Shown: positions 1 through 64,000 of the stretch, piece by piece | Position numbering within the stretch: position 1 is the first letter of the stretch | Layout: every line of letters begins with the position of its first letter | NCBI GenBank assembly: GCA_036345935.2 | Contig: JADWOT020000004.1 | Coordinates: 14,213,467 to 14,277,466 of the forward strand | Direction: 5' to 3' | Source: Taenia hydatigena | Taxonomy: Eukaryota; Platyhelminthes; Cestoda; Cyclophyllidea; Taeniidae | Length of the DNA: 64,000 bases | Program-made: the position numbers and the translations under genes | Notes under the pieces: model-generated | Databases searched by the model: none | Told to the model about the DNA's origin: nothing | The model's input: the letters and a program-made list of their open reading frames with translations, nothing else

Positions 1-959
1 TGTGCGTCACGGTAAGTCCCACTCCCCTTTCCAAGGCGTGTATTGATGCACAAGCATTACTTAGAATTCAGGGAGAATGAGTGCTTTGCATCCATTTATT
101 TGCTGCACCACCAGTGCGCCTTTCGATGATTCACTCAACACTATCACCATCAATTTAAACATAGCATAGAATGTTTGTCAGCATGCTGTCTGGATTGCTT
201 AAGGATGGATGCAACACCTTATGGCAGATATGGAGGCTCATTAAAACGACAGCCCTACCAATAAGGCAATGACTCAAAGTAAAAGCTACTCCTTCAAATG
301 CACCACCCCAATTCCAACGATAACTATTTTTACCATTTTCTCACTCGACCATACGACTACCCACCACCGTCTCGCATGTGTGACACACCTTACCACTTCT
401 TTCTCCCTTCCTTCCTTCCGTCCCTCCTTTCTCTTTCCTCCTATTCTCTGAAATGCAAGCCTGCTGTCCCACCGGTGTGGTATGTGTTGGTTCTTTCCTT
501 ACCACCACCATCGAAAATGCACATACTGGATGTGCTGCATAAATCCCTTCAACACTCACACCCGTCTTCCCGTCACACGCAGCAACAGAAACCCACTACT
601 AATGTCATTTGAGTAACACTTTTATTCCACTCGCATTTCTAGCTCACTGGCATTGTGAGGCGACAGTACAGCCCCATCGTTGTGGATGGTTGCTATTACT
701 TCCACAAGCACATTCAACGCACCTACACCACAAAGCAGCACATCTTTCCAGTCGTGCCAGTAATAAGTATCATGAGGCTGTCGATTGAATTTATTGATCG
801 TGTCACACACTTAAACAAAAGCTCTTTCTTTTGGTCTACATTTCACTTTGGCTTGTCGATCACTTTGGTTTTTCCGTTGGCGATTTTTCTTTCTCGCGCG
901 GACCCTCGTGGACATGGCGCAAGCAGTGTCCACGAGGAGAGGTAGGTGCTCGCCCTTAC
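1..959. other. Intergenic sequence, no gene recognised
   Basis: Short open frames exist on both strands but none shows a domain, splice-site context or amino-acid composition that I would trust. The stretch around 370-450 is pyrimidine-rich and causes low-complexity open frames. A perfect hairpin near 904-937 is listed separately. Confidence 0.5.
904..937. repeat. Perfect 11-bp inverted repeat (hairpin)
   Basis: CCTCGTGGACA at 904-914 is followed after 12 bases by its exact reverse complement TGTCCACGAGG at 927-937. It sits just upstream of the opposite-strand repeat fragment that begins near 960. It could mark an element end or be a simple palindrome. No function can be assigned from sequence. 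Confidence 0.7.
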
Positions 960-1450
960 ACACACACCTCTACTAACCTCATTGTCATGCAGGTTGCCAA
1001 AGACGCCAACAGGCTGTCTTTCACAAAGCACTTCAGACAGATATTCATGTGGACGGAGAGCAAGTGGAGCAGGTGGAGGAGATGGAGAACTCGACTGGCG
1101 CATCTGATGCGAAGCTGGTGAGATTCCAACTGATGCTGCAATTCTTCGCTTCGCCTCCAAGTCATTCGATGCGGAGGCGGCAGCGACGGTCGGCAGAAAC
1201 GGAAGGAGATACCGGCGCCGCAGACACGACCTACGGTGTTACCGACCTTCCGGATGAGTACGAATGGAGGGACGAAGGAGGAGGTAGTGATGTGGATTGC
1301 GCAAGGGGCCTTTGCGCTGAAAGGAGGAGGAGAAGACGGATGGAGATAAAGGGCCGTTTCGAAGAGGGACGAGGACAGGCAGGAAAAGGAGGAGGTGCCA
1401 GTGGAGCGGGAGCGTACATACATACCTGCTCTCTCGCAGCCTCCACACCT
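960..1450 (+). repeat. Opposite-strand fragment of large repeat family A
   Basis: Read on the plus strand, 980-1300 matches the reverse complement of the start of repeat family A (compare minus-strand 7440-7770 and 1637-1770). The shared blocks include the GTTGCCAAAG, ACAAAGCAC and TTCATGTGGA words and, further on, a matching purine-rich stretch. Both the plus strand here (1049-1480) and the minus strand of the full-length copy (7478-7699) keep an open frame with similar ends: Tyr-Gly, then Asp-Glu-x-Glu-Trp, then an acidic Gly-rich tail. With the copy starting at 1637, this makes an inverted pair around 1140-1640. It is repeat-derived sequence and I do not call a gene. Confidence 0.6.
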
Positions 1451-1636
1451 ACCGAGTCACATTATGCCCACCTTGAATAATCAATGGAAAAAAAGTCTAC
1501 TTAATTTCTTTACCTCAGCGTACTCACCTAATCCTCAAATGAAGGCCTGGCAATAATTTATCTTTGACAGGTGATTGATGGATGCACCTCAACGCCTTAG
1601 GCCTTATCTAGCGACTTCCACTATTCGTCGCTATTT

Positions 1637-3700
1637 GCCAAACTTCACATCAGATGCGACTGCTTGCGAGTTCTCCCTCCGCCCACACTGCCCATTCTGT
1701 CCCACTTTCTCTGCTTCCACATGAACATTCGTCTGAGGTGCTTTGTGTCAGACAGCTTCATCTCTTCTTTGGCAACTCACATACAACCTTTCTTATTCTC
1801 GTTCTTCTTCTTCTTGTTTGTTCAAATGCATCTCTTTTGTTCATCAGACGAACGCCTTATCTCACTGATCACTTAGTAGGCGGCAGGATGGCGGTGATGC
1901 CGCAGAATCCACCTTACTGTCGGTTTGGGCTCCTCACTCTCCAACGCCCATTTCGAAGCATTAAATACCACATCCCGACTCTGTCTTATGGTCGTTGAGT
2001 TGTGTGACGCCATCTCCTTCACATTATAACAAGACACGTCGTTTCCAGGCAGCTCTCTCCTCCCACATAAAGTGCTCATCTTCAAGTCATTCTTGATGAA
2101 TAACGAGGAAAGAGCGATGGTTGATGGGATGAAAGGAAGCCCACTGCAGTCTGTTTATGCCCACTTGACTTCCATGCATCCAAGCAAATGATGAAGGAGG
2201 ACGAGCAACTAGGTGATGCCACAGGAACTGACTTCTCGTAACAGGGTCACAAGTGGCGCAACTCCTTGCATCCGCAGCTAATTCACTGACTACTTCTTAA
2301 CAACCCACCAACCAATATCACTTTCAATGGAAATTTCAACTGACATGATCCCTTCAAATTAATCAAGTAACCGAACTCTTTTGCAAGAACTGCCTCATTC
2401 TCCGCCACCTCACTCAGTGAGGGTGTGCTGCCTTTCTGGTTGGCAATATATCGATGTTCGCGTTCGTTTGCGGTCTGATTATGCCGAACTCACTTCAATG
2501 CATCCAAAATTACTAAAACTAACAAAAATGTACTAAATGTTTACAAGATCCCCACCTTTGGACGCTAAATAAAGGCCCACTAATCCGAAACAACGGTTGC
2601 CAAAACAAGCAGCACTCACGCCAGCCGCGTACAAATCTAACCAATCAGATAAAAGTTTGTTTGGTAAACAAAACAAACTTCTGATTTTAATATTCTTGAT
2701 AATGCAACAATTGTCACACACCTTAACAATTTCGTAATAAGCAAAAAATTTTGGGTCTAAGCACACAAGTGAAACTATTTACGAATTGCGCACGAGTGAG
2801 AGATATGGCAATGAATATTAACAGTCCATCATGCGTTGATGCTATATAATTAGGCGTAACAGCGCAAAGTAAATGTGGTTTAAATAACATCATTTCATTT
2901 TATTGTGCTGTTTAGTTGAAAATTTTAATTGCATTTTGACATGTATTTTGTAACAATGTTGACATTTCGTTGTGTATCAAGAAACATTTTGGAATAACTT
3001 TGTAGCACTTTGTCTATTGGAACCACCGGTTTCGGACAAGGTCACAGAGGTGGCTGTACTATCCTAGCTGCGTGGGCTGTCCTCTGGGCCATGCCAGTAG
3101 CCTATATCCCTCTGTCCGTAGTATATATATATTCTACCCTAGCATTCTGCCTTCTTTTGCCGTCGAGGGAGTCTCAGGAGGCTACAACTTGGCTGATTTT
3201 GTAGCAAATATGATGGCTTTTTAACGACATCATATATTTTTAATATCTACGCCACTAAGGTCGGTTAAGGTCGTAATCGAATGACTGGCTTGTGCATTCT
3301 GCCGAGTGTTGTGTTGTTTTGCTTCTCTTCCCACTCAAATGGGTCGTTTTACTAATGATAATGGGTCAACGATTGTTGGGAAATGAATGCCTTGCCATTC
3401 GCGACTCAGGACAGTGTTGAGTTAGGTGCGCTAGTTTGTGGCATGTCCACAGTGGATGAATGGAAGTATGGATGAATGGTTGAGAAGGACCACCGATTGT
3501 GCGCCTTTACAATAGAAGCGGAAGAGCTCCCAAAGTCAAAGGTAAGGTAGGCGCATAGATGCTGGTTATTTTGAGTGTCTACTCATGACGTTATTGTGGT
3601 ACTTGTATGCACAACATGGGTTAATTGATTTGTTCTCCTCCAGGAATATGGTGTTAATCAATGGGTTTGCAGTTTCACAAGTTGATTTAACCTGCTGGAG
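1637..3700 (+). repeat. Large interspersed repeat, copy 1 (internally deleted)
   Basis: The segment 1637-2500 aligns with 7606-8450, and 2520-3700 aligns with 11640-12845. Relative to the 7.4-12.8 kb copy it therefore lacks about 3.2 kb of the middle. The alignment is diverged (many substitutions and small indels), so the copies are old. It includes a family C unit at about 3005-3192. The open frames inside (for example 1654-1998) are shared with the other copy only as repeat sequence. No reverse transcriptase, transposase or integrase motif was seen, so the class is unknown. Confidence 0.75.
3005..3192 (+). repeat. Family C dispersed repeat unit
   Basis: The unit has the recognisable order GGTTTCGG, GGTCACAGAGGTGGC, AGCTGCGTGGGCTG, a TATATATATTCTACCCTAGCATTCTGCC segment (split by small changes) and a CTTTTGCC..GAGGGAGTCTC end, followed by GCTACA. 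Related units occur at least ten times in the window on both strands, near 12.2, 26.4, 26.7, 27.1, 27.3, 38.3, 42.3, 43.0, 56.3 and 57.1 kb. This unit lies in the tail of large-repeat copy 1. Confidence 0.75.
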
Positions 3701-4900
3701 ATGCATTCGATGAGTAAGCCCCAGTCCACTTGCTCTCCTCTTACCCATCCATTCACTCACCCACCCACTCATTCCCATTCATCCACTTCGAACGGCAATT
3801 TGAGAGCTTTATGGCAATTAGTTCAATTCATTCACACACTCTACCCGTTCCTTTGCAGTAACAAGCAATTGTGTTGCGAGGTCACGCAGTAGGAGGTGCG
3901 ATGTGCGACTGCGAATGTGACCAGGAATCCATTTCAAGTTGTGTGAGATCATGGTGCAAACCGTGATCTAACGCAACTTGGCTACAATTCATGCAGCCCA
4001 CAACAAGCCTCAAACAAGTTACAATGACCACCAAAAGTGGTGCATTGTGACTAAATTAGCATCATCGGAACAGACAAAATATTCCTTGAATTTTATTTGT
4101 CAATCATACTAGTATCAAGTCTTATCTTTCCACAAGTTGTCACGGTTGAAGAGCAACAAACAAGCCTCAAATAATTTGCAGTGACCACCACGGATCGGTG
4201 CATTATAACTACATTAGTACTGTCGGAAAACGCAAAATATTCTCCAAATTTTATTCTTGCGGATCGTAGTCTGAATGACGATGGCTACTGAGTAGTTATC
4301 GTGGCTTTAGTGAATGCAGTAAGGAGAAATGGATGAGGTACAAAATGATGAAGCGGTGCATTGTAGAAAGTGGGATGAAGATGGGTAGCATGTGGAGGCA
4401 AAAGCTTGCGAAAATAGTGCGAGCAAATTTTATCACAGATTAGACAGTGTAACTAATGCTAAGTGGCGCTTTCCCAGACACTACTTTACAAACCCGCTCA
4501 AACATTTTTAAGCTCTGCAGCGTAACTGTGGAAGTTCACGCCGCAACCGCGCGTCACTGCGCACAGAGTAATTTGTTATCACTGTGCAATTGTGCAATGC
4601 ACTTGACACTGACTTGCTGTAATCACTCGAACTTGAGGCGATTGCACCGCGTCAACTTGCATTAACCAAGTCACGAGGAGGAAGAGGAGGAGGAGGAGTA
4701 CAGGGGAAGCAAATTTACTGCCCCACAACACGTTGGAACACGTGGTGATGGCAATGCAATGCAATGCATGCAAGCCTGTGTGATGTGGCGTGCGATGTGC
4801 TCCGATTAGCTTTCCTTTCACAAATCAGCAATGCTCCTCACTGCATTGGCGGCTCCGCACGCTGCGTCAAATGTGGCTACACTCCTCAATCATAATAATG
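3701..4900. other. Intergenic sequence with a short tandem duplication
   Basis: No gene is recognised. The only structure is a two-copy 157-bp tandem repeat starting at 4004 and 4161, and a short AATGC-type run near 4745-4770. Confidence 0.5.
4004..4256. repeat. Two-copy tandem repeat, 157-bp period
   Basis: CAAGCCTCAAA starts at 4004 and again at 4161. Each is followed by a matching series: TGACCACCA, GGTGCATT, ATTAG, TCGGAA, CAAAATATTC, AATTTTATT. The second copy is truncated at about 4256. The copies differ at several positions, so the duplication is not recent. Confidence 0.75.
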
Positions 4901-5184
4901 CCCGATGTTGGCATTTCACATTCCCATCGCTGCATGCGGGTTGGAGATTGAGGCTTCCTTTCCATCGTCTTAAAACATCCACACACACACAGGCTAGAAT
5001 ACACTTGTGCTTAACTGATCTATGGGCAGAAAATTGGCGTCGACAATGCCACGTCTACAATATCGTCCTCCACACGGTGGCACCACGTTGTCACACAACT
5101 GGGGGACGAGCACAATGTCCGCCTACTTCGTGGATGGTGTGAGGAGTGGGTGTGAGCTAGGCACTGTGTAGGTCGGTAAAACAG

Positions 5185-5221
5185 CGCCTTCTTCTTCTTC
5201 TTCTTCTTCTTCTTCTTCTTC
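5185..5221. repeat. CTT/GAA microsatellite
   Basis: About a dozen uninterrupted CTT trinucleotides are present. On the minus strand this reads as a poly-Arg stretch inside an open frame, which is an artefact of the repeat. Confidence 0.9.
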
Positions 5222-5559
5222 TGTCCTCAAAGCCACTCACCTCGTCCACACGTAGAGTTGCCAGTATTGGTGCTGTGCCATTGAGGCGTGCAGGTTCTCG
5301 AGGCACCACCTCTGTCACATCAACGCGCACTGCCCTGTCCACGCAATGTGGTCCGCCCTGTCCGCCTTTTAGCAAGACATTGGCATAATGAGATGAAGTG
5401 AACAACAAGAAAAGACACAAATCCACATTGGGTTGTGTGTGCGTGTGTTTGTGTCCCTTTCCATTCGACGAGCAACAGGGCGACTCACTGGGCTAATATG
5501 GCCAACATTTTACAACAAACACAGAGAAGCACTCGTGGATTTACAGCATGAGTGAGTTG

Positions 5560-5970
5560 GTGAGTGGGTGAGTGAGTGAGTGAAGCAAGGGTAGACCGCA
5601 CAAGTGCCATCGCTACTCGCATTGTGACTTTGGCTTGAGAAAGGCAGAAGTGCTTTGCCATTAGATGAGGTGGGTGTCTACTACTACTACTACGACTACC
5701 GCGAANAGTGAGTGAGTGAGTGAGTGAGTGAGTGAGTGAGTGAGTGAGTGAGTGAGTGAGTGAGTGAGTGAGTGAGTGAGTGAGTGAGTGAGTGAGTGAG
5801 TGAGTGAGTGAGTGAGTGAGTGAGTGAGTGAGTGAGTGAGTGAAGCAAAAGGAGACCGCACAAGGGACATCGTTGCTCGCATTGTGACTTTGGCTTGAGA
5901 AAGGCAGAAATGCTTTGCCATTAGATGAGGTGGGTGTCTACTACTACTACTACTACTACTGCGAAGTACC
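5560..5970. repeat. GAGT array between duplicated ~130-bp flanks, with an assembly N
   Basis: A pure AGTG/GAGT tetranucleotide array runs from 5707 to about 5842. It is preceded by an N at 5706. Near-identical sequence of about 120-130 bp flanks it on both sides (about 5580-5705 and 5840-5966). The flanks share the CTCGCATTGTGACTTTGGCT and TTTGCCATTAGATGAGGTGG words and each ends in a CTA run followed by GCGAA. The single N suggests a collapsed or unresolved array. The unit appears to be [GAGT]n - unique - [CTA]n - GCGAA, repeated. Confidence 0.9.
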
Positions 5971-6820
5971 AAGTGGACAACGGTGTGGATGATGCCATTG
6001 TCGTTGCAAGCAATCACTGTGACGCGAGAACTGTGTGGTGTCTCACCACCTCCCACCTTTGCATTATTTGCCGGTGGACAAGGCATTATGTGAGAGACGT
6101 GTTGATGGCGTGACTGCCGAAGGGGTAGGCGACCACGACCACGACCACGTGACAGCCAATGGGCGAACACGTCAATGAGGTCAGCTGAATGGCTGCCCTC
6201 GCCCTCGCCCTCCCCTCCCTACCTCCCTCCCTCCATCTAACGGAAGCTATATCAACCTCGACGTCCGCGTCACGCAGTCATTCTACGCTTCCGACCTTCC
6301 CGACAATGCTGCGTTTCGGTTATCTTTACTCCCTTCACTTTCCGACATTTCTTCCAAACCATCTTCACGTATCCTCACTTCATTTCAATACCCCTCACCT
6401 GTACTTTTCACATGCCACTAACCAAGATGCACTTTCGTTGACATTTAGGCCGAGGATGATGCTCCACATCGCAAAATCACTCAACTGCTACCCGAATTGG
6501 CACCACAAATATGCCACTTCCTGAATGTTCCCGACTTTATGAACGTGTGCAAGGCAATCTCGCATTGGAGGTAGATACTGCGATGTCGTCGTTAGCGTGA
6601 GGCACTCAATCGCTACATCAGTGGGTGGAATTGGCTCGACAAGAATTGTGCAAAATGCTTTTTCCACGACCCTCGTCAGACACGTATTAAGACGCAGTTG
6701 AGGCAGTGCAGTATCACACGGAGGAGGTGGATTCACTCCAATGATTCCTTTCCCAACGACCTCATCTGCGTGGAAGACACTTGATGACCTCTACCCATGC
6801 CAAGAGCGAAGGACTTCCGT
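5971..6820. other. Intergenic sequence, no gene recognised
   Basis: Short open frames occur on both strands (for example 6189-6524 plus and 6488-6736 minus), but they overlap each other and contain no recognisable motif. Pyrimidine-rich runs appear near 6200-6240. Confidence 0.4.
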
Positions 6821-7388
6821 TCGTTCGTCCGTCCGTCCGTCCGTCCGACTCTCTTACCTTCCTATTTTTTTCTCTCCTTTTTCATTTAGTGTTCGGTTGA
6901 GATGTCCCGGTGCCAACAATGTCTCGCCCATGTCCACCGTCAGAGTCAACAATTGTGCCCCTGCTGCCATCGCCGATGCTGTTGTTCACCGCCATGCCTG
7001 ATGTCTCCTCGTTCTTCACTTCTTTCTCCGTTCCGATGCCTCCCCCCTCTCTCTCCCTCTCTCTCTCTCCCTCCCTCACTCCCTGCCTCCCTTCCCCCTT
7101 CCTGTTTCCCTCCCTCCCCGCCTTCTCTCCTTCTCTCCCTACCTCCTTCCTTCCTTCCTTCCTTCCTTCCTTCCTTCCTTCCTCTCTTCCCTTCCCTTCC
7201 CCTCCCTTCCTTCCTTCCTCCCTTCCTTCCCTCCCTCCTTTCCTCCTTCCTTCCTTCCTTCCCTCCCTCCTTCCCTCCCTCCTTCCTTCCTTCCTTCACT
7301 CCTTCCTTCCTTCCTTCCTTCCTTCCTTCCTTCCTTCCTCCCTCCCCTCCTTCCTTCCTTCCTTCCTTCCTTTCTCCCTTCTTCTTCT

Positions 7389-7426
<38 letters not shown>

Positions 7427-7430
7427 GAGT
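6821..7430. repeat. Long homopyrimidine tract: CCGT, TTCC and TTC arrays
   Basis: A (CGTC/CCGT)n run at about 6818-6846 is followed, after a short gap, by almost pure C/T sequence from about 7026 to 7425. This consists of CT-rich sequence, then long TTCC runs, then a TTC run at 7381-7424. The long Ser/Pro/Leu-rich plus-strand frames and Lys/Glu/Gly/Arg-rich minus-strand frames across it are translations of the repeat and are not genes. Confidence 0.9.
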
Positions 7431-7439
7431 AGTTGCTTG

Positions 7440-10400
7440 CCTTCCACCGTCTCCCTTCCTTCTTTCGTATTCACATCTCACCCCTCCGCTTCCTCCCATT
7501 CGCATTCATCCGCACCTTCGGTCGTGCCGTAGACGACTGCTGCTGATGCGTCGGCTCCTTCCATTTCGCCACCGTCAGCCACGACTTGCAGTATCCGTTG
7601 CAATCCACCAAACTTCACATCAGATGCGACTGCTTGCGAGTTTGCCCTCCGCCCACACTGCCCACCCTGCCCATTCTGTCCCACTTTCTCTGCTTTCACA
7701 TGAACATTCGTCGTCTGAGGTGCTTTGTGTCAGACAGCTTCTTGGCTTCTTTGGCAACCCACATACTACCTTTCTTATTCTCGTTCTTCTTCATCTTTTT
7801 TTGTTCAAATACATCTCTTTTGTTCTTTAGACGAAGGCCTTATCTCACTTATCACTTAGTAGGCTGCAGGATGGCGGTGATGCCACAGAATCCACCTTAC
7901 TGTCGGTTCCGGCTCACACTTCACCGGCCGCTTCGAAGCATTCAATACCACATCCCGACTCTGTCTTATGGTCGTTGAGTTGTGTGACGCCATCTCCTTC
8001 ACATTATAACAAGATACTTTGTTTCCAGGCAACTCTCTCCCTCCACATCAGGTGCACCCGATGGGAAACTGAAGCATATCTTGATGAATAACGAAGAAGG
8101 AGCAATGGTTGATGGGATGAAAAGAAGTTCACTGCGGTCTATTTGCATTGACTTGACTTTGATGCATCTAAGCAACTGATGAAGGAGGGCGAGCAAATAG
8201 GTGAAGGGACAAGAACTGACTCCTCTAAACAGGGTCACAAGTAGCGTAACTCCTTGCATCCCCAACTAATTCACTGACTACTTGTTAACAACCCACCAAC
8301 CAATATCACTTTCGATAAAAATTTCAACTGACATGATCCCTTCAAATTAATCAAGTGGCCGAACTCTTCCGCAAGAACTGCCTCATTCTCCGTCACCTCA
8401 CTCAGTGAGAGTTTGCTACCTCAGTGGCTGCCAATATATCGGTGTTCGCGTCGTCTTTTCGTCAAGCTTTAGTCCCACGCTGTTGACTGTGCAACCACAA
8501 AAGAGTCTACCACAACCTTCCAAAACTGCTCAGAGAAGTCCCAACAATCTTCAATTGAAATTCAGTAAAGTACTCAAAACGGAGATGGTTATTTAAGAGC
8601 AAGTTCAACACTCAGGCCAATGTTATTCCGCATGGCACTTGCTGTTAAGCCATGCAAATCCCGTCGCATCGTCGGTCGGTGATGTCCACGCATACGTGGC
8701 AGTAGCAGCAGCTGCAGTCGCCGAAGCGGGGCTCTGTGGAGGAGGCGAAGTATAGGAAGGTCGAACTAACGCCGTCGAGTACTCTCCAAATCCCCGTCCT
8801 TCAGGTACCTAGAATATTGACAAAGAGCTGTAAGATAGAAATGCCTCTTCTTTCTCCTCCTAAGAGCAAAGCACAAATCAACACTAACACCAAGGACCAC
8901 CGTCAGTCTACCCAAGCAGTATACCGCAACCCCCTCCCCCATTAAGCACACTCCCAACCTCGTTCAAGGCACGAACAACCCCACAAACCATCAAAACAGT
9001 CCCCATTTACCGCCAATCGTGCTATACAGTGGTAAAAAATGCACCACGTGAGTAGAAGGACTGATTCCATCGCTCCGAACAACACCTAATCGCCACACTT
9101 CCCCATCCAACGACTTGTTGAAGTGAAGGCCACAGTCTACCAAAAGTTCTCACCCATCCGCCTTTTTCTAACGCCAAGTTAGGCTTTCGCATTAGTGGGA
9201 AACCAGCGTTCTTCTCTCCGTGATTACAGTTGGCAAGAATAAAATCCACACCTTTCAATGCGTCCAAACCTTCTTACTGGTTAGTTCAACCGCAAATCCA
9301 AGTCGTTTCTGATGCAAAAATTCAACATTGGCCACTTACCCGGTTGGACAGCCCAAAAGGGCTGATGAAACTGCTGGTGTTGCGATAGCGATCGTTGGAT
9401 AAAAGAGTGAATGAATGAATGTCCCCGTCGGTGATGTCCTGGCATACGCACCAGCACAGGCGGAAGCAGAGCTCTGTGGAGGAGGCAGAGAATAGAACGA
9501 TTGAGTTGCCGCTTCAATCGATGTAGCTGCGTCCACCAACCGTCTGTGCCGTGCAGTATCACGATCCTTCGCCTTCCAAGCATTCCGAGCCATTGCACCT
9601 GCAATATTGGAAAAGAGCTGTAAGACGGAGATGCTTCCCAACTCCCTCTCCCAGCACAAAGCACAGACCAGCAGAGCCACACCTTACCCTCATGCCAACA
9701 CAAGCGACCACCTCCAATCCATCCAAGCAGTGCACCACAGCCACATTACGCGCCCGCCCCGTCGATAAAGCATTAGTCTGACGGCGAAATTGAAGTCGTC
9801 CCGCCCACTCACCTTAAAATTTTTCACCCCACCTTACCTCCACCACTTCCTCCCCTCCTCCTCTTCACAACTACCTACTTGTGCCTTTTCAACCCATTCG
9901 CATTCTCAAGGCTACGTCACAGTAGTAGCGAGACCAGCGTCACCACCCATCACCTATACAGTCAGCAACAAATTAACTGCCACCCTCCCACACCAACAAC
10001 ATCCCCGTACCTTCGAAAGCAAAATATGTCGCACTTGCCACCAGTGACCTCTCACCCATAGCGCTTCTATTCGTTGTCGCCGTCGCCGTCGCCGTCGTGG
10101 TAAGAGAGCGTCACCTTCACTCTTTCACACATAAGCACGACACGCCTCCCCCAGCCTTTCCCCCCCCTCTCCACCACCCCACGTCCACCCATGCACCCCG
10201 AAGACAAAGAGGTGCTGACATAAGAGCAGTAGTAGTCCCTGTCGTCCATGCCAGCCGACATCTGCATCGCACAACCGAGACCAAGACACCACCACCACCA
10301 ACGCCGCGAAGCACTCCAACATCTCTCATTGCCTACCATCACTCCACACAATCATCAAATGCTACTTCACCATCACCAGAGTAAGTTTGTAGCATCTGGA

Positions 10401-12845
10401 GAGGAAAAAAACCAAATAATGTAGAGACCGATGTGCGACAGTCCAATGCGCTGCAAAGCTAACATCCACGAATATAACTGCTGATAGAAAAGAAACGACT
10501 TAGCAAGCAAATACTTAAGACTGCTACAAAGTACAGTGCGTAGTGATGCCAAAGCTTCCCACTAGCCCCACTCCTGCTGTTGCGTCTATCTCACTCACTC
10601 ACCCACCCACTCACTCACTCAGACACCAACTCGTTCCGTCAAAGCTGAAAAACCTACGATTAAACCATCACCGAGGCCTTCTACACAACACCTTTAGCAG
10701 CAAGGATCACATCAACACAACTAATTACCCTCGTCACGCACCCAGTCCTCCGCCATCTCTATGCGCTGCTGCTCCAACAGCACGCATATCACAGTGATGA
10801 CAATAGCCCACCTTTCACCACACAGGTAAACAGGAAAAGCACCTTTCCACCCAGCATAAGAACAACGCACATTGATTTTATTCCTGCACTCAAAAAGGCA
10901 CCAAAAACCCAATCAAAACACAATCCAATCTTACCTAAAGAGTGCGCGAAGTGATAGCAAAGGCGAGATTCACGCTCATTGCTACAGCTTCATCTCCATC
11001 TTCTTTTTTAACGTCTATTCTATCATGAAAGCGGAAAAGGGAAATGGATAATAAGATTTATAAACAAGATGAATACTAGCAAGGAAATAATGAACAACGT
11101 TAAAACTCCTCACAAGTCTCTTCATCAAATTCTACCGCATTAATCAAAACTCATTCTTGATTAAATAACTAACCACTTGGAAGCAGCCAAAGCAATCCTA
11201 CTTATTCGCAAGAAGGATTGTGTGGTGAAAAAATCAACGCGATTAGGCAATGCAAATGGAAAACAAAGTCTTCACAGCGACTGCAGCTATTTTTGAAACG
11301 ATTAGCCTAGTATATAGAGTGATAAGAAAAGAAGAAATGCAAGCGCAAACGTATGGATGTAATGGGTGCTTGATTGCGAGAAAGCACCAAGCAAGTAATT
11401 GCCAAGCACTCGGTAAGATTATAAATCCTCTCAACGAGATTGCGCCCCAATAATCAAACTCCAACATCATTGATGAAACACACAACCTCACATACTGCCA
11501 AAGTAGTCATAATTTATCGCTTATAGTGCCATATAGCAAAATTGCACCTTAGTAAACGTCTAAACAGGCACATTAAGAGGCCTTTGCGTTTACTCCAGCA
11601 AGTGTGTGTAAAGGAAGAAAACCGACATTTAATTATCTATCAACAACAAAATCACTAAAACTAACAAAAATGCACCAAATACTTGCAAGATTTTCAACTT
11701 CTGACGACGAATAGAGGCTCACTAACCCGAAACAGCGATCGCCAAAACATGCAGCACTTACGGGAGCCGCATACAATCCTGGCCAATCAGACCAAATTTC
11801 GTTCGGTAAAACAAACATTCTTTTAGTTTTTGTGTTTTTGATGATGCAACGCTTGTTAAAATCAACAAGTTTTGTAAAAAGCACCATATTTAAAGTAAAA
11901 ACACATGAGCAAAACAATTTACGTATTGCGTACGAATGCGAGATACGGCAAGGAATAGCAATAGTCTATTAATGCATTGATGCCATATTACTAGGTGTAT
12001 GTGCACAAAGTAAAAGTAGATCAGTAAGCAACATTCAATTCTATTGTGTGGTTTAGTTTAAAAATATCAATTTTTTATGTACATGTATCTCGTAAGGATG
12101 TTAACACTTCAATGTGTGTCAAAAATCATTTTCGAATAACTATGTAGTACTTTGTTTGTTGGAACCACTAATTTTGGACAAGGTCACAGAGGTGGCCGTA
12201 CTGCACTAGCTGCGTGGGCTGGCCTCCGGGTCGTGCCAGCGGCCTGTTTCCTTCTGTCCGTTAAGTATATATATTCTACCCTAGCGTTCTGCCTTCTTTT
12301 GCCTTCGAGAGAGCCTTGAGACGCTACAACTTGGCTGATTTTATAGCAAATGTGATGGCTTTGTAACGGCATTTTATATTTCGAGTATCTTCGCCACTAA
12401 GGTCGGTTAGGGTCGTAAATGAATGACTGGCTTGTGCATTCGGCTGAGTGTTGCGTTGTTTTGCTTCTCTTCTCATTCAAATGGGTCGTTTTACTAATGA
12501 TTATGGGCCAACTATTGTTGGGAAATGAATGCCTTGCTATTCGCGACTCAGGACAGTGTTGAGAGTGGATTACGTTAGTTTGTGGCATGTCCACAGTGGA
12601 TGAATGGGAGTATGGATGAATGGTTGAGAAGGGCCACCGATTTGGCGCCATTTCAGTAGAAGCGGAAGAGCTCCCAAAGTGAAAGGTAAGGTAGGAGCAT
12701 AGATGCTGGTTATTTTGTGTGTCTATCCATGATTTTATTGCGGTACTTGCATGAACAGGATGGGTTAATTGATTTGTTCTCCTCGAGGAATATGGTGTTA
12801 ACCAATGCGTTTGCATTTTCACAAGTTGATTGAACCTGCTGAAGA
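7440..12845 (+). repeat. Large interspersed repeat, copy 2 (longest)
   Basis: This copy of about 5.4 kb contains every block found in the other two copies. 7606-8450 matches copy 1 (1637-2500). 9055-11925 matches copy 3 (23302-26300). 11640-12845 matches the tail of copy 1 (2520-3700). Within it, 8640-8960 and 9420-9750 are diverged duplicates of each other, sharing CGTCGGTGATGTCC, AGCTCTGTGGAGGAGGC and AAGAGCTGTAAGA. No polymerase, transposase or helicase motif was found in any frame I read, so it is probably non-autonomous or heavily decayed. The left edge is uncertain because it runs into the pyrimidine tract. Confidence 0.75.
12152..12345 (+). repeat. Family C dispersed repeat unit
   Basis: This unit is at the same place in copy 2 as the 3005-3192 unit is in copy 1. 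It shares GGACAAGGTCACAGAGGTGG, GCTGCGTGGGCTGGCCTCC and TATATATTCTACCCTAGCG, and the GCCTTCTTTTGCC end. It was therefore present before the large repeat was duplicated. Confidence 0.75.
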
Positions 12846-14440
12846 CGCGTTTGTAACGCGTTGCACCGTGACCACTCTTCTTGTTACGTTGCACCTACAC
12901 GTGTGGCATGTGTTTCATATCACCAAGTCATGGCTATCCAGAATACCCGATGTATTTAAAGCAATAAAGGTGGTGAGGGACAGTTGTGTTGTGTGGTAAT
13001 TGAAAAGGAGGAGGAGAGATCGGTTGGTTAGAAGAGCTGAATGCAGTTAGCGTCATTATTTGGACGAAACAGGCACTAGTGTTGGGTGTAGTGATGAAGA
13101 TTGCTGTCAAGCAGATGAAGCGTAATTTGCGTAGGTGTTAGCTCTGGCAGCAGGGATTCACAGCGACTGGAGTGGTGCTTGCTGGATTACTTAGTGGTGT
13201 GGCCTAATGACTATGGGTAAGTCGTGGGGTATGCGCAAACAAATGGTGTAGAAGTTGATTGGAAGGAGAAGTGTTGAATTCAGCTCTGCCTTGTGTAGAG
13301 TGTATGGCTGTCTGTGAAGGGAAGGAAGGAGGAAGAGAAGAGGATGGGAGGTGGAGGAGGACACATACAGTGAAAAGCGCATCATTCCACGCGTCACCCT
13401 GCCAATTTCGACGTTTGAATCTTGAGGTGGGATGTCAATACTACTGAAACGGCGCTCGGTAGGTGGTGCTTTACCAACTCGATGGCTTAAAATTTATCTT
13501 TTTAGTCGTATTAGTAATAGTAGTGGTAGTAAATCCGGGATCTAGCGGCGGCGGCGGTGGCTAGTAGACGCTTTACCACTTCCTTTGTTACTGCTGATAA
13601 GGCATTTTCGAACATTTTCTCTCTTTTATTTCTTTCTTCCCTTCTTTTCCTTAACAATTGACTCCCTCTATTTCCACCGCATTTTTTCCTCTTCCTCCCC
13701 TCTCCTGTCTGCCTTTACTCATTAAAGCATTCACTCTCATTTCAACCACCTACTCTGTTTGCTAATCTCTCATTCATTCATTCATTCCGCTCATGGCATG
13801 TAGAATGTACAGACACTTCCACTCTCGCCACTAATCAACCTAAGACAGTGCTACTTATATCCTATTAGTAGACCTTCTGCCCCCTCCGCGTAACTACTTG
13901 GGCACTGCTAGTAGACTCCTGCCCTCTCCTCCTTCCTCACCTTCCACCCTCCCACCTCCATTACTCGTGCAGCATTCCTTCTCCTCCTCTGTCCTTCTTT
14001 CTTTTACCCCTCCATTTTAAGAAATGTCTTTCTATTGATAAGTATTACTTTGCTTCCACTGCATTCATTCGTTCTCACCTCCTTTCTTTCTTTCCTTATT
14101 CCTTCCGTTTCTCTTCCTTTTTCTTATTGCTTTATTTCTACATTTATTGTAAGTGTATCTTCTTTTTCTTTCCTTCAACTTTTATTTCCGTTGACCATTT
14201 ACTTACAGCGAGAGACCCTTCTATTTAGACGCAAAGCTATGCTCTGCTACGTAAGTTATTGGTAGATTCGTTAGTTGGGATGCGACGCTAATGTCCTTTG
14301 TCAGTCGAGTCTTCCTTTTCACGAATCGCTCGGCTTTAGTGCTAAGAATTGGATTAATGATTCTATGACTACCTAGAAGGCCTACTTTGGTGAGAGAATT
14401 TGTCTTCATTAGGGCTTGGAGTACTTATATTTGCATCCAT
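12846..14440. other. Intergenic, pyrimidine-rich in its second half
   Basis: No gene is recognised. 13490-13560 carries short TAGT and GCG trinucleotide runs. 13600-14200 is rich in C/T with an ATTC run near 13768-13790. Part of it (about 13840-13880) resembles the reverse complement of 63620-63660 near the end of the window, so this is likely another dispersed repeat. Confidence 0.4.
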
Positions 14441-16160
14441 TTGCTCAGTAAGGCATGAAGCGTATGCTGCGACGCAAGCCTTTCCTGAAGCCGCAGGAAC
14501 TTCTAGTAGCGCTGTAGATTATTGACGTACCGAAGGGGAAGAGTTCACTATGGGGAGCCTAAGGTCATGCCACTAAGCGAAAACGTCACCTGTGGAGGCA
14601 TGAGAACCCGCGTAATCAACCTATCAAAGTATTACACAAACGCGTACCACAAAATTCTTTTCAATATCACCTGTGTTTTAATGCTGAGGTCATGACTCAG
14701 AGGTTAGTCGATGTTGCAAAAGTGCCTTCCATTTTTAGCCTTGACTTTGACTCGTTGCCTGATGTTTGTGATCGGAAGAAACAATGATAGTCAGCGTTAC
14801 TCGGTTATGTATTTTGCTTTGACCTGGTATTCGTATTGTTAATACATAAGTAGCTATCCAGTATTTGCTACCCAAAAGAAGCGAATTAGGAGCTCTCGAA
14901 ACGCATACCTATCGCTAGCATCGTCTTGGGTAGCGCCTTTTTTATAGCGTCGGGCAGCGTAGCCGGACTTGTTGCTTTCATTAACCTTTTACCATCAAAC
15001 TGTTTAGTTTATTTCGCACGTGACTGTCTGCTGTCAAGGTGTGGTAATTACGTGGAAGAGAATGAGGCACTGAAGTAATACTGATCTATTCTTAAAAGGA
15101 TATTTTCGCACGGCTTGGGAGCGTGTTAGGCAAGCAATTGCAACTGTGGTGCCTCTCACATAAGCCGGTGATGCCTCCTGAGGATGCAATGGTATGCGTC
15201 TCAGAATTTTAGAGTGGAGCAATGAGTAGACCACGTGTGAACAATGAGTGATGCGCTCATTTACACAGCTACAACGCAAAAGCCATTGCTCATTAGAAAT
15301 TGGTTAGCAGTCTAGAGTATGTAGGGAGAAGAAAATTTGTTGTCTGTGAAGCATACTGCTACCCGTTGACTAGTACAGAGCCATTGATTTGTTTGCCGCT
15401 CACGATGACCACTTCGTATCGTCTCGAAGTAACGTAGCCTTGAGAATGAAACTGATCGTTCTTCAGAACGGTGAGTCCTCCCATTAGAGCGTGGTGCTTC
15501 CATCACTGGGACCAATAGGAGAAAATGTCAACCGATTCGCCTGCAGCTTTGTATATAAGATAAATTAGGTTCGTAAAGCAGACGGAATTAAGTTACTTCC
15601 ATCAGGTTTAACCGACACGTAATAAGGCGAGGGCTTCAAAAATGAGGAGGACAGCAGAAAGCACAACAGTGTGCACAGTGTCGTGGCAAGTTCTCACACC
15701 TCCCAACGGGTCGCCGAAGCGAGCTAAAGTGAAAACCGCATCGTCCATACAAATGCAAAATTTTATCCCCCTTTTCTAACAATGAAGTTGTTTACATTGG
15801 TAAGGATGTTGATGCGAGACTTTGATTGCCGGCTTGGCTCCTCGTTTCGGTGGCTCAGTCTTTTGAGGCTCTCCGAGCGGACTTCCACTGGCCAAAACGG
15901 GCGCTGGATTATGTCAGTAGTGCCCTCTTAGCCCTTCTTTACGTCGACAATGTATTTTTTATTCTAGTATCGTGACTTAGTCTACTTTTAGAGCAGACTC
16001 GAGCTACTACAACAATTCCTCCAATTCACTTTTGCCTACTTCCATGACCTACTTAATAGTGTTTGGCCTTTAAGTAAACACGACATTTTCGCTCACATTT
16101 TTACATTTGGCAAAGCGCGATGGCTTAAATAGACCATTTGTAGCAATTTACCATTCCGTT
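14441..16160 (-). other. Unresolved stretch with weak coding-like segments on the minus strand
   Basis: Minus-strand open segments at 15034-15279 and 15312-15515 have mixed, non-repetitive amino-acid composition. No family motif, catalytic signature or convincing pair of splice sites joins them. They could be eroded exons or an eroded mobile-element frame, or chance. Confidence 0.2.
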
Positions 16161-16175
16161 TAAATATGGGCGTAG

Positions 16176-16376
16176 CTACGCAAACACTTTAGGCTCTGTG
16201 GATGCTATTTCTATTCCGATCTGCGGCATGGCCTTCGTTTTATGCAAGAAGCTTTTCAACTCTTGGAAAAAGTTAGTCCTACACGAGTCTTTCGGGGTGT
16301 AACGATGGTAACACTTAAAGCCTGAGAGAACCGTGGATGACATTTCATCTGAAGCTCCGTACTCAGCTATCATCAC
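16176..16376 (-). CDS. Possible exon, unrecognised product
   Basis: An open minus-strand segment of 66 codons has balanced, protein-like composition: acidic and basic residues, two Cys in the first half, and Phe-Phe-Gln-Glu-Leu-Lys-Ser-Phe-Leu mid-way. The upstream boundary has only a weak acceptor (GATAG) and the downstream end has no strong donor. It lies 0.3 kb from a better-defined minus-strand exon candidate at 16.67 kb and may belong with it. I do not recognise a family and assign no function. Confidence 0.2.
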   Translation of the reverse strand: MMIAEYGASDEMSSTVLSGFKCYHRYTPKDSCRTNFFQELKSFLHKTKAMPQIGIEIASTEPKVFA

Positions 16377-16474
16377 GCATTCTTATCATGAATTTCTCAA
16401 AAGACTTGTTTAATTAAGTCTTTACAAGAAATACCGCTGATATTACTACGAGAACCTTAATGATAAAGGAAACC

Positions 16475-16666
16475 GTTGACCCTTTTGGGAGACGGGGAGA
16501 TGATGCATGAAATATCCAGGAACAACACCTATTTCCACATCATTTATATCATCAGGGACAGAGCCGATTGATGAGGCAGGATCGCACCATATTGTCACAT
16601 TGGCATTCACTCCCCAACATATCCACTTGCCCTCTACCGATGCTGTCGACTCACATATGACATTCG
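16475..16666 (-). CDS. Possible exon, extracellular-type composition, unrecognised
   Basis: A minus-strand open segment is preceded by a good 3' splice site (TTTTCCGTTTAG, AG at 16668-16667). It encodes about 64 residues with three Cys and several Trp, including Trp-Ile-Cys-Trp and Ile-Trp-Cys-Asp. An Asn-Val-Thr sequon follows Asn-Ala, and then an acidic Asp-Asp-Ile-Asn-Asp stretch. This looks like a secreted or ectodomain segment more than a chance frame. The donor is unclear: GTCAAC or GTTTCC near 16475. I do not recognise a family. Confidence 0.3.
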
Positions 16667-16699
16667 CTAAACGGAAAACGGCCACATATTTAAAATCAT

Positions 16700-17747
16700 G
16701 AGTTTTTACGTGCTGTGGGGATTAACTAATTTGATTTGACTTCGCATATCACCAAGATACGTTTCAGTTAATTACTCCCACGACAAATTGGGACTTATAT
16801 GCATCTAATAGGCGGCAGAATGGTAGTGTAGCGCTTCGAGTTCTCCCTGAAGGCAAGGGAAAGGGAGTGCATTGTCACTGCTTAGGTAGGCGGGGAAAGG
16901 AGGCCAAATATGGAAACAAAAGCGCTTGGAATCCGAAAATGAGTAGCTTAAGAAATGACAAGTGCATTGAAAGTAGCATTTAAAGGTGGCACTGACTGGT
17001 GTCACACCCAAAAGTCATGTAAAATTAAGCCGTCCCTGATGTGGAAGGACTGTATAAAGACCTACTTGTGTGGTTACAAGGCCATGGTACAGAGCAGATA
17101 TAAAATCTTCGAGAGCCTTCAGCCCTGAAATTCCAAACACCTTTGATTGATTGGCATCGGTTGTCAAGCCTGGATGGATTAAGGCCTAAGGACGCAACCC
17201 GCTGAATAGTAAACCACGAGGTTTATACCTCGAAGAGGCCTTATGCGCTAAAAATGTCTCACAGTAAATTAGCCCCATTGGATTGAATGCACAATGGGGC
17301 CGAAAGCGAAGCCAATTCGGTCGTCGGGTTCGTCGTGATTAGCTGCGCGAGAAGGCAGCATGAACCAAGGTATCAGCAAAACATTAGCGATCATCTAGGC
17401 ACCACACAATGCTGACGGCAGCCTGAATCAACGGGGTGCCACCTTCTGCTTGACATGACACTAAAGAGCAAGCAAATATCACTAAAACGCGAAGAAATAT
17501 TAACATCAATTACCATGAAAAATTACATATATTTACAATAAAGTGCAGTCGGGATATCCCAGTTACTCTTGAAGACATTTCTCAACATGGAAAAGATAGG
17601 ATTACCTCTCCTTTGAATACGGAAGATTTCACTAAGTCTTCAAGCATTGATTCTAGGGCAATTTAGTGCTTGAGAAAGGCTAGAAAAAATTTCGCGAAAT
17701 GGGTCACCTAACCAACGCGGGACCCATCCAACCCTCAATCGATAGAC
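16700..17747. other. Intergenic sequence, no gene recognised
   Basis: Nothing with a motif or splice context was found on either strand. The only open frame of any size (16805-17011, minus) has no recognisable feature. Confidence 0.4.
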
Positions 17748-18234
17748 TGTCATAGATCCGTCGAGAAAGCATGGGTTTCGACATTGCAACCTTGACGCCG
17801 GTGGAATGGACCACTACTCCACTCCTCAGCCCTGCGGCAATCCGGAGCGTCGACTTTGCGACAACAATGAAGCTAAACAAGGAAGTCGAAACTGGGCGCT
17901 GTTGCGTGATGTACTACAAGGCGAAGGTAACTACGGTCCTAAAACACTATTTTACACTCATCGCAACGCCTTTGCATCTACCTCTGTCCATCTGAGTGGA
18001 GAACGGGATGATGCAGTGAAGGCGAAACGTCGCTTTAATTTAGAGATCGCAAAACGTCAAGAGGCCCGAGCTCTCGCCACTTCACTGCTTTGTCTGCGAC
18101 GTGATCGCCTCTGTCAAGTCCTCCGCCACGATGCAGGACTTGATGATGAGCAACATCAACCAAATCAACAGGCCTCGACACTGTCTTCACTGCTTTCATC
18201 GCTTCCGCCTCTTTCGTCATTGCTACACCGCTAG
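17748..18234 (+). CDS. Candidate coding region, unrecognised product
   Basis: This is one of the longest non-repetitive open frames in the window. It is open from about 17748, with a Met at 17806 giving 142 residues to the stop at 18234. The middle is rich in Arg, Lys, Glu and Ala (residues ~70-110) and looks helical. The end is Ser/Leu-rich and may be past a real splice donor. An alternative Met at 17771 opens a different frame of 74 residues over the same DNA, which lowers confidence. No domain family is recognised. It could be an exon of a larger gene or a chance frame. Confidence 0.3.
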
Positions 18235-19250
18235 ATCGAGGTTTGTTCCTCTGCGGTTACTGCCACGGTTCGGACTAATGGTATTTCCTATGGACCTCCA
18301 ATTCATTGCATTTCTCGGCACCTGGTGTATCATGGGGGATAATAAATACGGGAAGTGCGTAATGCTTTCGATAACCTTAGGCGCAAGTTTCCCGGGAACA
18401 AAATTTAAATTAAAGATCAGTCCCTGCTGGAAGGCGAGTAATTGCACTCACAGAAATTATCACGAATAGAGGAATAATTGGCATTGAGGAGCGACTTCAG
18501 GCGATGTGAATTAACAGAGAAGCCCATGGAGGAGGGTGGAGGGTAGTTAGAGATTACTCTCGTTTAACCGACAGTTGTCAAATGTCATACAACCATACAG
18601 ATGGGTGGTACTACCACTTTTGGTAGATATTTCTATGTGAGAATTACAATGACGGTGCATACCTGAACGTCCTTAACTAATTATTTTCTCTCTTTTAAGT
18701 TACGAATCAGTGTTTAGTAAACTATGCCTGAATTGTCATTTTGTGCCTAGGCTACCAGGTGATGTGTGAAATGATATGATTTTATGGGTGAATACAAGCA
18801 ATTCCATTTATAAGTGAGAAGCTGTCACCAGTGGCGAGCCCTTCATTCAATACCGGTGGTTGACTCAACCCCTCAAACGCACTTATGCTCACCACCAGCA
18901 CAAGTTTCTCCCGGATAGGGAAGATGAGGCAGAGTATGTAGCAGTGACACAGACGCCGTCAGTCTAACCTTCCGCAAGAGGAAGGTATTAGTTTTGATGT
19001 TTGACAAGGTAAATTGAGGAATTACTAAGAGTTCCTTAAATCCAACCAGAATAGAGATTTTAGCTTCTTAGAACACCTTAAAGTTCTTCAGAGGCCTGAC
19101 GGCTTAGACCCTGCTAGTTAGTTCTCGGAGTAAATAAGCATGCCATACTACAACCAATTTACCGAATTCACATCCTGGAGAATACACAACTACCTAAATG
19201 TAGGATTCCCGATAGGCGAAGAAGACTGAGGTGAATAAAGGTAACTTTAC
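18235..19250. other. Intergenic sequence, no gene recognised
   Basis: A minus-strand frame at 18223-18447 has fairly protein-like composition but no motif or splice pair. The rest shows nothing. Confidence 0.35.
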
Positions 19251-19382
19251 TTGGGAGATGTATAAAACTGGCACACAAATCCGTGGAAGCCGGGTGGGCA
19301 ATCGCAGTGACACTTCTTCCACGGCATTGAGGGTCGCCACAGACGACCTCCATTCAGGCAGGCTGGGAGGCATTGACGCACG
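19251..19382 (-). CDS. Isolated EGF-like exon
   Basis: A 132-nt minus-strand segment has a strong acceptor (TTGCATTTATAG, AG at 19384-19383) and a good donor (GTAAAG beginning at 19250). It encodes one six-cysteine EGF-like module. The order is Cys-x3-Cys-Leu-Asn-Gly-Gly, then a long loop, then Cys-x-Cys-x-Cys, then Pro-Pro-Gly-Phe-His-Gly and a final Cys eight residues on. EGF-like modules are extracellular disulfide-bonded domains. This spacing, with Asn-Gly-Gly not followed by Cys and a Cys-cluster after it, resembles the EGF-like module that follows the protease domain in some astacin-family metalloproteases. The exon enters and leaves in the same phase, so it can be skipped or shuffled without a frameshift. 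No partner exon was identified nearby and no HExxH motif was found, so the parent gene is unknown. Confidence 0.6.
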
Positions 19383-19399
19383 CTATAAATGCAAGACAG

Positions 19400-22520
<3,121 letters not shown>

Positions 22521-23300
22521 AAAGAAAGAAATGAAGGAAGGAAGAAAAAAGGCGCCTTTACTGGTTTTGACAGTAGCAATAGCTCAGCATTACCAAAAAA
22601 AAGGCAGTAATAATAATACCGGAAGTATTCGTATTGCTATGTGGGACAGCAGTAGCATTGACGGCAGAAGAAAGAGGAGGGCAGGGCAGGGGAACAAATT
22701 CACCTGTAGTTTTGTGCACAGACGAAAGGGTACACCAGACAGAGCATAGACTGGTAGATGAGTTACTGCCGCCACCGATGACACCACCGATATGGGGACA
22801 AGACTGGTCCCAGCATCCAACTTAATGTGGCCACGAGGCCAATCCGTGGTACGCAACTGCCGCTTGACCCGCTACAAGTGCAAAAGAGACCAGTTCCACC
22901 ACTTCAAACACATCACCATTTCCCCATTCGCTTTCACATCTTCCCAACACCCAAAAGAGTGGATGATTCCAACCAAATGTACACCCCCAACTACGACTAC
23001 CTCACACAAGGCGGCACAGACGAGCACAAAATACCGACTTTTGGTTGAGATTGCCATCCCAATATCTCCCCATAATTTTGTCTAGGCGAAGACATTACTT
23101 GAGCACTAGTTGTAATCAGAGTCACCCCGGTCACGCCCGGGCGGAGTTGAACCAGACACAGCTTCACATTTCTGCCGCACAATTTATTTCCTTCACTGTT
23201 ATAATCACAGCCCTCTCGAATATACTACACCGGTTGCTAAAACAGTCTACAAAAATGACAGTGAAATATGCAAACTTCATAGCATCGTCCCTCGCCACTG
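22521..23300. other. Sequence upstream of large-repeat copy 3, no gene recognised
   Basis: Several overlapping frames on both strands (22590-22856, 22792-23085, 22872-23057) have no motif. It does not align clearly to the equivalent 7.6-9.0 kb part of copy 2, so copy 3 may start at about 23302 or be preceded by unrelated sequence. Confidence 0.35.
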
Positions 23301-23301
23301 G

Positions 23302-26300
23302 GAGGGATTGATTCGATCGCCTCAAACAACACATAATCGCTACACCTCCTCATCCAACGACTTTTTGAAGTGAAGACCACAGTCTACCAAAAGTGCTCAC
23401 CGACCCGCCTTTTTCTAACGCCAAGTTAGGCTTCCGCATTAGTGAGAAACTGGCGTTCTTCTCTCCGTAATAACAGTTGGTAAGAATAAAATCCACACCT
23501 TTAAATGCGTCTAAGCCTTTTTACTGATTGGTTCAACCGCAAATCCAAGTCATTTCGGATAGACAAAATCAAGATTGGCCACTCGCTGGATTAGCAGGCC
23601 AAAAGGACTGATGAAGTCGCCGCTGTTGCGATAGAGACCGTTGGATGAATAGACGCACCCGTCGGCGATGTCCAGACATATGCGGCAACACAAGCAGAAG
23701 CGGACCCCCGCGTGGGAGGCGGAGTACAGAAGGGCTACATCGCCACTTCAGCTGGTGTAGCCACATTCATCAACTGCCAGCGCGCCACAGACCGCTCCGG
23801 AACGCCTATACCTCCTGCCGAAGTACTCAGAATCCATTGTACCTAGAATGCTGTAAAAGTCAACAAAGGCGCGCCCAAAAACTGATGCTGACACGGAACC
23901 CCACACACGATCCATCGAAACGTCAGCCGCGTACACGCTCAGCTCGGCGGCAAGCTACCACCCAGAGAGAAGTAGCAGGTCGGCCCGGCTTCCTATCCTA
24001 AATGCCTCCACCCCACCCCCGTTCCCCATTCTCCCCCCTTCAATCTTCCCTACTTCCTTTTAATCCATTTTCATTCTCAAGGCTAAGCTGCAGTAGTAGT
24101 TGGAGCCAGCACGACACCCTCGACGGTTTGCGCCAAACACACCCCCCCCCCAAACAGTGCAGACCAACTCATTCCCTCCGAGATGATGCACCACTAACCA
24201 TTACCTATACACTCAGTAATAAATTAACCGCCGCCCTCCCACAACAAAAACATTTCCGCACCCTCGGAAGCAAAGCATACCTCAGTTGCCACCAGTGGGC
24301 TCTGACCCGTAGCGCCTCCATTCGTCGTCGTCGCCATCGTCATCGCAAGAGAGCGCCACTCACTCTACACATAAGCACAACAGGCCTCCCTTAGCCCTTC
24401 CCTTCCCTCTCCGCCACCCACCCACCCGTGCTCGGAGAAAACGAAGAGGGGACATAATAGTAGTAGTAGCCCGTGTCGTCCATGACTGCCAACATCCACA
24501 TCTAAACAGCCGAGACGAAGACGCCTCCCCGATTCACTCGAATGCCTCGCATTGCCTACCACCATTACATAGACTCATCACATCTTACTTTACCATCACA
24601 ACCACCAGAGTAAGGTTGTAGCATCTGAAAAGGAAAAAAAACCAAACAATGCAAAGACCGATATGTGATGGTTCAATGCGCTGCGAAGTTAACATCCACA
24701 AACAAACCACTAATAAGAAAAAAGGAAACACCTTGACAAGCAAATATTTGAGACTGCTACAAAGTACAGTCTGCGTAGTGATGCCAAAGTTTCCCACTAG
24801 CCACTCCTGCTGCTGCGTCTACCTCACTCCACTCCACTCCACTCACACTCACTCAATACTCAGAGACACCAACTCACGCCGTCAGAGCTGAGGAACCTAC
24901 GATTAAACCATCCCCGAGGCCCTCTACACAACACAACAAATAACCCTCGTCCCACCCCCAGTCCTCCGCCATCCTTACGTGCTGCCACAACAGCAAGCAT
25001 ATCACAGTGATGAAAACGGCGCACCTTTTACCGCACATTTAATGTGGGATAAAGGACCCATGACGGGTAGATGAGAAAGTACCTTTCCACATCGATTCTA
25101 TTACTGCACCCAAAAAAGGCACCAAAAACCCAATCAAAGTACAATCCAATCTCACCTAAGAAATGCGCGAAATGATAGCGAAGGCGAGATTCGCGCTCAC
25201 TGCTACAGCTTCTTCATCATCATCTTCTTCAACGTCTATTCTAGCATTAAAGCGGAAAAAGAAAATTGATAATAAGACTTATGAATAGCATGAATACTTA
25301 CTAGCGAGAAAATGATGAGCAGTTGCCACGTACTTAGCAACGTTAAAACTCCTCCGCACAAAATCTACCGTCACTAGAAAGCAAACTAATTACAAATTAC
25401 CAAAACAATCTTACTGTACCAATTAAAGTGTCGTACAGCAAAAAGATGAACGTGAGTAGGCACTGCAGTTGGAAAACAAAACGTCCTAACAGTCACATCA
25501 TGAGGCTTTTACGTTCACCTTACCAAAGTCACAAGTCTTCATAAAATTCGACCGCACTAATCAAGACTCATTCTTAATAAAGTAATCAACCACTTAGAAA
25601 CAGCCAAAACAATCTTACTGAATCGCAAGAAGGATTGTGTAGTGGAAAATTCAACGCGATTAGGCAATACAAATGGAAAACAAGAAGCCCCGGCAGAAAC
25701 TGCAGCAATTTTTAAAACAATTGGCCTGACATATAAAGTGATAGAGGAAGCAAAAACGTAAATGCATGCGTATAAATATAGTGGGCGTTCAATCGCAAGA
25801 AAGCACCAAGCAAGCAATTGCCAAGCCCTCGACAATGTTATAACTCCTCTCAACGAAATTGCGCCTCACTAACCAAATCCCAACGCCATCAAGAGACAAA
25901 AACCCTGCAAACTGCCAAAACAGTCATAATTTATCGCTTATAGTGCTATATAGCAAGAATTGCACCTGAGTAAACGTCTTAACAGTCACATTAGGAGGCC
26001 TTTGCGTTTATCCCAGCAAGTAACCGACATTTAGAGAGCCTATTAGCAGCAAAACAACCAAAACTAACAGAAATATGCTAGATACTTGCAAGATATCCAA
26101 CTTCTGACAGCAAATAAAGGATCATCAACCCGAAACGAGGGTCACCAAAACATGCAGCACTTACGCGTGCCGCGTACACACCTGACCAATCACGTCAAAG
26201 TTCGTCCGGTAAAACAAACGAACTTTTTTATGCATTTTTGAAGATATGCCAACTGCAAAAATATTATTTTGCTTAATAAGCGCTTGATTTAAAAAAGACA
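23302..26300 (+). repeat. Large interspersed repeat, copy 3 (middle and part of tail)
   Basis: This stretch of about 3 kb is collinear with 9055-11925. Clear anchors are CGCCTTTTTCTAACGCCAAG, GACTGCTACAAAGTACAGT, CGCAAGAAGGATTGTGT, and the ACTAACAGAAATATGCTAG-type end that matches 11655 and 2520. Divergence is substantial. Between about 25340 and 25700 the element contains a locally duplicated ~200-bp block that is single or differently arranged in copy 2. No polymerase or transposase frame was found. Confidence 0.75.
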
Positions 26301-26384
26301 ATTACACGACAAGTTACACAAAAATGAGAGAATCATTAAGGAACAATAACAATTTATTATTGCATAGAAGTTATATTTATGGGC

Positions 26385-27465
26385 TCTTAACCAGCAAAAT
26401 TAAAGTATTTTGTTGCATTTTTTACTCTTTTAAAGGCAAAGGAAGGCAAAATACTAGGGTGGAATATATACATGCATATACAACAGGCGGAAGGAAATAA
26501 GCTGCTGGCATGGCCCAGAGGCCAGCCACCGCAGTTAAAGCAATATAGCCACCTCTGTGACCCTGACCAAAACCAAAAATTCATTAAAACAAAGTATTAC
26601 ATGTAGCATTTTGGATCTTATTCAAGGACGAAATGGATCTAGATGTAATACATTGTTTGTTTGAAATACCGCTATTGTCAGGGTTACAGGGGTGGTCATA
26701 TTGCCCTTGCTGCGTAAGCTGGCCACAGAACAATGCCAGTGGCTGATTTTTCTTTGTCGAATACATGTATTCTGCCTTTTTTGCCTCATGGGAGCTTTGG
26801 GGCCCTACATTTGTGGCAACGAAAAGCAGATCCTACTTTAGGAAGTTTTATTTTGATCTCTACGGCCTGTGATATTTTGCAGCGGTGCAAAGGATGCGCA
26901 TATGCTGCGGATGGGAGCATCACTAAAATCTTATGGCAGAAGGACTAAGGACGACGCCCGCCTTAGATGTCTACACCACCGCTGTGCTCTACAGGAATGG
27001 CATTAACAACTGAAGCGGCAATAGCCATGGGTCACCTGGGAAGGTTTCGTTCCGGTCAGGGTCACAGAGGTAGCCATGTAGCGTCCCGAGGCTTCCTCGA
27101 AAGCAAAAGAAGGCAGAATGCTAAAGTAGAATATATATATTCACTGGACAGAGGGGAAAAGGCTGCTGACATGGCTCAGAGGCCAGCCCACGCAGCTAGG
27201 GCAATATGGCCGCCTCTGTGACCAGCCCCAGCCGCGTAGGCTAGCCACCGGGTCATTCCAGCAACTGATTTCTCTCTGTCTGTTGGATATATATGTATGT
27301 GTGTTCTGCCTTACAGTTCTGCTGCCATTTGCTTCCAAGAGAGCTTTAAGACGCTACAGGAACAACAGATTGAATTATGTGTATTCAGCAAACGAAAAGA
27401 TTATGACTGCTGATATGGCTTACAGTCCAGCCCACGTGGCTAAGTCACCTGATCCATCAAAATAG
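26385..27465. repeat. Cluster of family C units in alternating orientation
   Basis: Five family C segments follow one another: minus at about 26420-26600, plus at about 26650-26820, minus at about 27055-27225, plus at about 27226-27360, and a minus remnant to about 27460. The signature words GTCACAGAGGTGGC, CAGCCCACGCAGCTAGGG and AATATATATATTC appear in both senses. The interior segment 26815-27050 also matches 42410-42645. The cluster is immediately upstream of the deubiquitinase gene, ending about 380 bp before its start codon. Confidence 0.7.
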
Positions 27466-27479
27466 GCAGTCCAAACATT

Positions 27480-27838
27480 TTTGATTATGAAGCGAAGGGC
27501 AAAATGTTGCCATTAAATATCAAACAACACAAAATAGCTTTTGTTTGAATAAATGTGGCTGCGTTAAAAATATATTTTAGCTGCAAAAAGGTAAAATTGA
27601 CTTTAAAAGTGTTCTTTATTATTCGCTAAAATTTTGAGGCTTTTTTCCTCACTGAATGACGAAATCCAATGTTTGAATTCACCTTAATAAATCTGTGTAC
27701 CGTTTTGTTCTGTCCGCGTTTTTCGTTGGGTGTTCATTTATCGGGTCAATTTTAATTTGTAGAGTCCATGGTGGTTTAAAGCCCTTGCTCCTGCTTTACT
27801 TTCTCTTGTATTATTCGTAATTATTTTGAATTTTTGCA
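27480..27838 (+). promoter_or_regulatory. 5' flank of the deubiquitinase gene, with possible leader acceptor and a uORF
   Basis: AT-rich 5' flank. A good 3' splice-type sequence, TTTTAATTTGTAG, ends at 27762. It could be the acceptor of a 5'-UTR intron or a spliced-leader trans-splice site, both of which are common in flatworms. Downstream of it a very short upstream open frame (Met-Val-Val-stop, 27768-27779) precedes the main ATG at 27839. No clear TATA box position can be defended. Confidence 0.35.
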
Positions 27839-30800
27839 ATGACACTCAGCGTTCAGTCAGCTGTGTACCAACAATCTGGTGCCCACGCGTCTTTTGATGG
27901 TAGTCAACTTGAGCAGGACAGGCTGAATCCCCACCATCAGGAGTATCGCAACAGTGCCACTGTACAATCCTACTCAGCGCCAACTCAACACATTCCCTCT
28001 GTCAATATCAACGCGGCCATAGCCTCCTCTTTGAAATTAAAAAATTCTAGTTCCCCGTCTCAGCAAATGGATTCTTCATTGGGTCTTTTGAATAAAATCA
28101 TATCCTTCCACAAATCGCCGGCGACACCTTTGGATACTCTTATCATGGCGCATATTGAACATATGCCAAATTCGACTGTCCTGTTGAATACTCGTGGTGA
28201 GAAAAGCATGTGTAAGTTTGCCTATTTCTTGAGCGTCACTCGGACGCTTTCATTCATTATTATGGCAATTTATTGTGAGAACATACCATTTGAACTGTTC
28301 TACCATGATTTTGCATAGGTTGTCCCAAGGCTCCGTTCCTCTTTTCCGATACGGAACTTATTAAGTGTTGTAAGGGTGCTCAGTCAGCTCTCCCGCGCGT
28401 TAATTTGGGCCTTCGAAACGCTGGAAACACTTGTTATCTCAACTCAGTTCTTCAATGTCTCCTGGCAACTGGTGCACTGCTATACTTCGTTAGGGAGAAA
28501 CACTGCAAACCTGGTGTCTGCATCTACGCAAACAACAAAAACGGCAGACGGTTTTGTGCACTCTGTGCCCTTTTCCGGCTCTTTCAGGAGCATGGACAGC
28601 AAAATAACCACTCTCTGTTGCCTCAGTCAGGTGGTGACTTTTTCAATCGAACTAGCTTCGGATCCACCACTCCTGCCCTTTTCGCCACGAATGTCCGGGG
28701 TAGGTTTACCGTTATTTCTATTCATTTAAGTCTGCTTCTATGGTGCATATTCACTTGTGTTAACCTCCTTCACAGCTGTTTGTCCGAACCTGCGAGTCTA
28801 CGCTCAGGAGGATGCTCATGAATATTTGTTGGGGTTGCTCTCACGAATGGAGGAAAGTGTGGTCTCTGGTGTCGGAAAGGTGCCACGCTCTACGCTTGAT
28901 ACAAATGTAATTCGTCGGATTTTCGGTGGTGTCACGCGTTCCGAGGGTAGGCTAACGCTACTATCGATGCCGCAATCTTTATTACTAGCCCTTTGGAATT
29001 AATCTAATGCTCCCTAGCTTATTCTTTTATTTCAGTGACCTGTAATACCTGTCACAAAGTATCTCTTCGGAATGATCAGTGGTTTAATTTGTCGATGGAC
29101 ATTACGTATGCTCGCAGTCTGCAGGTATGAAGTTGCAAAAGTCTCATTCTCAGTAGTGTCGGTTGAATAAGAATCTTATATTCCATATTTTAGCAATGCC
29201 TAGTTAATTACACCCAAACTGAGATACTTCAAGGCGCCAACGCTTACAAATGCGAGACTTGCCAGCAGCTGCGGCATGCGAAGCGTTGCTGTCGTGTCTT
29301 TCGTGCACCTCCCATTCTTATAGTTCAATTTAACAGGTTAGTGTTGTCGTTTCACTTTTCGTGCACATTAGGGCTTCAGGAGTGAGATGGGCGCAGTTTA
29401 TTTAGCTCGGGCTCTGCCCTACTCACGGCTGATTCAAAAGCATAGTGTACACGTTTATTTTTTTCGTCAGAAAAGGTGCTACTGCTTGACACAGAAACTT
29501 CCTTTTGTTAGATATTTTTTTTAAAAACAACATTCACAATCGAAGGATGTATGTTATCGAGCGTTTTAACATATAGATTGGCGGTCGAGGTGTGCGTCCA
29601 CAAAGGGCAATGCTACGTCCGGTGTTGTGGACTTTTTAAATGGCGCCTTTTGCTTTTGTTTTTTTTTTAGGTTTTCGCGTAGCCAAAAGCTCGACTTTCA
29701 TGTAGATTTCCCCGCCTCCTTCAATATGCGTCCCCACATGACTCCCTCGAGTGGCCCATCGGTGGTTTACCATCTCTACGCTACCCTTAACCACGAGGGC
29801 ATAACGTGTCGCTCTGGTCACTATGTAGCATTTAGCAAACGCAGGAACCAGTGGTTCTTTCACAACGACAACGTGGTGAGCTTTTTGGGAATTTCAGTTC
29901 ATGAACCATGTAACAAACTGTTCTGCTATTGGGGGTGGTTGATATGGGACTAAGTTCAAAAGTGACGACATTGGTTTTGCAAGTAATGATGGGTATTGTT
30001 TTTAATAACTGTCTTCCATTTTGATAATGTTAAACTAGCCTAACATTGTCAGTGCTTATTTTCTTTTGCACATGTAACATTCTTCTCAATGGTCACCGTC
30101 GCAGTCTGTTCTATGTTCTTGGGTGGGTACACACGTTTTGCACCAGGGGGGGCGGAAATCTGCAAGTGGAAGTATGAACAGCAAAATGCGCGCTGTAAAA
30201 TTGTTGTATTCCCCTTTAGGTGACCTCAACGACCCAGGAGTACGTGCTCCGGCAGTCACCTTACTTGCTTTTCTATCAGCTGGTACGTTTTGTTATGGCT
30301 TTTGACACTGGTGTACCTATTCAACCGCTATCTTCCTTGCTCACTCCGTGCTGTATCTCGATGGTTCAAAAGCTGTCTTTTCTGTATGCAAGTAAGGAGT
30401 GGGGGTTAGCCTGTGATTTTTGGTAAATTGGTACGCTTATGGAGGTGCGGTTATTTGCCGCGCAGTGGGATTTCCTATAAGTGCAAAACCCACCTCCAAA
30501 ATGAAGGTTAGGCAGAATCTCAGGGTCAGCTGCGTTAGTTACTGCTGGTTGACTTCGTTCCATCTGTCACAGGTTTCAATTATTTGTGCAATAATCTACT
30601 TTGTGTATTATTCATACTATTTCATAGTTCACAATAGTCAAGCCATATCAGGCTCCCCTCTATCGTGCTCCTTTGCTTTACGCGTGGTATGGTAACACTT
30701 TTCTTACGGTTTAGGCCTCTCCTGAGGCGGTTTTAGGCCTGGCTTCCGTTGGCAGCAATGTTGTTCAGCTCCAGCCGGATACTAAGCCCTTAGGTTCGGT

Positions 30801-32811
30801 CCCTACTTTGGCTTCGCCACAATCGGGTCCCAGCAGAACCGCATTGTCAGAGGAGAAGATCGACGTAGCGTCGATCCCTTTACCACCAGGTCCCGCCCGG
30901 CCCAAACCTGCTTTCATCTTTCACCCTCGTGTTCTCGATAAACTCACTCCACTCCTTCCTCAGTCATCGTCAACGCCGTCTGTTGGTGTTCCAGGTGAGA
31001 AAGTGTTTTCTATCGTCGCACGGTTGTATCAGCCCCTCAAAACATGCAAAGAAGTTGTTCGTTTAGCTTGCGCTTTGCGTATAAGATGCGCGCCAAATGA
31101 ATTTGCTCGCTGCGGTGCAAGCGTATCCTCAGAATCATCATGTTTTGTGCGGATGAGCAGATGCGGCTCGTAGCCGTGAGCGTGTTCAGTCGTGTCTCGG
31201 ATACTACTAACTTGCCTGCGGTATTCACTAATTGTCTGGATGTGGAAGTTACTACTTTTAGATCGCCTTTTTAGTGTTTTGCTGAGGTGATTCCTTTGAT
31301 TAGCACTCAAATTTGATTCCATAGGCAAGTTAAAAAGTTTATTGTTAGTAGCGTAGTAAATTAAACGGCGAGCAGTGGTGGAATGTTTTTGAGATAATTC
31401 TTCGAGTCCTTCACTTTTTGAATTCAAACAGCTGGGCATTGTCATGGTGCAGTGGGTATTCAATGCACCCCATACCGAGCAGTGGTGAAATTACTGTTTT
31501 AGCCTCCAAGATACCTGAATCCCACGTTTCCGCAAATGACGCAAAATTGACGGAGACAAGGATTAACGGGAAGCCAGCGGTTAATGAAGCATCCGTTTCT
31601 ACTACCGTATCACCCTCGCACACAAGCCGGTCTTCCTCAGGCACTACCAATGTAAGTTCGGCTTTGTTTTTTGGAAATTTGTTTTCGCCCTAACCAAAGC
31701 GCGTGACATCCGAGAGTAGCTTCTTGGAGTCATATTATGCAAACATGCTCTTTAGCTCCATTTATTGTCATGGTTTCGTACTCCAAAAAGTGTATAATTT
31801 TCATCAATGGGCATGTATACGTAACGATCACTTTTTGCTATGCACGCGAAGTGATTTCTGGCGTCGTCGATGCGCTTGATACCTGCTTAACGGTTACTTC
31901 TTGTATTCATTACAGAAGAATAGGGGTTTAGTCCTTACATATGTTTTCAAACCGGAAAGTAAAATGCCTAATGTGTTTTTAAAGAGGGGAATTTATTAGA
32001 TCCATGATTTGATGCCATTCTGCCTCGTATGCCTTTACTTTGGAGGTGTAGCACAGAAACCATTCAAAGATTCATACTGTCGAAGTTAAGGCTTGGCGCG
32101 GCGTCTGCATTAACTTTATCAGTTAACTCTGTTCCATGTGTCTAAAGGTTGTGTAATCAAAAGGCGTATCATTCGTACCCCTACCTATAAGCCGACAGAC
32201 AAAGTGGATTTGCGTCTGTGTGCAAAGGTAGGGGAGATTGAATTCTGTCGTGATTCGATGTTATTTTGTTTCATGACACAGGGAGCTTGATTAACCGAAT
32301 TGTAAAGATTAAGAAATTACACCATTTAAAGTTGATTATTCGCGTGTTTTGAAAGGTGTCACCACTCCAAAAAAGGAGGAAGTACAGTTCTCCGAAGCTC
32401 CCAAATGATGGTAGCCGTTCCAAACGGGATACCGAAAGCAGTCACCTCGGCTCTTTCAATAATATGGCGCATATTCGAAGCATAGTTGCTGCTTCTAGCA
32501 GTAGCAGCAGCAGCGGTAGCGAAAGCACCGAGACCAGTGTCGAATGGGTTCCAATGACCAAAACCGATCTTCTGCAGCAACACCCCTCTCGTAAACGTAC
32601 TCACGGTGATTGCTCCAGCGTTAGATCCCCTTCCCCTCCCGATGATGGAAGTTCAGCTCCCCCAAAGATGCCAAAGAGGGATTGTAGCGAAGGGGTTGAC
32701 ATTTTACGGAAATTTCATCACAGTCGAAGGCACAAGAAGTTGAGGAGTCACAAACGCAAGCATCGTCACCATCGCAAACATCGGCACAATAGAAGGCGGT
32801 CACGCGGTTAG
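27839..32811 (+). CDS. USP36: Ubiquitin carboxyl-terminal hydrolase, USP36/USP42-like
   Basis: Cysteine protease that removes ubiquitin from proteins; USP36 relatives act in the nucleolus. Twelve coding exons join in frame to 2,433 nt (810 residues): 27839-28211, 28319-28699, 28776-28946, 29036-29124, 29194-29336, 29671-29875, 30220-30282, 30715-30994, 31503-31651, 31916-31958, 32148-32227, 32356-32811. All introns are GT..AG (69-508 nt). The USP domain covers about residues 154-475. The Cys box Gly-Asn-Thr-Cys-Tyr has catalytic Cys163. The Gln-Glu-Asp-Ala-His-Glu motif is in exon 3. Two Cys-x2-Cys zinc pairs are in exons 4 and 5. The His box Ser-Gly-His-Tyr has His436, with Asp452 in Asn-Asp-Asn. 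The C-terminal 330 residues are low-complexity (Pro/Ser runs) and end in a Lys/Arg/His-rich tail typical of nuclear or nucleolar targeting. Exon 10 is only 43 nt. USP36 and USP42 cannot be separated on this evidence; the family call is firm. Confidence 0.93.
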
Positions 32812-34740
32812 GGGAGGCCTTGAGTCTCGTGCATGTGCCCTTGTCCCTCTATCTCGCTCCTACGTACAATTCCTCAAGGAGAGTAGTAAGTGCGACTCAG
32901 TGTATCCACTGTATCTGTCCCGTCGAGTGCGGACACGCACAAGTACTTGGTGCCCTTGTTGAAAATGTTTTTTCTCGTCATATTTATAAATACCTGTATG
33001 TATGCACCTTGTTGCTATACCGTCGTATGCGTTGATGCTATCATTAAGGCAATTTATCATGACTGTGACTTGCACAACTGTTACTGAGGTTGTTCTTCAC
33101 GGAATGTTCGTACACATTGTTAAAGTAAAAATGGCTTAGAGGTGTGCATTAGAATTTCTTGGATAGCATTTCAAGCAACTCCACCCTGGTTGAAATGCGG
33201 CTTACGAAAACGGGGAACTCAAAGGGCTCGCCATAACGACAAATTGTTTACGCGGTGGTGGAGCGAAGTGCACAAACTGGGCGAAAGTGATGTTAGTGTC
33301 CATGTTGTGCGCCTAGTGATCAAACAGGTCAATACGTCGGATCTAAATCCATTGTGTACCCCTCCAAAAGGGGTTTTTACCTGTAGATGTTCACTCATTT
33401 AATTGGGCATTACTGATGATGTTGAAAGTTACGAAATCTTGGAAATAGATAAGAACCCTTGGAAAACGCACTTGCGATATGGTTGAGATGAAGCGGCTTA
33501 GGAACTAGGCCTTCGGAAGTAAAAAAAAGGGCATACCAATGTGCGGCACGCCTGTGCCAGGAACGGTGTGGACCGGGCTTGCTTTTTTTTCGGTTTCGTA
33601 GGTTAACAAAAAGTGCGTTTTTTGACTATCTGTAATCAGACGAAAAAAGTTCATTCCAAACTATGAGGTTGGAAATACAGAAATGTATCAATTTGGATGA
33701 AAATGTGTACACGTAAACGGAGAAGTAAATATGTGATTTCATGGTTAAGGCAGGGTTACGGGTTCAACAATCTAGCAGGTGTATTTAGTGTGGAAAAGGC
33801 GGCGTTACACTAATGGTACTTATCGGGAACTGTTCTGCCATGTTTTAAACTTTTCTGTTAGTGAGGTGCATAGAGGGTAATTTATAGTTAAATTTATCTT
33901 CAATAATTGTCACAAGGCTTAAAATATTTGACTTTAATATCTTATGGGTTGGCCGTCTTCTGCTGGTGGATGCACGACAGTACAAAGAATTGCTTAAATC
34001 CTGCGAAGATTGGAGCAAGGCAGATAGTGAGTTGTTGCAATGCATTTCTTTGATGAATCGATAAATTTATAAGTTCTCTGGTTGTTAGTGGGAGTTTGAA
34101 TAGCCGTTTATCAACACAGATCTGCCACTTCAATTATTTCAAACCCAAGTTGCCAACAGGAACACCATGCATCTCTTTGAATTTGCTTTGCTAATAGGAT
34201 GACAAGCAGGTTACCGACTTCAACAAGTAATTCGGGGTGAATGCTAGGTTTTTCTAAATGACATTAGAAAGAACTGTGCTGTTTCAAGAACACCAATATT
34301 TTTGTTGGCAAATTTATGGGAATCATCGGTACGCAGGGCAGTCAGGATGACGGTCTACAAGGAAATCAGTTTTGTGAGATAGCTGGACGGAAAAACCTGT
34401 ATAGTTAAACAGAACGTGAGGCAAGGCTTGCAATTACATCATGATTTTGCTAACTGGCAGAGACGTGAAAATCGCACAGATGTGACATGCTTGGCGTATA
34501 TCTGACCCTCTCCCCCTCTGGAGCGCAGGTCGTGATGTGTTCGGCGTTGTACATGAGGTCATCTTTATCTTTGCATTTATACCATGTACGCAAAGTTGCT
34601 TTGTCTGTTCATTGTGTTTTATTTGCCAAATCGGTGGAGAGGTTGTTCGCATTTACTTCGTTCTGCAAAATTACTTAGAATTTTTTGTCTGAAATTCCAC
34701 TTTTGAGAGATGGGTGATGGTGCAATCTAGGTGGCATTGT
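32812..34740. other. Downstream flank of the deubiquitinase gene, no gene recognised
   Basis: There is no clear AATAAA within the first few hundred bases after the stop. A plus-strand frame at 33142-33402 has Lys/Arg-rich composition and a possible preceding acceptor (GTGCATTAG), but I could not link it to the gene with matching phase. The remainder shows nothing. Confidence 0.4.
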
Positions 34741-35440
34741 CTCGCATACATGGTAGGTTCCAGTGGCCGTTCGATTGTCCTTTATGGTTATCAATACTTG
34801 GTGACAGCCGCAGTCCAAAGGCCACCAAATCGCCTACGTGAACAGAAGCAGCGACTTGGCAAACTCAATGATATCATTGGATACGTACGCTAAGCGTACG
34901 ACTCTTCCGAAGTGGATGTGCCCAATTCCAACCGGGTGATTCTTCACCTATCCAAATTAGCAGCTGGACTTGGCTGAACACGCACCTGTTTCATCTCCAC
35001 TTTCTGGAATCCTCAAGGTACAGCGAGACCTGCGCGTTATGCCTTTCCAACATTCATGAATGGTGGATTTGATATGAGGATGTGGAAATTGTAAGCACTG
35101 CTTTCTGGTAAGAATGGAGCGTCTCTGAGCCATGCTCTACCTCGCCTAGATGGCACCTCTATACAGGTGGCTCGGTCCTTTAATAGCCTTGACATCTGGA
35201 TTGCATGTGGTACCCGGAACAGCTGCACCATCTGGAACTGGACTTTCCACCCTTCGGCCCTATCTCTCGGACTATTACTTATCCGAAGAATTCATCGCAG
35301 ATTGGTAAAACTCGCATGTCGATTGCCTCGGTCTCTTTGATGTCGCATAACACACTGCTGAGGAGAGGACGTCGATGGAGGCGCTGGATTAGTCTAATCC
35401 TCCATCGTGATACGTGCGGCCACGCAAAACATGCCGCAAA
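34740..35440 (+). pseudogene. Possible eroded coding segment, unrecognised
   Basis: One plus-strand frame through this stretch, interrupted by a few stops, has strongly protein-like composition. Near 35140-35240 it reads Ala-Cys-Gly-Thr-Arg-Asn-Ser-Cys-Thr-Ile-Trp-Asn-Trp, which is reminiscent of a beta-propeller blade. The match is too short to name a family. It includes two adjacent palindromes at 34866-34900. It could equally be an old mobile-element frame. Confidence 0.2.
34866..34900. repeat. Two adjacent perfect palindromes
   Basis: CAATGATATCATTG (34866-34879) is a 14-bp perfect palindrome. Four bases later, CGTACGC-TAA-GCGTACG (34884-34900) forms a 7-bp stem with a 3-base loop. Both are seen directly. 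No function is assigned. Confidence 0.75.
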
Positions 35441-38300
35441 ATAGTGACTAATGTACCGGTATGGAAATGAAAAAAAGCATTATTTACCTATTTCTCTGCA
35501 CTGTGGCTATTTTTATTTTAATATTTACCTATTGAACAGATGCTTGTCAATTTACCTCTTTAATAAGTAAAACTCATGGGTTTTTTTGACAGAATACGAA
35601 AGCTCTTTTTATTAGTAGCACTTCAGCCCAAAGTTAGTTTCAGAATTTTGGCGTTCTTTTTATCGGCTGGTGTTGACCTTAGCGGCGGCTAAAATTGTAA
35701 TGCCACAAGTCCACCTTTGAAGTCTTCATGGGTTAAAATATCGTAAAAGAATACACAGACAAACTGGAGCGGATATGCATCCGAAGAATACTAAAGTGCC
35801 TGTGCCGATTTGGTTTCACTCTAGGAATTTAAAAGCATTGGGTTTTTTTCTCTAAAAAAGTCGTTGGATGCCTCTGCGGATGAATACAATCTACTCATCT
35901 CGATTCATTTTCCTTCCAAATGACTATTCTTCAACTCATTGGAACTGGAACAATTGCTACAGAGTTTTTATTGTTAAAACACGCCAACAACAGAGTGAAC
36001 ATCGGGTGACCTAGCTGACGAAGGTGGATCGACGTGTGATGACAGCATATCGGGATCTGGTCTTCAACAATGTCACGAAGACTTAAGAGTGCGCTCAGCA
36101 AAAATGCATCTCTTTTCATTGAACTGTTGGAATCGTGTGGATGTAGAAAGAATTGTAGCATCGCACTAATAAGTCTCAACGACACGGTTCTAGAATGGTC
36201 ATACTATCAAATGTTAGGAAATTGTGTTCATGCAATTTCAAGGGCGTGTTGATAATAACGTAACCTTGGAATTTTAAAAAAAGAATAAGCACGTTTGCTC
36301 TACCACAGCTCAGCTTTCATTGTCTGCCATTCAGCGTTGAACCATATCACAAGAGTAAGTGAGTCAAAATATGCCAAAAATTTCGGGTTAATTGAAGGCA
36401 GACAGGCGTAAAAGGCGTTTTTGGTGACGTGAACAGGAGCTTCACCTTCAATGAATGACATTCTCTCAGGTTCAACTACACAATTAAATAACTTTGCTAC
36501 ATAGTTAAGAAGTTAACCAAACACGTCTCATGATACGTATCAAAATTTAACACTTAAACCAGTTAATCTGACTTAGTGATGATGGTCCGACCACTTGTCG
36601 ACCATTGCACCGCTCCTCTGTCGAATCAGAAAGAGTCGTGTTAAGTCTAAGCAACTGTTTATTCACAGCCACTGTCATCACAGCAATTTGCATCACTCCC
36701 CTATGCTTTCTCGGTTCCACTAATTTTGTTTTACATCCAACAATTGAGCTTCTGTAAACTCCTTCTGAGATCAAACTCAAAAGGCAGTGAGAAGCCGAAG
36801 TCGATGAGAGAGATGAAGGAAAAAGAGGTGCGTCACTGACCACCATCATCATCGTGGTTGCGGATTCGTGATGCGCGGCGGACGACAGCAACACGCTGGA
36901 CACAAATTGGGCTGACGAGGAGATGAGCCAACTCTCGTGCATTTTTCACACTTGCAATATAACTATATTGCCTTTCTTGCATCACATGCTACTGTTTCGC
37001 ATTGCCAAGGATCGAAATGCTGGCAATGTGGGACACGAATGACCCACGACTTACAGATTGCTTTGTTTGTGACAACGTTAAGTGCATTGTTTGTCGTAAG
37101 ACACAATGTAATTTGGCAGATGGCTCCTATTGTCTATTACTAAAAAATTTGCAGAGTGACCAGCCCGTCTCTTATGGCTCAAAGAGACGACAGGATTAAG
37201 GATGCAATGCAGAACAAGAACTGGTAAAAAACAGTTGCCTTCTGTACTAATTGTTCCAATTTTATTGAGTTGAATGATGTTTATTTGGAAGAAAAGTGAA
37301 TCCAGGTTTCTAGACAAAGCTCAATGTTTTTAAGATCCTTAGAGTCCATACATTGAAACAAAACCGCTGTGGGCACTTTAGTCCCCTCGGGATGCACAGT
37401 CTGCTCTGCCGCATGGTCCTCGGTTTGTCTGCAGGTTTGTAATGTATGCGCGTTCACGGTGGTTTGGACTTGCTACAACTTCAAATGAAGACTTGATGTG
37501 CTACAGATTTAGTCTCCTCTAGGGTCAACACTTGCCAGCAATAAGAATGATGATAAAAATGCCAACATTTTGAAAAAAATGAAAAGAACTTGAACCTCGA
37601 TTATGAAAGCTTAAATGAGGTGAAGCTAGAATTGAGTAGTTATTTTTAGGGAATGCTTAAAATGTGGGCAGAAATAGGATGAACGAAAGGTTTATTCCAC
37701 TTGCTGTACTGAAGAGTACTAAGGGATAGATGAGACTGGCTACTAAGTTAACGCAATAAAAATTAAGAAGAGGAGCTTTGTGAGCCTAACCAGGTTTAAA
37801 AATTGATGCTAGCTCTAAAATTTTGAGATGGTTGTCAATTTTAAATACATTTTAAAGGTTTATAAAATGAAGATGCGACCGCAATTCAAGGACTTGAAGA
37901 CATTCGTTTACATCACTTGAAAAAAAAACGCCGAAGAGGTTACTTGCATAGAAAAAGTGCAAAAAGAAAAAAAGGTAGTATAAATTGTCCGGGCGCACAA
38001 GTTTCTGATTGAATAAATTACCACAAATAAGCTTTACTCGTCCTAGTAAAGTAAAAAGTGGATCGCACCAAAGAGGCCTAGGGAAGGCGATGCTAAGCGT
38101 CAGAAGCTACATCCAAATATCCAGCATACAATGCAATACAAAAAGCTTGATTCGTTTTAAACAAGAAAGGGAGAATAAAGTTGGTCTGACTAGAAATACC
38201 CGTGTAGAATGTCTTAAAATAAATCTAAAATATTGACTTCGTCATCATCCTAATCATTCGCAGGGAACACATTCACGACCTTATCCGCCTGGAAGACGCT
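35441..38300. other. Intergenic sequence, no gene recognised
   Basis: The longest open frame (36547-36942, minus) and the Cys-containing frame at 37002-37199 (plus) lack family motifs or splice-site support. No repeat shared with the rest of the window was noticed here. Confidence 0.4.
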
Positions 38301-38804
38301 GTAGCGTCCTGGGACTTCCTTGAAAGCAAAAGGAGGAATAATACTAGGGCAGTATATATATTCAACAAACAGAGGAAACCAGACTGTTGAAATGACCCGG
38401 AGGTCAGCCCACACAGCTAGGGCAATATGACCAACCCACCAACCGAAACCGATACCGACATTCAAAGCAAACAAAGTATTACATAACTCCTCTCTTCTTT
38501 CAAGCGTCATCTCCAACGCTCCTCTTGGAAAAACCTCCCACTTCAGCCATCACAACGTACTCAGTGCTGCAAGAAGCACCCACAAGCTAACCGTGCCAGT
38601 CGCCGACATTCGACGCAACTCAGGCAATGCTTCACACCAACGTCAGTGTCAGTGTTGGGCAGTTCGACCGGACTTGGAGTTTTGTCCGGTTTTGAAAGTG
38701 AATCCAGAGTGGGGGTTCTGTTGAGCATCAGCGTATCTACAGGGAGACATTAGAACGCCTGTCTCCTTGAGCAGGCATATTAGGGAAATATCCGCAACGA
38801 AGCG
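38301..38804 (-). repeat. Left arm of a ~99% identical inverted repeat
   Basis: The reverse complement matches 42641-43141 almost base for base; I saw about one mismatch per 150 or more bases in the blocks compared. The outer half (38301-38480) is a family C unit. The inner half (38500-38804) is sequence I see nowhere else in the window. All other family C units differ from each other far more, so this pair is young. A frame of 80-90 codons is preserved in both arms, but it is repeat sequence without a recognisable domain. Confidence 0.9.
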
Positions 38805-39640
38805 TTTTTTAGATGTACACAAGGATGCGCACGCATATGCATACATACAGCCCCTGAATCACATGTGCATAAATGGACTCCTTATCGCCATTTCAAAATA
38901 AATACTTTTTCTCGCGCTTATGTGTGCATATTACAGAAGCTCAAGCTCAAAGTTCGTGCTTCCTTCTAAGCATATAGTCACAAATATGCTTTTAACGGAT
39001 TTCTTTTATCAAATATCCATTTTTACAAGGATGTAACCATAAATAAGCCTCCCGTTGGTTTTTTTACAAAAACGCTGTTCCACGAGCGTCTGTTTGCATA
39101 CATAGACGCATTTTAAATTACTATAAATAGATATGCGTCAGTAAGGGCAAATTTACCCAAATGGGTTATTCATAGACTTCTCAAAATTAATATCTATCAT
39201 TATGAAAATGTATTTAAACAATATGCCCTGCATATCCACAGGCCTTCATGCATGCGCTTGCTTCTCATCAATTCCACCTATGGATTATACTTCTTAATGT
39301 GTGTAAATGCTCAAAAAGTTTTCCATTGACTTCCATAAAATTAACCCATTCTGGGTGTTCATATCCATAAATATGCCCCTTATCAACTTCTCCTTCAGAA
39401 AACATACTTTTCTACGCACTTTGTGAATATATATTACTTATCAATGTGTCAAATCCTACAGCATCTCCACGGACCTAAATACATGCCTGCGCTTGTAATC
39501 ATCTTCTTGGCATTTTCATTCTCACACCGTAAATTAAAAATATGAACCCTATTCAGCTCTTTAAAATAATGGCAGATTTGATGAGCGGATTTGAAAAGTA
39601 TACTTCCCATGCGCGATTGCGATTTATGGTAATTCGTTAC
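38805..39640 (-). repeat. Degenerate ~60-bp satellite, minus orientation
   Basis: Repeated words include CATAAATATGC, TTCATGCATGCG, CTTCTC/ACTTCTC and CATCAATTCC. Their complements are those of the large array at 43.35-46.17 kb. Spacing of related words is around 55-65 bases. Monomers are strongly diverged. Confidence 0.6.
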
Positions 39641-42229
39641 AGATGAGGCGACCCATGGAAGAACACATCGAACATGAGCAGGTGGAGAGATACGGAATTA
39701 AAGGAAAGCTATATGAACGGATTTAAAGTAATTGGAAAACCGGTAAAAAAGAACAAGGTTAAACAGGCAACGAGAGAAGAGAGGGCACCCTCGGACAGGA
39801 AGTGATGTTTGTCAATGAAGGCACTGATCACTATGGAAAGTGAGATGGATAAGACCTGCTCGCAGGGAATTCTCAGAGTTACTGCAAAGAAATGCGATTA
39901 AATGCAATCCCTCTTAAGAAGATGCGCTAGAATCATCTCCACTGCTTCACTCATCTCCGACTGTAAGAGAAAAGCGAAAAGTGAAATAAAACTGGCCATA
40001 CAGTCTCATGGCAAGATGGGTAGCAGACAAGATCCGGAAAAAAACGGGGATCTGGGCACAATCTGGAAATGTGAGGGCGTTGGATATTACAAGTGTGCAT
40101 TCATTCACATAATTAAACGGGTTTGCAACAACGGCATGGTGTCAATCCTCTGATGCACAAGCAGCTCAGTGGTCAGGACGCTACATAGAAACGGGACGAG
40201 TCTAATGCAATACTCGTGTCGGAAAATTGATAACGCTTTAACACAACACCTAAAGCATAAATTTTGTCAATTGTTAAATAGAATCGGTCTCTAGCCGGTT
40301 CTCGAGAAGCGACTAATGGTTTCCGGAAGGACACGGTGGAGTTGGTTAAGAAGATGTGCAACATGAGGTTATTAGTGCATGCAAGCATTGTTCACCAAAT
40401 TGAGCAACAACAAATCAACCTTTGAAAAGTACGCAGAATTTTGTTCCGCAAACTAGTGGTTTTAAACGGTAAAATCTATCAAATAGAGGGAATTATCATG
40501 TAATAATGGAGCGCTGCTGTGACCAATGATGGAAGCCACTTTGAACTCACTCCTAGCATTTTTTAAGTAAAACATTTATCAGTAATTTACTTCATAACTT
40601 AATTGCGCTCAAAAATTTAAGAATAAATATGACATTTGAAAGCACTTAAGGTGTCTTTGGAAATAGTTACAAAGAGGCTCTGTAATTCAATCCACTTTAA
40701 CGGCTAAGATGTTTTCTATGGTTTTAACGAATCCAAAGTGCCGCTTGACGTGGTCAGCGTTGGACTGTTAAGAGGTCAAGAGATGAACTTTGCTTTATGC
40801 ATGGATAAAACACTGCGAACAAAATTTTTGCGCTTACAAAATAAGGAATCAACCAAATCCTCTAACGATTGCGCGCATAGGAGTCCACGTCACAGACACT
40901 ACAGACGCCAACCAGTTCTCACAGAAGCTAAAGCTAAGCCAAATTTGCCACCCACTACACATTAGCACTCTCGTTTTTAGGGAACTTATTGCTGGAATTC
41001 CTACCCTCCTTCCTATCAGGTTAAAATTTTGAGAGTTTGCGGGTGCTCTCCAGCTGAGAGAGCATTTCCCTTGAAATATCATCCTCCAACTAAAGCAGAA
41101 GCTACTTAATCGTTTTGGGAAGAAGGCCACCATGATGGTGTGACATGACTTCATTTAATAGATGAATGTGGTTTATAGGCTCATCTGCAGCTGGTCAAAG
41201 TTGTCAACCGCTTTAAAGTAATCGAGACCGGACATTTCTTCAGCAACCGATAAAAGCAGAAATAGTAGATGATAATGATAAAATTTTATTACCTATTTAC
41301 CGTTACGGATAATGGGGATAAATTTATGCTAATGTGCTAAGTTCAGCCACCTCTCCCATCTCCGTTGCACTCGTCTCCACTGCCCCTTAGAGAGACAGAC
41401 TCTTATCAACAATATTAACTCATTGGTCTGGTGACTCACTTGACATCTGGACCTTCTTCCCGGTGGCAATTTTATCCCGGAGAAGAATTACCAAATTGGC
41501 CGTTTTGGAAGTCTCTGAGACCTTTTCTGCTAAACTTCATTAAGAGTCTTAAAATGAAAAGTAGCACATCTGTACTAGTTACTACTTTACTTCCTCTCTT
41601 ACTTGCTTCAGACATTACGAGTGTAACGATGTGGATAGATTAGTGGTGGATAAGCATGCTAAGAGTCACTGAATGTGGCGCCTGATGATGGCTTAAAATC
41701 ATGTTTACGATACGCTAAGCCAGGTCAAATTAATTCTGCTACTGCCCTAGCGCAATACTTGTTGCACTGAAGGTCTAGCAATAAAAAAATATACTACTCG
41801 CTACTTAACTACATGATATTCTTCTCCATTCTTGCATGGATACTAATGTTAAACTTACTTCTTCCGGGTTTTTCGATTCAAGTAAATTTAAGTTGCACTT
41901 TCATGAAAATCCAATGTGGACAAATTGTATTATTCTGAACACTGAAAACAGAGGTGGGTTATGGTAAATTTGATCACAACACTCGGAGATTTCGAACTCC
42001 TGGTGTAGTTTTATTGTAATGCATTGCTGCATTAATGCAGAAAATTATTCACTGCTTTAAAAATTTGTCCCTGGATTATTTCACCCATTTCTAAATCCAT
42101 TATAAGTCTGGCAGTGCATTTGGGGAGCCAAGATTCTGCTCTTTCTTAAGCAAACATTTGTTTTACCCAAACTCCAACTATGGCTATCCTCTGGGGTTGG
42201 TGCTGCTGTAATACTTCCTCTGTTTTGAC
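39641..42229. other. Intergenic sequence between inverted repeat arms
   Basis: No gene is recognised. A tRNA-like A-box word is present near 40161 but no matching B box. Open frames at 39902-40153, 40738-41154 and 41431-41643 lack motifs. Confidence 0.4.
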
Positions 42230-42640
42230 TGCCGGCTCCGGTTTCGGTTTCGGTTTCGGTCACTTTGGTGGCCATATTGCTCTAGCCAAGTGGGCTGGTC
42301 CCTAAGCCATGCCAGCATTCTCATTACCCATGTTTATTAAATGTATGTATTCTGCCTTATTATTGTGCCTTCTTTTGTCTTCGAGGGAATCTCGGGACGC
42401 TGCATTGTTGGAAAGCCGAAAGCTGACCCTAACTTATTGGGTTTCTATCCCAATCCACACTGCTTGTGCAAACCAATGGTGCGGATGAAGTGCATTTGCT
42501 GCAGATAGGAAAATCTCGGACAGCTCATAACAGAAGGGCTGAAATTCGACATCTGCCTTCGCCATCTACCCCATCTCCGTGTTCTGCAGGAGAGCTATTA
42601 ACAACTGAAGCCACACTAGCCGTTAACCACCTGGAAACGT
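42230..42640 (+). repeat. Family C unit with internal extension
   Basis: It begins with three tandem GGTTTC hexamers (about 42240-42260). The family C order follows (GGCCATATTGC, AGTGGGCTGG, TGCCTTCTTTTG, GGGACGCTGCA). Then comes a 230-bp segment (42410-42640) that matches 26815-27050, including TTAACAACTGAAGC. It abuts the right arm of the inverted repeat. Confidence 0.7.
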
Positions 42641-43141
42641 TTCGTTGCGGATATTTCCTTAATATGCCTGCTCAAGGAGACAGGCGTTCTAATGTCTCCC
42701 TGTAGATACGCTGATGCTCAACAGAACCCCCACTCTGGATTCACTTTCAAAACCGGACAAAACTCCAAGTCCGGTCGAACTGCCCAACACTGACACTGAC
42801 GTTGGTGTGAAGCATTGCCTGAGTTGCGTCGAATGTCGGCGACTGGCACGGTTAGCTTGTGGGTGCTTCTCGCAGCACTGAGTACGTTGTGATGGCTGAA
42901 GTGGGAGGTTTTTCCAAGAGGAGCGTTGGAGATGACGCTTGAAAGAAGAGAGGAGTTATGTAATACTTTGTTTGCTTTGAATGTCGGTATCGGTTTCGGT
43001 TGGTGGGTTGGTCATATTGCCCTAGCTGTGTGGGCTGACCTCCGGGTCATTTCAACAGTCTGGTTTCCTCTGTTTGTTGAATATATATACTGCCCTAGTA
43101 TTATGCCTCCTTTTGCTTCCAAGGAAGTCCCAGGACGCTAC
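42641..43141 (+). repeat. Right arm of a ~99% identical inverted repeat
   Basis: This is the partner of 38301-38804 in opposite orientation, 3.8 kb apart. The shared block ends at GGACGCTACA. The second half, from about 42955, is a family C unit. See the left arm for the comparison. Confidence 0.9.
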
Positions 43142-43349
43142 AATGCTTGTTTGGATGTTTCGCTATTGCAAGTTATTGATAGATTACATATTTAGGCGCA
43201 TAGGCTCTTGAGGCCGAATATTCACTGAAAGGATTAGGTAGAAGATTTCTTTAACTGTACACGTTAGCGAAGGATAGTAATATTTTGCAGGAAGCGATTA
43301 GGGACTTATAATTGTTCATTCGTACGTGAGAAAATCACGCACGCATCCG

Positions 43350-46170
43350 TAAAGAATCTCACTCATTCTAGGAAGATGATGAACATATTTATGCAAATAT
43401 GCTCATAGGAAAATGTAATTATGTAATGAAATCATCGACATGATAAATGATGTGCAATAATTTTGAGGTTTTATTGGAGAACTTATAAGTGTATTTGTGC
43501 TCGAGAGGCAGGATTTTTGCGATTAGAAGTTGATGAGAGGCTAATTAATACGCCTAAGCTTATTGGAAATTTATGATGATTTGGACCAGTTGTTGAAAAA
43601 CTCACCAATGCGTATACGCTCATGCATCCAATACTCATTAAAGAAAGTGGATGAGGACCCTTCCTACAATTATATGCTCCTATTGAAAAATATTTTCTCG
43701 AATGTGCCTTCTGAGAGTCTATTTTTGCATATATTCTTGTGAAGATGGATATCCATGTACGCTGGCGATGCTAGAGGGTTATTGGGAAAAGTTGATGTAG
43801 AACAGCCATTTAGAGTGTTCGCTGAAGATCATGTTAAGTTACATTTGCTTTTGAGCATCAATGTTCATTTGGCGATATGATGGGGAGCATATTTGTTCAT
43901 GTTTGATTGTGAGGATGCGCTCATATGGCATTATTCCCTTGGGGAAGTCGATGAATAGCTGAGTCAAGTGTGCGTGGTCGTAGGGATGAAGAGCCTCTTT
44001 ATGTATGCATCCGTGACGGTAAATATTTATTTGGTGAAACCGACTAAGAGTCAATTCACGTTTGTATTTTTCGTGAGGGTGAATAATTACGTGAAGAAGT
44101 CGGTGAAGAGCATATTAAAGCATTTACACTTAAGAAGTTGTATTTCCAACCGGAGGTTTTGGCGAGGGGCCCATTAATGCATGCATGATTGCAAGGACTA
44201 ATATTTGTTTGGAGATATCTATGGGCAGTTCACTTGTATGCGCTCAACAGGATACAAATTCATTAGGAGAAACCAGCGGGGAGCTTATTTATGCATATAG
44301 TTGGGTGGGAAATATATTCATGCACGTAGTTCACAAGGGTGGATATTTAGTGAAAAAATCGACCAGAATCTTATTTGTGCACATGTGTTCATTCGCTTTA
44401 CATAAATTGAAAATGAACCAATTGATGTATGCATGTTTGTGAGAAAATGATGCCGATTGAAAGAAAACATTGAGAAGACATCTATGTATGCCTACTTGAG
44501 AAGAAATTCACTCCCTGAAATAGTTCTATGCGTTTACAAAGAGAAGTCTATAAGGAGCATAGTTACGCATGCCTGCTTGCAATAATGAATGCTAGAATGG
44601 AAAATTGTTTAAAAATACATTTTAATACGCGATTTTGTAAGGAACTTTTATTCATTGATAGGACTCGATGAGGCACATGTCTATGCATGTATGCTGGTGG
44701 GAATATGCTATTTTGTAATACTCATGTTCTTCAAATGTATCTTGTAGGTGAGGGGCGGGAAGACCAGTCAAACCTAGTCGCAGTCGAACAGGGTCGTTCT
44801 CCGGAGCCAGAGCTATCCCCATCTTAGCTGCCTCGGTTTCACTACCACATGCTCTCTGCGTACTTATAATAAAGTTGTCCAAAAACATCCAGCCAACTCA
44901 TAGCAGAGGTGAAACAAGGTAAGACGAGGGAGTGGACGAATTGTCTGCACTTTTATATCAAGATTCTTAATTTGTATATACATGTTGGTAATGACGGCTG
45001 TCTACCTACGTATTAACGCTCGTTAGGATGGATATCCACTGAAAGAGTTGGGTTGGGAGCCGGTTGATCACATACGGTGGTGAGGAACACAAAAACAAAA
45101 ATATATGTGGGGATACTTTTCTTTTCAGACAAATTATACTGAGCATGGCAATGTATGCATGCTCGTAAAGAATTTTATTCATTGAGAAAAGTAGTGGGAA
45201 GTTTAGTAATGAGTATATGTTCATGTGGAATTCGATGAGGAGCATATTTATGTGCATACGCCTATAATAATGGATATTAGCTTGAAAAAAACCAAGAGGT
45301 TTTCTATTTATTTAGGTAGACTTGTAAAACAGGACATTCAAAAGAGGAGCTCGTGAGGATTTTTCATTATTGTGCGCATTTGATTTGGGGACCACCGCTA
45401 AGGGCATATTTGCGACATTATATTTATGCGAATGGACATTTATTTTAAGGAGTCGTTGAGGCGCCTATCTTTGTATTTATGCTCCTATGGGCCATAAGAA
45501 TATTTGTGCGGACAAGCTCCTAGGAACGGAAGTTATTTGGAGACTTCGATGAGAAGCACATTTCTAGGCACCTGCTCAAGAGGATGGACATTTATTTGTA
45601 GAAGCTGATGTGGAGAAGGCAATGAGGAATAATAAGCGAGTATTTGAAGTGGACGATGTAGAGATTATTTTGACACTCGATCATGCGAGTTTATGAGCTG
45701 AATTTTCTGAATTTAAAGGGGAGAATATATGAGTATGCATGCTTGAGCGCATCCGCATATTAGTTTAGAGGTCTATGAGGATTTCAGTTACGTGCTTAGC
45801 TCGTGAGGATGTATATTTTAATGGAGATGTCGATGTGGATGTCACATCCGCTAATCCATGTGAGCATTTCGAAATCGCGGTAAGGAACATGCGTAGTTAT
45901 TTATGCTCGTGAGACGTGTATTACCTTAAGAAGGTGGGTGAGCAGTGTATGCATGCATTTTGATTAGGAGATATTTGTTTCTTTCAAGACAGTGATGGGA
46001 AGATCGTATAAGTGCATATGGACTTGAGCAAATTTACGTCCTTTTGAAGAAAGTGGTGAGGAGCATAAGTGGGCATTTATCCACGTGGGATGCACATTGC
46101 ATTGGAGAAGTCGATGAGGAGATTATACATGCATTTATGCACGTGAGTCATCACAAAATGTCCTAAACAT
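43350..46170 (+). repeat. Degenerate ~60-bp satellite array, plus orientation
   Basis: About 2.8 kb is built from diverged monomers containing combinations of GAAGTCGATGAGGAGCAT, TATTTATGCATGCATGCT, CGTGAGGATGGATATT and TATTTGGAGAAG. Spacing between equivalent words is around 55-65 bases at the clearest places (for example 45.93-46.12 kb). No monomer pair is identical, so it is old. A non-satellite insertion-like stretch is near 44745-44950. No open frame here should be called a gene. Confidence 0.75.
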
Positions 46171-48379
46171 CTCTCGACTCTACTCACCGGATTGGATATT
46201 TACATATTGCAGTCCTCAAGGGGTGACACTTTTACCCCTGCTTACCTATTCAGCAAAAAAGAAGAAAGCTAAGGTCCGCGAATCGTAGCTATCATGTATT
46301 TGTTTAGTCCAGACAGGATGCAGGTCAGAACATCGTTATATAACATTTTCAAGATTAGGAGAAATCATAAGAAGCTTTCATCAAATATGTTTTGTAGACC
46401 TGCTAATGCGGCACCTTTCCTAAGGAATGAAAACTTATTCACATAATTAATCCGAAGGTTAACTTTAGAGGCCCTCCATTGTTTCAATTCGCCGGATTTG
46501 TTAGCGCCCAGACAGACAGTCTCTCTCACCCAACATCGCTAAATAAACCGCAACCACACCGTCTCTGTGAAGATAATCATCCGCAGTCCATTGCATTTCA
46601 TTCCACTCAGCAACCACAAGAGCTAAAGCATCACATTTCATGGCAAATTTTGCGTCCGTTACTGGCCTTCGAACTAATAATTCTTACTATTCAGCCAAGT
46701 AAAATCGGTTTATCTCACCCATAGCCCTCTTGCATCTTCACTGGCCAAAATACAACGTTTACTGCTACATCGTCCAAAATTGAATGAGTCGAACGGTATC
46801 TTTGCAAGAAGAAATGCATTCGCATTTACGCCACCCATTCCAAGCGCATCCACCTGATCAGAGGATTCAATAAAGCTACCAATGGCGGATAGGAGGAGAA
46901 CCCGGCAGATGACAGCACAGTCACCTATTCCATAAAGGGCTTATTCATGATTTGGGGCTCGCCATTAGAGATGTTTATCACGTGGAGGCGCTTTGCAATA
47001 GCGTGGTTGAAGGCGGTGAGAATTCACGAGGTTGTGAATGGTCAACGTCACGCACTCTCAAATTCAATTGTGGACCAGGAAAACTTGCCTTCTATTCTCC
47101 GCATTCAATGGGTTAAATTTCACGCTAGCGATAATCAGTCATTCCAACTTCTAAAATATCAAGCAACAAGAAATAAGTGACAGATGGCTAAAATGGCAGT
47201 AAGAGTATAAAAACGCCGCAGAATAGTAATCGATGATGGAAGTGGAAGTGGAGGCGAAAGCAAAAGCAAAAGCAAAAGTGTTGGTAGGAGTAGCAGTGTA
47301 GAATGCCTTTGTCACCAGATGTCCATGAGGGTGCACATCGCACCAACGCTTTGTTCCAACCCTGTCTCTTCCAACTATGGCTTCATGATCGCCGCATCTA
47401 GCCTGTCTCATTGGCTAATGTCCTCTAATTCGATGGATGTGGCTAACTTTCATTGCCAGAATTCTTCGCCTTTAGAGCAGTAAGAAAGCATTTCTAGTCC
47501 GTAAGATCACACCCTACACAGATGAAGCAATAGTGATTCGTATTTTCCTTCTTTCGTCACTTAGGCTTTTTAATCTTGCCAAAGTCACTATCACCGCGTC
47601 TAGTCATGCTTATATCCCGTTAAGCAATAAAATTTACCCAGAAGAACACTTGGGATGCACATGGGAAAGCCGCTACCTATGCGCACCCTGCCTGCCTACC
47701 TTTGATGACCAGGCTACGCTCCGTGCCGAAATTTTTCGTCAAAACAACGCAACGCCATTGACAAAGCGGGCAGGCTCGTTTTTAGCCCAAATCCCTTGTA
47801 GTTCCCACTCTTAACAGCTTAGACAAACAACGGACTATGTACTAACAACTTGTTAGTAGACCTTACCATCCACACGGTGCCTAGCACGGGCCATCCACCT
47901 GCCACTTAAATTAGTGTGGAAACAACAAGTGAATAGGTAGCATCAAGGCCGCTTGTGACATGTCTATCCCCAAAGAAGGGTCTCTTCAACGTACACAAGC
48001 ATTCACTTGACGAGAAAGGAAACGGTGGTAGAATTTGCTGTGAGTTACGGTCAGAGGCATCCGTTCGTATATGTGTACGTGTAATCCTTTGTAATAGACG
48101 TTATTCCGACTGCGTCTGTCAGAATATTTCTCTTGCCTTATGTAAAACATTCGTGCCTCTGTACTAACTTTAGAGCATTGTCACTTGCCATCTCCATGCT
48201 TGCTGGAAATAAAACATCAGTAAAGACTCATTTCGCGGTCTGTTAGCAGCAGCTTGAACTGTGAAATACCAGTTGATGTGTGGACCGTAACCCTGTGCGC
48301 TAGGGGAGTGCGCCCTTAACCTAAATCCCAATCTTTGCATTGTACATTCCTGGTAAAGGTCATTGGTAATCCGATGAGG
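46171..48379. other. Intergenic sequence, no gene recognised
   Basis: Open frames at 46479-46724, 46947-47180 and 47533-47814 have no recognisable motif. A short AGCAAA hexamer run lies at about 47250-47280. This may be part of the same decayed retroelement neighbourhood as the gypsy remnant downstream, but nothing shows it. Confidence 0.35.
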
Positions 48380-49765
48380 ATGCAACTCATTCTTTCTGCT
48401 CATCTCTTGCCCTCCGGGTTCTTAAGGTGATGTGTGTCTGAAAGATTGCAAAGATCTTGCAGAGTTCGGTGTATGCCGACTTCCAATCAAAGTATTGATC
48501 GTTATCGACAGGCTAAAGCCATTCATGCTAACAAATGCATCGATTAAGGAAAATCGAAAAGACCGTTTCCACGTCCTGTGATTTCATGGATTCCGTCTCT
48601 GCTACTTTCGTGAAGTAGTCAGCCATAATGAGAACACACCTATTACCGTTCCCAGTGGGTGATAGTGAGTCCATAATGGCTATACCCATTCTTTCCTTAA
48701 AAACTCCAAAGACATGCACTGCGATGGTGCAATCGTTGTGGGGTAAAGCTTCTTTAAGCTGCCTTAAATTCGTTACAAATCAAACAATCCTGCCCTACGT
48801 GCGATCCGACGGTACTCTTTGCTAAAAGTATGTTGGAGGACTGCTTGCATGAATTAGCCCGGGGCAATCAGCCACTTGGGTGGCACAGCGCCTTCTCGGC
48901 ACCATAAAACCTCATCCGCTGATAGGAGGTACGAGTACTCTAGCCATATTCGTTTGGCCGCCTTGCTAAACGAGATCACCTCCTCCGCAACGAGTTTATA
49001 AAAGGATGCATGAAAACGCGCGTATACCACAGCTGTGTCGAGATCCGTACACTTCGTGCTTCTTGTCTAAAAATATTGCACCCACTACATCGTTGTCCAT
49101 TATTGCTGAGATAAATGTGTGAGACAGCACATCCGCGCTGTCATGCTTATTCTTCGCTCTTACCAGAAATATCTAATTGAATTTCTGCACTATCAAGTAT
49201 CAGCACACAACTGAACGACCATCCTCCTACACTGTTTGTAACGCAGTAAGCGCTTGATGATCTATTTGCATCTTGAGATGTCCCCGCCGTCATGAAGTGT
49301 CCGACTGTGGCAGGGATAGCAAACATCTTATGCTCTGCTGCACTTTTCTGTCTCCTCTTTTAAGTCGGGTACTGTTGTAGGTGATGACGTTCCTTCGGGA
49401 AAGTACACCAACCACCACTAAATCTCTTGCGTCGATATTCAGCGCAAAGTACAGGAATCTGACTTTAATTCTTTGAACGCGTTACCATGTCAATTTTCTC
49501 AGTAAAACACATTGTGGACTGCTTTTCAGTTGGTGTATGAAGCCAGTGACAATGCCAGCAAAATCTTAAACAAACCGGCTGTGGTAGTTCACTGAGCCAA
49601 GGAAACTGCGTTGGTGTTGGCCAGGCATTCACTTCTTTTGCACGGTCTTTAGTAGCCGCCATCACGTTTGTCGTGGCTATGTACCTAAGAGAGTTGACCG
49701 ACTGTTGAAGAGAACTGCATGTCTTTGGAGTCAGCCTTCTTCGTTCTGCAGGGAGTGATCTTGTA
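48380..49765 (-). mobile_element. Decayed Ty3/gypsy-type retrotransposon pol fragment
   Basis: Read on the minus strand, pieces of pol appear in the correct order but in shifting frames with stops. The end of reverse transcriptase comes first (about 49600-49765): Lys-Glu-Val-Asn-Ala-Trp-Pro-Thr-Pro-Thr, then a Leu-Ser-Glu-Leu region and Leu-Thr/Thr-Pro-Thr-Glu-Lys. RNase H-like sequence follows (about 49200-49470): Asp-Ala-Arg-Asp-Leu..Gly-Val-Leu-Ser, then His-Gln-Ala-Leu-Thr-Ala-Leu-Gln-Thr-Val. An integrase zinc-finger-like Cys-Leu-Ile-Cys is near 48790. The integrase core is at 48380-48719: Gly-Asn-Arg, Asp-Tyr-Phe-Thr-Lys, Glu-Leu-Cys-Lys. The catalytic RT motif region, gag and recognisable LTRs were not found. 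The element is inactive. Confidence 0.75.
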
Positions 49766-51849
49766 AAAATTGGAAACAATCCAATTCTTGTTGTAAATGT
49801 TTAGGGGAGCCAACGGGTTCATCAATGACACGGCTACACTCAAGTCAGGGAAGAAGCGGTATGAAGGTCTTTCTAGTTTGCCTGGACCTTGCATCATTGA
49901 ATGAAAGCTGTTTGGGTGTAGACAGGAGAAGAAGGATGGTTCACCTGATCTTGCAAAGAATTCACGAAAGGAGTGTAAAATGACGATAATCGCAACTGAT
50001 CCTTGAGTGAATGCCATTACTTCTATTACTCAATATTGAGCCAGTTTTCTTGATTAAATTTTCAGGAGACGCATATGTAACAAGGGTAAAATGCAGGTTT
50101 AGAAGTCGTTGCCAGTAAGAAAAAAGTTTTTGGAAGTGTGATGCATTTTTTGTTTTATGTTGCAGGTGATAAATGAATTTAAACAGCAAATCTTACCATT
50201 CTGTTTAGATTTGATAAAGTGTTGCATGATGTGCCCAGCAATGCAGCACTATCCTTGTCCACCGCCTCTCCCATGCAACTTTCTCTAGAGCAAGAAAACT
50301 GGTTGGGTGTAAAACCTTTACTGTCTTAGATTAAGGGGATTCTGTGCAGTCATAGTGGAGACTGAAAGGGTGACTACTCTCATCATCATACAAACGGACC
50401 TTCCGATCAAGCACAAGGCACGAGTTCTCCTCCCACCTCTCTCTTGCTCGATACATTTCGGGAAACAGGCAGTCCTCCGATTGAATTACTTTGTGTTCCT
50501 TTATGTGTCTCAACAATTCACAACTATGCTTTAAACCCGTCAATGGGTACGACCAATGCCTATTCTAGCCCATCTGTTCACGGCATTGCTATCCACAACG
50601 TCGCCATTACCAAGTCGGGATTAGGTATTTTACACACGAGGAGTATAAAGTAAGTGAAAGTGATGCTGTTTTGTATAATGGGAAGGAAAGAACAAGTAAG
50701 CAGTAAGGACGGTCTTAAAACAGTCGCTAATGGTAGTAACCTGTGTAGCTTATCTTGAAAGTTTTAAACAACACAGTCTTTTGTCAAAGCCAGTGTGTCT
50801 CTCTGTACTTCACCTCCAGCTCATTCTACTGCAGTGAGAACTACTGAGTTGTAGTCTACAGCGGACCAAAATCACAAACACTGGCCTATAAGGAATAGAG
50901 AATGCATTTGCCTTCGCTCTATTTATTCCGAAAACAAGCTCACGAACGGGCCACAGTTCCCAAGGGGCATTTGACAATAAAACCAGCTATACAAATCAAC
51001 AGTTAGGGCAAGATAGCACGAACAATGTCAAATGCATAAAAGGCTCAAACACACTCAGTTTCTCCTGGCTACACATCGAAACAGCCGTCACGAAAGATCC
51101 CACGTTCTTTTGGGGATCACATCGCAGCATGCCCACTCCAATGGATCAGACCATTTGGTGAAGTCCTCGTCCTCACGCCTAATTTGCCGCAGCTTCCAAC
51201 CCGCTGGTACAGCAGACAGGGGAAAATTTTAAAACTCCCCGATTCTGTGGATGAATCTTGCAAAACAGTCCATCTCACTTAATTTATCCCTCCTCGCATT
51301 CACAATGAGTGCAATGAATAAGGTCTGGTGAGGTGTAAGGGCTTCTATGGTGACTGTTAGATCACTCTTAAGGAATCGTTAAGGGTACACGAAGTAGATG
51401 ATGCAATCAGAGTCATCGAGATCATCATTGCTGCTTACATTTTCAGTCCTTAGGATAGTATAAACCAAACCACTTTCATGGTGATATCCAATAATGATAG
51501 ATTTATGCGTCTCGGCAAAACGTTGTTCAGTGGATACCTGCTCAGAGGAATGTCCTTGTCAGTTTCTACGTATGGTGATTTCGAATGCGATATACGCTCG
51601 CCATAAGACACAGTAATGGTGTTAAAGAGCATCAAAAGACGAAAATGTATGGTTCTTTCGGCTTGGTCATGAGACAAGGTGGATAGTAAGGATTGACAGG
51701 GGTCAATTTGTTGCGTCCGATATGAAATGGCCTCGGAGGCCTTTTAGAAGGAGATTTGTGAAGACCACGGAATCAATAACTGACACAGATGCTTGTCCAG
51801 CTAGGTCTACTGTTTACTATGCTAAGCTATGACAGCTGAGAATCGTCGT
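49766..51849. other. Intergenic sequence, no gene recognised
   Basis: A minus-strand frame at 50331-50543 has protein-like charged composition but no motif or clear splice pair. Frames at 49685-50017 and 51450-51677 are similarly uninformative. Confidence 0.35.
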
Positions 51850-51982
51850 GTGAAAAGCATCCACTTCCACTGTAGAACAGTGGTGCAGAAATTTATTAAG
51901 TCTGGAGCCTTAAGAAATTCGCATATCCTTAATGACAGTTCCGGTGGAAGATCTGTGATCATTTGATATTTTCTTTTTACGC
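51850..51982 (-). pseudogene. F-box domain fragment
   Basis: After a possible acceptor (AAACTTAG, AG at 51984-51983), the minus strand encodes an F-box core: Ile-x-x-Leu-Pro-Pro-Glu-Leu-Ser-Leu-Arg-Ile, then Glu-Phe-Leu-Lys-Ala-Pro-Asp-Leu-Ile, then Trp. F-box motifs bind SKP1 in SCF ubiquitin ligases. The spacing fits the first 30-35 residues of the motif, and Leu-Pro-x-Glu-Leu is followed by the expected hydrophobic helix. No good splice donor follows, and the frame runs to a stop in sequence that no longer looks like an F-box. It is either an eroded exon or the end of a mis-defined one. No WD40 or leucine-rich repeats were found nearby. Confidence 0.45.
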
Positions 51983-54900
51983 CTAAGTTTGCAAAAATGC
52001 ATACGGTCTTCGGTGATGTGAAAACCAGGTACGAGAAATGTAAAATTAAAGCGTAAAAACTAGTAAGTAGAGACATGCAGGCATAAACAAACAAGAGAAA
52101 ATAGGTAGAGTCTACTAAGGCCTACCATTATAAAAAGATCTTAGCAGAGATTGACGGCGCGGCGGAAAAGCCGAGGCTTACAAATTTTACAAATCGGATT
52201 AGAGATTGGAATGACCTCGTCTTGATGTCAACACATTTGTCCGCTTTGTGTCGTTTAATACAAATGTGGCATAATCATATTGTTTAACAACAAAAAATAA
52301 AACAACTGCGATAGAGAACCCACGATTCTCAATAGGCGGATGCAACTTGCTACAGCAAGGGCATCGATAATACGGTGCCTTTTGCACTGACCGTAACCAC
52401 CTATATGATCTGACAAGGGCATTCATGTTGTGAGGTGTCGAAATCCAAGGCTGTCTGTCATTTAACGTGAAAATGGGCTTAATTTTTATGATTCTGTCAA
52501 AACAGCGGGGATTCGTCAGTGTGGAAGAAGCAGTGGCACTTGCACAGACTGTTTTTGAGGATGTCACGCACATTGTAGGTAGCCTTTTCCTGCTATGCAT
52601 TTGCGGCAAACATTTAATTCGTTTTAGTGCACACGGCATGCTTCCCACGTGGTGTGTGAGTTAGTACGAGACAGACGACGGAAAAATCATGCCCTTTTTA
52701 TTTGTCGGAAATATTTTCCAAGAATGTACTTCCTGAAATATGCATCATTTGAAAGCTACGTTTCTTCAAGCATCACGTGTATTTAACTGCGCATATATTG
52801 ACTTAATCGTATGGGTGACGTGAGTGGAGTATGTGCAAGGGGTACCGGTGACTCCGACTAACGTGGGAACCTAGGAGATTTTAAAAGAATTTCTACATGC
52901 TACAAAGAGGCATGCTTACTCAAGTGATGTGCAAGGCCAAAAAATTATGCTATGCACCAAAGCATTTTCTAAACCAGGCCTCATCGCAAAAGATTGCGAG
53001 TAGTTCTGTTTACGTTGGAAAATACACGATTGTGCTCTGTTTTACTGTTTAGCATCGAAGTTTGATCGAGAGTAGGTGTTCACCAGAGGTCTTACTTCCC
53101 ATTCGTACGTTTGCACTTGTGATGCGTTCCTCTCTCCAGTAAGAGCGATTTCAAATACATTGTTCCCTTTCTTTTGCTAATTCCTTAACAATTTCGTCGA
53201 CATTGTCTTTGTACCAGTAGCAGCCCTTGCAGTAAGATAGAACCAGCCACTGCCCACTGCTGCCGCCAATCCATTCCCCTTTTATCTTCCTTCTGACTTA
53301 AGGTGAAACGCTATCTCAAAAGAGAAGCAATTTTATCATCGAAAGTAGAGCTGCCAAAATTCATGTTGGTGATGGGCGCAATCAAAACTAATCGCTCTTC
53401 TCTGCTGTAATGAAGCTTTGCATTAACTTCTAACAACGGTGCTCGCCTTCCCCACAATGCCACAGCAGGGGCCGGTACTGAATGTCAACCTACTCACACC
53501 TCGTCCAGTACCTGGTTGTCTCCATGGTACATGTGCCACTGTCATAAGTGAGAGGAGGACAGAGTGGTGCACCACTCAATGTCACTTTACAATTTCGACT
53601 CAGGATTCTTACTGCACCCTTCACAATTACGACCTCAACAATGAAGACATGGACTAATTCTGCGCTGATCAAAGCACCATGGATTTGTTAAATAGGCTTA
53701 TTTTAATCAAGTTTAGGAGAAAAGGAGAACCATTCATTTTCCATGATGAGCACGCACACACATGCAGAGGATAAAAAAATTTATGGCTTACAATGCGCAT
53801 TTCTCTCCATAATTTGGGACTATGACAGTGCGTTCGCTGGTATAACATTTCCGCGCCAGTTGGAGGGAGAGAGAGGAGCTGGAATGCGAGGCAATACTCA
53901 CTAACTCTACTCATCCATCTTTGCACTCTTCCTATGGAATGAAATAGGGAAGAGCGTAGAACACACAGACATCCCTAAAAGTCTTGTCTATAAACCAATT
54001 ACATCGCATCGTCTTATTCTCTCCACTTCTCCCTTTTAACGGTTATTGCAATCACTGGATACTATGTTTGTCTTCGGGATGATAATAACAGCTTGTAGTA
54101 AGTGACATCGAAAACATGCTACCAATAACAAAACAAATGCATACGGGTCAAACCAGACGCCTTGCTGTAGATGCGTGTTGGCAGCTGTGGTGGTTCGCTT
54201 GTGCTTGCAAGGAGCGTTGAATGTTGGGAAAGATTTTTGTGAATAGAAGCATACAAAGCCCCAATCAGATGCAACCAGAGTAGGCTTCAGGCACAATAAG
54301 GCGGAATGAGATGAGGTCGATTTGGGGAACTTGGGGTCGAGGCAGAGTACGGCGGTATATTTGGCTGGATTCATTGTGTTAATGACGGCCGAACGTCAGT
54401 TAATGCCAATGAAATCTGTGGTGTCCTTATGCTCGCATCACACCTATAGTCACCTGCGATATTCGCCTTATAGCACCTACCTTCATGGAGCGCACGAGGG
54501 ATGAGCTCTCATAAAGGTGCACTAAAGGCAAGCGTTTCGACTCAGGCGATGGGTTTAGCCTTCGAAACAAACCTGCAGTTCCGTAAAGTAGTGCACTACG
54601 TATAATCATAGCACCTTCTCGCTTTCGACCACCAAACACCTACTGCAGTACCTACCTGACATCGTGTAAACATCGTCTGCTTTGGTCTCAACAAGTGTAA
54701 CGTAGAGAAGCGTCGCCTTTGCTTCCCTTGCCACTCTTTGACTTTTGCCTCTACAACGGTGCCTTCTCTCATCACACCACGAGGTATCCACTGCTAACCG
54801 AATGAAGAAGAGAAGCAACGGGCGAAGGAAATATGCCGAACGAAGTAAAACAGGTAGACAGTATAGTGAAGCCTATGTTCTGTAGCTATAGCAGCTAAAA

Positions 54901-55290
54901 TATCAGCAACGAAATGTACGGCATGCGTCAACATCAAGCAAAAAATTGTGCTGTTAACTCAAGCTGCCATAGGCAGATGTCTGATGTCATGGATTGACTT
55001 GTACATGAATGACCACTGATTCGCAAAGTCTCGTAGTGACCTTCATTTCTTGTGAGCATTGATGTCTAAGAGGATGTGTCTCATGTGTGCTGTTCGTGAA
55101 TGCCGCATTCCCTTGGGGCCTTAAACTGCACCACAATCATTCTACCTTTCTTTTCACACTCCTCTGTAGTCTGAGAATTTATGGGTCAGTCACAAACGTG
55201 CTGTGCAAAGGTAGTAGTCTCGATCTCTTTACTCCCGCCTGACACCTGAAGATGATGAGCGACTTACTCCTGTGAAATTATTTGTTGTCT
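51983..55290. other. Intergenic sequence, no gene recognised
   Basis: The largest frame (52199-52648, minus, 149 residues) and 54036-54374 (minus) have no family signature. 53439-53657 (plus) is Cys-containing but unplaceable. No repeat from the families above was noted. Confidence 0.35.
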
Positions 55291-55294
55291 ACAG

Positions 55295-55520
55295 TGTCTT
55301 CATGCCATGCGTATTGTGTACATGGATCTCAAACCAGAGAAAGTCCTCCTCTCAGACTCGGGCCATGTCCTCACCACTAAATTTGATCGGTCACATGATG
55401 TCAGAGAAAAAAGCTTCCAGAACCGCACTATTTTTGCACAACACTCCCATTCATGGTACCTGAGATGGCAGCAGAGGAAGCGATGTAATGCGGTGAGCCA
55501 GATCAGGTCGCTATAGCATG
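55295..55520 (+). pseudogene. Degenerate protein kinase domain fragment (AGC-like)
   Basis: A good acceptor (GTTGTCTACAG, ending 55294) precedes a frame that reproduces kinase subdomains VIb-VII: Ile-Val-Tyr-x-Asp-Leu-Lys-Pro-Glu, then Ser-Gly-His-Val-Leu. After a frame change it shows the Pro-Glu-Met-Ala-Ala-Glu-Glu-Ala region of subdomain VIII (about 55455-55485). The style (Tyr-x-Asp, Gly-His-Val) is that of AGC kinases. Key positions are changed: the Arg before the catalytic Asp is Met, the metal-binding Asn after Lys-Pro-Glu is Lys, and the Asp-Phe-Gly motif reads Lys-Phe-Asp. Stops and a frameshift follow. A functional kinase is very unlikely. It is an eroded exon or pseudogene fragment, and the rest of the kinase was not found. 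Confidence 0.55.
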
Positions 55521-55929
55521 AGGTAAAAAAGCACACAAAGCCACTATACAATTATAGTAAGCGTCCAGACACCGCAGAAGTCAAGGATCAGCACTTTTAT
55601 AGCAGTGTCGTTTAGGACGAGGTAGCTTCTGGCACATTGCAACCACCATACCTTCCCTCCCAACTAACATCTAATGCCATTATAAATGAATTCGTGGGTG
55701 ATCAACGTGATTCCTTGCTTCTCAAGGCCGCGTACTGCAAGAAAACGCAGCTAGTGGATCGCAGTCTCCATTGCACACTTATTAAAGACAGTGCCATCTG
55801 ACTAGAGGAGCCAGCAAAGTCGGTTTGACGTCTGACAAGATAGAGGAGCCTATGACAAACTTCATTTTCACTAGTCCTCTTCTTCGAACCCATGACAACG
55901 GCATTCACGTAATTGAGTTGCTTACCTAC

Positions 55930-56036
55930 CTTGAGAAGAGTTAGTAGAACTTTGCTCACATCACATTCATTAAATGATCGGAAAGCATCCTCCCACAGGC
56001 AATTCCCAATTTTGAACACGGTGACCTTTCTCAATA
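55930..56036 (-). CDS. Possible exon with calponin-homology-like end
   Basis: A 107-nt minus-strand open segment lies between a modest acceptor (AACATTAG, AG at 56038-56037) and a strong donor (CTCAAG|GTAGGT, intron starting 55929). It encodes 35 residues. The last 22 (Trp-Glu-Asp-Ala-Phe, Phe-Asn-Glu-Cys-Asp-Val-Ser-Lys-Val-Leu-Leu-Thr-Leu-Leu) follow the pattern of the final helices of a calponin-homology domain: Leu-Phe-x-x-x-Asp-Leu, n-hydrophobic-x-x-Val-Leu-x-x-Leu. Such domains bind actin or signalling partners. The match is short. Neighbouring exons were not identified, so this is a suggestion only. Confidence 0.3.
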
Positions 56037-56279
56037 CTAATGTTTTTTGTGTTTGTGGGTGGGTTCATTAACTGATCACTTTGCACGGACGCCTTTCCCT
56101 TACCAATGTATTTTGCATTCTCCAGCACGTCTTTCGTGCGACTTCCAGTCTACGGATGAGTCTAATGAGTCATTTCACCAACGTTTGGCGGCAACAAAAG
56201 CGCATAACTGTGCCCTTAACTTTATCTGGGTGTCAACGTGTAGGATTTAAGTGTAATTACAGAATGTAGGCATGCCAAA

Positions 56280-56460
56280 ATGCATTCTACGAATGCCGCT
56301 GTGGGTCTTTGAGAGTCCCCTGAAGCTAAAAGCTGATATGATACGTGAACAGAATAAAGGGGTTCGGAGTGGGAAAGGTCTGAAGCTACTAGCGTGGCTC
56401 AAAGGCCAGCCCACACAGCGAAGGTGCAATAACCATCCAAGTAACTGCAGACGAGACTGA
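56280..56460 (-). repeat. Family C dispersed repeat unit (diverged)
   Basis: The unit is in minus orientation. AGCGTGGCTCAAAGGCCAGC and CCACACAGCGAAGG correspond to the AGGCCAGCCCACGCAGCTAGG part of other units. The flanking region is more diverged than in the 38-43 kb copies. Confidence 0.55.
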
Positions 56461-59309
56461 GAGCTGTATAGACAAAAATCGTGCAACTTTTTGGACTGAA
56501 TATCGTTATTACTATAATAAATCGCTGCAACATGCTGTTTAATTTAAATACAAACAACTAGCCGAGTCCGTCATTCTTTATGGGCAAAACCTCTAACTCC
56601 ATGCTACAGTATTCCAGATCCTCTGCACGATGTTCATAAAGGGCTACATTTGCAGGGATTTTTAGAATTCTCCTCCACACCCATGAGAGCCCATGCCTAA
56701 TACGAGAAGGCGGGCTCCCCTGCACCGCTTCCATTTCACTCCGTCCCTCCCAACCATTCAATCGTCACACACGCCACCTTGTCTTCTACTTCTTTTCTCA
56801 AAGACCAGCCAATTACCAAGAAAAGTTCTCGTCCAATGAGGAAGAGGGAAGGGGAACGCGCTCACAGCCTAGTAGGTTCTACCTAATCACACCCTTGCCC
56901 ACGCAACTTTACCACTTGCACTTTGTTTTCGTATCCGTCCCTTTGTGCATTTCTTACACATATTTTTAATAATAATAATTGCATAGCGATAGTAGACTTT
57001 GCACATCACTAAGGTCAACCTTACTTCCACCACTTTCTTCCATTTCCCTCCTCCTCCTCGTTCCCTTTTTTGCGGTCTCCTTCATCTGTCTTTAAAGTAC
57101 AAAAATATGCGAATTCAGCAAATGAGAAGTTATTGAGAAGTCGAAAGAACGACTTGGTTTCATGCCCTCTTTTGCCTTCAAGGAAGTCTCACGACGCTAG
57201 AGTAGACTACCATATATTAGTCCATCTTTGCGGAGCAAGGTACATCGAAACCGGTTATGGAATGCTTGATTGAATGAACGATAATAAAATTTTTTCCAAA
57301 GCCGTCGGAGAGGCCACGGGAATCATTCAGTATTAGTGGAAACGCGCTCACGCCCAAAGCGTAGTTACTTGGGCCTCCTCTGGCACAAAGCCACACAGTC
57401 AGCACCAAATCATCGTTGCGTCGTGCCACAGGCGTGCCTTCACCATCATCACAGATGCTCAATTCGGATGCACCAAAGGAGAATACAGGCACGTTCTGGC
57501 GGCATCGATCCAACAGTAACCTAATCCGGCTCTAGCTCTCACTCTCGGCTTGATTTTATCATGTGCAAATCCCACGTCATCCTTGTCGTGATGTGTGATT
57601 TACGCGCCTCTAAAGCCCACGCAGATGTTCCTGTTTCGACATAGTGTCACGCCTAATGCAAAAGCAGGCGTGTGAGGACAAAATAAAATGTTAACTCGGT
57701 TATTCTATTGAATTAGTGACAACAGAAATGAAGAGGATTGCAAAATGTAGGATTTAGCAGTCAATCCCTACTGTGACCTCGTTTATGTCCAATGGTGCAG
57801 ATGTTGAAGCGTGTTCCAAGAAGCTCGTGCTCCAAACACCACCATTACTTTGCAACTGCGGATGCATCAAGTCATCCACATTACGAGTCACTTCGCTGTG
57901 CTATTAACTTGTTTTATTGCTTTATACTATGTTAGTGTATCAAGTATGGCAACAGTAAGTTGCAGAAGTGAAATGTCTCAACAAAGAGTTTTATTCGAGG
58001 AGTAAACGTGATGTCTAATGCACGAGCTCTTTCAAATATGCTTTACAGTCTGAAGCATTGGGCATTCGAGGGATCAAAGTGAAGATGATGACTACAGGTG
58101 AGCAAACACCATAAGCTTTTGCACTAAATGGTCACTAAATTTTTTTCTAGGCTTCACAGCTTGTTTACTTTTAAGCCTCATATGTACGCGATTGCATGCT
58201 TATTGCGCAAGCGATTGTGATACAGCATGTAGTTGGTGTAGGGAGCGAACCGATGCGAACACTGCGCTAGTGTTTTGCCACCACACAATATTTGATGCAA
58301 AGTACTTCCAATTAGCTTCACCTTCATGTAGTCAGAAGGCAGTTGAAAAATTGTATTGAAATGGAGCCATGATAGCGCTTTGGCTTGCAGAATTGACATA
58401 TTACTCACTTTGTCGTAATTGGTGGATACATTTTACGTTGAATCGGCTCCTTGATGCAACAAAGTTGTTGCCCATACACATCCAAGGATTATTTGTTAAA
58501 GCAATGTATCAGTCACTCGAATAGCACATGGTCGGCGAATATAAGCAGTGGCGTACTCAGGAATACTTCGGTTCCGGATCACTTAGCTGCTTGTTATTAG
58601 CAAAGAAGGCGGTGACGTTGATACCACCACTGCCGCTGCTGCTGCTGCTGCAAGTTTGCACTGCGAATGGAGAATCATAATTTTACGTGTTCGATCATTG
58701 CATTTTGGTAGGTAAAGAAAGAGGAAGTGGATGAACGTCATAGGTAGGCGACGTTTAAGTTTGGCAATTTTTTATTAGGAAGGGCGGAGTTTATTTTGAA
58801 CTCGCCATTGCCACCACGCAATCCGTCAATGCCAGCATCTCACTTATTTCTCCTGTATTTCTTCATTTATTTCCCTCATTACATTTCATTCATCCGATTT
58901 CCGTGTCAGATAAAACAGACTACTTTCGTAATATTTTAAGCAGAAGATAGTTTACAGCACAAAATCATCGATCCTCTACCTGAATTGGCGTTGTGAATTT
59001 GCGGATTTCTTGGTGTGTCGGACTTGGTAAACCCATGCATAAGCAATTCAGGCTAAAAGTTGATCATTTCAACGTACCACTCACCCACTCTCATACGCCA
59101 TCACATCAACTAGTAGGTCTGGCAATGCAAGCGTCTCTCTTTGCTACTCTTCCCGCAGCCTTCACCTACCTCTCTCCAAAATGCTCCTGAAGCCATTCGA
59201 TATTAGAAGGAGGAGCAAAGTGACTCCTATGAGCGTTTCATGTGCAAGCCTGCTTGCGACAAAGCTCCGAACACTGCACACCTTAGTATTTCGTCAGATC
59301 TTAATGTAG
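56461..59309. other. Intergenic sequence with a family C remnant
   Basis: About 57095-57200 contains a partial plus-strand family C end (CCTCTTTTGCCTTCAAGGAAGTCTC followed by ACGACGCTAGA, split by changes). Frames at 57217-57513 (minus) and 58178-58408 (minus) have mixed composition but no recognised motif. A GCT run lies at about 58634-58650. Confidence 0.4.
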
Positions 59310-59947
59310 GGGCGCGATGTCGGAGGAGGAAATCGCGCTACGGATGGAAGCATCCAATATTCTCGATTCGGTTACCTTTCAGTGATCAAGTACCGATCGC
59401 ACGCGTGCATTGTCGGTATGCATGACTGCACCTTTTCTGTTCATTCGGCTGAAAGAGGTAAGAGATTGCTTTTTGAAAAACAATGTTTGCAGGAGAACGA
59501 GACGGGCATGACTGCTGTGACTGCACAATTTATTTGGTGGATGCTTTGTGCCTCCTGCGGGATGATTTTACATCCACCTTAGAACCTCTTGCACCCGATC
59601 AAACATTGTCGTCGAGTGCGGTGATTGTAAATGCGGAGAGAGATGGGTCGAGTGAGATGGACAGGATGGCGCGATTCATTCAGAGCCTTGGTGTCTTCGA
59701 CGGCACTCCGCCGCCTACTGTGCGGATGATTTGGCGACTGTGGTGCATTAAGCGCCATGGAGGGAGCCTTACAAACTGGTCAAACTTGTTGGAATGGTGC
59801 TTTTACGACGTGATTTGCAAAAGAATGAGAGTGGTCAGATGCACGACTGTGTGGCAGGCGAGAGACAAATCATGTGATTGTATTCTTTGTGTATTCAACA
59901 TGGATGATGCCCGTTTGTTTTTATTTCTTATTTTATTGGTTAACTGA
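59310..59947 (+). CDS. Candidate two-exon gene with a 35-nt intron, unrecognised product
   Basis: Two open segments join in frame across a 35-nt gap with good splice sites: donor GAAAGAG|GTAAGAG at 59458 and acceptor TGTTTGCAG ending 59492. Very short introns occur in flatworms. The first segment is open from 59310 with an internal Met at 59418, and the second runs to the stop at 59947. Together they give roughly 200 residues. The sequence is Cys-rich around the junction (Cys-Cys-Asp-Cys), then has Leu-Val-Asp-Ala-Leu-Cys-Leu-Leu-Arg-Asp-Asp and a hydrophobic C-terminus. A competing short frame starts with a Met-Ser-Glu-Glu-Glu run at 59317 and would need a one-base shift to join. No family is recognised. 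It may be a gene or an eroded copy of one. Confidence 0.35.
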
Positions 59948-61907
59948 GCTACGAATGGTGTAAGGCATGCAATCACTTGTTTGGAATGCTTTGTAGTCGT
60001 GGAGTTGCTACACTGTTTTTGCTGAGTGGTTAGATAAGTAAAGGCAGACTTTCGTAGTACTACGCTAAATGCTATGGGAACAGAGAATGCATCTGGTCGG
60101 CAAATGAATGAATGGATAAATGAGTTAATCTGGAACAACCTGAAATGAGACATTTGGAAAAGCCTTTTTGGAAGCCTTTATTTTTGTCACTTGCGAGATG
60201 GAGAGTATCGAAAAAGAATGAGGCTTAGGAAGATGACAGCTACAAACAAGTCATTATTCCATCGAAAGTGAAAATATTGTGCAGTTTAGACAGGAATTTT
60301 TGCCTGATTGCATACTAGCCTTGTCGTCGATTTGCGTTAGTACCTTCGGTAAGTTGTGGGCACAGGGAGGACCTCAGCACCATTTGCCACGTGTTCTTCT
60401 TACAAGGTTGATCTAAAAAACCGTATTTTAAAGTGGGATCATAAAAAGTCACATGGAACGGAGCATCACAGGGGGAATTTCGATTCCTTTTTGCCAATTA
60501 TTTTAACCACCATCAGGCCTTATTTCCCTAGCATCGTGGGAGAATATGCCACTGTCCAAAGTGGGGTTCATCCATCTGGAAGTCACCGTTGTTTGGCATG
60601 CTAAATAATGCGAGGAAAGAAGTTGGGTGGAGGCAGTCCGGTGAACCTAGCGTCGGATACTTCGTGCTAACATCTGTCAACATTGTTGGAGATGGTGGTC
60701 GTACAAGGTCTAATTAGTACCACCTTTACTGTTTCTATTTTCATTTTCCTAAATGAAACAATGCGGACATCTACACTGCATCAGATTGAATTATACAGTC
60801 GACTTTTACTTTGGCGATAAAGCCCGCATCTACCCTTCATAAGTATTCAATCGATAGACACCGAGGGGAAAGAAGCAGTTCTCACGTCTACTTTACTCCA
60901 ACTTTCTTCCTGATGTGAGAAATAGCACTTTTGCCTATGCTGACATCACTTGTCGAATCGTGGAGTCGGTTCTCTATCCCATGTGACACAATGTGATTTT
61001 TCATGCCCTACATGAATGTGTCAAACTAATACAAAGTAAATTGATTGTAATACGCTATCTATCAGGACAGTGGATTTGTGTGGATGTGCATGTACTGGCC
61101 AGAGTTTAACAAGGCTCAATCTTACTGCTTGAACAAAATAATAGCAAAATAATAGGTGACTCTTGGCGCCGGCTTCGAAGCGCGTTTTTATTGTGAGATT
61201 TGGATCAGATAGTTATCTAAGCGTGCATTACAAAATCAGCCATACAATTGCAAAACTTGTACAACACTCCGTAAGCTGCCGAGCCAAGTCCAACACGCAG
61301 CATTTGGGTTAGAATCCGTCGAAGGCGTTGCAATGCTTTAGCAGTTGGATTGAATCTGCTTTCGCTTAGTCACCACAGCTCAGCCTCTAGGTCGCGCGAG
61401 CAGCCTCTCAGTCCGCCTAAACGCTGGTGACGCATTCTCTGCACTGCAACCGTGTGACCTCTCTGCGACCACGGGAATACCTCGTGGCGCTAGTTGCAAG
61501 CAAACCCTTCCCCTAAATAAAGCTACTCGGATTTCCGTTGTCGCACGAGTGAAGGTTGGCAGGACTTGCTAAATAATTTTTAACTCCAAGGGTTGGGTAA
61601 TACAATTCCCTCACTGTGAAGTATTATGTGACAGAAGGTGTCACATAAATGACCTTCACTTGTCGGGTGGGTGGGAAGTATACGTGTCCTACTGCTATGA
61701 AAGAACGACTGAGATCGCGTGAAAGGCTTTGGTTATTTCTAAAGCTGACTTAAAAGCTGCAATGTTTTGTGCACCTCGGTTCAATGGAGCAAATCCTCTT
61801 CACTACCATGAGTAAACCGACTGCGCATATGGTTGTGCCGGGACGCTGCCATGATTAATGGCGGTGTATGGCTCGTCACTGCCATATATGGCCACCCGGT
61901 GCATACG
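59948..61907. other. Intergenic sequence, no gene recognised
   Basis: Open frames at 59803-60153 (minus), 60315-60497 (minus) and 60356-60604 (plus) lack motifs. 61340-61560 has an AATAAA-containing, GC-richer segment that could be an LTR end, but no second LTR was found. Confidence 0.35.
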
Positions 61908-61939
61908 CATTCAAGATCGGCACGCGATTGGTTAAGCAC
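61908..61939. repeat. Left copy of 32-bp direct repeat flanking the viral fossil
   Basis: Matches 63147-63178 with three mismatches in 32 positions. The shared core is TCGGCACGCGAT. The two copies are 1,239 bp apart in the same orientation and bracket the Rep-like fossil. Confidence 0.85.
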
Positions 61940-62167
61940 TGCTTGGAAGGTGTTTCTGCTATGGTGATTTTTTCCGCCCTACAATGGCTTGCCCGGAGGA
62001 TTCGTTGCATGCACAACACACCTGCTGCTTAATCGCCTTCCCTGATAACACTAGCGGACATTACTCTTGGCTTTCATCGCATCATGTATTGATTAAAATT
62101 AAGGAACAAATACTGTCACCATCATTATAGACACATTTTATTATAGATGTATGACTTTGGTACATTG
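61940..62167. other. Sequence between the left direct repeat and the Rep-like fossil
   Basis: No capsid-like or other frame is recognisable. It becomes AT-rich near 62085-62160. It might be former viral sequence or host sequence. Confidence 0.35.
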
Positions 62168-62999
62168 TCATTTGATGGCCTCGGGGTTAAAATGGGTACA
62201 CTTGTATAAGTCTTCTATCGGCAAATTGAAGGTGATTCATACCTTCTTGGAGTTGAATAGTTCACAGCCTCCTTTAATAGGTACTCGGTAGTGGTATCTG
62301 TCGCAAACTTTTAGCAATTCGTCGTATTTAATCCATCCGTAGAAATCGTCATTAATAACGTTGGGTTGCTGGTGGTATCCATCCCACCGTTCTCCGTGGC
62401 GTTTATAGTAGATGTCTTCGCTAGCTACCAAAGCCTCCTCTCTGGCTTTTTTGGATTTACCGACACCGGGTCCACCGTAAATGTAGTGGACTTCTGTCTT
62501 AAAGTCCCTATCTTTTGAGGGGTTAATTAAATTTATAAGTTTTCCAATCCCTCTGTGATATCGAATGTATTGCGATGGAAATAGATTGGCGATTCGGAAT
62601 ATGGAACACCCCTCTTTAATCTTTCGGAACAATTCATCCAGGTCATTTCTACGCCCTTGTGATTAAGGTGTGCCGTGTTCGGTATGGTTGTCTGATACTG
62701 AACAGTAAATCCTATTATTTAAGTCACTACTGTGGGCTCCTTTGATGTGCGCGGTGTTTTCCATAATGAGCTTTATTGTGCTAAAACGCAAATGAGTTTT
62801 AAATGCCTAAAAAGAATTATTTCCAAACATTTTACATGAATCCTTGTAGATGATGCCTTCCGGTAGTTGCACAGACTTCTTTTCCATCGATGAAGTACTT
62901 GCATTCCTCGAATCCTATTTTGCAAACGGACTTATAGTCAGCGTCACTGTAATCATGTAGAGTAAAACAAAATCTCCTTAGATTGCTATTGGTATTCAT
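62168..62999 (-). pseudogene. rep: Endogenous circovirus/cyclovirus-like Rep, broken
   Basis: Rep of circular single-stranded DNA viruses nicks and unwinds the viral genome. Reading down the minus strand from an ATG at 62999, the expected parts appear in order. HUH motif 1 (Phe-Thr-Leu) is at about 62968-62958. Motif 2 (His-Leu-Gln-Gly-Phe) is at 62852-62838. Motif 3 (Tyr-Cys-Ser) is at 62707-62699, where the usual following Lys is Val. Walker A (Gly-Gly-Pro-Gly-Val-Gly-Lys-Ser) is at 62476-62453 and Walker B (Val-Ile-Asn-Asp-Asp-Phe) at 62359-62342. Motif C is at 62236-62225 with its Ser changed to Phe. Breaks: a 29-nt GT..AG gap at 62835-62807, TAA at 62665-62663 and TGA at 62239-62237. Apart from the gap, all parts stay in one frame to a stop at 62170-62168, close to the family's usual length. 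The helicase half retains an uninterrupted frame. No capsid gene was seen. It is an ancient integration, very unlikely to give functional Rep. Confidence 0.9.
62807..62835 (-). other. 29-nt GT..AG intron-like gap inside the Rep fossil
   Basis: On the minus strand the gap starts GTAAAATG and ends TTCTTTTTAG. It lies directly after the HUH motif 2 codons and contains stops in frame. Its length is not a multiple of three, yet the Rep-like frames on either side match up exactly if it is left out. Introns in Rep genes are known for some cycloviruses. A host-derived or chance origin is also possible. Confidence 0.6.
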
Positions 63000-63146
63000 G
63001 CCCAAATTCGGATTAGTACCATTTCTTGTGCACTAGTTGGGGTTACCTATACTAGCGTTTTTCCATCACACTCGCCCCTGATGACAAAGCTCCTGAAGTC
63101 ATATAGTCACCTCTGGTCCAAATGCGCATTACAAACCAGTTGTGCA
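63000..63146. other. Sequence upstream of the Rep fossil, possible remnant of a viral intergenic region
   Basis: In circular Rep viruses the origin hairpin lies upstream of rep. Here CACTAGT and ACTAG words at about 63029-63055 flank an imperfect TAGTATA-type sequence on the minus strand. This is at best a degraded relative of the nonanucleotide TAGTATTAC. Nothing else is recognisable. Confidence 0.25.
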
Positions 63147-63178
63147 CATTCAAGGTCGGCACGCGATCGATTAAGCAC
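63147..63178. repeat. Right copy of 32-bp direct repeat flanking the viral fossil
   Basis: Partner of 61908-61939 in the same orientation with three differences. It lies about 150 bp beyond the start codon of the Rep fossil. Confidence 0.85.
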
Positions 63179-64000
63179 AAACAATAAGTAGCCAATGAGT
63201 AAACACGCCAACGTAAGTGGATGGGTGGGTGGGTGGGGGATAAGAGAAAAAACAGAACAAAGAAAGGAATAGGGAGAAGTGAAAGACAGTGTGTCACATA
63301 TGTGTGACGGTGGCGGGTGGGTGAGATGAAATGAGAGAATAGCGAAATGAAAGTTGGTGAAGTGGAAGGTTGTAAAGTATGTATTATTTGGTGAATTGAT
63401 GTGGGGATAAGGTAAGGAAAGCTTTAAAGAGGGTGAGGCGAGAGGAGAGGAGAAGAGGGATACTCCTCATGCATTAATTCTAACAGTGTTAAAAGGAGAA
63501 AAAAGAAAGAAGATGCCTATAATGCGTGAGGAAATGTGTAAAAACGAAGGAAGGGAAAAAGAGGAAGGAAAAAGAGTGAATGATGGAATGTAGGGAAGGA
63601 AGGATGGAGGGAGGGTATGAGGTCTACTTGCGGCATCATATAAGTAGTAGTACTAGTGGTGTAGGTACATGAATGTCAATAAGAAAGAAAGAATGAAAGT
63701 AGGAATGAACGACAAGGGCGAAAGTAAAGCAAAGGCTTATCAATCACGAGGTGTTTGAAGGAAAAGAAAAGGGGAAGGTGGGCCCTCTAATACTACTACT
63801 GCCACTGGCATATGGGTAGCTGTGGAGGCGATGGTGGAAAAGTGGTAAGAGTGTATGGAAAGAATGAATGAATGAGGGTAGGTCAATTGAGGCATGTGAT
63901 GAAAGACAAAAAGCGAGAGAGAGAATGAAACATGATTAAAAGAGGTAGGAGAGAGTGACATCTACTAGTAGCCTATTAAGTAGTTGTGATGGTGGTGGTG
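63179..64000. repeat. Polypurine-rich, simple-repeat-rich end of window
   Basis: The plus strand is dominated by A and G (GAAAG, GGAAGG, GAATGAATGA runs), with GTGGG runs at about 63220-63240 and a GGT run at the window edge. No gene is recognised. Parts of its reverse complement resemble 13.6-14.0 kb, so it is probably a second copy of that dispersed sequence in the opposite orientation. Confidence 0.5.

Follow-up and report, generated by a model that had tools for sequence, protein, structure and literature searches.

A decayed cyclovirus Rep gene, very probably endogenous, in a chromosomal contig of the tapeworm Taenia hydatigena

The stretch analyzed here (the window; 64,000 nucleotides of Taenia hydatigena contig JADWOT020000004.1, called C4 below) contains what is left of a circular ssDNA virus Rep gene, which occupies 62999 to 62144 on the minus strand. 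Translation yields four coding pieces, separated by in-frame stops and by one change of frame, and a direct repeat lies on either side of them. In window coordinates, the features are as follows.

62837..62999, minus strand: N-terminal HUH Rep fragment with motifs I and II and a Met at 62999 (PF02407 and PDB chain matches)
62807..62835, minus strand: 29-nt GT-AG stretch at the site of the frame change, a probable intron place whose GT is common to 32 of 38 other HUH copies
62663..62806, minus strand: Rep fragment with HUH motif III YCSV, closed by the in-frame TAA 62665-62663 (PF02407)
62237..62662, minus strand: SF3 helicase Rep fragment, 141 aa open, with Walker A and B, closed by TGA 62239-62237 (Pfam, PDB, fold and tree)
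62144..62236, minus strand: C-terminal Rep remnant with ITFN, the third in-frame stop and the end of homology (read from the sequence)
61908..61939, plus strand: left copy of a 32-nt direct repeat, candidate target-site duplication (29/32 identical)
63147..63178, plus strand: right copy of the 32-nt direct repeat (29/32 identical)

The HUH open piece (63032-62832, minus strand) contains motif I as FCFTLHDY and motif II as HHLQGF. The helicase piece (62662-62237, minus strand) displays Walker A as GGPGVGKS, then WDGY and a Walker B region VINDDFYGW, and the piece after the stop at 62239-62237 opens with ITFN, an altered relative of the motif C form ITSN. The motif names (HUH I to III, Walker A and B, motif C) are labels that we assume for the letters read here. 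HUH motifs I to III are followed by SF3 helicase motifs, the arrangement expected of a Rep in Circoviridae and Cyclovirus, the HUH pieces being weak in Pfam. The original prediction had described motifs I to III, Walker A, Walker B and a motif C relative in this order on a single strand, with WDGY before Walker B and DFYGW at it as the helicase wording; as all Rep pieces are ordered on one strand in the translations, that observation holds. The extent proposed for the gene (62168..62999) is correct at the Met start, 62999, but not at the lower end, where homology continues to about 62144 and 62168 marks only the third stop.

The helicase piece matches the PDB chain 7lar, annotated as "ATP-dependent helicase Rep," with an E value of 1.7e-28, a chain that we take to be the Rep of porcine circovirus 2, and matches the Pfam family RNA_helicase (PF00910) at 1.3e-9, above the family cut-off. 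Matches of the HUH pieces to Viral_Rep (PF02407) fall below the curated cut-off (E values of 5.8e-4 for the motif I/II piece and 0.024 for the motif III piece), and the motif I/II piece retrieves six Rep or replicase chains from the PDB at E values of 0.0038 to 0.7, plus one unrelated chain at 0.87. Given the 7lar and Pfam matches, we regard the Rep likeness as not due to chance. At an E value of 0.01, none of 72,556 plasmid records matched the Rep piece, and only 2 of 50,697 phage records did so, weakly (28 to 29% identity); a plasmid or phage Rep was rejected on these counts, and with it the possibility, which the original prediction had named as fatal to itself, that plasmid Reps would be the best matches. 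IMG/VR scans with the helicase piece and with alignment A1 gave no confirmed relative, and Rfam returned nothing at the gathering threshold over the window.

Protein comparison with viral Reps brings cyclovirus Reps to the top. In a BFVD fold search with a predicted structure of the helicase piece of moderate quality (mean pLDDT of 76, pTM of 0.56), the first three ranks among the best 50 of 464 matches were feline cyclovirus (58% identity), Indian encephalitis associated cyclovirus (57%) and Cyclovirus roach (54%); the best named circovirus in these 50, pigeon circovirus, was at rank 5 (43%). Phylogenetic analysis likewise places the window piece within the cycloviruses. In a 75-row tree, it falls into a 31-row set (support of 96/80) that also holds T. 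hydatigena copies from the rep-cap arrays described below, Taenia solium and Hymenolepis microstoma proteins, Rodent associated cyclovirus 1 and Werosea cyclovirus. In the first tree, of 85 rows and under another model, it groups with other cycloviruses outside the 31-row tapeworm set, with supports of 22 and 45. The 85 rows comprised genome-copy matches of at least 105 residues and proteins P0002-P0060 and P0125-P0127, restricted to rows with at least 95 filled columns; the 75-row version omits array rows L021_6750, L022_1374 and L025_8768 and seven distant proteins. P0001, a near-duplicate of the window piece, was left out of both trees, and the remaining listed proteins were also unused. 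With groups named after the tree had been seen, AU tests rejected the union of the window piece with circoviruses (P = 0.0042), its union with 16 array rows (P = 0.0074) and a single clade of all T. hydatigena copies (P = 4.7e-7); its union with the Calfel-virus group was not rejected (P = 0.16). A circovirus in the strict sense was rejected on the AU test. Membership of the window Rep in the genus Cyclovirus is well supported by these comparisons; its exact place in the tree is unsure, given an alignment of 141 columns and a long branch (0.65) for the window row. The Circoviridae Rep identity originally proposed is thereby borne out and sharpened to genus level.

The window copy does not encode a full Rep, being interrupted by three nonsense changes (TAA 62665-62663, TGA 62239-62237 and TGA 62170-62168); the natural gene end is likely to be TAA 62143-62141. 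The reading frame also changes between motifs II and III, at the 29-nt GT-AG stretch. This site is reached by 39 HUH matches, the window copy and 38 more, once those that end short of residue 64 are set aside; in 33 of them a GT immediately follows HLQG[FY]M or a close variant of it, and the remaining 6, which end in HLQGF[IV], lack it. An in-phase GT-AG candidate of 71 to 73 nt begins at this common donor in 16 of the 22 GT-bearing copies that have a downstream helicase-side match; the other six, the window included, have no in-phase candidate of that length, and other GT-AG pairings occur in every copy. Rep introns of 31 and 71 nt are described in two cycloviruses found in a Taenia (PMC12197738). 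An intron at the post-motif II site is therefore likely in this endogenous Rep family, and because the break in the window copy lies at a GT common to 32 of 38 other copies, its 29-nt stretch is probably what remains of one. The phase of that stretch does not suit the motif III frame, and an alternative 55-nt pairing suits the phase but would remove residues that align with other Reps. Hence, either the window copy has an additional frame disturbance at the motif II-III break, or the intron reading is wrong there; decay alone as the cause of the break is disfavored by the common GT.

The fossil Rep lies at 14.276 Mb within the 21.3-Mb contig C4, with host flanks on both sides, deep inside the contig and not at its edge, the position that the original prediction had counted as grounds for suspecting contamination. 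None of eight Cap ORF queries matched near the window Rep (one matched at 5429-5500, with an E value of 0.27), and the origin nonanucleotide NANTATTAC is absent upstream of Rep, on either strand of 61501-63600; a relaxed origin pattern matches at 61619 (plus) and 62053 (minus), neither of them upstream of Rep. As it has no opposite-strand Cap, we class the piece as a fragment and not as a virus genome. P0001, a protein from another assembled data set, stops at the same point as the window piece, the second stop, and differs from it at 2 of 131 positions, one of which is the first residue; the window sequence therefore recurs elsewhere. These observations bear on the view that a contaminating or currently infecting virus was misassembled into the chromosome, or that the Rep is of plasmid or bacterial origin. 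Cycloviruses have indeed been reported from Taenia specimens (PMC10269781, PMC12197738), but the gene is broken, it has neither an adjoining Cap nor a strict origin motif, it sits in a long contig, no plasmid matches it, and the same broken end is found in P0001 from other data, so that we give this view hardly any credence. A published read depth check dealt with T. hydatigena virus-like sequences in general and not with the window copy specifically (PMC8384839). As far as these tests go, the original reading, a circovirid Rep fossilized in the germline of a flatworm, is supported.

The 32-nt direct repeat that brackets the Rep is one of two pairs in the 64-kb window that pass a filter for nonsimple 32-nt repeats with at least 29 matches at a distance of 200 to 3000 bp; the other pair is a local repeat 260 bp apart. 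No such repeat was found at the other genome loci examined. Judged within the window, it may represent a target-site duplication, that is, the footprint of the integration. Three stops over 825 coding bases suggest a neutral divergence of about 0.067 changes per site (95% 0.014-0.197), and three differences over 32 bases between the repeat copies suggest about 0.05 per copy. The two values agree, both being crude estimates on the substitution scale, with no years given; the minimum age for contact between virus and host lineage that the original prediction drew from the locus does not follow from figures of this kind.

Some other features of the surrounding DNA deserve mention. The fossil Rep sits in the spacer of an inverted repeat with 5.3-kb arms that are 99.3% identical and about 7.2 kb apart (window 54499-59805, C4:14267965-14273271, versus C4:14280511-14285816), which is either a real palindrome or an assembly effect. 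A second inverted repeat (window 38300-38807 and 42635-43142), with 508-nt arms that are 99% complementary and 3.8 kb apart, has the look of a DNA transposon or a recent inverted duplication. An ORF at 28309-28821 (plus strand) contains NAGNTCYLNSVLQCL, presumably the active-site box of a ubiquitin-specific protease, and is probably an exon of a host gene.

Searched against the 306-Mb host assembly, the helicase piece retrieves at least 67 Rep-like matches on 12 contigs, 16 of them on the long contigs C1, C2, C4 and C7, with a further 51 distributed over eight contigs of 46 to 116 kb. In the arrays, the Rep ORFs measure up to 299 aa from stop to stop and run convergently to ORFs matching Circo_capsid (E values of 4.6e-18, 4.9e-17 and 8.7e-16 for the three tested), so that the opposite-strand Cap characteristic of Cyclovirus is present in the array copies but not at the window Rep. 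GAGTATTAC or TAGTATTAC occurs in eight of nine array or chromosome loci tested, the exception being L024, and the two pairs of origin motifs on C1 are 1838 and 1836 bases apart. A PDB search with one Cap ORF gave no match. The array unit also carries densovirus-like NS1 ORFs matching Parvo_NS1 (E values of 2e-16 and 2.3e-12) and DUF5744, the DUF5744 ORF having no meaningful match in the PDB (E value of 0.36). In L022 (C1143; 4151-4912, 5049-6059 and 6299-6892), as in L023 and L029-L031, the Parvo_NS1-like and DUF5744 ORFs lie beside the cyclovirus Rep and Cap, so that a single amplified repeat unites sequences of two virus families. On C7, L034 and L036 (10.11 Mb and 3.21 Mb) are Rep fragments with a common 3.2-kb stretch (84%), as though a dispersed host repeat had carried them along. 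L034 itself groups with P0027 and P0031, yet another virus lineage. Three other places on C7 have match scores identical to each other.

The arrays raise the question of whether the window copy is merely their decayed local descendant, with no integration of its own. The two have the same genus-level kinship and the same GT place after motif II, and the 67 or more matches show that amplification happens in this genome. Against such descent, the stop-free matches of at least 130 residues share only 53 to 57% identity with the window piece, with values of up to 66% among the shorter matches, a DNA search that skips very common words matched nothing outside the Rep helicase stretch (query 327-618), and the AU test speaks against joining the window with the arrays (P = 0.0074). 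We accordingly judge descent from the arrays to be improbable.

A further explanation is that the Rep is a functional gene adopted by the host and kept under selection. According to PMC8384839, 39.72% of the virus-like sequence members are transcribed. In the arrays analyzed here, some pairs within the genome have low pN/pS ratios (0.15 for the L022-L031 Cap, with 2 N and 4 S; 0.00 and 0.09 for NS1b), and the Cap genes of the C1 pair do not differ at any of 687 bases. Comparisons between array lineages give a pN/pS of 0.09 to 0.21, as expected of virus genes before integration. Within-genome duplicates show few differences and mixed ratios (0.00 to 1.65), and the best filled of them, the C1 Rep pair, has 19.5 N versus 4.5 S, a pN/pS of 1.20 and one stop, the numbers being small and gene conversion being able to equalize pairs. 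We see in these values no convincing selection after integration, small numbers and possible blurring by gene conversion included. For the window copy, a host-adopted gene was rejected on its three in-frame stops, and overall we deem adoption most unlikely.

A Rep homologous to those of cycloviruses, broken by stops, placed inside a long contig and bracketed by a repeat is, in our view, very probably an endogenous viral element: a decayed, Rep-only cyclovirus integration in the taeniid germline, from a lineage other than that of the rep-cap arrays. On this reading, germline cells of a taeniid tapeworm, or their precursors, would have been infected by a cyclovirus, leaving in chromosomal DNA a fragment of the viral genome that carries Rep only and measures at most about 1.2 kb, the interval enclosed by the 32-nt repeats. 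Insertion at a staggered double-strand break is probable and would account for the 32-nt duplication, and the piece would later have decayed, presumably neutrally, by three nonsense changes. The source virus lineage would differ from the one behind the amplified arrays, the tree test pointing to a separate integration.

Integrations of this type are already published for T. hydatigena: its genome paper reports feline-cyclovirus-like rep and cap in opposite orientation and penstyldensovirus-like sequences as integrated (PMC8384839), and the window copy is probably a further, separate one. Both published PCR primers for the virus-like sequences match the arrays at 24 of 24 bases (8 of 38 and 7 of 38 loci, some overlapping). 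The sequences of PMC8384839 come from the same species as the window copy and their primers match the arrays exactly, but the worked example there is a rep plus cap unit on scaffold 2, whereas the window copy has Rep only and probably stems from a different lineage. The window copy may be new or unlisted, or may stand among the 38 T. hydatigena sequences of that paper. Endogenous circovirid Rep-like sequences have also been described in Taenia solium (PMC6069186), in Hymenolepis microstoma (PMC6186406) and, as cited in PMC12197738, in Spirometra. The T. solium and H. microstoma elements are likewise circovirid Reps in tapeworm genomes, and proteins under those names (P0014 and P0016) fall in the same 31-row set, but they occupy other loci in other species. 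The Calfel and Tenaz cycloviruses from a bobcat Taenia have Rep introns (31/71 nt) reminiscent of the 71- to 73-nt candidates of the T. hydatigena copies and the 29-nt GT-AG stretch of the window; unlike the window copy, a decayed chromosomal fragment with its 29-nt stretch out of phase, they were reported as circular genomes with Cap and origin (PMC12197738). Our literature search retrieved no paper linking T. hydatigena to the wording "endogenous viral" plus "integration."

Every T. hydatigena sample in a set taken from 15 dogs has been reported to contain a new cyclovirus, on the basis of partial Reps only (longest contig of 515 bp), with a mutual identity of 64.3 to 96.2% and feline cyclovirus as the nearest relative (PMC10269781). 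Under the terms searched, that report nowhere refers to the genome paper on T. hydatigena. As the spread of 64.3 to 96.2% is what an endogenous family would give, we suggest, at about even chances, that the reported virus is largely DNA or RNA of the present endogenous family, founded by several separate integrations of different cyclovirus lineages. If this is true, reads or transcripts from worms could not by themselves show infection, and tapeworm genomes would be a datable record linking the fecal "feline" and "rodent" cycloviruses to tapeworm hosts. More generally, cyclovirus sequences in viromes of worms or carnivore feces can be host-genome sequence. The window copy probably adds a virus lineage that is unrepresented in the rep-cap arrays of this genome; as a fossil Rep, it retains a probable intron place, and it may carry a clean integration footprint. 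Taken with the sister copies, it speaks for repeated contact between cycloviruses and tapeworms.
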